A stretch of 48,404 bases of DNA, from the NCBI GenBank assembly GCA_944392585.1, contig CALXXA010000049.1, forward strand, positions 1 through 48,404, given 5' to 3'. The notes beneath the pieces are model-generated. The model saw only the letters and a program-made list of their open reading frames with translations. It had not been told where the DNA came from and made no database searches. This stretch comes from an uncultured Alphaproteobacteria bacterium. GTDB taxonomy: Bacteria > Pseudomonadota > Alphaproteobacteria > CAAHEQ01 > UBA3637. How positions within the stretch are numbered: the first letter of the stretch is position 1; every line of letters starts with the position of its first letter. Positions 1 through 48,404 of the stretch are shown piece after piece. The translations under genes and the position numbers were made by a program.

Positions 1-10
1 GGATTTATTT

Positions 11-475
11 ATGAAAACAACTATTTGCGCTAAACCGTCAACAATTACCAAAAATTGGTACTTGATCGACGCAACCGATTTGGTTCTGGGAAGACTCGCC
101 AGCCAGATCGCTAAAATTCTTCGCGGAAAACATAAAACTTGTTTCACTCCTCATATGGACTGCGGAGACTATGTTATCGTTATTAATGCTGAAAAAGTTA
201 AACTGACAGGTAAAAAACTTAATAATAAAGTTTATCATCACCATACAGGTTTCGTCGGCGGAATTAAATCTATTCCCGTCTCTAAATTATTGGAAACGAA
301 TCCAGAACAACTCTTGTTTAAAGCTGTACAACGAATGATTTCTCGTAATAAACTCGGACGGACGCAAATGACTAATCTGCGAATCTATTCGGGAAATAAT
401 CATCCTCATGCCGCACAAAACCCTACGGTCTTGGATGTCGCCGCTTTAAACTCAAAAAATAAAAGGAGCATTTAA
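11..475 (+). CDS. rplM: 50S ribosomal protein L13
   Basis: This 154-residue protein matches ribosomal protein L13, a component of the large ribosomal subunit that binds 23S rRNA. The N-terminal [16 protein letters not shown] stretch, the [23 protein letters not shown] block and the later [12 protein letters not shown] segment are the family's conserved regions. The length is close to the usual 140-155 residues. Only ten bases precede the ATG, including a GGA that could be part of a ribosome binding site, so the promoter lies outside the window. The gene is followed after two bases by rpsI, the pairing found in nearly all bacteria, so the two are almost certainly co-transcribed. Confidence 0.98.
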
Positions 476-477
476 TT

Positions 478-921
478 ATGCAAGATTCAGTTAATACTCA
501 AACCTCTCCTAAAAGAGAACCTAAAAAAGATAAATTTGGTCGTTCTTATGCTTCCGGAAGACGAAAAGACGCTGTCGCAAGAGTTTGGCTCTGCTTAGGT
601 AAAGGAAATATCTCTGTTAATGGAAAACAAATGAATGATTATTTTACAAGACCCGTCTTGCAAATGATTATCAATCAACCTTTCGTCGCAACAAATAGAG
701 AAGGGTTGTTCGATGTCGTATGTACCGTTAGAGGTGGAGGCCTTTCCGGTCAGGCAGGGGCTGTACGCCATGGAATCGCTCGTGCTATGGATGCGTTCGA
801 ACCATCTCTGCATGCGTCTTTGAAAAAAGCCGGATTCTTAACTCGAGACAGCAGAGCCGTCGAACGGAAAAAATACGGAAAATCTAAAGCACGGAAATCT
901 TATCAGTTCTCTAAACGTTAA
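478..921 (+). CDS. rpsI: 30S ribosomal protein S9
   Basis: This 147-residue protein is ribosomal protein S9 of the small subunit. It has a short charged N-terminal extension before the conserved [13 protein letters not shown] start of the fold, the [18 protein letters not shown] block, and the C-terminal RKSYQFSKR tail whose terminal basic residues reach the P-site tRNA in known ribosomes. It sits two bases after rplM, with an AAAAGGAG-type ribosome binding site inside the end of rplM. An intrinsic terminator follows directly, so this two-gene operon ends here. Confidence 0.98.
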
Positions 922-938
922 TCTGACTTCCTTATTGA

Positions 939-970
939 AAAGCCCTCTTTCTGTTGAGGGCTTTTTTTTT
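939..970 (+). terminator. intrinsic terminator of rplM-rpsI
   Basis: Arms AGCCCTC (941-947) and GAGGGCT (956-962) form a perfect 7-bp stem with an 8-base loop. It is extended by A-T pairs and followed by a run of T. It lies 20 bases after the rpsI stop codon. Confidence 0.9.
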
Positions 971-982
971 AAAAAAGAGCCC

Positions 983-1011
983 TTGCTTTTTATGTGTTCT
1001 CTCTTTATATT
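983..1011 (+). promoter_or_regulatory. predicted sigma-70 promoter of the YgiW-like gene
   Basis: TTGCTT (983-988) and TATATT (1006-1011) are separated by 17 bases, right after the rpsI terminator and about 30 bases before the next start codon. The assignment rests on motif and spacing only. Confidence 0.6.
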
Positions 1012-1042
1012 ACTTTAGACTAACAACAAAAAGGAGTGTCTT

Positions 1043-1393
1043 ATGAATAAAATTATATTAACAATGGTCAGTCTTGCGTTTATTTGTTCTTCTTCCATCG
1101 CCTCAGCAGGGTTTACAGGACCGACAACTGTCGAAAAAGTTACCGTTTCTCAAGCTAAAGATATGAAAGACGATACTCACGTCATCCTGCAAGGATATAT
1201 TGAAACCTCTTTAGGAGATGAGGACTATTTGTTCAAAGATGATACAGGTTCTATTACCGTGGAAATTGATAAAGATGTCTGGCATGGATTGGATATTACT
1301 CCAAAAGATAAAATCGAAATTCAAGGGAAAATAGATACTCATTTCTATAAACCTACGGAAATCGACGTTAAACGCGTCTTGTTGGCAAAATAA
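1043..1393 (+). CDS. exported YgiW/YdeI-family OB-fold protein
   Basis: This 116-residue protein has a clear signal peptide: a hydrophobic stretch at residues 4-15 and likely cleavage after ASA at residue 22. It is followed by a single small OB-fold domain. The pattern GPTTVEKVTVSQAKDMKDDTH, VILQGYIE, YLFKDDTGSITVEID and IEIQGKID is that of the bacterial OB-fold family that includes YgiW, YdeI and VisP. These are periplasmic proteins linked to stress tolerance in enterobacteria. The function in this organism is not shown. The gene has its own promoter and a strong AAAAGGAG ribosome binding site, and ends at a bidirectional terminator, so it is monocistronic. Confidence 0.85.
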   Translation: MNKIILTMVSLAFICSSSIASAGFTGPTTVEKVTVSQAKDMKDDTHVILQGYIETSLGDEDYLFKDDTGSITVEIDKDVWHGLDITPKDKIEIQGKIDTHFYKPTEIDVKRVLLAK

Positions 1394-1399
1394 AATAAA

Positions 1400-1429
1400 A
1401 GCCTCGCAAAATGCGGGGCTTCTTTTTTT
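1400..1429. terminator. bidirectional terminator between the YgiW-like gene and kdsB
   Basis: Arms AGCCTCGC (1400-1407) and GCGGGGCT (1413-1420) pair with one G-T wobble around a 5-base loop. They are flanked by A-rich sequence on the left and a T-run on the right, so the hairpin can stop both converging transcripts. Confidence 0.85.
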
Positions 1430-1446
1430 ATAAACCATCTTTCTTT

Positions 1447-2220
1447 TTATTCTTTAAAATAACGTTGCGCGGCTATAAGTTCTTCCGGTGTGTTGATATC
1501 TGCCGGTGCCGTTTCTAAAAGCTTTACAGAATCAACTATCTTCACGTAAATGCTCATTCCGTTTTCTAACGCACGAAGCTGCTCTAATTTTTCAGTCCTT
1601 TCTAAAATACCCTCCGGAAATAAAACAAACTTCTTGAGCGAAGCTGCGTTATATACGTAAATCCCTATATGCCAATATGCTGCGTCAACTCCGTTCACCT
1701 CTCTGTGATACGGAATCCCGCTTCTGGAAAAATATAAAGCTCGTCCAGTATCTTCTCCCTCCTTCAATCCCATCGCTATCTTTACAAAAGAAGGATTGTT
1801 TATCTCTTCCGCCCGCGTTATCTTTTTCCCTACTGTCACAATGTCTGCTTTCGTCTTTTCCATAAGATTTATAAGATCTAAATTTAATTTAGGATCTACA
1901 TTAATCCCGTCTCCTTGAAAGTTGACAATCGTGTCATATTTGCTCCCTGTCGGATCTATTTCCTTCAATGCCGCCGCTATCCGATCCGTTCCTGAAGGTA
2001 AAGAAGCGTCCGTCAAAATACAAAAAGCTCCAAAGCTTTCTGCGACTTCAATAATCTCTTTGTTCCCAGAGGCTATGTAAACATCTTGCTTCGGATGCAC
2101 AGATATCGCATGCTCATAAACATGCTGTATCAACGGCTTGCCGTTTATCTTTAATAAAGGCTTGTTCGGTAAACGATTCGATTTTAGTCTCGTAGGAATA
2201 ATAATAGCTGCTCTCGTCAT
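1447..2220 (-). CDS. kdsB: 3-deoxy-manno-octulosonate cytidylyltransferase (CMP-KDO synthetase)
   Basis: This 257-residue protein activates KDO with CTP to give CMP-KDO for the lipopolysaccharide inner core, a cytoplasmic step. The N-terminal nucleotide-binding motif IIPTRLKSNRLPNKPL (residues 7-22), the SGTDRIA motif (76-82) and the VNFQGDG segment (99-105) match the KdsB/NeuA fold. The family usually has QGDEP at the last position, and this copy reads QGDG. It is the last gene of the ppa-HAD-HIT-kdsB group and overlaps the HIT gene by ATGA. Its presence implies that the organism makes LPS or at least KDO-lipid A. Confidence 0.93.
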   Translation of the reverse strand: MTRAAIIIPTRLKSNRLPNKPLLKINGKPLIQHVYEHAISVHPKQDVYIASGNKEIIEVAESFGAFCILTDASLPSGTDRIAAALKEIDPTGSKYDTIVNFQGDGINVDPKLNLDLINLMEKTKADIVTVGKKITRAEEINNPSFVKIAMGLKEGEDTGRALYFSRSGIPYHREVNGVDAAYWHIGIYVYNAASLKKFVLFPEGILERTEKLEQLRALENGMSIYVKIVDSVKLLETAPADINTPEELIAAQRYFKE

Positions 2221-2627
2221 TGTTCTACTCCTGTTAAAGCATGGCGTATTCTTGTGATTATCTCTTGCTTCTTTTCTTTCTCATACGGAAGACCTTTCTT
2301 TCCCCATACCGTCCCCGGCCAAGAAGGATCTGTTTTATAACGACATATAACATGAACATGTAATTGAGGCGTTATATTGCCTATCATCGCTATGTTCGTT
2401 TGATCCGGCGAAAATAAATGAAACAGAGCTTTTTCTGCATGGCTCATTTCACTCATTAGTTCTATTCGCTCATCTAATGTCAAATCTGTTATACTTTTCG
2501 TGTTTTCTTTTTTTGGCACAAGAAATATCCAAGGATAATCTTTGTTGTCTTCAAGCAAAACAATGCAAAGACCTAAATCACAAATATAATCTTTTTCTTT
2601 GAGTGAAGGATGAAGTGTAAAAGTCAT
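2217..2627 (-). CDS. HIT-domain nucleotide-binding protein
   Basis: This 136-residue protein belongs to the histidine triad superfamily, whose members hydrolyse or transfer nucleotidyl groups. The signature is LHVHVICR (residues 89-96), with His90 and His92. The third triad position is Ile rather than His. The following DPSWPGTVWG is typical of an alphaproteobacterial subgroup of HIT proteins, as far as I recall. The substrate is unknown. It overlaps kdsB by four bases and lies ten bases after the HAD gene, so it is probably co-transcribed with both. Confidence 0.85.
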   Translation of the reverse strand: MTFTLHPSLKEKDYICDLGLCIVLLEDNKDYPWIFLVPKKENTKSITDLTLDERIELMSEMSHAEKALFHLFSPDQTNIAMIGNITPQLHVHVICRYKTDPSWPGTVWGKKGLPYEKEKKQEIITRIRHALTGVEQ

Positions 2628-2637
2628 TTTTCTTTCC

Positions 2638-3492
2638 TTATTGCATTTTCGTCATTAAAAAGTCAGGTGTGACACCGTATTTTCTGACTAATTGATTTAA
2701 CGATGTTTCTTTATGCTCGTCAGCAAAGACGCCGGTCTCTGTGATAAGAACAGTGCGCATTCCTGATTGAAAACCTCCTAAAATGTCTGTGCGAAGAGTA
2801 TCTCCTACCGCGACAGATCGTTGAGGCGTTGTTGCAGCTTTTTTTAAGGCATATTGATAGATTTCCGGATATGGCTTTCCTATCCAATAAACATAACCAC
2901 CATGATCTTCATACCATTTAGCCAAAGCTCCTTGTGTAACGTGCTTGAATGAACCGTCAAGAGCATAATAATCCGGGTTCGCACAAATTAAAGGAATATG
3001 CCTTTTCAACGCCTTTGACAGATTCGGCAAAAAAGGATCTATCGTTGCAAATTTCTTTTCGTTTTCTTGTAAAGAACCAAGATAAATAACAGAAGCTTCT
3101 TGAAAATCAGGCGTAAACCTTTCCATAACGCCGCCCATTAAAAGTTCATTCGGACATCCAATTAAGCTCCATTTTCCTTGAGCTCCTGTTATTTGAGTTA
3201 AAAAACCATTGTCCAGTTTATTCTTGAGAATATCTCCGGATGTCGTGATATCTGTGTAGTGAACTCCTTTAATAAAACCAAAAGAAGAATGTTTTTTTAT
3301 AAAATAAGAAGAAATGGATGTGAGATTAGATAAAATATAAACTTGTTTCCCGCAACGTATCATTTGCTTGCAAATATCTAATGCCGAAGGATAATATGTT
3401 TGTCCATCGTATAAAACACCATAAACATCCACGAAAAAACAATCTACGTCTGAAATTTCTTGCAAGGAATTTATGCGGGACAATGACAACAT
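2638..3492 (-). CDS. HAD-superfamily class IIA hydrolase, TIGR01459-like
   Basis: This 284-residue protein is a haloacid dehalogenase-type phosphatase of subclass IIA (NagD/pyridoxal-phosphatase-like). Motif I is DVYGVLYDG, starting at Asp22. The usual second Asp of DxD is Tyr, a feature shared with the TIGR01459 group, which carries DVWGVLHDG. The C-terminal motif [12 protein letters not shown] supplies the metal-binding Asp residues. The substrate is unknown. The start codon lies inside the end of ppa (22-base overlap), which suggests translational coupling. Confidence 0.85.
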
Positions 3493-4037
3493 TTATTATA
3501 TCCTGTTAAGGTTGTTTTTTGATCTTCATATAAATCAAACGCTTTTTTTATTGCTTCAAAAGCTTCTTCTTTCCCCAAGAAACGATCAATACGAACTTCT
3601 TTGTTTTCAAGGACTTTATAATCTTCAAAAAAACGACGTAATGTTTTTAAACAATGTTCCGGCAGCTGACAAATATCTGTGTAATGAGAAAACTCCGGAT
3701 CATCAGCATGAATGGCAATGATTTTGTCGTCTTCTTGCCCTTGATCAATCATCTTCATAACGCCGATGGGACGAGCACGCATAATACACATGGGAACAAC
3801 AACTTCTTGTCCTAAGACCAAAATGTCAAGAGGATCATTATCACGGCAATACGTTTGAGGAATAAATCCATAATTCGCCGGATAATGAACGGCACTGTAT
3901 AAAATACGGTCCACACGAAGCAACCCACTTTCTTTGTCTAACTCGTACTTTGTTTTAGAGCCTTTTGGAACCTCAATAATCGCCGAGACAATTTGAGGCG
4001 GATTCGTTCCTTTTTCAACGCCATGCCATGGATGCAT
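3471..4037 (-). CDS. ppa: inorganic pyrophosphatase
   Basis: This 188-residue protein is a family I soluble pyrophosphatase that hydrolyses PPi released by biosynthetic reactions in the cytoplasm. Conserved features include [28 protein letters not shown], and the metal-binding core [12 protein letters not shown]. The length is slightly above the typical 175 residues. The final residues form a small cysteine cluster (NKCCHCPA) not usual in the family. The start has a good AAGGAGC ribosome binding site. It is the first gene of a minus-strand group and is divergent from lemA across a 130-base promoter region. Confidence 0.97.
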
Positions 4038-4101
4038 TTTTTTTGCTCCTTTTTTTTCTATAATTTATTAAGAGTATATATTTTTTTATAAAAAGTAAAG
4101 G

Positions 4102-4131
4102 CTTGTTAATTTTTTTTCTTTATGCTATTTT
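4102..4131 (+). promoter_or_regulatory. candidate promoter of lemA-M48 protease
   Basis: CTTGTTA starts at 4102 and TATTTT lies at 4126-4131, 17 bases after the TTGTTA hexamer. The same bases also fit an RpoH-like CTTG-N18-GCTATTT arrangement. The match is weak and the surroundings are T-rich, so the position is tentative. Confidence 0.35.
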
Positions 4132-4167
4132 TTCTTAAGAGTACATAACATATTAAAGGAGGTTTTT

Positions 4168-4725
4168 ATGGTTTTTACACTTGTTGTTGTTGCAGTTTTT
4201 GTTGCGTACGTTATTTATTTATACAACAGTCTTGTTGTCGCTCGTCAACGAGTTAAAGAAGGCTGGAGCGATATTGATACTCAATTAAAACGCCGGTATG
4301 ATTTAATCCCTAATTTAGTTGAAACTGTGAAAGGATATGCGAAACACGAATCTCAAACATTAGAGAGTGTCGTTAACGCACGAAGCGCTGCGATGAGTGC
4401 TGCCGGACATGGTCAAGAAAAAGCTAAAGCAGAAAATGCTTTGACAGAGACGTTAAAAAGTCTTTTCGCTCTCGGAGAGTCGTATCCGGATTTAAAAGCC
4501 AGTTCTAATTTCTTGGAGTTACAGAGAGAACTTACAGATACGGAAGATAAGATTCAAGCATCTCGCCGCTTTTATAATACAACAGTGTTGGATTTAAATA
4601 CAAAAATAGAAACGTTTCCTTCTTCTATTGTGGCGAGTTTATTTCATTTCAAACAAGAATCTTTCTTTGAAATGGAAGGTGCGGAACGTGAACAAGCTCA
4701 AAAAGCACCTGGTGTTTCTTTCTAA
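4168..4725 (+). CDS. lemA: LemA family protein
   Basis: This 185-residue protein has one N-terminal membrane segment (about residues 2-20) followed by a long helical cytoplasmic or periplasmic domain. The signatures [38 protein letters not shown] and [17 protein letters not shown]-like segments identify LemA. The family's biochemical role is unclear, but its genes often sit beside M48 proteases. Here the M48 gene follows after 12 bases, so the pair probably functions together in membrane protein quality control. The ribosome binding site is AAAGGAGG. Confidence 0.93.
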
Positions 4726-4737
4726 GCGGGAGGCTTT

Positions 4738-5760
4738 ATGGCGGCGATTACGGTTTATGACCATATACGGCAAAATAATATTAAAACATTTTTATTGGCG
4801 TTGTTATTCCCGGTTGTATTGACTATTTTAATAGGCGTGGCCTGTTTATTGGCCATTGCTGTTGTACAGGACAAGGAATTCACGTTAAATGGAGTTTATT
4901 TACTGTTACGGTGGTTTCCTTCTCTGGAAGAGTATGTAACTTCAGATAATATCTCTTTTTTTGGAGCAATGGGATATCTGACATACGCTGTTATCCCTAT
5001 TTTTGTTGTCTCTGGTTTTTGGATGATTATTTCTTTGATGACCGGAGATAAAATGATGCTCGGTTTTGCCGGAGCGCAGCCTCTTGAAAAACAAGACAAT
5101 CCTCAAATTTATCGGCTGGTTGAAAATGTTGCCATCGCCGCGGGGTTGCCTATGCCTAAAGTTTATGTCATAGAGGATTCTTCTTTAAATGCTTTTGCAA
5201 CAGGATACAGCCCGAAATCAGCGTCTATAGCATTGACAACAGGAATTATTAAAAAGTTGGAACCGTTGGAATTAGAAGGCGTTATTGCTCATGAAATGGC
5301 GCACATTGGAAATAGAGACATTCGATTGAATATGCTGATTATTACAGGCTTGGGTATTTTCGCTTTTATTGCGGATTTTATTCGTCTTAATTCCATGTTT
5401 AGTTCTTCCAAAAACGAAAAGAACGGTCTTCATATTTTAATGTTTTTTATTATTATCGCGTTATTAATTTTTAATTTTATTTTTGCTCCGTTAATTCATA
5501 TGGCAATTTCCAGAACAAGAGAATATGCTGCAGATGCAACCGGAGCGTTAATTACACGTAATCCAAAGGCTTTAGCGAGGGCTTTGGAAAAAATCCAAAC
5601 GGATGCACGCGTAGAAGTTTTAGATAAACAGCCGACAATGGCAACGGCATGTATAGCTGATCCAACGGATCGTGAATATAAAGTTGCGGCAATGTCCGAT
5701 TTATCTTCAACACATCCTCCGGTGGAAGAGCGCATTAAAAGATTGTTAGCTATGGGATAG
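4738..5760 (+). CDS. M48-family membrane zinc metalloprotease (HtpX-like)
   Basis: This 340-residue protein has two N-terminal membrane segments (about residues 17-42 and 82-101), the zinc site HEMAH (His185, Glu186, His189) and a second pair of membrane segments (about 198-215 and 232-256). The third zinc ligand is expected at Glu262 in REYAAD. This is the layout of HtpX-type proteases, which act with FtsH on damaged membrane proteins. It is longer than E. coli HtpX (293 residues) because of a longer N-terminal region, as in the LemA-linked group. It follows lemA with a GGGAGG ribosome binding site. Confidence 0.92.
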   Translation: MAAITVYDHIRQNNIKTFLLALLFPVVLTILIGVACLLAIAVVQDKEFTLNGVYLLLRWFPSLEEYVTSDNISFFGAMGYLTYAVIPIFVVSGFWMIISLMTGDKMMLGFAGAQPLEKQDNPQIYRLVENVAIAAGLPMPKVYVIEDSSLNAFATGYSPKSASIALTTGIIKKLEPLELEGVIAHEMAHIGNRDIRLNMLIITGLGIFAFIADFIRLNSMFSSSKNEKNGLHILMFFIIIALLIFNFIFAPLIHMAISRTREYAADATGALITRNPKALARALEKIQTDARVEVLDKQPTMATACIADPTDREYKVAAMSDLSSTHPPVEERIKRLLAMG

Positions 5761-5766
5761 TAAAAA

Positions 5767-5790
5767 AGGGAACAAACTTGTTCCCTGTTT
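5767..5790. terminator. bidirectional terminator between the M48 gene and fba
   Basis: GGGAACA (5768-5774) and TGTTCCC (5779-5785) form a perfect stem with a 4-base loop, with A-run upstream and T-rich sequence downstream. It lies between two converging genes. Confidence 0.85.
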
Positions 5791-5793
5791 TAT

Positions 5794-6858
5794 TTAGCGG
5801 ATTTCAGGATTTAATTCTCCTGATTGATAGCGTTTTGCCATATCAGCTAGAGAAATAGGTTTGATTTTTGAAGCTCTTCCGGCTGCTCCAAAAGCTTCGT
5901 AACGAGCCTCGCAAATCTTTTGCATGGCGTCCATCGCCGGCTTTAAGTACTTGCGAGGATCAAATTCTTCCGGCTTCTCTGTAAATACCTTGCGAATAGC
6001 TCCCGTCATTGCCATTCTTAAGTCAGTGTCTACATTAATTTTACGAACGCCGTGTTTAATCCCTTCTTGAATTTCTTCAACGGGAACACCGTATGTTTGC
6101 GGCATTTTTCCTCCATAAGCATTAATAATGTCTTGAAGATCTTGAGGGACAGAAGAAGATCCATGCATGACTAAGTGTGTGTTCGGAAGCTTCGTGTGAA
6201 TCTTTTTTATCGTATCAATAGATAAAATAGCTCCGTCTGGCTTGCGGGTAAATTTATAAGCTCCATGACTTGTCCCGATTGCAACGGCTAAAGCATCTAC
6301 ATGTGTCTCTTTCACAAACTGAACAGCATCATCCGGATCCGTTAATAACTTGGATTTATCTAAAGTTCCTTCAAACCCATGTCCGTCTTCTTTATCTCCT
6401 TTTCCAGTTTCCAGAGAACCAATAACTCCTATTTCCCCTTCAACAGAGATACCTACGGCATGCGCAACGGTAGACACTTTTCTTGTTACATCGGCATTAT
6501 ACGCGTGACTTGCGGGGGTTTTCCCATCAGCCTCCAAAGAACCATCCATCATGACAGAGGTAAATCCGTTCGTCATTGCCGAATAGCAGATTTCAACGGA
6601 AGAACCATGATCTTGATGTAAACAAATCGGCATTTCGGGATACATTTCAACGGCTCCAAGCATCAGGTGTTTTAACATAGAATCATGAGCGTATCCGCGA
6701 GCTCCTTTTGATGCTTGAATAATGACCGGAGCGTCTACTTTCTTAGCGGCAGCTAAAATCGCTAAAACTTGCTCCATATTGTTGACATTAAAAGCAGGAA
6801 TCCCATACCCGTATTCGGCTGCGTGATCCAAAAGTTGTCTTAAACTGACCATAGACAT
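5794..6858 (-). CDS. fba: class II fructose-1,6-bisphosphate aldolase
   Basis: This 354-residue protein is a zinc-dependent class II aldolase that cleaves or forms fructose-1,6-bisphosphate. The CLHQDHGSS motif carries catalytic Asp83 and zinc ligand His84. [21 protein letters not shown] and LVMHGSSS are the other active-site blocks. The length and these blocks fit the CbbA-type subgroup. The first of two close ATG codons has the better-spaced GGAG. It starts two bases after the GDYXXLXY gene and is the last gene of the tkt operon, linking glycolysis and the pentose-phosphate pathway. Confidence 0.96.
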
Positions 6859-6860
6859 AA

Positions 6861-7307
6861 TTATTCTCCTTTATTGTTAATGATGATTTCCTGCCAATTT
6901 TTATCGTTTATAAGCAGGTGTTTTGGAATCGGAATGATTCCTTTCCTATAAGCATATACTATGCTAAAAGAAACTTTTTCGCCGTTATATTCTCCTTTTG
7001 TTAAAGATTCATTTAAAGCAACAGCGTCTTTTTCAGGAATGTAAAAGCGATGAACGTTTCTTTGCCCTGAAGTATTATCAAAATCTCTTTTGGGACAAAG
7101 AGTACCTTCAAACTGAGAGCAATCGGCTTTATTCCAATCAATCTGATACTGTATGTAATGTCCGCTTAATAAATCACGAGGATCATATCCTGTAATGGGA
7201 AGAATCACTTCCGGTAAAGTTTCTTTTTGATAATGAAGCTTTATCGTCCACGATAAGAGAATTAAAAAAGGACTGACTAAAAATAAAGAAAATAAATACC
7301 TTTTCAT
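6861..7307 (-). CDS. GDYXXLXY-domain membrane-anchored protein
   Basis: This 148-residue protein has an N-terminal hydrophobic helix (about residues 4-23) and then the motif region [21 protein letters not shown]. That corresponds to the GDYXXLXY family, in which 'DPRDLLRGDY' is the hallmark; here Gly-His replaces Gly-Asp. The bulk of the protein is probably on the periplasmic side. The molecular role of the family is not established. It overlaps the preceding DUF2157 gene by ATGA, a pairing I know from many other genomes, so the two very likely act together. Confidence 0.8.
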
Positions 7308-8284
7308 GGAAGCCTCTTCTTTTTCAAAGAATGAATAGAAAGATGAATTTTATAAAATACCCACGCAAAGCTTATGATTAAAACACCACAGAAAATTAAA
7401 CCGGCCCCCGTGAAGTTCAAAGAATAAAAAATCGTCCAATAAAAAGAGAAAAAATAAACGCCTCCCAGTAAAATGTTCGTGTAAAAAGATTTTAAATGAT
7501 TCGTTATGTAACTGATATATGTCATCATACTAATAAAAGGAAGAATTAAAAAAACGCTCTTTGTAAGAGAAACTCCAGGGTGTTCTTGAAAACCAACGCG
7601 AATCAATAGATCTCCTATGAAAAAAGAAGCATAAATACCGATAACAGCCCAAATAAAGAAAGCCCTCGATAATGCAATTTCCGGGTAGATTTTTCGGATA
7701 TACCATGAACCTGCTGCTAGAGCGGCGAAAAAAGATCCGGCAACGAATGTTCCTGTGTAAGGTATTTGAGACCACTCATTCAAAAAAGGTTCCAGCATGT
7801 TCCACAATGGCAATCCGATTAATAAAGCGATTGTCCATATAAAAGGCAAAAACAGATGGCCGCTTAAGACGACGACGGGAAGAGATATTAAAGCCCATAT
7901 TAGAAAGCTTGCCTCGAAACCGGTTGATAAGTGATATATTTGATGAATTAAACCAATTAATGCTCCAATTGTCAGAAAGGACGCGAATAATAATGTTTCA
8001 AATAAATTTTCTTTTTGGTTGAGGAAAGCTTTATATGCACAGCCTAGGATCATTCCCAGCAAACTAAAACAACTGATTAATTTTGTATTATCGGATATAT
8101 TTTCCCAATTTGCAGAGATTAAAGCTATTAAGCCTAATCCGATGCAAAAAGTTCCTAACAAGATAAAGGCTAAACGAACATTTCCGTTTCCGCGTGTTTG
8201 TTCAAACTCCCATATGGCGGCGCTTTGTTTGGAAGTGATTAATTTTGCTTTTTCCCAAATAGCCAGATGTTTATAAAGGCGCAT
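7304..8284 (-). CDS. DUF2157 multi-pass membrane protein
   Basis: This 326-residue protein has a cytoplasmic N-terminal region with the DUF2157 hallmarks (LITSKQSAAIWEFE and GLIALISANWENIS) followed by about eight to ten hydrophobic segments and a short basic C-terminus. The function of the family is unknown. It overlaps the end of tkt by 14 bases and the start of the GDYXXLXY gene by four, so it is translated from the same message as tkt and fba. Confidence 0.82.
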   Translation of the reverse strand: MRLYKHLAIWEKAKLITSKQSAAIWEFEQTRGNGNVRLAFILLGTFCIGLGLIALISANWENISDNTKLISCFSLLGMILGCAYKAFLNQKENLFETLLFASFLTIGALIGLIHQIYHLSTGFEASFLIWALISLPVVVLSGHLFLPFIWTIALLIGLPLWNMLEPFLNEWSQIPYTGTFVAGSFFAALAAGSWYIRKIYPEIALSRAFFIWAVIGIYASFFIGDLLIRVGFQEHPGVSLTKSVFLILPFISMMTYISYITNHLKSFYTNILLGGVYFFSFYWTIFYSLNFTGAGLIFCGVLIISFAWVFYKIHLSIHSLKKKRLP

Positions 8285-10250
8285 TTTTTTTGTCCTTTAC
8301 CAATGAGCACGCTACTTCAACAATGTGTTGTGTTGTTATTTTGAAGTGATTAAATAACTGTTCCGCGGGAGCGGAAGATCCGAAGCTTTTCATGGAGATG
8401 ACGGCGTCGGCATATCGATGCCAGCCGAAGTCTGATAAAGCTTCTATTGCCACTATCGGTGCTGTTCCCAGAATGTGTTCTTGATAAGATTTCGGCTGAA
8501 TATTGAATAATTCTTGGCAGGGCATGGATATAACGCAGGCATGAATATGTTTTTCTTTTAATTGTTGTTGAGCCTCCAGAGCTAAATGAACTTCTGAACC
8601 TGTCGCAATGAGCGTTATATCTCGAGCCTCATTTGTGCCGGATAAAATGTAGGCTCCGTTTGCCGTCTGATTAATCCGAGCGCTTGTTCTTAGAAAAGGT
8701 AAATTCTGACGACTTAAAATTAACGCGCAAGGACTTGTTTTATGTTGAAGAGCCGTTTCCCAACTCTCCGCTGTTTCCAAAGCGTCGCAAGGGCGAAAAA
8801 CTAAAACGTTCGGAGTGGCGCGGAGCATTGCTAATTGTTCTATGGGTTGATGTGTCGGACCATCTTCTCCAACGCCGATGGAATCATGCGTTAAAACATA
8901 AATAACATGTTGCTTCATTAAAGCGGATAATCTTAATGCAGGTTTTAAATAATCTGCAAAAACTAAAAAAGTCCCTCCGTACGGAATGAAACCGCCGTGT
9001 AAGGCTATTCCGTTCATGATGGCTCCCATAGCATGCTCTCGAATTCCGTAGTTAATATAATTACCTGTAAAGCAATGCGCAGAAATAGATGTATGATCTG
9101 TTGTTTTTGTTAAATTGGAAGCACTTAAGTCAGCAGAACCGCCGATTAATTCCGGTATGATGGGAACAATCGTTTGGAGCGCCGTTTGAGATGCTTTTCG
9201 TGTGGCCAAGGCAGGTTTTTCTTCTATCAGACTTTCTTTATATTTTTGGAAAACAGAAGGAAAGGAAGAAGGTAATTGAGCATAAATAACGCGGCGGACA
9301 AATTCTTCTTTTTGAGAAGAAGCTTGAAACCTTTTTTCCCAATCAAGACGTATTGAAGCCCCTTTTCCCCCGATTTTTCTCCATTGACTTAAAATTTCCG
9401 GAGGAATTTCAAAAGCATCGTAAGGCCAATTTAAAAACTTTTTCAAACCTTTTATTTCTTCTTCTCCTAAAGGAGATCCATGAGCCGCAGATGTTCCTGC
9501 TTTTGTCGGGGCCCCGTAGCCGATTGTCGTTTTACAGTCAATCAAAGTTGGCGTTTTATGCGTTCGAGCTTGACTTATAGCAGCATGGATTTCATCCGTA
9601 TTTTGTCCGTCGACAGATAAAACAGTCCATCCGTTGGCTTCAAATCTTTTATGCTGATCTGTTTCAGAGGATAAAGATACTTTCCCGTCAATCGTTGTGT
9701 CATTATTATCCCAAAAAACAATGAGCTTGTTGAGTTTGAAATGCCCTGCCAGAGAAATAGCTTCTTCGGAAATTCCCTCCATTAAACACCCGTCTCCGAC
9801 CATAACATAAGTATAATGATCGACTAAATCTTCGCCGAATTGAGAAGCCAGCATTCTTTCAGATAGAGCCATTCCGACACTCATGGCGATTCCTTGTCCC
9901 AAAGGACCGGTTGTCGCTTCCACGCCGGATAAAAGGCCGTATTCCGGATGTCCGGCCATTTTCGAGGAAAATTGTCGAAAATTTTTTAATCCTTCCAATG
10001 TCGCATCTTGAAAGCCACTAAGATATAATAAACTGTATAACATCGCGGAAGCGTGTCCGGCCGATAAAATAAACCGATCTCTGTCAGGCCAGCGGGGATT
10101 TGTCGCATCAAACTTTAAAAATGATGTCCATAAAACAGTCGCTACATCCGCCATTCCCAAAGGAGCTCCGGGATGTCCGGATTTCGCTTTTTGAACGGCG
10201 TCGACAGATAACATACGCACAGCATTCGCCATCATTTTTAAATCAATCAT
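8271..10250 (-). CDS. tkt: transketolase
   Basis: This 659-residue protein transfers two-carbon units between sugar phosphates in the pentose-phosphate pathway, using thiamine diphosphate. The N-terminal SGHPGAPLGMA, GPLGQGIAMSVGMA and the cofactor motif starting GDGCLMEGISEEA (ending near DNN) are diagnostic, as is the central GVGEDGPTHQPIEQLAMLRA. The reading frame is open 51 bases further upstream. I chose the ATG at 10250 because it has an AAAGGGG ribosome binding site, it matches the usual N-terminus, and the longer form would begin inside the predicted promoter. It leads the operon with DUF2157, GDYXXLXY and fba. Confidence 0.96.
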   Translation of the reverse strand: MIDLKMMANAVRMLSVDAVQKAKSGHPGAPLGMADVATVLWTSFLKFDATNPRWPDRDRFILSAGHASAMLYSLLYLSGFQDATLEGLKNFRQFSSKMAGHPEYGLLSGVEATTGPLGQGIAMSVGMALSERMLASQFGEDLVDHYTYVMVGDGCLMEGISEEAISLAGHFKLNKLIVFWDNNDTTIDGKVSLSSETDQHKRFEANGWTVLSVDGQNTDEIHAAISQARTHKTPTLIDCKTTIGYGAPTKAGTSAAHGSPLGEEEIKGLKKFLNWPYDAFEIPPEILSQWRKIGGKGASIRLDWEKRFQASSQKEEFVRRVIYAQLPSSFPSVFQKYKESLIEEKPALATRKASQTALQTIVPIIPELIGGSADLSASNLTKTTDHTSISAHCFTGNYINYGIREHAMGAIMNGIALHGGFIPYGGTFLVFADYLKPALRLSALMKQHVIYVLTHDSIGVGEDGPTHQPIEQLAMLRATPNVLVFRPCDALETAESWETALQHKTSPCALILSRQNLPFLRTSARINQTANGAYILSGTNEARDITLIATGSEVHLALEAQQQLKEKHIHACVISMPCQELFNIQPKSYQEHILGTAPIVAIEALSDFGWHRYADAVISMKSFGSSAPAEQLFNHFKITTQHIVEVACSLVKDKKNAPL

Positions 10251-10272
10251 TTTTATCCCCTTTCTTTTTTTT

Positions 10273-10301
10273 AATATAACGAAATTCTCTTTGGTTTCCA
10301 A
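10273..10301 (-). promoter_or_regulatory. predicted sigma-70 promoter of the tkt operon
   Basis: On the minus strand TTGGAA (10301-10296) and TATATT (10278-10273) are 17 bases apart. The start of transcription would be near 10266, sixteen bases before the tkt ATG at 10250. This supports the shorter tkt start. Confidence 0.6.
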
Positions 10302-10430
10302 CTTTTTTATTTTGAATTTTTTGCTTTTATAAAACTCTTTAATCTAGCCGAGTAAAAGAAGATAAATAAGGCTTCCATGCTTTTGTGTAAATCTAAAAAA
10401 GATAAAAATTTTTTCCTTTTATTCAACAAG

Positions 10431-11378
10431 TCAGTGTAAACGAGTCATGTTTAAAAATTTATCTTGCCGATGCTTTTTGATGATTTCCGGAGGCATGTTA
10501 TCAAAAGTCGCCAGATATCTGTCAATAACTTTTCCGACTGTTTCTATCGTCTCTGAGGCATGTCTGTGAGCGCCTCCTAAAGGTTCTTCAATGATTTCAT
10601 CAATAACTTTAAATTTAAATAAATCCGCCGCCGTTAAATGAAGAGTCTCCGCCGCCGTGGATGCTTTCTTTGCATCTTTCCATAAAATCGAAGCGCAGCC
10701 TTCGGGCGATATGACAGAATAAATAGAGTTTTCCAGCATAAGAACGCTGTTGCCGGTTGCAATCGCAATAGCGCCTCCGGAGCCGCCTTCTCCGATAATC
10801 GTCGCAATAATCGGAACAGTTAAGCCAAATGAGACCTCCATCGCACTGGCGATGGCTTCGGCCTGGCCTCTTTCTTCCCCCTCCATCCCGGGAAACGCTC
10901 CGGCCGTGTCAACAAAGGTTAATACAGGAATTTTAAAATGATCCGCTAATTTCATCAAACGGATTGCTTTACGATATCCTTCCGGTTTTGCCATCCCAAA
11001 ATTATGTTCTAATCGACTTTGAGTGTCTTTTCCTCTTTCATGCCCAATGATCATCACCGTTCTTCCGTTAAAACGACCTATCCCTCCGATAATAGCTTTG
11101 TCGTCCGCAAAATGACGATCTCCTGATAAAGGAACAAAATCTTGAATAAGACCTGTTATATAGTCACTGGTCTGTGGACGAGATTCATGTCGTGCGACTT
11201 GTGTTTTTTGCCATGGGGTCAATTTCTTATAAGTCGTTTCCATTTGTTTCCGAAGCTTTTCTTCCAAACGCCGAATTTCATCGGCTATGTTTATTTCCGA
11301 AGAGTCTGTCAAGTGTCTTAAAGAATTAATTTTCTCTTCAACTTCAACAATGTTTTTTTCAAAATCTAAAGCTTTCAT
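10431..11378 (-). CDS. accA: acetyl-CoA carboxylase carboxyltransferase subunit alpha
   Basis: This 315-residue protein is the alpha half of the carboxyltransferase that makes malonyl-CoA for fatty-acid synthesis. The N-terminal helical region (LRRLEEKLRKQ-like, about residues 10-50), the TPWQKTQVARHESRP segment, FGMAKPEGYRKAIRLMKLA, and the oxyanion-hole glycines in GEGGSGGAIAIATGN are typical. The length matches the family. The beta subunit (accD) is not in the window. No clear terminator follows it, so some read-through into tkt is possible. Confidence 0.97.
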   Translation of the reverse strand: MKALDFEKNIVEVEEKINSLRHLTDSSEINIADEIRRLEEKLRKQMETTYKKLTPWQKTQVARHESRPQTSDYITGLIQDFVPLSGDRHFADDKAIIGGIGRFNGRTVMIIGHERGKDTQSRLEHNFGMAKPEGYRKAIRLMKLADHFKIPVLTFVDTAGAFPGMEGEERGQAEAIASAMEVSFGLTVPIIATIIGEGGSGGAIAIATGNSVLMLENSIYSVISPEGCASILWKDAKKASTAAETLHLTAADLFKFKVIDEIIEEPLGGAHRHASETIETVGKVIDRYLATFDNMPPEIIKKHRQDKFLNMTRLH

Positions 11379-11472
11379 TTTATTTCCTTTGTATTTTATA
11401 ATAGTCTTTCAATAAAATACATGGTATCATTGAAAAAGTCCAGTCATTTACATGAAACATTTGTGAAAGAAA

Positions 11473-11498
11473 AAAATGACTTAGTTTTTTGTCATTTT
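11473..11498. repeat. inverted repeat in the leader of the yej operon
   Basis: AAAATGAC (11473-11480) and GTCATTTT (11491-11498) are perfect 8-base inverted arms separated by 10 bases. They lie in the divergent region between accA and the operon starting at 11549. This could be an operator or a chance AT-rich repeat. Confidence 0.5.
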
Positions 11499-11548
11499 GA
11501 TTTATTATCAGAGAGGGGCTTTTTTTATTGTTTGAATAAGGAGAAAAA

Positions 11549-12004
11549 ATGCTTGGATTTGTAACTTTTTTAAGCTTTGCCGTCGGCGCCGCAGTCGTAT
11601 GGTTTGTTATTTTACTTCAATATATCTGGATCATGGGAGGGTTTCAGCAGGTTATAAAAGGTGATTTAATTAACGTCTTAATCTTTTTGATAGCCTTGTT
11701 TTTACCCATCATGATGATTATTTCCGCACTTGCTTTTATTTATATAGCTATGGAAATGAAAAAAAATCAGGTGCTTTTTAAAGATTGGATAGCGTCTGTT
11801 AAAAAAGACTTTGTTTCTCATGAAGCCTCTATTCATTCTTTAATCGGACGGCAAATACAAACGGAAATGCAGGAACCTGATAATCAAACATATCCGCTTC
11901 CTTTTAAGGAGGTAGATGTTATGACGATTTCTAAAGAAGAACCGATTTCAAAGTATAAAGATATGGAACTGCCGGATCATATGGATTTTCATTTTAAAAG
12001 GTAA
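11549..12004 (+). CDS. unknown two-span membrane protein leading the yej operon
   Basis: I do not recognise this 151-residue protein. It has two hydrophobic segments (about residues 2-28 and 43-70) joined by a short loop, then a charged cytoplasmic-looking tail of about 80 residues with no obvious motif. The ATG has an AAGGAGA ribosome binding site. It ends three bases before yejA and is transcribed with it, so a role linked to peptide uptake or its regulation is a guess from position only. Its start lies just downstream of a perfect inverted repeat. Confidence 0.8.
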   Translation: MLGFVTFLSFAVGAAVVWFVILLQYIWIMGGFQQVIKGDLINVLIFLIALFLPIMMIISALAFIYIAMEMKKNQVLFKDWIASVKKDFVSHEASIHSLIGRQIQTEMQEPDNQTYPLPFKEVDVMTISKEEPISKYKDMELPDHMDFHFKR

Positions 12005-12007
12005 TTT

Positions 12008-13777
12008 ATGAAATTTTTTTTAGTTTGTTTCTTATTTTTGATTCAAACCGCTGCTGCGGAGGCTGTTCATGGCCTTGCCATGCACGGAGATCTTAAATAT
12101 AAAGCGGATTTTAAAAATTTTGATTATGTTAATCCCGAGGCGCCTAAAAGAGGAATTTTAAAACAGGCGGCATTCGGTTCTTTTGATACGTTTAATCCTT
12201 TTTCCATAAAAGGGAATGCTGCACCGGGTATCGGATTTTTATTCGATACTTTGATGGTTGAAAGTTTGGATGAGCCTTTCTCTCAGTACGGGTTGGTGGC
12301 GGAGACAGTTGAATTATCTCCCGATAAAAAGTGGATTGCTTTTAATCTTCATCCGAAGGCAAAGTTTCATGATGGATCATCCATTACCGCAGATGATGTC
12401 GTGTTTTCTTTTAATGTCTTAAAAGAAAAAGGAATCCCTCAGTATAGATATTATTTCCAAGATGTGGATAAGGTTGAAGCCGTCAATGAAAAACGAGTCT
12501 TATTTACTTTTAAATCTTCTGAAAATAAAGAACTTCCTTTAATTTTAGGGCAACTTCCCATTTTAAGCCGACAAGACTGGGCAAATAGAGATTTTACAGA
12601 AACGACTCTTATTCCTCCTGTCGGTTCCGGACCTTATCAGGTAGCGGATTTTGAACCGAATAGATTTATCATTTATCGTAGAAATCCTGATTATTGGGCT
12701 CAAAATTTACCAGTGAGCAAAGGGCTGTATAATTTTGATGAAATTCGTTACGACTTTTACAGAGATACAACTGTCGCCGTAGAAGCTTTTAAGGCCGGTC
12801 ATTATGACATCAGACAAGAAAATGAAGCCAAAAAATGGGCAACAGCTTATCAAGATATGACTGCTTTAAAAGATGGACGGGTTATCCAAAAAATTTTTAA
12901 ACATGGAATGCCCAGCGGAATGCAGGGTTTCGTCTTTAATACAAGAAAGCCTCTTTTTAAAGACAAACGTGTTCGACAAGCTCTTGCGTTGGCTTTTGAT
13001 TTTAAATGGATAAATGATCACTTGTTCTATGGCGCTTATAAAAGAACAACCAGTTTCTTTGATAATTCCGAATTAGCTTCTCACGGTCTTCCCTCCGAAC
13101 CGGAAAAAAAATTATTGCAAAAATACAAAGATAAATTAGATGCAGATATTTTTACTCAGGCCATAAGCTTTCCAGATATGGAAAAAGGACAATTACGATA
13201 TTATCTTATGCAAGCGCTTGATTTGCTCCGCCAAGCCGGATGGACCGTGCAAAAAGGAGCTTTGAAAAATGAAAATCAAGAACCTTTCGAATTTGAAATC
13301 TTGTTAGACGCTTCCGGCGCCGCCACATGGGAAAGAGTCGTCTTGCCGTATATGCGTAATTTGAAAAAATTAGGTATCCATGCTTCTGTTCGCGTCATGG
13401 ACGCCATGCAATATAAACACAAATTAGATACTTTTGATTTTGATATGTTCGTCTTCGTTTGGGGACAATCTTTAAGCCCGGGGAATGAGCAAAGATATTT
13501 CTGGGGAACTGAGGCCGCCGATCAAAACGGGAGCTATAATTTCGCAGGAATTAAAAATCCTGTCGTCGATGCGTTAATCGAACAAATCATTAAAGCAAAA
13601 AACAGAGAGGATTTGATAACAGCAACGAAAGCTCTGGACAGAGTCTTATTACATGAATGGTATGTCGTCCCTCACTGGTATAGTCCTGAAACCAGAATTA
13701 TTTATTGGAATAAATTTGATATGCCGAATATTATTCCTTTAAAAGGAGTCTCTTTATCTTCTTGGTGGGCAAAATGA
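12008..13777 (+). CDS. yejA: periplasmic oligopeptide/microcin C-type solute-binding protein YejA
   Basis: This 589-residue protein is a cluster C extracellular solute-binding protein of an ABC importer. A signal peptide of about 18 residues is followed by HGLAMHGDLKYKADFKNFDYVNPEAPKRG, a hallmark of YejA-like proteins, and by FDTFNPFSIKGN and FHDGSSITADDVVFSF in the first lobe. It would capture peptides in the periplasm and hand them to YejBEF. In enterobacteria this system imports microcin C and helps survival in hosts. It overlaps yejB by ATGA. Confidence 0.92.
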   Translation: MKFFLVCFLFLIQTAAAEAVHGLAMHGDLKYKADFKNFDYVNPEAPKRGILKQAAFGSFDTFNPFSIKGNAAPGIGFLFDTLMVESLDEPFSQYGLVAETVELSPDKKWIAFNLHPKAKFHDGSSITADDVVFSFNVLKEKGIPQYRYYFQDVDKVEAVNEKRVLFTFKSSENKELPLILGQLPILSRQDWANRDFTETTLIPPVGSGPYQVADFEPNRFIIYRRNPDYWAQNLPVSKGLYNFDEIRYDFYRDTTVAVEAFKAGHYDIRQENEAKKWATAYQDMTALKDGRVIQKIFKHGMPSGMQGFVFNTRKPLFKDKRVRQALALAFDFKWINDHLFYGAYKRTTSFFDNSELASHGLPSEPEKKLLQKYKDKLDADIFTQAISFPDMEKGQLRYYLMQALDLLRQAGWTVQKGALKNENQEPFEFEILLDASGAATWERVVLPYMRNLKKLGIHASVRVMDAMQYKHKLDTFDFDMFVFVWGQSLSPGNEQRYFWGTEAADQNGSYNFAGIKNPVVDALIEQIIKAKNREDLITATKALDRVLLHEWYVVPHWYSPETRIIYWNKFDMPNIIPLKGVSLSSWWAK

Positions 13778-14859
13778 TTAAATACTTTTTTAAAAGACTT
13801 GCTTTTATTCCTTTAACGTTGTTCGGAATCATGTTGATTAATTTTATCTTCATTCAACTGGCTCCGGGAGGTCCCGTAGAACAAATGATGATGAAATTAG
13901 AAAACCAAAATGTTTCCGCAACGGCTAGAATAACTGGAGAAGCTTCCGGAATGATGGAAAAAAGAAATTCTTCTCCCAAATATCAAGGGGCTCAGGGAGT
14001 TCGCGAAGATTTAATTCAAGAATTAAAAAAACAATTCGGATTTGATAAACCGGCATATGAACGCTTTTATATCATGATGAAAAATTATTTGCTCTTTGAT
14101 TTCGGTGAAAGTTTTTATCAGAATAAAAAAGTGGTGGATTTGATTCTGGAAAAAATGCCCGTTTCTATTTCTTTAGGCATTTGGAGCACTTTATTGATTT
14201 ACTTAATTTCTATTCCTCTCGGTATTCAAAAAGCCGTTAAAGATGGATCTAGATTTGATCTATTGTCCAGTTGGTGGATTATTATCGGATATGCGATCCC
14301 TTCTTTTTTATTCGCTATTTTCTTGGTCATTGTTTTCGCCGGAGGACAGTATTTAAATTGGTTTCCTCTCAAAGGGTTGATATCGGATAATTGGGATGAT
14401 TTATCTGTTCCCATGAAAATTTTAGATTATTTATGGCATATGGTCTTGCCTGTGACAGCTATGGTCGTCGGGGGGTTCGCCGGCTTAACGATGTTAACTA
14501 AAAATGCTTTTTTAGATGAAATTAAGAAAAATTATGTCATGACAGCTCGTTCTAAAGGATTATCCGAACGTCAAATTCTCTATAAACATGTTTTTAGAAA
14601 TGCGATGTTAATTGTTGTCGCAGGATTCCCGGCAACTTTGATTTCTTTGCTTTTTACGGGCTCTGTTTTGATTGAAGTTATCTTTTCTTTGGATGGTTTA
14701 GGACTGTTGGGTTTTGAAGCTGTTATAAACAGAGATTTTCCAGTTATTTTCGGAACTCTTTATGTATTTACTTTGTTAGGGTTAATCTTAAATTTAATCA
14801 GTGACTTAACATATCATCTTATTGATCCGCGGATTGATTTTGAACGGAGGAGTTTATGA
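13774..14859 (+). CDS. yejB: ABC transporter permease YejB
   Basis: This 361-residue inner-membrane protein is the first permease of the Yej importer. It has an N-terminal membrane segment (MIKYFFKRLAFIPLTLFGIM...), a long periplasmic loop with the LKKQFGFDKPAYERF element and about five further segments. The cytoplasmic coupling loop KKNYVMTARSKGLSERQILYKHVFRNA is the EAA motif. The frame opens at a TTG 12 bases earlier, but the ATG that overlaps the yejA stop as ATGA is the likely start. It overlaps yejE in the same way. Confidence 0.93.
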   Translation: MIKYFFKRLAFIPLTLFGIMLINFIFIQLAPGGPVEQMMMKLENQNVSATARITGEASGMMEKRNSSPKYQGAQGVREDLIQELKKQFGFDKPAYERFYIMMKNYLLFDFGESFYQNKKVVDLILEKMPVSISLGIWSTLLIYLISIPLGIQKAVKDGSRFDLLSSWWIIIGYAIPSFLFAIFLVIVFAGGQYLNWFPLKGLISDNWDDLSVPMKILDYLWHMVLPVTAMVVGGFAGLTMLTKNAFLDEIKKNYVMTARSKGLSERQILYKHVFRNAMLIVVAGFPATLISLLFTGSVLIEVIFSLDGLGLLGFEAVINRDFPVIFGTLYVFTLLGLILNLISDLTYHLIDPRIDFERRSL

Positions 14860-15875
14860 CACCGATTAGTCTTCGTCGGCTTTCCTTGTTCAAGGCAAAT
14901 AAAAGAGCTTTTTACGCAGGTCTTTTATTCGGAGTTCTTTTCTTTATTTCTTTATTCGCAGAGTTTATTGCAAATGATAAACCATTACTCGTTTATTATA
15001 AAAATAAAGTTCTTTTCCCGATATTTCAAATGTATACAGATGCGGATTTCGGAGGTATCTTACCAACCGAAGCTGATTATAAAGATGCTTTTACCATTCA
15101 TGAAATTAATTCTCACGGGTGGATGCTTATGCCGATTATTCCTTTTTCATATGATACGATTAATTATGATTTAAACAGAGCTTCTCCGGCACCTCCCAGC
15201 CGCGAAAACTGGCTAGGAACAGATGATCAGGCAAGAGATATTTTAGCTCGTGTCATCTACGGAATAAGAGCATCTGTTCTGTTCGGATTGGTGTTGACAT
15301 TCGTTTCATCTCTTCTCGGTGTTTTTATGGGAGCCGTTCAAGGATATTTCGGGGGGAAAACAGATTTATTGTTACAAAGATTTATTGAAATATGGGGATC
15401 GTTGCCTCAATTATTTATTCTGATCATCTTATTTAGCCTATTTAAGCCCAGTTTTATTACGCTTTTAATCGTTTTGATGCTTTTTAGCTGGCCGACTTTG
15501 GTTAGTGTCGTTCGGGCAGAGTTCTTAAAAACAAGAAACATGGACTACGTTAAAGCCGCCAAGATTATGGGTGTGGGAGATTTTCAAATTATTTGGAAGC
15601 ATATTTTACCAAATGCCTGCGTTTCTGCAATAACGTATATTCCTTTTATTTTATCCGGAGCTGTTGTTTCTTTAACAGCGTTGGATTTTTTAGGTTTTGG
15701 ATTGCCTCCGGGGGAGCCTTCTTTAGGAGAGTTGGTTCGGCAGGGAAAAGAAAATTTACAAGCTCCGTGGATTGGTTTAACGGCGTTTATTGTTTTATCG
15801 CTCTTGCTAACGTGTTTAATTTTCATCGGAGAAGGAGTGCGAGATGCTTTTGATCCTAGAAAGGAGATAAAATGA
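14856..15875 (+). CDS. yejE: ABC transporter permease YejE
   Basis: This 339-residue protein is the second permease. It has one N-terminal membrane helix (about residues 18-38), a periplasmic insert with the GTDDQARDILARVIYGIRAS motif typical of DppC/OppC/YejE proteins, and five more membrane helices. The EAA loop is KTRNMDYVKAAKIMGVGDFQIIWKHILPNA. It overlaps both neighbours by four bases, so production of the two permeases and the ATPase is probably coupled. Confidence 0.93.
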   Translation: MTPISLRRLSLFKANKRAFYAGLLFGVLFFISLFAEFIANDKPLLVYYKNKVLFPIFQMYTDADFGGILPTEADYKDAFTIHEINSHGWMLMPIIPFSYDTINYDLNRASPAPPSRENWLGTDDQARDILARVIYGIRASVLFGLVLTFVSSLLGVFMGAVQGYFGGKTDLLLQRFIEIWGSLPQLFILIILFSLFKPSFITLLIVLMLFSWPTLVSVVRAEFLKTRNMDYVKAAKIMGVGDFQIIWKHILPNACVSAITYIPFILSGAVVSLTALDFLGFGLPPGEPSLGELVRQGKENLQAPWIGLTAFIVLSLLLTCLIFIGEGVRDAFDPRKEIK

Positions 15876-17359
15876 GTCTTTTAAATGTTTCTCATTTAAC
15901 TGTTTCTTTTCAAAATAAAAAAGTTGTCAATGATATATCCTTTTATGTAAATAAAGGAGAATGCGTCGCTCTTGTCGGATCCAGCGGTTCAGGAAAATCT
16001 GTGACGGCATTATCTATTTTGAGGCTTGTGCAAAATGCACATGTTCAAGGAACAATCCAATTAAATGATATTCATTTGTCGCAGCTCTCGGATAAGCAAA
16101 TGCAAGCCGTCAGAGGGCGACATATTTCTATGATTTTCCAAGAACCGATGACTTCTTTAAACCCTCTCCATAAAGTGGGAAAGCAAATTAAAGAAGTTAT
16201 GAAAATTCATTTCCAACAATCTTCAACAAAAACAGTCCTTTCTTTGTTGAACCTAGTTGGATTAAAAAATGCTCGGGAAAAAATAAACGCCTTTCCTCAT
16301 GAGCTGTCGGGTGGAGAAAGACAAAGAGTTATGATTGCCATGGCGTTGGCAGGAAATCCTGAACTTTTAATAGCGGATGAGCCGACAACTGCTTTAGATG
16401 TTTCCATCCAAAAGCAAATTTTAGATTTGTTAAAATCTCTTCAAAAAAAATTAAATCTATCTATTTTATTTATCTCTCATGATGTTCGGGTTGTTTCTTA
16501 TATGGCAGAGAGACGTTATTTCATGAAAGAAGGGAAAATAGTTCCTTCTTTGCCGACTTTTTCTTTTGAGACTTCTTTCCAACAGGCTAATCAAGAGGCT
16601 CCTGTTGTTTTGTCTTTAAGGAATGTCTCTGTTTTTTATCGGAAATTTCAAGCGTTGTCTCAAATTTCCTTTGATGTTCGAAAAGGAGAAACTTTAGGTG
16701 TTGTCGGAGAAAGTGGATCTGGAAAGTCTACTTTAGCTCAGGCAGTTTTAAGATTGATTCCTTCTTCGGGAACAATTTTGGTTCACGGAAGAAATTGGGC
16801 AGAATTGTCTCAAAAAGATCTTCGACGAGAAAGAGCTTCCGTTGGCTTTGTTTTTCAAGATCCGTTTTCTTCTTTAAATCCTCGTTTTTGTATCAGAGAA
16901 ATTATTGAAGAAGGCTTAAAATTATTAAAAATCTCTCCATTCTCCCGGAATAAATTAATTTTAAATACGCTCCGAAAAGTCAACTTGGAAAAAGATATTT
17001 TAAATAGATATCCTCATGAACTATCCGGCGGACAGCGGCAAAGAGTCGCCTTTGCCAGAGCCTTTATTTTAAAACCCAAGATTTTAATTATGGATGAGCC
17101 AACGAGCGCATTGGATGTTGAAAATCAATATAAATTATTAGAACTCTTGAAAAGTGTTCAAAAAGAAGATAAAATAACTTATCTGTTTATCACTCACGAC
17201 ATGAATGTCATAAAACAGATGGCAAGCCATGTCGGAGTGTTAAAAGAAGGGCGGTTAGTGGAAGTCGGACCTGTTCAATCTGTTTTTGAGCATCCACAAC
17301 AAATATATACACGGGTGTTGATTCAATCAGCGCTTTTGGAGAGGAAAAATGAATGTTAG
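15872..17359 (+). CDS. yejF: ABC transporter ATP-binding protein YejF (double nucleotide-binding domain)
   Basis: This 495-residue cytoplasmic protein has two fused ATPase domains. The first has Walker A GSSGSGKS (residues 36-43), signature LSGGE (145-149) and Walker B LIADEP. The second has GESGSGKST (279-287), LSGGQ (384-388) and LIMDEP. A fused pair of this type is characteristic of YejF. It powers YejBE. The last bases overlap the next gene by seven. Confidence 0.94.
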
Positions 17360-17865
17360 ATAAAGTTCTTTTATTACAAACTTACAGATCTTATGTAAAC
17401 GCTATTGTCATCGGTGCTTTTCTGTTGATAGGGTTTAGTTTGTATTTTGCTTTTAAAAGACCTAATTTCCTGGAACCAGGCGTTCATACGTTGAATGAAA
17501 AAGAAATTATCGAAATAAATTCTTTACCTCAGATTAAATCTCTGGAAAATAGAAAAGGCGACGCCATTTTAATTATTCCTTCCGAAGAGGCCGTTCATTT
17601 TTTAAATGGAAACGCTATTTTAAAAGCAGTTTTGAATAAGGTTTCTCCTTGGGTCGATAGAGGAATCCTTCTTATCTCGAAGACACCTAAAGAAAATAAG
17701 TTCTCTGATAAAAAACTCCAAAAGATATTTGAAAAGTATATTTCCAATATCAGTATATATGTCCGACCAACAAAACAATATTTTGTCGTGAATGTCCGAA
17801 ATACATCTTCTCAGGTCGCCTCGCAAGTAGAGCTTTTTTTAAGAGAAGTTTCGCCTTTGAAATAA
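17353..17865 (+). CDS. unknown single-span membrane protein at the end of the yej operon
   Basis: I do not recognise this 170-residue protein. It has one membrane segment (about residues 13-33), then a domain of roughly 135 residues with mixed alpha/beta character, probably facing the periplasm. There is no cysteine and no obvious catalytic motif. The start overlaps the yejF stop by seven bases, so it is co-expressed with the transporter. A guess such as an accessory or stabilising subunit rests only on position. Confidence 0.78.
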   Translation: MLDKVLLLQTYRSYVNAIVIGAFLLIGFSLYFAFKRPNFLEPGVHTLNEKEIIEINSLPQIKSLENRKGDAILIIPSEEAVHFLNGNAILKAVLNKVSPWVDRGILLISKTPKENKFSDKKLQKIFEKYISNISIYVRPTKQYFVVNVRNTSSQVASQVELFLREVSPLK

Positions 17866-17871
17866 GATCTC

Positions 17872-17900
17872 TTGATTTTTATTTAAGTTTCTTGTATAAG
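17872..17900 (+). promoter_or_regulatory. predicted sigma-70 promoter of ileS
   Basis: TTGATT (17872-17877) and TATAAG (17895-17900) are 17 bases apart, just after the stop of the yej operon. This gives a leader of roughly 120 bases before the ileS ATG. Confidence 0.55.
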
Positions 17901-17947
17901 AATATATGATGATGAAATTAATTTATAAACACTTTTTTCTTATTCGA

Positions 17948-17969
17948 ATTCGTGGCTGATGCCGCGAGT
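17948..17969 (+). promoter_or_regulatory. hairpin in the ileS leader
   Basis: CGTGGC (17951-17956) and GCCGCG (17961-17966) pair with one G-T wobble around a TGAT loop, with three further outer pairs. It is followed by T-rich sequence. It is the only GC-rich element in an AT-rich leader and could be an attenuator-like or protective hairpin; no known riboswitch is recognised. Confidence 0.45.
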
Positions 17970-18030
17970 GTTCTTTCTTTATTCATTTTATTATTAAAAC
18001 TTGTCACATATACGGAAAATAGAGGGAAAA

Positions 18031-21000
18031 ATGTCCGATAAACAAAAATATTATCCAGAATTAAATACACAAGCCGATTTCCCAAGTCAAGAATTGGAAA
18101 TTTTAAAATTTTGGAATGAAAATGATACTTTTGAGAAGTCTGTGAAAAATCGTGAAGGAGCAGATGAGTTCGTTTTTTACGACGGACCTCCTTTCGCAAA
18201 CGGAACGCCTCATTACGGTCATATTATGGTTTCTTATGTCAAAGATGTCGTCGCAAGATATCAGACAATGCGAGGCAAAAAAGTAGAACGACGCTTGGGA
18301 TGGGATTGTCATGGTCTCCCCGCTGAAATGTCTGCCGAAAAACAATTAGGAGTTTCTGGACGAAAACAAATTGAATTGTTCGGGGTAGAAAAATTTAATG
18401 CTTTTTGTCGTCAAGATGTTCTAAAATACTCTCATATTTGGACCGATATGTTTCGGCGCATCGGAAGATGGGTTGATTTTAATCACGACTATAAAACAAT
18501 GGATTTACCTTTTATGGAATCTGTTATCCATAATTTTAAAAGTCTTTATGATAAAGGGCTTATTTATGAGGACTTTCGTGTCTTACCTTACTCTTGGGCC
18601 GCGGAAACGCCTTTGTCTAACTTTGAAGTCAATCAAGGCTATAAAGATAAAACAGATACCGCCGTTACGGTCTTGTTTCAATTGGAAGACGGTCGTTATT
18701 TACTTGTTTGGACAACAACTCCGTGGACGTTACCGTCTAATTTAATGATTGCGGTCGGAGAAGATATTGATTATTCCGTTATGCAAGAGGGAAAAGAGCA
18801 ATATATTTTAGCAACCGCTTTGAAAGATAAATATAAACAGCAGTTGGCTCATGCAACCGAGGTAGCTGTTATCAAAGGAAAAGAATTAGTCGGAATGTCT
18901 TATAAGCCAATGTTTTTGTATTTTGAGACTTTAAAAGAAAAAGGTGCTTTTAAAGTATTGGCTGGAAATTTTGTCTCAACGGAAGATGGAACGGGAATTG
19001 TCCATATTGCTCCGGGTTTTGGGCAAGACGACTTTGATGTTTGTAGAGCCTATAACCCTGAATTTCCTATTGTTTGTCCGGTGGATGAAGCCGGAAAATT
19101 TACCGAGGAAGTTCCTGATTATGCAGGAAAACAGGTCTTTGATGTGAATGAGCTTGTTTTATCTAGGCTAAAAGATGAACGAAAGTTGGTAAAAAAAGAA
19201 CAATACACACATAGTTATCCGTTTTGTTGGAGAACTGATACGCCTTTGATTTATAAAGCTATGTCCAGTTGGTTTGTGAAAGTTTCTGATTTTAACGATG
19301 AAATGGTTCATTTAAATCAACAAATTTCTTGGATCCCAGAACATGTGAAAGAAGGGCGTTTCGGTAAATGGTTGGAAGGGGCCAGAGATTGGTCTATTTC
19401 CAGGAATCGTTTTTGGGGAACTCCAATCCCCGTTTGGAAATCGGATAATCCAAAATATCCGAGAGTGGATGTTTTCGGCTCTATTTCGGAAATTAAAGAA
19501 AAAACAGGGGTTGATGTAAAAGACTTACATAAGCCGTTTATTGATGAAATCGTTTATCCAAATCCAGATGATCCAACAGGACAATCCATGATGCGACGTG
19601 TCGGAGATGTTTTTGATTGTTGGTTCGAATCTGGTTCAATGCCTTATGGACAAGTCCATTATCCTTTTGAAAACAAACAATGGTTCGAAAACCATTTTCC
19701 GGCAGATTTTATCGTGGAAGCTATGGATCAAACAAGAGGATGGTTTTATACATTAACGGTTTTGTCCACGGCTCTGCATCATAAACCAGCGTTCAAAAAC
19801 TGTGTCTGTACTGGATTATTAATGGCTGAAAATGGCCAAAAATTGTCTAAAAAACTTAAAAATTATCCTGATCCGAATAATATCTTGAATACAATGGGAT
19901 CTGATGCCTTAAGGTGGTTTTTAATTTCTTCTCCCGTCTTAAGAGGCGGAAATGTCTCGGTGGATAGAGATGGCAAGGAAATCTCAAAAGCGGCTCGTAA
20001 AGCGCTTATTCCTTTTTGGAATGCTTTTTATTTCTTTTGCTTGTACGCCAACGCAGAAGGTGTTCAAGGACACATGACCGTGTCATCTTCGGATATTTTG
20101 GATAAGTATATTTTATCTAAATTAAAAGCTCTTGTAGAAAACGTGACTAAGTCAATGGATGCTTATGACATGATGACAGCTTGTCAGGAAAGCGCAGAAT
20201 TTTTAGATATATTGAACAATTGGTACATTCGTCGAACCAGAGCCAGATTCTGGGATGGAACTGATAAAAATGCTTTTGATACTCTTTATACCGTGTTGGT
20301 CATGTTAAGTCAAATTTTAGCCCCTTTAATGCCTTTTATGGCAGAGGTCGTTTATAAGGCTTTGACAGGAAAAGAATCCGTCCACTTAACGGATTGGGTT
20401 TCCGCCGACAAATTGACGCAAGATAAAGATTTGGTTCAACAAATGGATCTCGTCCGGGCCGTTTGCTCTACGGCTAAAGCTGTCCGCGAAGAAAAAAAAT
20501 TAAGAAACAGATTACCGTTGGCTTCTATGACCGTCGCCGGAGATCAAGTTCATGCTTTAAGACCTTTCGTGGATATTATTAAAGATGAAATTAATGTTAA
20601 AGATGTCGGGTTGGTTCAAGATATTGATCTTTTAGCGACTCATTTCCTTTATTTAAAAACACCTTTAATCGGGAAGCGGTTGAGCCCTTACATGAAAGAT
20701 ATTATGACTGCTTCTAAAACAGATAATTGGTCTGTTCGAGAGGATGGGACCTTGTTTATCGCCGGACAAGTCTTGAATGCGGAAGAGTTTGAATTAAGAC
20801 TTATTTTAAAAAAAGGAATAGATGGGATGGCTTTGCCTGATAACACCGCAGTTGTTCAGTTGGATACACGCATTTATCCGGAGTTGGAAAAAGAAGGCTT
20901 GGCACGAGATTTCGTTCGTCTTGTTCAAACTGCCAGGAAGGATAAAAATTATGATGTCTCCGATAGAATTCAAGTGACTTTTACCGCGTCTTCGGATTTT

Positions 21001-21150
21001 GTAAAAGAAGCGTTGCTGTTACATGAAAATTATATTATGGAACAGGTTCTGGCTAAAATCATGATGCCTTCAGGCGTGTTGGAACATGTAGACGTTACGG
21101 ATACTCTCGGGGATGCTCAAATCCAAATCCAATTAGATAAAATAAATTAG
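18031..21150 (+). CDS. ileS: isoleucyl-tRNA synthetase, long eukaryote-like type
   Basis: This 1039-residue cytoplasmic enzyme charges tRNA-Ile. The class I motifs are HYGH (about residues 61-64, after PPFANGTP) and KLSKK in NGQKLSKKLKNYPDP (near residue 604). It also has the WDCHGLPAE and VWTTTPWTLPSN editing-domain blocks. The KLSKKLKNYPDP form and the length above 1000 residues fit the type 2, eukaryote-like IleRS also found in Rickettsia, a group known for mupirocin resistance. The frame opens at a TTG 30 bases upstream, but the ATG at 18031 follows a GAGGG site and fits the family start. Confidence 0.95.
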   Translation: MSDKQKYYPELNTQADFPSQELEILKFWNENDTFEKSVKNREGADEFVFYDGPPFANGTPHYGHIMVSYVKDVVARYQTMRGKKVERRLGWDCHGLPAEMSAEKQLGVSGRKQIELFGVEKFNAFCRQDVLKYSHIWTDMFRRIGRWVDFNHDYKTMDLPFMESVIHNFKSLYDKGLIYEDFRVLPYSWAAETPLSNFEVNQGYKDKTDTAVTVLFQLEDGRYLLVWTTTPWTLPSNLMIAVGEDIDYSVMQEGKEQYILATALKDKYKQQLAHATEVAVIKGKELVGMSYKPMFLYFETLKEKGAFKVLAGNFVSTEDGTGIVHIAPGFGQDDFDVCRAYNPEFPIVCPVDEAGKFTEEVPDYAGKQVFDVNELVLSRLKDERKLVKKEQYTHSYPFCWRTDTPLIYKAMSSWFVKVSDFNDEMVHLNQQISWIPEHVKEGRFGKWLEGARDWSISRNRFWGTPIPVWKSDNPKYPRVDVFGSISEIKEKTGVDVKDLHKPFIDEIVYPNPDDPTGQSMMRRVGDVFDCWFESGSMPYGQVHYPFENKQWFENHFPADFIVEAMDQTRGWFYTLTVLSTALHHKPAFKNCVCTGLLMAENGQKLSKKLKNYPDPNNILNTMGSDALRWFLISSPVLRGGNVSVDRDGKEISKAARKALIPFWNAFYFFCLYANAEGVQGHMTVSSSDILDKYILSKLKALVENVTKSMDAYDMMTACQESAEFLDILNNWYIRRTRARFWDGTDKNAFDTLYTVLVMLSQILAPLMPFMAEVVYKALTGKESVHLTDWVSADKLTQDKDLVQQMDLVRAVCSTAKAVREEKKLRNRLPLASMTVAGDQVHALRPFVDIIKDEINVKDVGLVQDIDLLATHFLYLKTPLIGKRLSPYMKDIMTASKTDNWSVREDGTLFIAGQVLNAEEFELRLILKKGIDGMALPDNTAVVQLDTRIYPELEKEGLARDFVRLVQTARKDKNYDVSDRIQVTFTASSDFVKEALLLHENYIMEQVLAKIMMPSGVLEHVDVTDTLGDAQIQIQLDKIN

Positions 21151-21171
21151 CCATAATATTCTTAAGTAAAA

Positions 21172-21211
21172 AATCGGCGAAGATAATAAAATATCTCCGC
21201 CGATTCCCTTT
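21172..21211. terminator. bidirectional terminator between ileS and the DUF1150 gene
   Basis: AATCGGCG (21172-21179) and CGCCGATT (21198-21205) are perfect arms. An inner AGATA/TATCT pair extends the stem. T-rich sequence lies on the right and A-rich sequence on the left, fitting termination of both converging genes. Confidence 0.85.
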
Positions 21212-21224
21212 TTAAAAAAGAAAA

Positions 21225-21461
21225 TTAGTGAACACTCATTGCTATCAGATCATTTTGTGATATTAACGCCAACGCAACCTGTCTGTCGGCCGCGTATCCC
21301 ATTCGAGTGCCTTCCGCTGCGTAAATAGACCATACTTCCTCATTGTCAACGATATCTTTTTTTAGATAAGCGACATCATCTATTCCCCATTGATTTAAAT
21401 CATCATCCATGGACAAGTCACATTCGATTAAATTCTTTTTTATTATATTAATCATGGTCAT
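21225..21461 (-). CDS. DUF1150 family protein
   Basis: This 78-residue protein matches DUF1150, a small alphaproteobacterial family. The pattern WGIDDVAYLKK, the central YAAEGTRMGYAADRQVALALISQNDL and the terminal SVH ending are the conserved parts. The family has no proven function but usually follows an hsp20 gene, as here. It overlaps the hsp20 stop by 14 bases. A second ATG lies six bases downstream (21455) and could be the real start. Confidence 0.85.
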   Translation of the reverse strand: MTMINIIKKNLIECDLSMDDDLNQWGIDDVAYLKKDIVDNEEVWSIYAAEGTRMGYAADRQVALALISQNDLIAMSVH

Positions 21462-21903
21462 CCTTTTTTTGTATCAGTTTTTTCTCAGGCTCGCAAGATG
21501 TAATTTTTATTTTCTTTATGGTTTGTTGCGGATTGGGCTTTTCTAAGTCAATATGCAACATGCCTTTGTCCATGAAAGCTGATTTTACTTTCATTCCTTG
21601 CGCAAGGACAAAAGAACGTTGGAAATTTCGACCGGCAATCCCTCTGTATAAGTAATGGTGCTCTTCTTGATCAGAACTTTGGCGTCCGCGGATAATCAAT
21701 TGCGTGTCTTCAACAGAAACATCTAAGTCCTTTTCATCATATCCGGCAACAGCTAATGAAATACGAAGCATATCAGAATCCATTTGTTCTATGTTGTAAG
21801 GAGGAAAACCTCCTTCCGCCCCTGTTTTTGTCACTTGATCCATCATTCTTTCCAAGTTTTCAAAACCAAGCATAAAAGGGGTGTTAAATGTTAATCGAGC
21901 CAT
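21448..21903 (-). CDS. small heat-shock protein, Hsp20/alpha-crystallin family
   Basis: This 151-residue chaperone holds unfolding proteins in a refoldable state. The N-terminal LTFNTPFMLGFENLERM and the alpha-crystallin domain with NIEQMDSDMLRISLAVAGYDEKDL, GIAGRNFQRSF and GMLHIDLEKP match IbpA-type proteins. Two ATGs are close together. The second, at 21903, has a well-spaced AAGGAG (eight bases) while the first is only two bases from it, so I use 21903. It is followed by DUF1150 and preceded by a palindrome and a possible RpoH promoter. Confidence 0.92.
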   Translation of the reverse strand: MARLTFNTPFMLGFENLERMMDQVTKTGAEGGFPPYNIEQMDSDMLRISLAVAGYDEKDLDVSVEDTQLIIRGRQSSDQEEHHYLYRGIAGRNFQRSFVLAQGMKVKSAFMDKGMLHIDLEKPNPQQTIKKIKITSCEPEKKLIQKKDDHD

Positions 21904-21913
21904 TCTCATTCTC

Positions 21914-21930
21914 CTTTACTTTAAGTAAAG
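21914..21930 (-). promoter_or_regulatory. palindrome overlapping the hsp20 ribosome binding site region
   Basis: CTTTACTT (21914-21921) and AAGTAAAG (21923-21930) are perfect 8-base arms around a single base. On the minus strand its last bases run into the AAAGGAG ribosome binding site. It could act as an operator or, as RNA, hide part of the ribosome binding site. Confidence 0.5.
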
Positions 21931-21959
21931 AGGTAGGTAAGCACATTATTTTTTGCAAG
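21931..21959 (-). promoter_or_regulatory. candidate heat-shock (RpoH-like) promoter of hsp20
   Basis: On the minus strand CTTG (21959-21956) is followed after 18 bases by CCTACCT (21937-21931). This resembles the alphaproteobacterial RpoH pattern CTTG-N17/18-CYTATNT with one mismatch. Initiation would fall near 21924. Confidence 0.4.
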
Positions 21960-21966
21960 TCGTTTC

Positions 21967-23352
21967 TTAGCATCCTTTTAAACTCCTTTTGAGGCGAGTA
22001 ATATCTTCAGATAAATCTTGATCTTGCATAATCTTGGATTCAATTGTTCGGACAGCATGAATAATCGTTGTGTGATCTCTGTCAAATGCGGAACCAATCT
22101 CCGGAAGAGACTTTGTCGTTAATGTTTTTGCTAAATACATGGCTATTTGTCGAGGTCTTGCGATTCGACGGTCTTTACGGGTCGATTTTAAATCAAGCAA
22201 TTTTAAATTATAATAATCTGCGACAGCTTTTTGAATATCCGAAATAGAGAATTCTTTCTTATATGTATTTAATAAATCCCTGAGGAGTTCTTTTGTCGTA
22301 TCAAGAGAAATCGGTGTTCCTAAAAGTTGAGTGCTGGCGACAACTCTTTTTAAAGCTCCTTCTAATTCTCGAACATTCGTAGTGATTTTTTCCGCTAAAA
22401 ACTCAATAACGTCTTGAGGCACTTTCGCATTAAATAAAGCTGCTTTTGATTGTAAAATACCGATTCGCATCTCATATGTCGTCGGATAGATATCTACAAC
22501 AAGGCCTTGCGCCATGCGCGTTTTTAATCGATCTTCAATCCCTTTCAAGTCCAGGGGCGAGCTATCTGAAGATAAAACAATTTGTTTCCCTTGATCTATA
22601 AGGGCGTTAAATGTGTGAAAAAATTCTTCTTGCGTTGCTTTTTTCCCGCAAATAAATTGCACATCGTCAATCATCAGCACATCAACCGAGCGAAATAAAT
22701 CTCTGAAAGAGACAGTGTCATCAAAACGGAGAGCACGAACAAATTGATACATAAATTTTTCCGCGGACAGATAAAGGACACGGCGACCAGAAGCTGTTTT
22801 TTGTATAGCCGCAGCGATGGCGTGCATCAAATGTGTTTTCCCTAAGCCGACAGAGCTGTGTAAATATAAGGGGTTAAATGTAATTTCTTCCGTTTCGGCT
22901 ATGCGTTTCGCCGCAGCATAAGCAAATTCATTAGATTTTCCCACAACATAATTCTCAAAAGTAAAATGAGGATCTAAATATGTATTTTCCAGTTCCAATA
23001 AAATATCCGTCGGTGATGAAGATATCGAATCAGTCAATGATTTTTCCGCAGAAGGAGAACTTGTTTCTGCCGCCGTAGGAAGACAAGGCGTTTGTATTTT
23101 TAAAGACACACTGCGAATAGCGGGATTTTCATTTTGCCAAATGGAACAAATAACAACATCATACTCTTTTTCTTTCATCCACTCATGCATAAAACGCGTC
23201 GGTACGGCTAAACATACGTTCCCATCTTCTTGGATTTTTGGCTCTATTTGATCTAACCAGCGACTTAAAACAGCATCTTTTGATGTCGAGCGAATCTTAC
23301 GGCATACGTTTTCCCATTGGTGGTGAAATTTTTCTTGCGATACAACATTCAT
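21967..23352 (-). CDS. dnaA: chromosomal replication initiator protein DnaA
   Basis: This 461-residue AAA+ protein opens the replication origin and regulates its own gene. An N-terminal DnaB/DiaA-contact domain (about 1-85) is followed by a low-complexity linker (about 90-118). The ATPase domain has Walker A SSVGLGKTH (166-174) and Walker B LMIDD (226-230). The C-terminal DNA-binding domain has the signature FDRDHTTIIHAVRTIE (from residue 423). The ribosome binding site is AGGAG. The gene is downstream of rpsT, an order seen in other Alphaproteobacteria, with a long, repeat-rich upstream region. Confidence 0.97.
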   Translation of the reverse strand: MNVVSQEKFHHQWENVCRKIRSTSKDAVLSRWLDQIEPKIQEDGNVCLAVPTRFMHEWMKEKEYDVVICSIWQNENPAIRSVSLKIQTPCLPTAAETSSPSAEKSLTDSISSSPTDILLELENTYLDPHFTFENYVVGKSNEFAYAAAKRIAETEEITFNPLYLHSSVGLGKTHLMHAIAAAIQKTASGRRVLYLSAEKFMYQFVRALRFDDTVSFRDLFRSVDVLMIDDVQFICGKKATQEEFFHTFNALIDQGKQIVLSSDSSPLDLKGIEDRLKTRMAQGLVVDIYPTTYEMRIGILQSKAALFNAKVPQDVIEFLAEKITTNVRELEGALKRVVASTQLLGTPISLDTTKELLRDLLNTYKKEFSISDIQKAVADYYNLKLLDLKSTRKDRRIARPRQIAMYLAKTLTTKSLPEIGSAFDRDHTTIIHAVRTIESKIMQDQDLSEDITRLKRSLKGC

Positions 23353-23411
23353 TTCTTTCTCCTGTTTCTGTTCTATTTGATGTGAAAAACTTTTGCCGTT
23401 ATTTTATAAAA

Positions 23412-23441
23412 CTCATAAAAATGACTTGCTTTCCGTATCAA
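23412..23441 (-). promoter_or_regulatory. tentative promoter of dnaA
   Basis: On the minus strand TTGATA (23441-23436) is followed after 18 bases by TATGAG (23417-23412), about 60 bases before the dnaA start. The -10 match is poor, so this is a weak call. Confidence 0.3.
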
Positions 23442-23468
23442 AGTAGGTGGTATCGATTCTTTTTATAC

Positions 23469-23502
23469 GTTGATATTAAAAAGGAGCTCCTTTTTTATCA
23501 AC
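23469..23502. repeat. long inverted repeat with a perfect 18-base core upstream of dnaA
   Basis: The core at 23478-23495 is an uninterrupted palindrome centred on GGAGCTCC with A and T runs. It is enclosed by GTTGATA (23469-23475) and TATCAAC (23496-23502), with a two-base bulge on the left. The right flank reads TTATCAACA, a one-mismatch DnaA-box-like sequence. Confidence 0.8.
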
Positions 23503-23540
23503 AAAACTTTTTATGTTTTATGTAATTAATTTTCTTGACG

Positions 23541-23571
23541 CAATATATTGATTTAATGAATCAATATATTG
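23541..23571. repeat. paired palindrome CAATATATTG x2 upstream of dnaA
   Basis: Two identical copies of CAATATATTG (23541-23550 and 23562-23571) are each self-complementary and lie 21 bases apart, two helical turns. Together they form a larger inverted repeat with 13-base arms and a 5-base centre. The layout is that of a double operator. As RNA it would also fold into a long AT-rich hairpin followed by T residues. Confidence 0.8.
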
Positions 23572-23841
23572 TGTTTTTTAGTATAACATATTGAAAATAA
23601 ATATATTTCTTTCGAGAGAAAAAGATTTTCAAGAAAAAATTAAAAATGACTCGTTATGAATAGGGCAAAGACTCGAAAATTCCGAGTCGAAAATATAAAA
23701 ATAAAAAGATATGTGTTTATAAAGGAAATATATCGGAAAGACATGGATCAAAGACCGGGGCAAAATTTTTATACAAGAATTAAAAAAAAATTTTATGGAA
23801 TGAGGGTGTTGTATGATTTTAACGAAAGGTTTCTAAATATA

Positions 23842-23871
23842 AAAAAAGCTGCTTAAGGAAGCAGCTTTTTT
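23842..23871. terminator. terminator of rpsT (potentially bidirectional)
   Basis: AAGCTGCTT and AAGCAGCTT arms around an AAGG loop (core 23848-23865) are flanked by A-run and T-run on opposite sides. It lies 14 bases past the rpsT stop on the minus strand. Confidence 0.9.
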
Positions 23872-23885
23872 GTGTTTTTTCGACA

Positions 23886-24146
23886 TTACATATTTTTAAC
23901 TCGAGCAGATAATCTGGATGTTTTCCGCGAAGCAGCCAAACGTTTAATAATGCCTTTTTGAGCCGCTTTGCTTAAAGCAGACTCAGCAATGACAAAACGA
24001 GCTTTGGCTTCTTCTTTATTTCCGCCCAGAACAGCTTTTTCAACGTTCTTTATAAAAGTGCGTACTTTACTAAGATAAGAGGCATTAAATTCAGCTGCTC
24101 TTTGATTTCTTTTAATACGTGTTTTTGCCGATTTATGATTGGCCAT
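23886..24146 (-). CDS. rpsT: 30S ribosomal protein S20
   Basis: This 86-residue basic protein is S20, a small-subunit protein that binds the bottom of 16S rRNA. The MANHKSAKTRIKRNQRAAEFNAS start, the VRTFIKNVEKA helix and KAAQKGIIKRLAASRKTSRLSARV near the end are typical. The frame extends 30 bases upstream, but the ATG at 24146 matches the universal MANHKSA start and has AAGG upstream. It has its own promoter and terminator and is the gene before dnaA. Confidence 0.97.
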   Translation of the reverse strand: MANHKSAKTRIKRNQRAAEFNASYLSKVRTFIKNVEKAVLGGNKEEAKARFVIAESALSKAAQKGIIKRLAASRKTSRLSARVKNM

Positions 24147-24190
24147 GTTTAAATACCTTATAGTTAACTTTATCAAATATCAAGGCTCTT

Positions 24191-24219
24191 TTTTTACCTT
24201 AAAAAAAAAGACTTGTCAA
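24191..24219 (-). promoter_or_regulatory. predicted sigma-70 promoter of rpsT
   Basis: On the minus strand a consensus TTGACA (24219-24214) lies 17 bases before TAAAAA (24196-24191), giving a leader of roughly 40 bases to the rpsT ATG. Confidence 0.6.
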
Positions 24220-24256
24220 GTGATTTTAGGAAAGCTTAATAAAAAAAAAGTTTTTT

Positions 24257-24613
24257 TCAATAAAAAGCATCTGTTTTTAATTCGAATCGAACAATTAAAA
24301 TATGATTTACTTTTTCAAAACTTAAGGATAGTTGCTCTTTCTCTCTTTCAAATATGTTTTTTTTTACTTCCGTCCAGCCCAGAGCGGGGAGCGTTTCTTT
24401 ATAAAAAGCTTCAACTTGTTTTTGAGAAAGGCTTTCAGATTGTTGATAAGATTGAAAAATCCGACCTTCCGGTGTATCAAAAGACATAGATAAGTCTTCA
24501 ATCGGAACTAATTCTCTCATTTGCGGCAAATCTTCCGTTCCTTCTATAAAAGCGGCCTGTGAAGGAAGATAAAAAAATGTCCAAAGAAGCAATAAGAGAA
24601 TTTTTTTTGTCAT
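24257..24613 (-). CDS. small exported protein of unknown function
   Basis: This 118-residue protein has a signal peptide (hydrophobic residues 5-16, cleavage near SQA at 18-20). The mature part begins FIEGTEDLPQMRELVPIEDLSMSFDTPEGRI and contains FYKETLPALGW. I recall similar small secreted proteins in other Alphaproteobacteria with the same 'FIEGTEDLP' and 'FDTPEGRI' elements, but no known function. It starts five bases after the Sel1-repeat gene and is probably co-expressed with it. Confidence 0.75.
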   Translation of the reverse strand: MTKKILLLLLWTFFYLPSQAAFIEGTEDLPQMRELVPIEDLSMSFDTPEGRIFQSYQQSESLSQKQVEAFYKETLPALGWTEVKKNIFEREKEQLSLSFEKVNHILIVRFELKTDAFY

Positions 24614-24618
24614 AAAGC

Positions 24619-25353
24619 TTATCGTGTCGGCATTGGAGCCATATCTAGATCATGTTGAGAAAAAATAGGTTCATTGGCTTTTGCCGGTTTCGTTCTCGGT
24701 TGAGGAGCTTTTCCGGATTTCGTTAAAGAAGGCTTTGAGGTTTCATTTTGTGCCGGAACCGTCTCTAAAAGAACTTGTTTCTGAGGTTTTCTTGGTTGGA
24801 TTTTCCCATAATTCTCTAAGTCAAAAATATCTTTTTTTAATTCGGATAATTTTGCTTTCATGTCTTTATAAACTTGTTTTTCGGCGGCTAATTTTTCCTC
24901 ATTTTTCGTTGTGATTGTTTGAATAAGATTGGCTAATGAATTCGTAGAAATTTCAATATCTTGAATGGATAGAAATTGTTCGATGGTAGCGCCTAATTGA
25001 TCCGCTTCCTCATTTCCGTTTAAAGCGGCGAGTGTTGCCCATTTATAAGCGGCTAAATCACTTTTAGGCATACTTATTCCTTTATGATACATTTTAGCGA
25101 CTTCCAACTGAGCGCCTACATGACCGGCGAAAGCAGAAGATAAAAGACAATATCCTGCTCCCATTTGCGCCGATCCTGTTTCTTCCAATAAACGAACGCC
25201 TATTTCATATAACTCTTCGGCATCGAAAGTTGTGTCACATTCCGGAGGAATAATCATTTCTTCTCCGTTGTCATCAAAACTCCAAAAAGCCTCCTGAGCC
25301 ATAACTCCTGGCGTTATAAATAGGAAACTGATGAAAAGCAATTTTTTTAACAT
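24619..25353 (-). CDS. exported Sel1-repeat-like protein with coiled coil
   Basis: This 244-residue protein has a signal peptide (about residues 1-19, ending VMAQ). Two or three helical repeats of Sel1/TPR type span about residues 44-120; AGYCLLSSAFAGHVGAQLEVA and DLAAYKWATLAALNG are the clear ones. A charged coiled-coil region covers about 145-180, and the proline/lysine-rich tail is probably disordered. Sel1 repeats mediate protein contacts; the partner is unknown. It is transcribed with the small exported protein that follows. Confidence 0.75.
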   Translation of the reverse strand: MLKKLLFISFLFITPGVMAQEAFWSFDDNGEEMIIPPECDTTFDAEELYEIGVRLLEETGSAQMGAGYCLLSSAFAGHVGAQLEVAKMYHKGISMPKSDLAAYKWATLAALNGNEEADQLGATIEQFLSIQDIEISTNSLANLIQTITTKNEEKLAAEKQVYKDMKAKLSELKKDIFDLENYGKIQPRKPQKQVLLETVPAQNETSKPSLTKSGKAPQPRTKPAKANEPIFSQHDLDMAPMPTR

Positions 25354-25489
25354 ACGGCCGTCCTTATCTTTTGCTTTTTAAATTGAATAATTCTAGCATA
25401 AATTCTTTTCCTTTAATATAAAGTTAATTTTTTTTGTAAAATAATATAATTTATATAATGTGTCTAAAAATAAATTTAAGGAGAAAACT

Positions 25490-27940
25490 ATGTCCGGCAA
25501 AACGGCTTTTAAAAAACCTACGGCTCAAGAAATGGCTCATTTGATAGAGTGGCATATGAAATATACTTTGTGTAAGCAAATGAGCGAAGCAACCAAAGAG
25601 CATTTATTTACCGCCTTGGCTTTGACCGTACGGGATTTATGTATCGACCAAATGTTTGCAACAGCCGCACGACACTCAAGTCAAGATCCTAAACGTATCT
25701 ATTATTTGTCTCTAGAGTATTTAATAGGAAGACTCTTGGAAAATAATTTACATAATTTCGGAATATATGATTTATTGGATCAAATTAAATTAGATAATCC
25801 AATCCCTTTAAAAGACGTATTAGACTCGGAATATGATCCGGCTTTGGGAAATGGAGGCTTGGGAAGGTTAGCCGCATGTTTTTTGGATTCTATTGCCACT
25901 TTAGGGTTACCGGGATACGGATATGGAATTAATTATCAATTCGGTTTATTTCGTCAGCGCTTTGAAAACGGCTATCAAAAAGAATCCGCCGATTCTTGGT
26001 TGGATCGTGCTTCCCCTTGGCAAATAGAACGTTCCGATCGTGCGACGTATGTCTCTATTCGCGGGAGAATCCATTATGATGAAAGAGACGGAATTCGGTA
26101 TCCTAGGTGGGTAGACGCCGATCATATTATGGGAATCCCTTATGATATGCCTATTGTCGGGTTTGGAGGACAAACGGTTAATTATTTGAGATTATTTTCC
26201 GCACATGCAACAAACGCGCTTGATTTGCAAGTCTTTAATTCCGGCGGATATGTCGACGCCGTTGAAAAAAATATTGAAGTGGAGACTATTTCAAAAGTTT
26301 TATATCCATCAGATTCTTTCGAAGCTGGAAGAAATTTGAGATTGGTTCAACAATACTTTTTTGTCGCGTGTTCTATTAATGATATCATTAGACGGTTTTT
26401 GGAAGATTATGATGATTTACACTTGTTGCCTGAAAAAGTCGTTATTCAATTAAATGATACACATCCGACTTTGGCTATCGTCGAGTTAATGCGGATTTTA
26501 ATGGATGTCCATGGCTTTTCTTTTGAAGAGGCTTTTGATGTTACCTGTAAAACAATGGCTTATACAAACCACACGTTGCTTCCCGAAGCTTTGGAAAAAT
26601 GGTCCGTTCGCATGTTTGAAGAAACTTTACCCCGCCATCTGCTGATTATTTATGATATTAACGAATGGTTGATGAAAACAGTTCGGGATAAATATCCAGG
26701 AGATAATGGAAAACTGTCCAGAATGAGTGTCTTTGAAGAAGGTGTCGATAAAAAAGTTCGAATGGCTCATTTAGCGATTACGGGAAGCTTTTCTGTTAAC
26801 GGAGTCGCTCAATTGCATACCAAGTTAATCGAAACAAACCTCGTCCCCGATTTTTATGAAATATGGCCTGAGAAATTTAATAACAAGACAAATGGTGTTA
26901 CTCCTCGGCGGTGGTTGTTGGATTGTAATACTGATTTAGCCGATTTAATTTCTTCTCGTATAGGAGATGATTGGATTACTGAATTGTCTCATTTGCGGCA
27001 GTTAGAGGCGTATGTTAATGATAATGCTTTTTTAAATGAGTTTATGGCTGTTAAAGAGAAAAATAAAAAACGATTGGCTGATTTTATTTTGAAAACAACA
27101 GGCGTCATGGCGGATACGCATTCTATTTTTGACGTTCAAGTTAAAAGAATTCATGAATATAAACGGCAGTTGTTAAATGCGTTGCATATTATTCATCAAT
27201 ATTTAAGTATTATTGAAGACGGGAAAAAACTTTCTTCTCCCAAAACATATATATTCGGCGGAAAAGCTGCTCCGGAATATGCTATGGCCAAGCTTATCAT
27301 TAAGTTAATTAACAATATCGCTAGAGTTATTAATCATGATCCCAGAGCATCTGAACAAATGAAAATCGCATTTATTCCAGATTATAAAGTTTCGGTTGCC
27401 GAAATTATTTTTCCGGGATCAGATGTGTCAGAACAAATTTCAACGGCAGGGTTTGAAGCTTCGGGAACAGGGAACATGAAGTTTATGCTTAACGGTGCTT
27501 TAACCATAGGGACTTTAGATGGTGCAAACATAGAAATTAGAGAAGAAGCCGGCGCAGAAAATTTTTATTTGTTCGGACTCACGGCTGATGAGGTTAATCA
27601 AAGACATAGAGACGGGTCTCATAAACCATGGGATTATTATAATAATGATCCGCGAATTAAACGTGTTATGGATACGTTGACTTCCAGTTTATTTTGTGAT
27701 GATGAACCAGGATTATTTACTCCAATTTTCCAAAACATTATGTTTAATGATTTTTATATGGTGTTAGCCGATTTTGACGCATATGTTTCTATACAGGAAA
27801 AAGTTGAGAAAGATTACGCTAATCAGATGGGATGGGCTCGAAAAGCTTTGTTTAATGTCGCAAGAAGCGGGAAATTCTCTTCGGACAGAACAATTAGCCA
27901 ATATGCGCATGATATTTGGCATGTAAAACCGACGTTGTAG
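25490..27940 (+). CDS. glgP: glycogen/alpha-glucan phosphorylase
   Basis: This 816-residue enzyme releases glucose-1-phosphate from alpha-1,4-glucans using pyridoxal phosphate. The N-terminal RIYYLSLEYLIGRLLENNL and DPALGNGGLGRLAACFLDS blocks, VIQLNDTHPTLAIVELMRIL, and the cofactor-lysine motif EASGTGNMKFMLNGALTIG (near residue 660) are all conserved. The frame opens at a GTG 30 bases earlier, but the ATG at 25490 is preceded by AAGGAG and is the likely start. No other glycogen genes lie nearby. trmB follows after seven bases. Confidence 0.96.
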   Translation: MSGKTAFKKPTAQEMAHLIEWHMKYTLCKQMSEATKEHLFTALALTVRDLCIDQMFATAARHSSQDPKRIYYLSLEYLIGRLLENNLHNFGIYDLLDQIKLDNPIPLKDVLDSEYDPALGNGGLGRLAACFLDSIATLGLPGYGYGINYQFGLFRQRFENGYQKESADSWLDRASPWQIERSDRATYVSIRGRIHYDERDGIRYPRWVDADHIMGIPYDMPIVGFGGQTVNYLRLFSAHATNALDLQVFNSGGYVDAVEKNIEVETISKVLYPSDSFEAGRNLRLVQQYFFVACSINDIIRRFLEDYDDLHLLPEKVVIQLNDTHPTLAIVELMRILMDVHGFSFEEAFDVTCKTMAYTNHTLLPEALEKWSVRMFEETLPRHLLIIYDINEWLMKTVRDKYPGDNGKLSRMSVFEEGVDKKVRMAHLAITGSFSVNGVAQLHTKLIETNLVPDFYEIWPEKFNNKTNGVTPRRWLLDCNTDLADLISSRIGDDWITELSHLRQLEAYVNDNAFLNEFMAVKEKNKKRLADFILKTTGVMADTHSIFDVQVKRIHEYKRQLLNALHIIHQYLSIIEDGKKLSSPKTYIFGGKAAPEYAMAKLIIKLINNIARVINHDPRASEQMKIAFIPDYKVSVAEIIFPGSDVSEQISTAGFEASGTGNMKFMLNGALTIGTLDGANIEIREEAGAENFYLFGLTADEVNQRHRDGSHKPWDYYNNDPRIKRVMDTLTSSLFCDDEPGLFTPIFQNIMFNDFYMVLADFDAYVSIQEKVEKDYANQMGWARKALFNVARSGKFSSDRTISQYAHDIWHVKPTL

Positions 27941-27947
27941 GTGGAAT

Positions 27948-28670
27948 ATGGAGCAAATTACACGTTTCTACGGTCGCAGAAAAGGGAAAAAATTGAAAAA
28001 TTCCAGAATGCTTCTTATGGAATATCTGCTGCCGAAAGTCCTTGTCTATAAACCAAAGGAAAAAGAAATTATAAACCTTCAGAACTTATTTCCGGAACCA
28101 AAAAAAAATTTTTGGTTGGAAATAGGATTTGGCGGAGGAGAACATTTGGCTCAACAAGCTCTTTTAAATCCAGACGTTGGGTTTATCGGAGCAGAACCGT
28201 TCGTCAATGGAGTTGCCAGTTTGTTGGCTCTTTTAAATGGGAATCAAGACGGCGAAATTCAGAAAACTCAAAACTTATTGGATCCTTCCAGAACAGATAA
28301 TGTTCGTATTTTCCCAGATGATATTCGTTTGTTGTTTCCTTCCTTTCAAGACGAATGTTTCGAAAAGATATTTGTTTTATATCCCGATCCGTGGCCTAAA
28401 ACACGTCATGAAGAACGACGGTTTCTGATTCAAACCAATTTAAAAGAAATTTATCGGTTGCTGCGTCCAAAAGGAGAATTGAGAATCGCAACGGATGTTC
28501 ATGATTATGCTTTGTGGGCTGTGACACAGATAGAAAAAACAAAAAGCTTTGTTTCCAAAAAAAAGGATATTTATAAAGCTCCGGAAGATTGGGTATCAAC
28601 AAGATATGAAAAAAAAGGGTTAAAAGCTGGACGAGTTCCAATCTATTTTATTTATGAAAAAATAGGTTGA
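27948..28670 (+). CDS. trmB: tRNA (guanine-N7-)-methyltransferase
   Basis: This 240-residue enzyme methylates G46 in the variable loop of tRNAs. The N-terminal FYGRRKGKKL is the usual start, WLEIGFGGGEHLAQQA binds S-adenosylmethionine, and VLYPDPWPKTRHEERRFL is the family signature for catalysis and tRNA binding. It follows glgP by seven bases, an operon with no obvious functional link. Confidence 0.95.
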   Translation: MEQITRFYGRRKGKKLKNSRMLLMEYLLPKVLVYKPKEKEIINLQNLFPEPKKNFWLEIGFGGGEHLAQQALLNPDVGFIGAEPFVNGVASLLALLNGNQDGEIQKTQNLLDPSRTDNVRIFPDDIRLLFPSFQDECFEKIFVLYPDPWPKTRHEERRFLIQTNLKEIYRLLRPKGELRIATDVHDYALWAVTQIEKTKSFVSKKKDIYKAPEDWVSTRYEKKGLKAGRVPIYFIYEKIG

Positions 28671-28696
28671 CGAGATAAATAAAAAAGAATTATTCT
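28667..28696 (+). promoter_or_regulatory. predicted promoter of the STAS gene
   Basis: TTGACG (28667-28672) overlaps the trmB stop codon and TATTCT (28691-28696) follows after 18 bases, about 25 bases before the next ATG. Confidence 0.5.
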
Positions 28697-28721
28697 ATAA
28701 AAAGAGATTGGGAGAAAAAAT

Positions 28722-29027
28722 ATGGAATATAAAATTAATGAAACCCCAACGGGACAAGAAATAGCAATAGAAGGATCTTTTACCTTTCGGGATCATGATC
28801 GTTTCTTTGAAGTTGTTTCTTTAATTAAAAGCTCTAAAGAAAAAAAAATGATATTTAACTTATCTAAATGTGATTTTATTGATAGTGCGGCTCTTGGGAT
28901 GTTTGTTATAGCAAGTGATGAAGCGTCTGCAAAAGATATGTCGTTGATTATTAAATCCGCGACAGGAAAAGTCAAAGACGTTATGTTTGCCGCGCGGTTT
29001 GATAATCTTTATACATTTGAAGATTAG
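28722..29027 (+). CDS. STAS-domain protein (anti-sigma factor antagonist-like)
   Basis: This 101-residue protein consists of one STAS domain. The FNLSKCDFIDSAALGMFVIA core matches the SpoIIAA-type DSxxLG motif, and the Ser in DSAALG (about residue 54) is where partner kinases phosphorylate such proteins. No anti-sigma factor, serine kinase or PP2C phosphatase gene is next to it, so its partner must be elsewhere. It has its own promoter and a strong terminator. Confidence 0.85.
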   Translation: MEYKINETPTGQEIAIEGSFTFRDHDRFFEVVSLIKSSKEKKMIFNLSKCDFIDSAALGMFVIASDEASAKDMSLIIKSATGKVKDVMFAARFDNLYTFED

Positions 29028-29045
29028 TTCCCCAGACGTTTATTG

Positions 29046-29076
29046 AAAGGGTTGTTTTAAAACAACCCTTTTTTTC
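29046..29076 (+). terminator. intrinsic terminator of the STAS gene
   Basis: AAGGGTTGTTTT and AAAACAACCCTT (29047-29070) form a perfect 24-base palindrome followed by a T-run to 29075. It stops rightward transcription before the convergent amidase gene. Confidence 0.9.
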
Positions 29077-29166
29077 TTCGGAATTGCTGGCAAATCAAAT
29101 ATGCTTTCTGCTCTATAAGAAAATATAAAAGAAAAAAAAGACAGACATAAAACATATTTGCAAGGT

Positions 29167-30351
29167 TTATTCATAAATGGTTTCAAAATAATCATTTATT
29201 GCTTCAACAATAGATTTTGCCAGTTTTGCTCTATATGAAGCCTTACCTAAATTTCTTTCTTCTTCTCTGTTGGATAAGTAGCCTATTTCAATCAGTACGG
29301 AAGGAATATTCGGTGATTTTAAAACAACAAACCCTGCAAAACGATGAGCGTCTTTTACTAATTTAACTTGTTTCCCCATTTTTTTTACCAGAATATTCGC
29401 ATAATGAGAAGATTTATCCATAGTGTCTCTTTTAGCTAAATCTATAAGAATGTTGCTAACTTCCGGAGCTTCGTTGGTTAAATCCATTCCAAGAATTATA
29501 TCAGCTTTATTTTCTCTTTCGGCCAGTAATTGAGCTTCCTTATCTGAGGCACGTTCTGAGATAGTGTATACAGAGAGACCTTTTGCATTTTTGTTTTTAG
29601 CGCTGTCTGCATGAATGGAGATAAATAAATCCGCCTCGTTTTTATGAGCGAAAGCAATTCTTCCGCGCAATGTCAAAGCTTTGTCTGTTTCTCTTGTTAA
29701 TTTAACGGTATATTTTCCTGTTTTTTCTATTTCTTTTTTGACTTCTTTTGCCATTTGAAGCGTTAAATTTTTTTCATATTTCCCAGAATAGCTGATTGCT
29801 CCGGGATCAGCCCCACCATGCCCAGGATCCAAGACAATCAGAGGTTTTTGCATTTTTGTTTTATAAGGAACGGAAGATTTTGGAGATATAGGTAGCAGAA
29901 CCGGTTTTTCTGTGGAAGACACCGATCCCGTGCGAGTTATATCAACAACATATCTCCAAGAGTCTCCGTTTTGAACAGGAGTTAAGAAAAAACCTTCTTT
30001 AAAGTCAACCGGAGTATTTGTTTCTAAAACCAGCCGTGTTTGTCCGTCTAAAGGATTGCCTACTCTCACGGCCTCGACGAACAATAAAGGATCCGGTATG
30101 TTTTCTGTTAAAGATGGTTTTAATGTCGTATTTTCAAAATCAATAACTATTCTATGCGGATTTTGGAGCGTAAATATACGGCAATTTGTCTTTTGATCTA
30201 TATGAGCAACGACTCGGATACAATCATCTGATTGGCGTCCGAACCGAATTTGACTCAATTCAACTGCTTTTCCAATGGACCCGCAGCACGTAAAAAACGT
30301 GAAGAAAAACAATATCAAAAAACTTTTATGTAATAAATATATCTTTTTCAT
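29167..30351 (-). CDS. amiC: N-acetylmuramoyl-L-alanine amidase with AMIN domain
   Basis: This 394-residue exported enzyme cuts the amide bond between MurNAc and the peptide in peptidoglycan, mainly for cell separation. A signal peptide of about 30 residues and an AMIN domain (about 32-140; targets the septum) are followed by a zinc amidase_3 domain from about 170. Its ligands are His178 in LDPGHGGADPG, Glu193 and His247 in SIHAD. Catalytic Glu355 lies in LIEIGYLSN. The insert near 260-315 is the regulatory helix region of AmiC-type enzymes. It is divergent from the RNase E-like gene. Confidence 0.92.
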   Translation of the reverse strand: MKKIYLLHKSFLILFFFTFFTCCGSIGKAVELSQIRFGRQSDDCIRVVAHIDQKTNCRIFTLQNPHRIVIDFENTTLKPSLTENIPDPLLFVEAVRVGNPLDGQTRLVLETNTPVDFKEGFFLTPVQNGDSWRYVVDITRTGSVSSTEKPVLLPISPKSSVPYKTKMQKPLIVLDPGHGGADPGAISYSGKYEKNLTLQMAKEVKKEIEKTGKYTVKLTRETDKALTLRGRIAFAHKNEADLFISIHADSAKNKNAKGLSVYTISERASDKEAQLLAERENKADIILGMDLTNEAPEVSNILIDLAKRDTMDKSSHYANILVKKMGKQVKLVKDAHRFAGFVVLKSPNIPSVLIEIGYLSNREEERNLGKASYRAKLAKSIVEAINDYFETIYE

Positions 30352-30392
30352 TAAGGACCTTTGTTTTTCTATTATAATGTAGTTGTTCTTTT

Positions 30393-30422
30393 TTGAACAG
30401 TATATTATGATGCTCTTAATAT
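30393..30422 (+). promoter_or_regulatory. candidate promoter of the RNase E-like gene
   Basis: TTGAAC (30393-30398) and TAATAT (30417-30422) are 18 bases apart. An inverted repeat TGTTC-N6-GAACA (30384-30399) overlaps the -35 element and could be an operator. Confidence 0.4.
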
Positions 30423-30445
30423 ATAAAACAGAAAATAGGTGAAAA

Positions 30446-31027
30446 ATGTCAACAGAAAAAGGAAATATTTATTTGGCGAAAGTTCATAATGTTGCAGTTT
30501 CTTATAGAGCGGCTTTTGTGGATTATGGAGATGAGCGAGATGGATTTCTCCCGTTTGATGAAATCAAAAATAAATATAAAACGAAAAAAATTCGGGAAAC
30601 CGGAGAACTGATTATTCGTCGTGATACGACTGTTCTCGTTCAAATAAAAAAAGAACCTACTGCAGATAAAGGAGCTTTATTAACGACTTTTTTATCGTTA
30701 TCCGGCAAATATGTCGCATATATGCCATATGGATCTCCTTACGGAGCGGTTTCCAGAAAAATAGAGAATACGCAAGAGAAAAATAGACTTCTTCAAATCG
30801 CAAACGAGTTGGCAAGCTCGGAAAATGTAAGGTTAATTATCAGAACCGAAGCTTTGGGAAAGTCAAAAGAAGTTATTTATCAAGACTTAATGCAACTAAA
30901 AGAAAAATTTTTAAAAATCCAACAACAAGCACAGCAGGTCGTAGTCCCTTCTCTTTTATACCAAGGCGAAAGTTCTTTTATCAAAAAGATTGTTCAAGGG
31001 ATAAGAAAATTTTTTCGGAAAAAATAA
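30446..31027 (+). CDS. RNase E N-terminal paralogue lacking the catalytic domain
   Basis: This 193-residue protein aligns by eye with the first part of RNase E encoded immediately downstream. It has GNIYLAKVHNVAVSYRAAFVDYGDERDGFLPFDEI (opening of the RNase H-like/S1 region), VLVQIKKEP...GALLTTFLSLSGKYV (S1 domain), and AVSRKIEN and IIRTEALGKS (5' sensor). Arg133-Thr134 match the RT pair that holds the 5'-monophosphate in E. coli RNase E. It stops after VPSLLYQGESSFIKKI, just before the DNase I-like catalytic domain, and ends in a basic tail. No catalytic aspartates or zinc-link cysteines are present, so it should bind RNA but not cut it. A clean start and stop argue against simple decay. Confidence 0.8.
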   Translation: MSTEKGNIYLAKVHNVAVSYRAAFVDYGDERDGFLPFDEIKNKYKTKKIRETGELIIRRDTTVLVQIKKEPTADKGALLTTFLSLSGKYVAYMPYGSPYGAVSRKIENTQEKNRLLQIANELASSENVRLIIRTEALGKSKEVIYQDLMQLKEKFLKIQQQAQQVVVPSLLYQGESSFIKKIVQGIRKFFRKK

Positions 31028-31047
31028 ACCTCTTTTATGAATAAGTA

Positions 31048-31076
31048 TTGTGCTTTGAAAAAAAGTCGGGTATGAT
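31048..31076 (+). promoter_or_regulatory. predicted sigma-70 promoter of rne
   Basis: TTGTGC (31048-31053) and TATGAT (31071-31076) are 17 bases apart. Transcription would start near 31083, giving an rne leader of about 220 bases with several small hairpins but no credible gene. Confidence 0.55.
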
Positions 31077-31304
31077 ATTTCCGTATTTTATTGAATGTTG
31101 CGTAAAAGAAATAAAAAACGGATGTGCCGTGTTCAAAAACGCAAAGGTTAATAGAAAAAGTTTTAAGGGAAGTGCGCATAAAATGGTTCTTATTTATTCT
31201 TTTTCCTGTTTGTCGGAAACTCATTTGATGAAAATGCGTCATTTGTTCCCTCTGTCAGTTTCTGATAGCTGGCACTGTGCAATTTTAAAAAGTTTGGAGT
31301 TTAT

Positions 31305-33428
31305 ATGTCAAAGAAAATGCTTATTGAAGCCACGCATGAAGAAGAAACACGCGTGGTGGTTGTTGAAGAAACACGTGTGGAGGAATTAGATGTTGAAACA
31401 TCAACAAAAAAACAAATTAAAGGAAATATTTATTTAGCTAAAATTATTCGTGTCGAGCCTTCTTTACAAGCCGCTTTTGTCGAATATGGCGGAAATAGAC
31501 ACGGGTTTTTAGCTTTTAATGAAATACATCCGGATTATTATCAAATCCCCGTCGCAGATAAAGAAGCCTTGAAAGCTGAATTAAAAGCTGCTCAGGAAGC
31601 TCAAGAGGAATTAAAAGAAGAGTTTAAAGAGACAGATAATGATGTCGAAATTGTTAATGAACCAGACGCAGATGATGTAATAAGACCTCGGTATAATCTT
31701 TTGAAAAAATATAAAATACAAGAAGTTATTCATCATAATCAAATTGTCTTAGTTCAAGTGACAAAGGAAGAAAGAGGAAATAAAGGCGCCGCGTTGACAA
31801 CTTATTTATCGTTGGCCGGAAGATATAGCGTATTAATGCCGAATAATACAAACGGCGGAGGCGTTTCTCGGAAAATTACAAATGCTCAAGACAGACGACG
31901 CTTGAAAAAAATCGTAGAAGGGTTACCTGTTCCTGACGGAATGGCTGTTATCATTCGGACTGCCGGGAAAGATCGAACAAAAGCCGAAATTAAACGAGAT
32001 TATAATTATTTGATTAAAACATGGGGACAAGTTCGTGATAAAACTCTTGAATCTAAAGCGCCGACTTTAATCTATGAAGAAGGAAACATTATTAAAAGAA
32101 CCCTAAGAGATGTCTTCACAGATGAAATAGAAGAAGTATGGATTGAAGGAGAAGCGGCTTTTAAGACAACCAAAGATTTTGTCAAAATGTTGATGCCAAA
32201 ACAAGTCAAGAAAATTAAACTTTATAAAGGAGATATTTCTTTATTCCAATCATATGGCATCGAAAATCAATTAGAGGATATGCATAATCCAAATGTTGTT
32301 TTAAAATCCGGAGGATATTTGGTTATCAATCAAACAGAAGCCTTAGTCGCTATTGATGTAAATTCAGGAAGAGCAACTCGTGAGCGAAACATTGAGGAAA
32401 CGGCTTTAAAAACAAATCTGGAAGCAGCAGATGAAATTGCTCGTCAACTTCGATTAAGAGATCTGGCAGGGTTGGTTGTTATTGATTTTATTGATATGGA
32501 AGAAATACGAAACAATTATGCCGTTGAACGTCGGATGAAGGAAGCTTTAAGAAAAGACAGAGCTCGTGTACAAATGGGGAAAATCACAGGTTTTGGTTTA
32601 ATGGAACTATCTAGACAGAGACTCCACTCAAGCTTTATAGAGACAAGTCATCATGTTTGTCCGTATTGTCAGGGGAAAGGTGTCGTTCGCTCCGTTGAAT
32701 CTTGTGCTATGCATGCGTTGCATGTTTTGGAGGATGCGGGAGAACAATATGGCTCATGTCGACTTACGTTAACTCTACCGATGGATGTCGCTCTTTATGT
32801 TTTAAACGTTAAAAGAGTTCATTTGTCTCAGATAGAAGCTCAATATAACTTAATTATTAAAGTGGAAGGAGATGCCGGGATGATTCATCCCACGGACTTT
32901 CGTCTTGAACGTTCCGGGAAAAAATTCGAGGAAGACAAAGGACTTTCAACAGGAGCCAATCCCAAGCAAAAATTACATGCTCCGTCCAATAATAAAAAAG
33001 AAAGAAAACGCAAAAAAAAACATGGGAACGTTTATTCGCAAGATTCTTCCGTTCCTTCAACACGGGAAATGGGGGCAGAAGAAAACAAAGGACTCTCGAA
33101 TTCTGAGGCAGCTTCCAAAATTTCTGACAAGTCCTCGGAAGGTATAGAAAATGGAAAATATAAGGATCGCTTCCAGCAGAATCACCGGCGGCGGGGGAAG
33201 AATAAATCTGGAGATGTTTCTTCTCGACAATCTAACCTTCAAGGAGAAGAAAACTTTACAGTTGTTCATCAAGAACCAATGATTTTATTCGAAAGTCATG
33301 CAATGTCTCAAGAGACAGAAAGTCCTCAGAATTCGGAACCTGACGTTTCCTCTGTTAAGAAAAAAGAAAAGAGCTTTGGTAAAAAAACAAGAACAATCCG
33401 TGATTATCTCGGATATATCTACTCATAA
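31305..33428 (+). CDS. rne: ribonuclease E (3' end apparently frameshifted)
   Basis: This 707-residue frame encodes the endoribonuclease that starts mRNA decay and processes stable RNAs. The S1 region carries an acidic insert (about 85-125). The 5' sensor has GGGVSRK and Arg218-Thr219. The catalytic domain has Asp351 in VAIDVNSG and Asp394 in VVIDFID. The zinc link is CPYC (Cys452, Cys455). The C-terminal half is charged and disordered, as expected for a degradosome scaffold. The frame ends in RTIRDYLGYIYS, unlike RNase E tails. One frame over, from the seven-A run at 33381-33387, the sequence continues to KKGGWWNKLVNS, a typical ending. The 5' leader is long, as in RNase E genes that regulate themselves. 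Confidence 0.93.
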   Translation: MSKKMLIEATHEEETRVVVVEETRVEELDVETSTKKQIKGNIYLAKIIRVEPSLQAAFVEYGGNRHGFLAFNEIHPDYYQIPVADKEALKAELKAAQEAQEELKEEFKETDNDVEIVNEPDADDVIRPRYNLLKKYKIQEVIHHNQIVLVQVTKEERGNKGAALTTYLSLAGRYSVLMPNNTNGGGVSRKITNAQDRRRLKKIVEGLPVPDGMAVIIRTAGKDRTKAEIKRDYNYLIKTWGQVRDKTLESKAPTLIYEEGNIIKRTLRDVFTDEIEEVWIEGEAAFKTTKDFVKMLMPKQVKKIKLYKGDISLFQSYGIENQLEDMHNPNVVLKSGGYLVINQTEALVAIDVNSGRATRERNIEETALKTNLEAADEIARQLRLRDLAGLVVIDFIDMEEIRNNYAVERRMKEALRKDRARVQMGKITGFGLMELSRQRLHSSFIETSHHVCPYCQGKGVVRSVESCAMHALHVLEDAGEQYGSCRLTLTLPMDVALYVLNVKRVHLSQIEAQYNLIIKVEGDAGMIHPTDFRLERSGKKFEEDKGLSTGANPKQKLHAPSNNKKERKRKKKHGNVYSQDSSVPSTREMGAEENKGLSNSEAASKISDKSSEGIENGKYKDRFQQNHRRRGKNKSGDVSSRQSNLQGEENFTVVHQEPMILFESHAMSQETESPQNSEPDVSSVKKKEKSFGKKTRTIRDYLGYIYS

Positions 33429-33543
33429 AAAGACAAGTAAAAAAAGCGCTGATGCGGCTGTTCCTTCCTTATCTGAGGCCGAACAATCTGATGAAACATC
33501 TCCCAAAAAAGGAGGATGGTGGAATAAACTTGTTAATTCCTAA
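33381..33543 (+). other. out-of-frame continuation of rne after a seven-A run
   Basis: If one A of the run at 33381-33387 is skipped or is an extra base, rne continues for another 50 or so codons and ends at TAA 33541-33543. The added residues include SLSEAEQSDETSPKK and the tryptophan-rich end GGWWNKLVNS. The stop is followed directly by the rne terminator, which fits this being the true gene end. Confidence 0.7.
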
Positions 33544-33547
33544 AAAT

Positions 33548-33578
33548 AAAAGGCGTTTTTCTTAAACGCCTTTTATTT
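33548..33578 (+). terminator. intrinsic terminator of rne
   Basis: AAAAGGCGTTT (33548-33558) and AAACGCCTTTT (33564-33574) form a perfect 11-base stem with a 5-base loop, followed by T-rich sequence. It begins five bases after the out-of-frame stop. Confidence 0.9.
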
Positions 33579-33753
33579 ATGGTGTCGTTAAGAAAGTGGA
33601 TTTTATGTTACGGAGAGCACTTTTGTATCAATAAAACAGATTAGTAATTTTAAGACACTGGGAAAAAAGGAAATTTTATGTTCTTTTGAACAGCGATGAA
33701 AACGCTGAAAATATTTTAATAATGAAAAATCAGAGAAGATATTTCATTTTCCC

Positions 33754-33781
33754 TTGCTTTTTTAAAAAGAAAAGATACAAT
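33754..33781 (+). promoter_or_regulatory. predicted promoter of trcR-gapR
   Basis: TTGCTT (33754-33759) and TACAAT (33776-33781) are 16 bases apart, about 43 bases before the trcR ATG. The rest of the gap 33579-33753 shows nothing that I can support. Confidence 0.5.
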
Positions 33782-33823
33782 ACCTCCTATCTTGTTTTTT
33801 ATTTAATAATGAAAGGTTTTATC

Positions 33824-34357
33824 ATGACACGTCCGTTAATGCCGAAAGCAACAGCCGTTTGGTTGGTAGACAATACAACGCTTTCTTTTAATCAGATAGC
33901 AGACTTTTGCGGGATGCATGTTTTGGAAATTCAAGCTATTGCAGATGGAGATGTTGCTTCTCATATTATGGGGTTGGATCCAGTTGCATCCGGACAACTA
34001 ACTCAAGAAGAAATCAAAAGATGCGAAAAAGATTCACAGGCTCGTTTAACACTAGTAAACAGAGATGAAATTGCTCATTTGATGAAAAAAGGAGTGAAAT
34101 ACACTCCAATGGCTAAAAGAGCAGATCGTCCTGACGCCATCGCGTGGCTTCTTAAAAATCATCCGGAATTAGATGATATGCAAATTGTAAAACTAATACG
34201 AACAACTCGTCCGACCATAGAAGCTATCAGAAATAAGACTCATAAAAATATGGAAGAAATTCAACCTCGTAATCCCGTGACTTTAGGATTATGTTCCCAA
34301 AGTGAGTTGGAAAAAGCCATTGCTTTGGCCGGTAAGATTATTCCTGTAACTCAATAA
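33824..34357 (+). CDS. trcR: cell-cycle transcriptional regulator TrcR (DUF1013)
   Basis: This 177-residue protein matches DUF1013, an alphaproteobacterial family including the Caulobacter cell-cycle regulator TrcR, which associates with RNA polymerase. The start MTRPLMPKATAVWLVDNTTLSF, the helix-turn-helix-like NQIADFCGMHVLEIQAIADG and the second repeat-like segment DAIAWLLKNHPELDDMQIVKL are conserved. The frame is open for 46 further codons upstream, but the family start and an AAAGG site place the ATG at 33824. gapR follows after 11 bases. Confidence 0.9.
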   Translation: MTRPLMPKATAVWLVDNTTLSFNQIADFCGMHVLEIQAIADGDVASHIMGLDPVASGQLTQEEIKRCEKDSQARLTLVNRDEIAHLMKKGVKYTPMAKRADRPDAIAWLLKNHPELDDMQIVKLIRTTRPTIEAIRNKTHKNMEEIQPRNPVTLGLCSQSELEKAIALAGKIIPVTQ

Positions 34358-34368
34358 AGGAGATAAAA

Positions 34369-34617
34369 ATGACTGATGAAGTAGGGGGCATTGACTCAAC
34401 AAGATTGACTTCTTATTTTGACAGAATTGAAAGATTAGAAGAAGAAGTAAAAAATATCCGTGCGGATATCAGAGAAATTTTTGCAGAAGCCAAAGGAAAC
34501 GGGTTTGATCCCAAAGTTATGCGACAAGTACTCAGATTGCGCAAAATGAACCCGGCGGATCGTGCAGAGGCGGAATTTTTAATGGAGGCGTATAAACAAG
34601 CTTTAGGAATGGAATAA
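34369..34617 (+). CDS. gapR: nucleoid-associated protein GapR (DUF2312)
   Basis: This 82-residue protein matches the DUF2312/GapR family. The N-terminal coiled coil RLTSYFDRIERLEEEVKNIRADI and the AKGNGFDPKVMRQVLRLRKM segment are highly conserved. In Caulobacter GapR forms a tetrameric clamp on overtwisted AT-rich DNA and supports replication with topoisomerases. Its presence is a good marker of Alphaproteobacteria. It is co-transcribed with trcR and converges on gpsA. Confidence 0.93.
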   Translation: MTDEVGGIDSTRLTSYFDRIERLEEEVKNIRADIREIFAEAKGNGFDPKVMRQVLRLRKMNPADRAEAEFLMEAYKQALGME

Positions 34618-34653
34618 TAGACTTACTTATTATATGTTTATACAAAATATTTT

Positions 34654-35649
34654 TTAAAATCCTTCATCTTTAAAAGGACGATTGAGTAAGTTGTTCATAG
34701 CTGTTTGTAAAGACATTTCTTCAAATAAAACAGCATTGACCGTTTCGCATATAGGCATCTCAATTTTAAGTTCATTAGCTCTTTTTAGAACGGCGGGGGC
34801 GGTATGAATTCCTTCAACTGTTTTTGTATTTGCTAGAATTAATTCTTTTGCGGATCCTGTTTGTCCGATTTCAAACCCAAATGCAAAATTACGGGACTGA
34901 GTGCAGTTTGCAGTTAAGACTAAATCTCCTAGTCCGCACATTCCCATCATAGTGTGTGTATGTCCTCCTAAGGCCTTAGATAAACGAAGCATTTCGTTTA
35001 GACCGCGAGTGATAAGTGCTGCACGAGCATTATCTCCTAATCCAGCGCCTTCAACACATCCGGATGCGATTGCCAATACATTTTTAACGCTTCCGCCGAT
35101 TTGTGGGGAGACAACATCATCCGAAGAGTAAGGGCGGAAATGAGAGCTTCCTAATAATTTGACCAGTTCTTGAGCTTTTTCTATTTCTCGACAAGCGATT
35201 GTGACGGCAGTTGGTTTGTTTAAGGCGACTTCATAAGCAAATCCGGCTCCGGATAAGACGGCATATTGTGTTCCGGGCATGACTTGTTCTACGATTTCTC
35301 CGAGAAGATTTCCTGTATTTGTTTCAATTCCTTTTGCGCATAAGACAATGCATGTAGAAGGCCTTACAAAAGGACTCATTTTTTCCAAAATCGAACGAGT
35401 GTGTTGTGCAGGAGCAACTAATAATATCGTATCTGCGAAACCCATGACTCCTTCTATGTGGTGAATGGCTTGAATCGTAGACGGTAAAGGAATTGTCGGC
35501 AAGTAAAGATGATTAACATGTTGTCCGTTAATAGATTGAACAACTTCTTTTTCTTTTGCCCAACACAACAACTCGTGTCCAGCCCTGGCAGCGCTCAAGG
35601 AAAGAGCTGTTCCCCAGATTCCCATGCCGATAATACCTATTTTTGCCAT
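34654..35649 (-). CDS. gpsA: glycerol-3-phosphate dehydrogenase [NAD(P)+]
   Basis: This 331-residue cytoplasmic enzyme reduces dihydroxyacetone phosphate to glycerol-3-phosphate for phospholipid synthesis. The N-terminal IGIIGMGIWGTALSLSAARAGHE is the Rossmann nucleotide-binding motif (the family usually has GAGxWG; here GMGIWG). CAKGIE, GGSVKNVLAIASG with the catalytic lysine, and GMCGLGDLVLTANCTQSRN are the other signatures. It has an AAGGAGG ribosome binding site and seems to stand alone, divergent from lgt. Confidence 0.96.
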   Translation of the reverse strand: MAKIGIIGMGIWGTALSLSAARAGHELLCWAKEKEVVQSINGQHVNHLYLPTIPLPSTIQAIHHIEGVMGFADTILLVAPAQHTRSILEKMSPFVRPSTCIVLCAKGIETNTGNLLGEIVEQVMPGTQYAVLSGAGFAYEVALNKPTAVTIACREIEKAQELVKLLGSSHFRPYSSDDVVSPQIGGSVKNVLAIASGCVEGAGLGDNARAALITRGLNEMLRLSKALGGHTHTMMGMCGLGDLVLTANCTQSRNFAFGFEIGQTGSAKELILANTKTVEGIHTAPAVLKRANELKIEMPICETVNAVLFEEMSLQTAMNNLLNRPFKDEGF

Positions 35650-35729
35650 GTTTTCCTCCTTTTTTTATTTTGTTTTTTTAAACTACCTTGTTTTCATAAA
35701 AAAAGCAATAAGCCTTTCAGATAAAAAAC

Positions 35730-35757
35730 TTGTTTATCTTGATGATTTATTTATAAT
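35730..35757 (+). promoter_or_regulatory. predicted promoter of lgt operon
   Basis: TTGTTT (35730-35735) and a consensus TATAAT (35752-35757) are 16 bases apart, about 24 bases before the lgt ATG. Confidence 0.55.
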
Positions 35758-35780
35758 GTAACTTTAACAAAAGGAAAAAC

Positions 35781-36614
35781 ATGTATAATGGAATTATTTT
35801 CCCGGATTTAAATCCAATTGCTTTTCAGATTGGCTTTTTTGCCGTGCGGTGGTATTCTTTAGCCTACATTGTCGGATTATTACTCGCATGGGTTTTATTG
35901 CGTCAGATGTCTAAAAAAACACATTCTGCGTTTACCGTATTGAAAATTGATGATTTCCTGGTTTGGGCAATCGCCGGAATTATTATCGGTGGAAGAATGG
36001 GATATGTGTTGTTTTATCAGCTTCCATATTATTTAGAATATCCTATGCATATCTTAGCTGTATGGGAGGGTGGAATGTCTTTTCATGGCGGCTTAATAGG
36101 AATGATTATTTCGACGGCATTGTTTTCTAAAAAGAAAAAAATTAATATGTTGATGGTTGGAGATATGTTGGCAGTCGTTGCTCCAATTGGCTTGTTTCTA
36201 GGACGATTAGCTAATTTTGTAAATGGAGAATTATATGGTCGTGTTACATATAATATTCCGTGGGCTATAATTTTCCCATCCGGGGGAGATGTTCCTCGTC
36301 ATCCCAGCCAATTATATGAGGCAGGGGTTGAAGGTTTGTTTTTATTTATTATATTAAATATTATCTGGTGGAAAGCGCCTAAGTATAGAGAAAGATATGG
36401 CTTTATAAGCGGTCTTTTCTTTGTCTTGTATGGATTAGGGAGGTTAATTTTGGAAATTTTCAGAGAACCGGATGCTCATTTGGGCTTACTTGCGGCGAAT
36501 ATGTCTATGGGGCAGTGGCTATGTCTTCCGATGATTGTCTTTGGATTGTGGTTGATATACCGATCTTCTTCAAAAGCTCAATTTAAAAGAGCGTTAGGGA
36601 AAAAGGATTTTTAA
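35781..36614 (+). CDS. lgt: prolipoprotein diacylglyceryl transferase
   Basis: This 277-residue inner-membrane enzyme adds diacylglycerol to the lipobox cysteine of prolipoproteins. It has about seven membrane helices. The signatures include the WYSLAYIVG region, IIIGGRMGYVLFYQ, FHGGLIGM and GRLANFVNGELYGR, which contains the essential Arg/Asn/Glu residues. Lipoproteins such as the one at 41273 would be its substrates. The stop overlaps the start of the DUF2062 gene by one base. Confidence 0.96.
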   Translation: MYNGIIFPDLNPIAFQIGFFAVRWYSLAYIVGLLLAWVLLRQMSKKTHSAFTVLKIDDFLVWAIAGIIIGGRMGYVLFYQLPYYLEYPMHILAVWEGGMSFHGGLIGMIISTALFSKKKKINMLMVGDMLAVVAPIGLFLGRLANFVNGELYGRVTYNIPWAIIFPSGGDVPRHPSQLYEAGVEGLFLFIILNIIWWKAPKYRERYGFISGLFFVLYGLGRLILEIFREPDAHLGLLAANMSMGQWLCLPMIVFGLWLIYRSSSKAQFKRALGKKDF

Positions 36615-37297
36615 TGAAAAAAGAACGCCATGTTTTGGAAAATGTTAAAAGAGCAATAGAGTACAGACTTATTGTGCCTTTAAAAAGAAGCGTGCAAGAT
36701 CCTGTCTTTTTAGCAAGAGGCGTGTTAGTCGGAATGATGTGGGCTATGACGCCTCTTATCGGTATTCAAATGACGACTGTTTTAATTACATGGATTATTG
36801 CTCAAAAGTTAAAATGGTCTTTTTCTTTACCTATTGCGATTGCTTTTACTTGGGTCACAAATGTTTTTACAATGGTCCCTGTCTATTATGTCTTTTATGT
36901 GACCGGTAAGCTTATGATGGGAGATTGGACGCATATTACAGGATGGAATAGTATAAAAGATATTGTGGAAACAACTTTCTTTACCGATTATTCTATATGG
37001 GAGTCTTTTGTCTTATTTAGCAAAATGCTCCTGAAAGATTGGGGCTTAGCAATGGCTCTGGGGTGTATTCCGTGGTCTATTCTATCTGGCTGGGGTAGTT
37101 ATCGTTGGAGCTTGAAATTTTTGCGGTTGTGGCAGGAAAAAAGATCAAAAGCTGCCGAAAAAAGACATTATTGGAGAAAAACACTTTCCAAAGTGATACA
37201 TCCTAAACAAACTTTTAAGCAATTTAAGAAAAACCATAAGAAAAGAAAGAAGAAAAAATATGTTAAAAAGCTCTTTGTTAGATATTCCAGGCATTAA
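36614..37297 (+). CDS. DUF2062 membrane protein
   Basis: This 227-residue protein has a central membrane region of about three segments (roughly residues 33-55, 65-100 and 147-170) with the DUF2062 pattern DPVFLARGVLVGMMWAMTPLIGIQM. The C-terminal 60 residues are extremely lysine- and arginine-rich. The family's function is unknown. It sits between lgt and pgeF, overlapping lgt by one base and pgeF by 38 bases, so all three are translated from one message. Confidence 0.85.
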   Translation: MKKERHVLENVKRAIEYRLIVPLKRSVQDPVFLARGVLVGMMWAMTPLIGIQMTTVLITWIIAQKLKWSFSLPIAIAFTWVTNVFTMVPVYYVFYVTGKLMMGDWTHITGWNSIKDIVETTFFTDYSIWESFVLFSKMLLKDWGLAMALGCIPWSILSGWGSYRWSLKFLRLWQEKRSKAAEKRHYWRKTLSKVIHPKQTFKQFKKNHKKRKKKKYVKKLFVRYSRH

Positions 37298-37895
37298 TCA
37301 CGGCTTTTATGATAAAGAGGATTCTATCCAAGATAAAAATCCAATTACTTTATCTCAAATCCATTCTTTCCTTGTCGTTACCTTAAATGAGAAAGAACAA
37401 TCATTACCGCCTGCGGATGCGCTAGTTACAAATAAACCGGGTTTAAATTTAACTCTTAAAACGGCAGATTGTGCGCCGGTTTTGTTGCTTGAGCCTAATC
37501 AGCGTATTATTGGAGCGGCTCATGCCGGGTGGAAAGGAGCTTTTAAAGGCGTTTTGGAACAAACTATTTTAGCAATGGTTCGCTTAGGGGCAAAAATTGA
37601 AGAAATTTATGCAGCAATAGGACCTTGTATCCATGTTGAAAGTTATCCTGTTAATAATGAAATGAAAACTGTCTTCTCTCGTGATGAAGAGCCCTTTTTT
37701 AAACGAATAAGAGAACAAGAACATTTTGATTTACCAGAATATGTAAAGTATCGTCTTCGGAATATAGGCGTTTCCAAAATAGATCAGATCAACATAGATA
37801 CTTATACAAATGAAAATTATAACAGTTATAGGAGAGATCCGACAAATCCAGCTCGTCAGTTCAGTTCTATTTGCTTGGAAAAACAGACTTTTTAA
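37260..37895 (+). CDS. pgeF: peptidoglycan editing factor PgeF (laccase-domain, YfiH family)
   Basis: This 211-residue protein belongs to the YfiH/PgeF family, which removes misincorporated amino acids from muropeptides in E. coli and was earlier described as a polyphenol oxidase. The metal-site residues are visible: His35 in SQIHS, Cys71 in KTADCAP, His88 in AAHAGWKG, and Cys123 and His125 in IGPCIHVESYPV. It is shorter than the usual 240-260 residues, mainly at the N-terminus. The start lies 38 bases inside the DUF2062 gene. lgt-pgeF linkage is common in Alphaproteobacteria. Confidence 0.9.
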   Translation: MLKSSLLDIPGINHGFYDKEDSIQDKNPITLSQIHSFLVVTLNEKEQSLPPADALVTNKPGLNLTLKTADCAPVLLLEPNQRIIGAAHAGWKGAFKGVLEQTILAMVRLGAKIEEIYAAIGPCIHVESYPVNNEMKTVFSRDEEPFFKRIREQEHFDLPEYVKYRLRNIGVSKIDQINIDTYTNENYNSYRRDPTNPARQFSSICLEKQTF

Positions 37896-37916
37896 TCAGT
37901 GTGAGGTTTCATCAAC

Positions 37917-38006
37917 TGGCGGAGAGGGGGAGATTCGAACTCCCGGTACCAATAAAGGTACAACAGATTTCGAGTCTGCCGCATTAGACCGCTCTGCCAC
38001 CTCTCC
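37917..38006 (-). tRNA. tRNA-Ser (anticodon CGA)
   Basis: On the minus strand the 90-base gene starts GGAGAGG and ends CCTCTCC-G-CCA, so the acceptor stem is perfect and CCA is encoded. The anticodon loop is CTCGAAA, giving anticodon CGA for UCG codons. The long variable arm (TTGTACC...GGTACC type pairing) is that of a serine tRNA, and the T-arm has GTTCGAATC. It lies between pgeF and the PAS gene. Confidence 0.96.
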
Positions 38007-38123
38007 ACAAAGACACGGGTATAAAAGGCTTCTTTCCCCGTCTCCTGCTTTAAAAGAAAGCTCTTCTAAAACAGATAAACACAAGTCATCATAACCTTTT
38101 TTTGTTTTTTAGCAATAAAAATT

Positions 38124-39752
38124 TTAAATTTGCTTCTCGTATGAAAGAAGTAAACCTCCGTCGGGAAGGTGAACACATTTCATTTCTATTGTCTTGTCAT
38201 TAATGGTTAAAAGCTTAAGAGGTTGCTCTTTCGATTCTTCAAGAGCGGTAAGTATTTTTTCTTTTATAAGATACCACACATCATCACTGGCACTTAATGT
38301 ATTTTTTTGCGTCTCTATGACATCTAATAAAAGGGGCTCATGAAGCAAGCTTTCTTTCGGAGAGGCAAATAAGTCCACATATGAGGGATTAAATAATTTT
38401 AATCTCCCGTCTTTATCAAAAACAATAATCCCTTCTTTCATATGATTAATAATTGATTTTTGTATTGCTGTTTGTTCATGGAAAGATCTTTCCAAACTAA
38501 AACGATCCGTGACATCTTCAAATGTCATGAATACGCCTCCTAAAGGATATGGCGTCATCATTCTTTTTAGAATTTGTCCCGTTGGTAAATGCATGATTGT
38601 TTCGACTTTTTGTGTAAGACTTGAAAATTGATTTATTTCAGCGTGTTTATAGGCAATAAAATCAGCTTCCTCCGGGAGTATTCTTTTTTCTCGCAAGATA
38701 TCTAACAGAGCAGAAAAAGCAGGTCTGTTTTCTAGAATATGCTCTTCTAATTTCCATATTTCGCAAAAAGCTTGATTATAAAATTGTAAATATCCATTGG
38801 CGTTAAAAAGAGCTATACCGGCAGAAAGAGAAGATAAAACTTGATATTGGGCTTTCAGGTAATTTTGAAAAGTTTGGTGCAGTTGTTCTTCTCTTTGAAT
38901 GTCTAGCGCAAAACCAAGAGAAGCTTGATTTTCTTTTTCTCCCTCTTTATATAAAGGAACTTCAAAAATTTCCATGGTTTTAAGAAGTCCATTCACATTA
39001 AAAGTTCCTTTTTCTTGTTTAATTTCTCCACTGTTTCTTGCTGCCAGGGCGAGTATTTTAGGAGACATTTTTTCCTTTCCTTCAAAAGTAAGTTCTTTAT
39101 TTTTCTCTAAGACTTCTTCAGAACTCGTCTCTCCAAGCAGGTCTAAATAGGCTTGATTACAATATGCTAGAGTCAAGTCTGCGTTGCGCAACCATAAAGG
39201 AAGAGGGAATTTATTTAAAGCATGAGTTAAAAGAGAGTCTTTATTTTGAAGCGCTTTAAGACAATGTTCATTTTCTTCTTGTCTTAAGAAACTGTCTGTT
39301 TTGTCTTGAAACCACAAGACGTCTGCGAACAAAGTCCCATCTATTCCACACACGCGAAGACCTGTAACAAGCATTTGAAGTGTGTTGTGTTCATTTTGTA
39401 AATGAATATGAAATTCTTTTCCGGTCTTTTTTAATATTTCAACTTGATGGATGAGCTCTTCTTTAGATGAAGGATTGAGCTTATCTAATATCGATTGAAA
39501 AGAATGATCTAATGTGTATATTCCCAAAAAAACAGCCAGACGCCTGGAACAAACTTCTTTCGATAAATTAGAATTTTCATATAAAAAATAAAAATAACCA
39601 AAAGGAGAGGAAGATAAAAGTTCATTTATTTTCTCGTTTTCCGCTTGAACTTTGCGTGCGCGACGGATATAGCTAAAAACGGTGACGATTAAGACTACAA
39701 AAACAGATATTTCAAAAATAATGAAAAGAACTTGAACCCATGTCTGTTCCAT
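38124..39752 (-). CDS. membrane-anchored multi-PAS protein without a kinase domain
   Basis: This 542-residue protein has one N-terminal membrane helix (about residues 7-27) and then three or four PAS-like modules at about 45-150, 170-290, 300-415 and 425-540. The best defined are NKFPLPLWLRNADLTLAYCN, SSLSAGIALFNANGYLQFYN and NHMKEGIIVFDKDGRLKLFN, with linkers such as FEDVTDRFSLERSF. In related alphaproteobacterial proteins, as I remember them, these modules precede a HisKA/HATPase histidine kinase. Here the protein ends right after the last PAS module at LLLSYEKQI. Only 117 bases separate its stop from the tRNA gene, so no kinase remnant can follow. It starts one base after yifB and is probably co-expressed. 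Confidence 0.8.
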   Translation of the reverse strand: MEQTWVQVLFIIFEISVFVVLIVTVFSYIRRARKVQAENEKINELLSSSPFGYFYFLYENSNLSKEVCSRRLAVFLGIYTLDHSFQSILDKLNPSSKEELIHQVEILKKTGKEFHIHLQNEHNTLQMLVTGLRVCGIDGTLFADVLWFQDKTDSFLRQEENEHCLKALQNKDSLLTHALNKFPLPLWLRNADLTLAYCNQAYLDLLGETSSEEVLEKNKELTFEGKEKMSPKILALAARNSGEIKQEKGTFNVNGLLKTMEIFEVPLYKEGEKENQASLGFALDIQREEQLHQTFQNYLKAQYQVLSSLSAGIALFNANGYLQFYNQAFCEIWKLEEHILENRPAFSALLDILREKRILPEEADFIAYKHAEINQFSSLTQKVETIMHLPTGQILKRMMTPYPLGGVFMTFEDVTDRFSLERSFHEQTAIQKSIINHMKEGIIVFDKDGRLKLFNPSYVDLFASPKESLLHEPLLLDVIETQKNTLSASDDVWYLIKEKILTALEESKEQPLKLLTINDKTIEMKCVHLPDGGLLLSYEKQI

Positions 39753-41267
39753 TTATGAAGATCCTTTATATAAAATCCGCCGTAGAGAAAGTGCTTCTTT
39801 AATATGATAAATGTTAATTTTTTCCAGAGCTTCTAAATCAGCTATTGTTCTGGCGACCCGTAATATTCTGTGGTATCCTCTTGCCGATAAATTCATTTGT
39901 TCTGCCGCTTGAATCAGACAAGTTTGAGCTTCTTTATCAAGCGGTGCTATTTTTTCTAGTAATGGACCATCGGCTTCTGCATTACGTGAAATAGGGAGCC
40001 CTTGATATCTCAAACGCTGAAGTTCCACAGCAGTTGCAACACGTTTTGCAACATCAATAGATGATTCTCCTTCTTGCATACGAGATAATTGATATGGTAA
40101 AACAGATGGAACATCAACATGTAAATCAATTCTGTCTAATAAAGGGCCTGAAAGTTTCGCTTGATATTCCAAGGCACATTTAGGAGCTCTAGAACATTCA
40201 TGTCCTTTGATTCCCAAATAACCGCAACGGCATGGATTCATCGCGGCAACTAATTGAAATCTTGCCGGGTAAGTGGTGTGAACATTAGCCCGCGCTACCG
40301 TTACTTTCCCGGTTTCCAAAGGCTGCCGAAGAGCCTCTAAAGTTGCTCGTTGAAATTCCGGAAGTTCGTCCAAAAACAAAACGCCTCTGTGTGATAAAGA
40401 TACTTCGCCGGGTTTCGCTTTTAAACCGCCGCCAATTAAAGCCGGCATAGATGCGCTGTGATGAGGGTCTCTAAATGGTCGATGCGTTATTAAAGACCCA
40501 TCTTTTAATAACCCCGCAACAGAATGAATCATGCTGACTTCTAAAATTTCCTCAGCCGTCATCGGTGGTAAAATTCCGGGTAATCGTGCCGCTAACATGG
40601 ACTTCCCCGATCCGGGAGGTCCGATCATTAAAAGATTATGTCCTCCTGCCGCGGCTATTTCCAACGCTCTTTTAGCGGTTTCTTGCCCCTTTACATCTTT
40701 TAAATCCAAATACACGTGTGTGTTTGGAGTTGTTTTTAATTCTGGAGGCGCTATAAAAGAAGTCCCTTTAAAATGATTGATTAAATCCAATAACGATGCC
40801 GCAGCAATAATGTTGGGATTATTCGACCATAAAGCCTCCGATCCTTGAACAGAAGGACAAATGAACCCATTGTCGTAACTATTCGCTGCAACAGCCCCAG
40901 GAAGTACCCCCGATACAGGAGCTATTCTGCCGTCCAATCCCAGTTCTCCCATGACCGTGTAATGACAAAGCTCTTCTGAAGGCAATATATTCATCGCACA
41001 TAATAATGAAAGAGCTATCGGAAGATCAAAATAAGATCCTTCTTTCGTCACGTCTGCTGGCGCTAAATTAACGGTAATTCTTGAGCTGGGGAGCGATAAT
41101 CCAAGCGCTTCTAAAGCTGCTCTAACGCGTTCTTTACTTTCTGCGACAGCTTTGTCCGCTAAACCAACAATAGAAAAAGAAGGAAGCCCTCGTGCAATTT
41201 GAACCTCTACCGTTACTTTGATTGTATCAATGCCTCTAAAAGAAACGGTATTAATGCGAGACAACAT
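39753..41267 (-). CDS. YifB/ComM-family Mg-chelatase-like AAA+ ATPase
   Basis: This 504-residue protein has an N-terminal Lon-protease-like domain (about 1-165, with GLPSFSIVGLADKAVAESKERVRAAL), an AAA+ Mg-chelatase domain with Walker A GPPGSGKSMLAARLPG and the VLFLDELPEF Walker B. It also has a four-cysteine element (CRCGYLGIKGHECSRAPKC) and a C-terminal helical domain. ComM, the best studied member, is a branch-migration helicase in natural transformation. It begins five bases after the lipoprotein gene and ends one base before the PAS gene. Confidence 0.93.
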   Translation of the reverse strand: MLSRINTVSFRGIDTIKVTVEVQIARGLPSFSIVGLADKAVAESKERVRAALEALGLSLPSSRITVNLAPADVTKEGSYFDLPIALSLLCAMNILPSEELCHYTVMGELGLDGRIAPVSGVLPGAVAANSYDNGFICPSVQGSEALWSNNPNIIAAASLLDLINHFKGTSFIAPPELKTTPNTHVYLDLKDVKGQETAKRALEIAAAGGHNLLMIGPPGSGKSMLAARLPGILPPMTAEEILEVSMIHSVAGLLKDGSLITHRPFRDPHHSASMPALIGGGLKAKPGEVSLSHRGVLFLDELPEFQRATLEALRQPLETGKVTVARANVHTTYPARFQLVAAMNPCRCGYLGIKGHECSRAPKCALEYQAKLSGPLLDRIDLHVDVPSVLPYQLSRMQEGESSIDVAKRVATAVELQRLRYQGLPISRNAEADGPLLEKIAPLDKEAQTCLIQAAEQMNLSARGYHRILRVARTIADLEALEKINIYHIKEALSLRRILYKGSS

Positions 41268-41272
41268 TCTTT

Positions 41273-41986
41273 TTACCAGCGTGGAATGACGTTATTATCC
41301 CTCCATTTACCTGCAGGATAATCTGTTTCTAAAGTACAATCATCTTCCGCTGTGAAACGAGACAAGTTTTTGGATTGAATATAACCAAGACGTTCATAAG
41401 AAGATAAACAAACATCATCTGTTACTGGACAACGAACTAAATCTCTTTGAATGGGATGTTGCATAATAATAAAACCGTCGTTTGATTGCATAACTCCTTG
41501 GGGTTGGGAAGAATATGCAGACGGAACCTTCTGAGGAACATAAGAAGGTTGTTTCTGTGATGTTGATGGAGGAACTTCTGTTGAATATGTTCCTATCTCC
41601 TCGGTTATAAGAGTTGTCTGGTAAGTCGGAATTGTTCCCAGACGAGGTTGAGGTATCGCAGAATAAGAAGAGTTTGGTTGAGATCCGGAACGATTTATCA
41701 TTTCTTCTTTGTAAGAAAGAGCTTTTGATTTAGTAATAAAATCGGCTTCTCTATCAGCTAACATTTTTTCACGTCTGTACAAATCGTCTTGTGCAGATAA
41801 CAAAGCTTTTTCTTTCGCAAAAATTTCTTGTTCCTTTTGTTGGATGGACCATGCCGATTGTTCATAAGCGGGAGGTTGTAAAGCATATGAAGGAACAGGT
41901 GGAGGTGTATAAGCCTCCATTGGTCTTTGATAATATGGTGTGCAAGCCCCTAATGCTAAACATGTTAAAACTAAGAAATGTTTCAT
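41273..41986 (-). CDS. predicted lipoprotein of unknown function
   Basis: This 237-residue protein has a lipobox LGAC with Cys15 after a short signal sequence, so it should be lipidated by Lgt. A proline/tyrosine-rich stretch (about 16-45) is followed by a charged coiled coil (about 50-95), a low-complexity middle rich in Ser, Pro and Gln, and a compact C-terminal part with DLVRCPVTDDVCLSSYERLGY and a third Cys. I do not recognise the family. It precedes yifB by five bases. Confidence 0.78.
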   Translation of the reverse strand: MKHFLVLTCLALGACTPYYQRPMEAYTPPPVPSYALQPPAYEQSAWSIQQKEQEIFAKEKALLSAQDDLYRREKMLADREADFITKSKALSYKEEMINRSGSQPNSSYSAIPQPRLGTIPTYQTTLITEEIGTYSTEVPPSTSQKQPSYVPQKVPSAYSSQPQGVMQSNDGFIIMQHPIQRDLVRCPVTDDVCLSSYERLGYIQSKNLSRFTAEDDCTLETDYPAGKWRDNNVIPRW

Positions 41987-42073
41987 TGTATAACCCCTTG
42001 CTAATTAAACGAATATGTTTACTATAATCATAAACAAGGAAAAAGAAAAGCACTTTTTATAAAAAATTAAAAA

Positions 42074-42658
42074 TTAATTTGATTTTTTTGAAACAATAAC
42101 CATTGCTTCTCGTAAAATTCTGTCATCTCCTATTCGATAGCCTTTTTGCCACTCTTGGATAACCGTTCCGTCTGGGACGGAATCGTCTTCAATTTGTTGT
42201 ATCGCTTTTTGTGTGTTTGGATTAAAGGGTTGGTTTAGACAATCAATTGGATGGACTCCGTTTTGCTCCAGAGCATGTGTTAATGATTTTTGTGTCATTT
42301 GAAGTCCGACAATTAAATTTTTGATAAAATCATTCTCCTTTAACTCTTCCGGGATAGGAGCCTCTAACGCTCTAGATAAATTGTCTGCCACAGGAAGAAT
42401 ATCTAAGGCGAAATCTCCGATAGCGACTTTAGAACGTTGTTGAATTTCTGCTTGGCAACGTTTTTTGACATTTTCCATTTCCGCATAAGCACGAAGATAT
42501 TTGTCTTTCATTTCTAAAAAATCTTTTTTAAGAGATTCTACACTTTCCGGAAGAGCGTGGGGTTTAGAACTTTTCTCAGAAACCTGAGGATGCTCTTCTT
42601 TGGGAGAAGGCGTTTTTTTTTCTTGTTTCTTATCTTGCTCTTGATTTTTATGTGTCAT
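42074..42658 (-). CDS. grpE: co-chaperone GrpE
   Basis: This 194-residue protein is the nucleotide exchange factor of DnaK. The N-terminal 35 residues are charged and disordered. A long coiled coil follows (about 40-80, YLRAYAEMENVKKRCQAE), with the ALDILPVADNLSRALEA helix and a C-terminal beta domain with FNPNTQKAIQQIEDDSVPDGTVIQEWQKGYRIGDRILR-like features (here GYRIGDDRILREAMV). dnaK/dnaJ are not in the window. It is divergent from rph. Confidence 0.95.
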   Translation of the reverse strand: MTHKNQEQDKKQEKKTPSPKEEHPQVSEKSSKPHALPESVESLKKDFLEMKDKYLRAYAEMENVKKRCQAEIQQRSKVAIGDFALDILPVADNLSRALEAPIPEELKENDFIKNLIVGLQMTQKSLTHALEQNGVHPIDCLNQPFNPNTQKAIQQIEDDSVPDGTVIQEWQKGYRIGDDRILREAMVIVSKKSN

Positions 42659-42696
42659 TTGAGTATCCTTATTGTAAAAGTTTTATCTATAACTAT

Positions 42697-42725
42697 ATTT
42701 AAGATAGCTTTTTATTTTATGCAAG
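42697..42725 (-). promoter_or_regulatory. candidate heat-shock (RpoH-like) promoter of grpE
   Basis: On the minus strand CTTG (42725-42722) is followed after 18 bases by CTTAAAT (42703-42697), which matches the alphaproteobacterial RpoH pattern with one mismatch. A weak sigma-70 reading (TTGCAT-N17-TAAATA) overlaps it. Confidence 0.4.
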
Positions 42726-42750
42726 ATTTTTAAGAAAGGATTTCAAAAAA

Positions 42751-43464
42751 GTGAGAACTTTTCATCGATTGGCAAACGAATTGCGTCCTATTTCATTCGA
42801 AAAAAACATAAATGTGTATGCAGAGGGATCTTGTTTGATTAAATGTGGAAAAACGCATGTTATGTGTACGGCTTCTTTGGAAGAAAAAGTTCCAAACTGG
42901 GTAAAAGGAACCGGCGGAGGATGGATTACTGCCGAATACGGAATGTTGCCTCGTTCGACTTCCCTTAGAATGGAAAGAGAAGCTAAACGGGGACAAAGTG
43001 GAAGAACTCATGAAATTCAACGTCTCATCGGAAGATCTTTAAGAGCTGTCGTCGACTTAAAGGCCATGGGCGAAGTTTCTGTTAAAGTGGATTGCGATGT
43101 CTTGCAGGCAGACGGAGGAACTAGAACCGCTTCTGTTACAGGAGGATATGTCGCTCTTTATTTAGCTCTTAAAAAAATGACGGACTCTAAAATTATTAAA
43201 AAGTTTCCTATTATTGATTCCGTTGCGGCTATCTCCTGCGGTGTTTGTAATGGAGAACCTGTCTTGGATTTGGATTATGAAGAGGACGCTACTGCCGGGA
43301 CAGATGCTAATTTCGTTATTACAGGATCCGGAAAGTTGGTGGAAATTCAAGGAACCGCAGAACACGCTCCTTTTTCTGTTCAGGAGTTCTTACAATTGTT
43401 GACTCTGGCTCAAAAAGGAATTAACGAGATAACTCTTTTACAAAAGCAAGTTTTGGAGGATTAA
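42751..43464 (+). CDS. rph: ribonuclease PH
   Basis: This 237-residue exoribonuclease trims tRNA 3' ends phosphorolytically. The start codon is GTG with AAAGGA upstream. The N-terminal [67 protein letters not shown]-type block (here [21 protein letters not shown]) and [18 protein letters not shown] phosphate-binding region are all present. It precedes rdgB by one base, a pairing widespread in bacteria. Confidence 0.96.
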
Positions 43465-43465
43465 T

Positions 43466-44059
43466 ATGTCTGCCATTCAACTGGTTATCGCTTCTCAAAA
43501 TGAAAATAAAATAAAAGAATTTCAGTCTATTTTAAAGCCTCTCCATGTTCAAGTTCTTACCGCAAAAGAACTAGATTTGACCAATGTGGATGAAATGGGG
43601 GAGACTTTTAAAGAAAATGCTTTATTAAAAGCAATTTCCGCTTCTAAAGAAAGTGGACTGCCTGCTATCGGAGATGATTCCGGTTTGTGTATTCATGCTT
43701 TAAAAAACAATCCGGGAGTCTATTCGGCAAGGTTCGCTCAAAAATACGGAGGTTTTGAAAAGGCTTTTGAGGTAATCTTAAATGACTTAAAAGACACAGA
43801 AGATAAAACGGCTCATTATTCTTGTGTTATTGCCTTTGCTTTTCCCAATGGGAACGCGCAAACTTTTGAGGGGCGTATTGACGGAACAATCGTTTCTCCG
43901 AAAGGAAAGGGAGGGTTCGGATATGATCCTATATTTATGCCACAAGGATATCAGAAAACTTTCGCAGAGCTTCCGGAATCCCTTAAAAATAAAATCAGCC
44001 ACCGCGGTCGTGCTATGGCTGATTTCCTTAACGTTGTTCATGACTTTATTCAAAAATAA
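43466..44059 (+). CDS. rdgB: non-canonical purine NTP pyrophosphatase (RdgB/HAM1)
   Basis: This 197-residue enzyme hydrolyses dITP, ITP and XTP to keep them out of nucleic acids. It has ASQNENKIKEF at the N-terminus, ETFKENALLKA, GDDSGLCIHAL with the catalytic aspartates, and GFGYDPIFMPQGY. It follows rph by one base. Its end overlaps the convergent pilin gene by 14 bases. Confidence 0.96.
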   Translation: MSAIQLVIASQNENKIKEFQSILKPLHVQVLTAKELDLTNVDEMGETFKENALLKAISASKESGLPAIGDDSGLCIHALKNNPGVYSARFAQKYGGFEKAFEVILNDLKDTEDKTAHYSCVIAFAFPNGNAQTFEGRIDGTIVSPKGKGGFGYDPIFMPQGYQKTFAELPESLKNKISHRGRAMADFLNVVHDFIQK

Positions 44060-44495
44060 CTTTGAATAAATATGAATCCGAACAAAATCCGTCGGAATTA
44101 TTGCATTCCGAGGTTTTTATGTTTGGCCAGCTGCTTGATTCAGCTTGAAGTTGGTCGCAGACATCTTGAGTCGGAAGGCAGGTTTTTATAACAATTCTTT
44201 GTTCGTTTTTGCTTACATTAACGGCGTAACTTCCTCCAAAAGGACTTTCTGGTATATCTATTCCATCGTTTTTTAAGGTTTCGTTACTTCCATCAGGATA
44301 TGTTTTCATCCAAGAATATGTTTGAGCGATATCGTCGGAGAGGGTTAGTATTTGATTGGTTGTTTGCATCATGCGAAATTTTAACATGACTTGGGAATAT
44401 CCGGCTAAGGCACTAACGGCTATAATTCCGATAATAGCTAAAACGCCTAACATTTCTATCATGCTTCGTCCTTGTTCTGTTTTATTGTCTTTCAT
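44046..44495 (-). CDS. type IV pilin-like (pseudopilin) protein
   Basis: This 149-residue protein has a prepilin leader of nine residues and the class III signal G-RSMIEMLGVLAIIGIIAVSALAGY. Glu at +5 and the hydrophobic helix are standard, but Arg instead of Phe/Met is at +1. The globular part has four cysteines (about residues 105, 112, 129 and 137) that could form disulphides. It would be processed by a prepilin peptidase and assembled by a pilus or type II secretion-like machine; none is encoded here. It follows cca by 20 bases with a very strong AAGGAGG site. Confidence 0.85.
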   Translation of the reverse strand: MKDNKTEQGRSMIEMLGVLAIIGIIAVSALAGYSQVMLKFRMMQTTNQILTLSDDIAQTYSWMKTYPDGSNETLKNDGIDIPESPFGGSYAVNVSKNEQRIVIKTCLPTQDVCDQLQAESSSWPNIKTSECNNSDGFCSDSYLFKVIFE

Positions 44496-44515
44496 AGAAA
44501 CCTCCTTATTATATG

Positions 44516-45682
44516 TTAACGCTTTAATTTTTCTAAGACAAGTTCTTTTTTTTCTGGAAAGTTCATTTTTATCCAGATAGTTTCTGCTTCTTTTATTTTT
44601 CTTCCTAACTCAGGACCGGCTAAAAAGCCTTGTCGTGTAAAATCTGCGGCTGTAATCGGAAATTTCGGGGCTGTTAGATGGTGCAGTTCTTGAGACTGAG
44701 CGAATGAAATGGGACGATTTAATTGAGCTTGTTGGATATAAAGCGCTTTTTCTACTAACGCTGGGGTGAAAAAATAAGCAGCTTTTCGGCGCTTTGAGTA
44801 CGAAGATAGGTCTGTTTTGGCAAGTTTCCTTAAACTTTCCAATTCTTTTTTTTCTTTGTTGCTGAGAGTTAAGTCTGGAAGGGAGAACGGATCTTTTAGA
44901 ATTAAGAACAAACGAGGAAGGACACCGAAAGAACGATTTCTTTTTTTCTCAAGGCTGATGAAGTGGGCGAGGGTTTTGAATGAAGAGGGTGTGTTTAATA
45001 GTCTTTGAAGGATTTTATATTTTCTCATAAGTTGAAGTGTTTGAGGGGCTCTCGGAAGAGCAAGAATTTTAAAGAGTTCTTTTTTCTTGCGTTCTGAAGA
45101 CAAACGATCTAACAAACAGGCTGTTTTTCGGCAGGCTTTGAGTTCTCGAAGAGGAATCTTTTTCCCGGAATACTGTCCCCAAAATCGAAAAAAACGTAAG
45201 ATTCTTAATGCGTCTTCTTTTATTCTTTCTTCGGGTTCGCCGATAAAACGGATGCGGGATTCTTTTAAATCCTTAAGTCCGTGGAAAAAATCATATATAT
45301 TTCCTTGAGAGTCCATATAAAGAGCGTTGATTGTAAAATCTCTCCGTATTGCGTCTTTCTTCATTTCTGTGGAAAAAACAACGCGAGCATGTCGTCCATC
45401 TGTTTCTATATCTTCGCGGAAGGTCGTTAATTCTATGGCTCCAGTCGGAGACAAAATAGTGATTGTTCCATATTTTAATCCGCTTGGAATAACTCGATAT
45501 CCGTTTTCTTTCAATAAGGTTATACTTTGCTCCGGCGGTAGAGAACTTGCCATGTCAATATCTTCAATCGGGTGGTTGGTTAAAAGATCTCTCACAGCTC
45601 CTCCGATGAGGTAGGCTTTATTTTTTAAGACGGACATTATTTTTAAAATGTCAGATGTTAGAATTGTTTCTGGTTTTTTCAT
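44516..45682 (-). CDS. cca: CCA tRNA nucleotidyltransferase/poly(A) polymerase family protein
   Basis: This 388-residue protein matches the class II tRNA nucleotidyltransferase family. It has YLIGGAVRDLL, the catalytic EDIDMASS with two aspartates, a TFREDIETDGRHARVVFS motif, RRDFTINALYMDSQG, and the RIKEDALRILRFFRF motif. It adds or repairs CCA at tRNA 3' ends. The tRNA-Ser gene in this window already encodes CCA, so a repair role is likely at least for that tRNA. A poly(A) polymerase role cannot be excluded. Confidence 0.92.
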   Translation of the reverse strand: MKKPETILTSDILKIMSVLKNKAYLIGGAVRDLLTNHPIEDIDMASSLPPEQSITLLKENGYRVIPSGLKYGTITILSPTGAIELTTFREDIETDGRHARVVFSTEMKKDAIRRDFTINALYMDSQGNIYDFFHGLKDLKESRIRFIGEPEERIKEDALRILRFFRFWGQYSGKKIPLRELKACRKTACLLDRLSSERKKKELFKILALPRAPQTLQLMRKYKILQRLLNTPSSFKTLAHFISLEKKRNRSFGVLPRLFLILKDPFSLPDLTLSNKEKKELESLRKLAKTDLSSYSKRRKAAYFFTPALVEKALYIQQAQLNRPISFAQSQELHHLTAPKFPITAADFTRQGFLAGPELGRKIKEAETIWIKMNFPEKKELVLEKLKR

Positions 45683-45799
45683 TATTTTAAGAGTATATCC
45701 TTATTTTTAAAAAAAGCCGAGATGTTTTTTAAGTATTTTATGAAAGGTGAGTAAAGAGTTTTCTTGACCAGAGTAAAAATTAAGAGTAAAAGAAATTTT

Positions 45800-46954
45800 A
45801 TGATGATAACTACAACAAAAGAATTAACAGATCTTTGTCGGCGTTTAAAAAAGAAGGATTTTATAGCGGTTGACACGGAATTTATACGAGAAAAAACATA
45901 TTATGCTGTTTTATGTTTGATTCAGATTGCGAGTGAAGATGAAGCATGGTTAATAGATCCATTAAGCAGCCAGTTAAATTTAGATCCTTTATTAAAATTA
46001 CTTCGGTCTAAAAAAGTTTTAAAAGTTTTTCATGCGGCGCGGCAGGATATTGAGATTTTTTATGATTTAATGGGCAAAGTTCCCACGCCTGTTTTTGATA
46101 CGCAAGTAGGTGCGATGGTTTGCGGTTTGGGGGAGAGTGTTTCTTACCAGATGTTGGTGGCAGATTTTTTGAAGATAAATTTAGATAAAAGCAGTCGCTT
46201 CACGGATTGGAGGCATCGTCCTTTGTCTGAAAAACAAGAAAAATATGCTTTATCGGACGTGACATATTTAGTCTCTGTTTATCAAAAAATGAAGGAGAGG
46301 TTGGAACAGACAGGACGTGACAAATGGGTGCAAGAAGAGATGAACCGTCTGCTAGATCCGGCATTGTATCGAGTTGTTCCTAAAGAAATGTGGCGGCGCA
46401 TCAAAAGACACTCGGACAACCCGAGGTTTCTCGCGATATTAAGAGAAGTGGCCGCGTGGAGAGAGGAAAAAGCGATTATGCTTAATAAACCTCGCAAGCA
46501 TGTTTTAAAAGATGAAGCTATTTTGGAAATAGCGGCGACATGTCCTCAAAGTATCGAGGAATTAGCGCAGTTGCGAAGTATGAACTCAGGGTTGATAAAA
46601 AGTTTCGGACAAGATTTCCTAAATGCTGTGCAAAAAGGAAAAGATTGTCCAGGGAACGCATGTCCGAGAGTGGAAAAAAGAAAAAATTTTCCTCAGGGGC
46701 GAAAGAATATCGTAGATATTTTGCGTCTTTTATTGAACTTGGTGGCAGAGCGTGAAAAAGTAGCGGCTAAAATTATAGCGACAACAGAGGATTTAGAAAG
46801 AATGGCAGAATCAAATAAAGCGGATGTTCCCGCGATGAAAGGATGGCGATACGTTTTGTTTGGTCGTGATGCAATGTCATTTAAACAGGGAAATATGGCT
46901 GTTCGGTTTAATTCAAAAACGCGGGAAATAGAGTTTTTTGACTATAGGAATTAA
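45800..46954 (+). CDS. rnd: ribonuclease D
   Basis: This 384-residue 3'-5' exoribonuclease takes part in tRNA 3' maturation. The DEDDy motifs are FIAVDTEFIREKTYY (Asp and Glu), HAARQDIEIFYDLMG and ALSDVTYLVSVYQ, followed by an HRDC domain with AILREVAAWREEKAIMLNKPRKHVLKDEAI. The frame opens at a TTG 36 bases earlier. I use the ATG at 45800 because the family begins here, though the ribosome binding site is weak and the ATG at 45803 is equally possible. Confidence 0.93.
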   Translation: MMITTTKELTDLCRRLKKKDFIAVDTEFIREKTYYAVLCLIQIASEDEAWLIDPLSSQLNLDPLLKLLRSKKVLKVFHAARQDIEIFYDLMGKVPTPVFDTQVGAMVCGLGESVSYQMLVADFLKINLDKSSRFTDWRHRPLSEKQEKYALSDVTYLVSVYQKMKERLEQTGRDKWVQEEMNRLLDPALYRVVPKEMWRRIKRHSDNPRFLAILREVAAWREEKAIMLNKPRKHVLKDEAILEIAATCPQSIEELAQLRSMNSGLIKSFGQDFLNAVQKGKDCPGNACPRVEKRKNFPQGRKNIVDILRLLLNLVAEREKVAAKIIATTEDLERMAESNKADVPAMKGWRYVLFGRDAMSFKQGNMAVRFNSKTREIEFFDYRN

Positions 46955-46992
46955 AAAAATATAATGGCTTGGAACAAATAGAAAAATCATTG

Positions 46993-47019
46993 TTGACAAA
47001 ATAAAAAAGGGAATATAAT
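46993..47019 (+). promoter_or_regulatory. predicted strong promoter of the HD-like gene
   Basis: A consensus TTGACA (46993-46998) and consensus TATAAT (47014-47019) are 15 bases apart, shorter than usual. Alternative TTGTTG at 46990-46995 would give 18. The start codon is about 50 bases downstream. Confidence 0.55.
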
Positions 47020-47067
47020 CAATTTGTTTAATGTTTTTTTATTTTAATTTATTTTAAGGAGGAAACA

Positions 47068-47703
47068 ATGACACCACTAGAAAATAAATGTTTATATATA
47101 GCAGAAAAAATGCATGAAGGAGTCTTTTTTGGCAAAGGCTTGAATATGTTGGATCAAATAAAAGGAACATATGCTCTTATGGCAGAGAATACAAAGTTAA
47201 AAGGGAAAGAAAGAGAAAATGCGTTAAGTGCTGTGTTTTTACATAAGTGCTGGGAAAAGAAACGCATTGCCGAGAATCTTGAGCCTATGACAATGGATGA
47301 TATTGAAAAGCACACGAATAAAGACGTTAGACGAATTGTTGAAGAATTAGCTTCCGAGCCTGACGAGAAAGCGTCTCAAACAAAGATGGAACAATGGCAA
47401 GAGAAAGCCCAATGGTCTAAAGGGTTGAGCTTGGCGGCACGAGAAATTTTATTAGCAGAGAAAGTTCAAAATTTTACAGTTTCCCGTGATAAACCGAATC
47501 CAAATAAAACACCAGAATGGCATAAAGAATATATTAAATCTCGGATGTTAATGGTTGAAGCTTTGAAGGAAACGAATGAAAATCTTTACCAGGCGGCATG
47601 CGAAGTAAAGGATTCATTTGAAAGAAAATTAAAGGTCATTGATTCAAATAAGAAATTAAATGATCCTTTAAATCAAAATACTAACATGAAAGAAAGAGAA
47701 TAA
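47068..47703 (+). CDS. degenerate HD-domain protein resembling small alarmone hydrolases (MESH1/RSH-like)
   Basis: This 211-residue protein resembles the HD domain of RelA/SpoT homologues and MESH1, which hydrolyse (p)ppGpp. The matches are ALSAVFLHKCWE (residues 52-63; family AALLHDxxED), MDDIEKHTNKDVRRIVEELA (76-95), KAQWSKGLSLAAREILLAEKVQNF (113-136; family KLADKxxNL) and PEWHKEYIKSRMLMVEALKETNENL. The metal ligands are changed: the HD pair reads His59-Lys60, and the distal Asp is Glu131. His16 could be the first ligand. The highly charged C-terminus adds about 25 residues. Catalysis by the normal manganese mechanism is doubtful. AAGGAGG ribosome binding site; own promoter. Confidence 0.6.
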   Translation: MTPLENKCLYIAEKMHEGVFFGKGLNMLDQIKGTYALMAENTKLKGKERENALSAVFLHKCWEKKRIAENLEPMTMDDIEKHTNKDVRRIVEELASEPDEKASQTKMEQWQEKAQWSKGLSLAAREILLAEKVQNFTVSRDKPNPNKTPEWHKEYIKSRMLMVEALKETNENLYQAACEVKDSFERKLKVIDSNKKLNDPLNQNTNMKERE

Positions 47704-47769
47704 GCGAGGCTTGTTTTTTTACAGGTTGTTTGTTAGATATAAAAAATCTTGTTTGCAAGAACAAAAAAA

Positions 47770-47806
47770 GCCCGGTTTTTTTTAATAAGGGAGTACAAAA
47801 CCGGGC
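47770..47806 (-). terminator. intrinsic terminator of the cysteine-rich gene
   Basis: GCCCGGTTTT (47770-47779) and AAAACCGGGC (47797-47806) are perfect 10-base arms with a 17-base loop. On the minus strand the stem is followed by a T-run, so it stops leftward transcription from the gene ending at 47857. Confidence 0.85.
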
Positions 47807-47814
47807 AGAGAGTA

Positions 47815-47848
47815 TATCCCGCTTTGGTGGAAACGCCGTGGCGGGATA
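47815..47848. repeat. second hairpin with GAAA tetraloop in the 47.7-47.86 kb gap
   Basis: TATCCCGC (47815-47822) and GCGGGATA (47841-47848) are perfect 8-base arms. Inside, GGTG and CGCC flank GAAA (47826-47837), so the plus-strand RNA would fold into a stem capped by a GNRA tetraloop. There is no T-run next to it. Confidence 0.7.
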
Positions 47849-47856
47849 AATTTCTT

Positions 47857-48404
47857 TTAAATTTGAGAACATCCGCTTTCCAGATATTCATACCCAGGAG
47901 CGCAACAATAACTGTCTCCGTTTTCTTTCGTTGTTACTTGTCCTTTGCATTCACATCCGTCTGTCATCTTGTATCCTGTCTGCGGGCAAACGCCTGGTTC
48001 TGCACATTGCGGAAGGTAAACTACCCCGCAATTTGTTCCGTCATAGTCACATTTCTCGCCACAACTTTTCCCATTGTAATAACAAACATGAGGAGGAGAA
48101 GCATATGCATGATACTGACAACTGACTCCCGTGTTTTTATTGACACAGCCGTAATATCCTCCCCCACTGACATATCCATATTCGAATCCTTCCGGACACC
48201 CGGGATCTGTACAGACCCCCTGATCTATGGTCCCCGTATGCGTTATCGTGGCACATTTTTTCCCAGCAGAATTATAACAATATTGTCTATATGCTCCGGC
48301 AGTTGTCTCACAATAAACTTCTGTATCCGGGTATTTGCAATACCCCTTCCCCGATGTATCTGTAAAATACTCCATTCCGTTACGGCATTCTTGTTCTTTA
48401 CAAG
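47857..48404 (-). CDS. very cysteine-rich protein, 5' part cut by the window edge
   Basis: This reading frame ends at 47857 and stays open to the end of the window. An in-frame ATG at 48375 is unlikely to be the start, because upstream codons continue the same pattern (CKEQECRNG before MEYF). The 172 residues from that Met contain 19 cysteines, many glycines, tyrosines and aspartates, in spaced pairs such as CTDPGC, CGEKC and CEC. The look is that of a disulphide-bonded extracellular or surface protein with EGF-like or knottin-like modules, not a metal enzyme. No family is recognised. A terminator follows it. Confidence 0.75.
   Translation of the reverse strand, partial: CKEQECRNGMEYFTDTSGKGYCKYPDTEVYCETTAGAYRQYCYNSAGKKCATITHTGTIDQGVCTDPGCPEGFEYGYVSGGGYYGCVNKNTGVSCQYHAYASPPHVCYYNGKSCGEKCDYDGTNCGVVYLPQCAEPGVCPQTGYKMTDGCECKGQVTTKENGDSYCCAPGYEYLESGCSQI

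Follow-up and report, generated by a model that had tools for sequence, protein, structure and literature searches.

The gene described here lies in a window of 48,404 nucleotides (the whole stretch of DNA that was analyzed) from an uncultured Alphaproteobacteria bacterium, and its coordinates, upstream signals and key codons are listed in Table 1. The open reading frame is a genuine gene, derived from the Mesh1-type small alarmone hydrolases (SAHs), enzymes that degrade (p)ppGpp, a signal of starvation, and its product belongs to a family that is outside all curated families. No NCBIfam model matches the protein, and Pfam HD_4 aligns to it with an E-value of 0.0072 and 16.5 bits against a curated cut-off of 27.2 bits, a threshold that some homologues pass, such as that of genome G002 at 42.3 bits. 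Human MESH1 in the PDB is matched by the window protein alone at an E-value of 0.0017; weak matches to Spore_III_AB, AAA_lid_RFC1 and importin were judged to be due to chance.

Table 1. Coordinates of the gene, its upstream signals and the codons at the former metal site and pocket
Feature	Position in window	Strand	Remarks
Promoter-like TTGACA-N15-TATAAT	46993..47019	+	12/12 matches, short 15-nt spacer
Shine-Dalgarno AAGGAGG	47056..47062	+	Strong, from the sequence
ORF, SAH-fold protein with replaced metal site	47068..47703	+	211 aa, ATG start
Phe21 codon	47128..47130	+	Tyr/Phe in family, in place of base-contacting Arg (R24 MESH1, R44 RelSeq)
Gln30 codon	47155..47157	+	Invariant; in place of first metal His (H53 RelSeq)
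His59 codon	47242..47244	+	Second metal His; varies H/N/S/Y in family
Lys60 codon	47245..47247	+	Invariant; in place of HD-pair Asp (D78 RelSeq)
Glu63 codon	47254..47256	+	Nearly invariant; HDxxED Glu kept, next Asp (MESH1 D66) lost
Glu131 codon	47458..47460	+	Invariant; in place of LADK Asp (D144 RelSeq)
Asn135 codon	47470..47472	+	Invariant; equivalent to nucleotide-contacting N148 of RelSeq (PMC13299517)
Tyr155 codon	47530..47532	+	Invariant; common to canonical SAHs

Beyond the gene, an inverted repeat at 47770-47806 (GCCCGGTTTT...AAAACCGGGC), with T7 after it on the minus strand, is likely the terminator of a minus-strand gene at 47857-48375, which encodes a Cys-rich protein of at least 172 residues (the open frame extends up to the end of the contig) with no Pfam match. 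A further minus-strand gene, at 44046-44495, encodes a protein with a pilin-like N-terminus (GRSMIEMLGVLAIIGI), and similar proteins are encoded at L061, L065, L068 and L117-L119.

The relationship to SAHs is weak for the window sequence alone and becomes strong when a family profile and a structural model are used. Comparison of the family profile with canonical SAHs by hhalign yields an E-value of 2.9e-17 over 171 columns, and a search with the profile finds fly CG11900 at 2.5e-7 and human MESH1 at 9.2e-7 (the range for CG11900/MESH1 being 2.5e-7 to 1.7e-6). An AlphaFold2 model built with the 19-sequence alignment (pLDDT 92, pTM 0.87) has human MESH1 as its best match among solved structures (Z 20.5, rmsd 2.6, 172 residues), and the next-best matches are all SAHs, C. 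glutamicum RelH and then P. aeruginosa SAH. The protein thus has the single-domain HD_4/SAH fold of approximately 180-210 residues, and the MESH1-like HD relationship proposed in the initial annotation is borne out by both profile and structure. In a phylogenetic tree the family is separated from the SAHs and Rel with support of 100/99.

Mapping onto canonical SAH and RelSeq positions with two alignments, and scoring invariance across 19 aligned homologues, reveals that the family lacks the His, His-Asp, Asp set of metal ligands of the SAHs; Gln30, Lys60, Glu131, Asn135 and Tyr155 are fixed in 19/19 aligned sequences. The initial annotation had correctly read the HD pair as His-Lys (His59-Lys60 in the window motif LHKC) and the distal LADK as LAEK (Glu131 in LLAEK), and had missed that the first metal histidine is also gone. 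It had further asked whether relatives share Lys60 and Glu131; no intact HD pair occurs among the aligned members, so that the replacement is fixed family-wide and is not a mutation of a single genome. Other hallmarks are altered too. The catalytic Glu-Asp of HDxxED is reduced to its Glu, the Asp position being variable, and the base-contacting RRK loop of SAHs is replaced by a Y/F-G-rich loop; Arg66, Trp110, Trp116 and Arg159 are new invariants in the 19-sequence alignment.

The consequences can be judged from better-known relatives. RelSeq holds Mn with H53, H77 and D144, D78 approaches the Mn upon substrate binding, and the enzyme is killed both by D78A and by R44Q (PMC13299517), the latter residue corresponding to the base-contacting Arg (PMC13299517, PMC12934728). 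T. denticola SAH is likewise killed by D74A, a change of Asp to Ala at the position equivalent to Lys60 (PMC10434055). The residue losses, together with the dead mutants of this same Asp, indicate that the HD hydrolysis mechanism is gone; loss of SAH activity is well supported by the sequence, and the protein would be expected not to hydrolyze alarmones. The pseudoenzyme reading offered in the initial annotation therefore holds, with its altered residues now seen to be family-wide, while its suggestion of a different metal is disfavored, as Gln, Lys and Glu are invariant at three of the four ligand positions and the remaining one can be H, N, S or Y.

Purifying selection evidently acts on the family, in which reading frames are open throughout: within one genus (g11) the copies have a dN/dS of 0.065-0.125, an approximate value as dS is near saturation. 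The segments lining the old pocket have a mean majority identity of 0.73, versus 0.58 elsewhere, and 0/179 circular shifts score as high, with the proviso that these segments were picked from the description of RelSeq after the alignment had been seen.

The promoter is conserved along with the protein. The exact TTGACA/TATAAT pair in Table 1 is the sole one in the window with spacers of 15-19 nucleotides, and most homologues have 10-12 of the 12 consensus bases at a similar distance. With TTGACA, a 15-19 nucleotide spacer and TATAAT starting 59-75 nucleotides before the ATG, a sigma-70 promoter with at least 10/12 consensus bases precedes 18/19 homologues versus 27/184 control ORFs (15%) at those loci, with a Fisher p of about 1e-12. 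This p-value is too small, given the kinship of the homologues and the near identity of two pairs, although flanks and loci differ. A generic scan restricted to spacers of 16-18 nucleotides did not rise above shuffled sequences, and the promoter claim thus rests on the comparative test across homologues, by which the initial annotation's claim of a near-consensus promoter holds in a broader sense than was stated there. No other observation points as strongly to a common way of life among the homologues as this conserved promoter, and from its near-consensus form the family is probably strongly expressed.

Taken together, these observations make it probable that the protein is a catalytically dead pseudoenzyme of SAH descent, with a Lys-Glu pair standing in for the metal, strongly expressed and serving as a stoichiometric nucleotide binder or regulator. 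In place of the four residues of the Mn2+ site (two His and two Asp) the family has Gln30, a freely varying position, Lys60 and Glu131. Most likely the side chain of Lys60 lies where the metal used to sit and is paired with Glu131, so that the pocket keeps its shape without a metal; the simplest interpretation is a salt bridge in the metal's stead, a contact between Lys60 and Glu131 that the predicted fold suggests. The constraint, which is strongest at the pocket, and the retention of Asn135, Tyr155 and Glu63 argue that a nucleotide-like ligand is probably still accommodated there. Binding of alarmones in the old mode is doubtful, since the Arg that contacts the base is absent from every aligned member and the base-contacting Lys has gone as well. 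Almost all copies carry a strong promoter of their own and the gene stands alone, so the protein most likely acts in amount, and its stoichiometric role could be that of a nucleotide receptor or sink, or of a regulator by contact with another protein.

The order of the window genome consists of a single family, and among the 43 genomes compared, homologues are present in 22 by protein search and also in 22 by profile search. The alignment of 19 sequences, used as a query, identifies 18 loci in named records, all from uncultured Alphaproteobacteria and, judged by record titles, mostly from animal guts. One homologue is encoded by G063, a genome from a different family within the class, and has the same sequence as L070; beyond these homologues the family profile finds nothing but Rel and SAHs of the ordinary kind, whose metal motifs are intact. 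Genome G019 has two copies, on contigs C10 and C33 (L009, L025), one of the LHKC and one of the LNKC type, and there are thus paralogues within the family. In G015, a distinct small HD_4 protein whose LHDxxED motif is intact is encoded beside a glycosyltransferase-like gene (L085, 1441-1950). A phage or plasmid origin was ruled out, as no match was found in viral contigs, phages or plasmids, and so was a defense system, no PADLOC family being matched and one weak Csx1 stretch in one homologue being judged a chance match.

A single intact Rel, combining HD_4 with RelA_SpoT, is encoded on contig C4 of the window genome, such that the hydrolase role is already filled. No second RelA_SpoT domain was found in this genome and the gene has no conserved neighbor, neighbors changing between loci, which speaks against both an operon partner and the adjoining small alarmone synthetase expected of an antitoxin SAH. 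The block of rdgB, a pilin-like gene, CCA/polyA polymerase and rnd is common to genomes G000, G001, G002 and G012, of which G000 alone has the gene after rnd. Between G000 and G002 the Rel proteins are 89% identical and the family proteins 42%, the latter grouping with those of other genera. This within-genus disparity and the G000-only position rule out a simple vertical orthologue, and with the changing loci they suggest that the gene either moves from genome to genome within the order or has been lost among old paralogues.

The same data weigh on a different explanation, that the protein is a dead partner of the genome's Rel or other HD proteins, forming mixed dimers or docking on the hydrolase or synthetase domain of Rel with no small ligand of its own. 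Precedents exist in the homodimeric T. denticola SAH, which resembles RelH proteins in this respect (PMC10434055), and in RelA, whose dead HD domain has a regulatory role and controls its synthetase (PMC8012599). An intact Rel-type HD_4 is above cut-off in 42/43 genomes of the order, and tandem, very divergent copies behind one consensus promoter per pair occur in G009 (L086, 3475-4897) and G017 (L087, 4067-5395), the first gene of each pair having the promoter and the second being without one; these pairs may form mixed dimers. The copies in G017 keep the Lys plus Glu pair, and those in G009 have, as read by eye, Arg plus Glu and His plus Glu at these positions. Against a Rel partner, about half of the Rel-bearing genomes are without the family, the family diverges far more than Rel does, and conservation is centered on the pocket; we consider this explanation unlikely.

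An active enzyme with a new chemistry, in which Lys60, Glu131 and Glu63 would act on a nucleotide-like substrate either without metal or with a different one, appears quite improbable. The strict fixation of Lys60, Glu131, Gln30 and Arg66 is what would be expected of active-site residues, and Trp110, Trp116 and Arg159 appear as new invariants, but the water-activating Asp is lost and a salt bridge that takes over from the metal would simply explain a Lys beside a Glu. To our knowledge there is no precedent for such chemistry in the HD fold, and this counts against it. A decaying paralogue without current function might account for the patchy presence and long branches, and is scarcely credible given open frames throughout, purifying selection, invariant new residues and conserved promoters.

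For the metal-free pseudoenzyme a more tentative and specific version is possible: a clade-specific nucleotide receptor in gut Alphaproteobacteria, with Lys60 in place of Mn2+, strongly expressed and binding an alarmone or NADP-like molecule so as to buffer or sense it. If alarmones are still bound, the protein would serve as a naturally occurring buffer or receptor for (p)ppGpp and offer a ready scaffold for sensors, and the invariant Lys-Glu-Gln set would represent a clear example of an ion pair taking the place of a metal centre. We found no report of free-standing inactive SAHs kept under selection in the literature searched.

Among known systems, the Mesh1 and Mesh1-L SAHs (MESH1, 3nr1/5vxa; P. 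aeruginosa SAH, 6yvc; C. glutamicum RelH, 7qod) are closest, the fold being common over 166-179 residues with Z about 20. They share with the family its single-domain size, motif order, the pocket Asn and Tyr, and the Glu of HDxxED, whereas in the family all metal-ligand positions are changed or free, the catalytic Asp66 and base-contacting Arg/Lys are gone, and Arg66, Trp110, Trp116 and Arg159 are newly invariant. The MESH1 D66K mutant, described by title as a complex with PAPS (PDB 9chy), indicates that nucleotide binding is possible for a mutated SAH, and the window protein also has Lys at the D66 position, but D66K is an engineered single change and the family does not conserve this Lys. 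The inactive hydrolase domain of RelA[hS] in gamma-proteobacteria (PMC8012599, PMC3153485) is likewise an RSH HD domain that is kept without its catalytic residues; it is fused to a synthetase and is without the whole HDxxED, whereas the window protein is separate, not joined to the genome's sole RelA_SpoT domain found, and has fixed replacement residues. Inactive HD domains are thus already known, as in RelA, and the lysine-glutamate-glutamine set is a variant on that theme.
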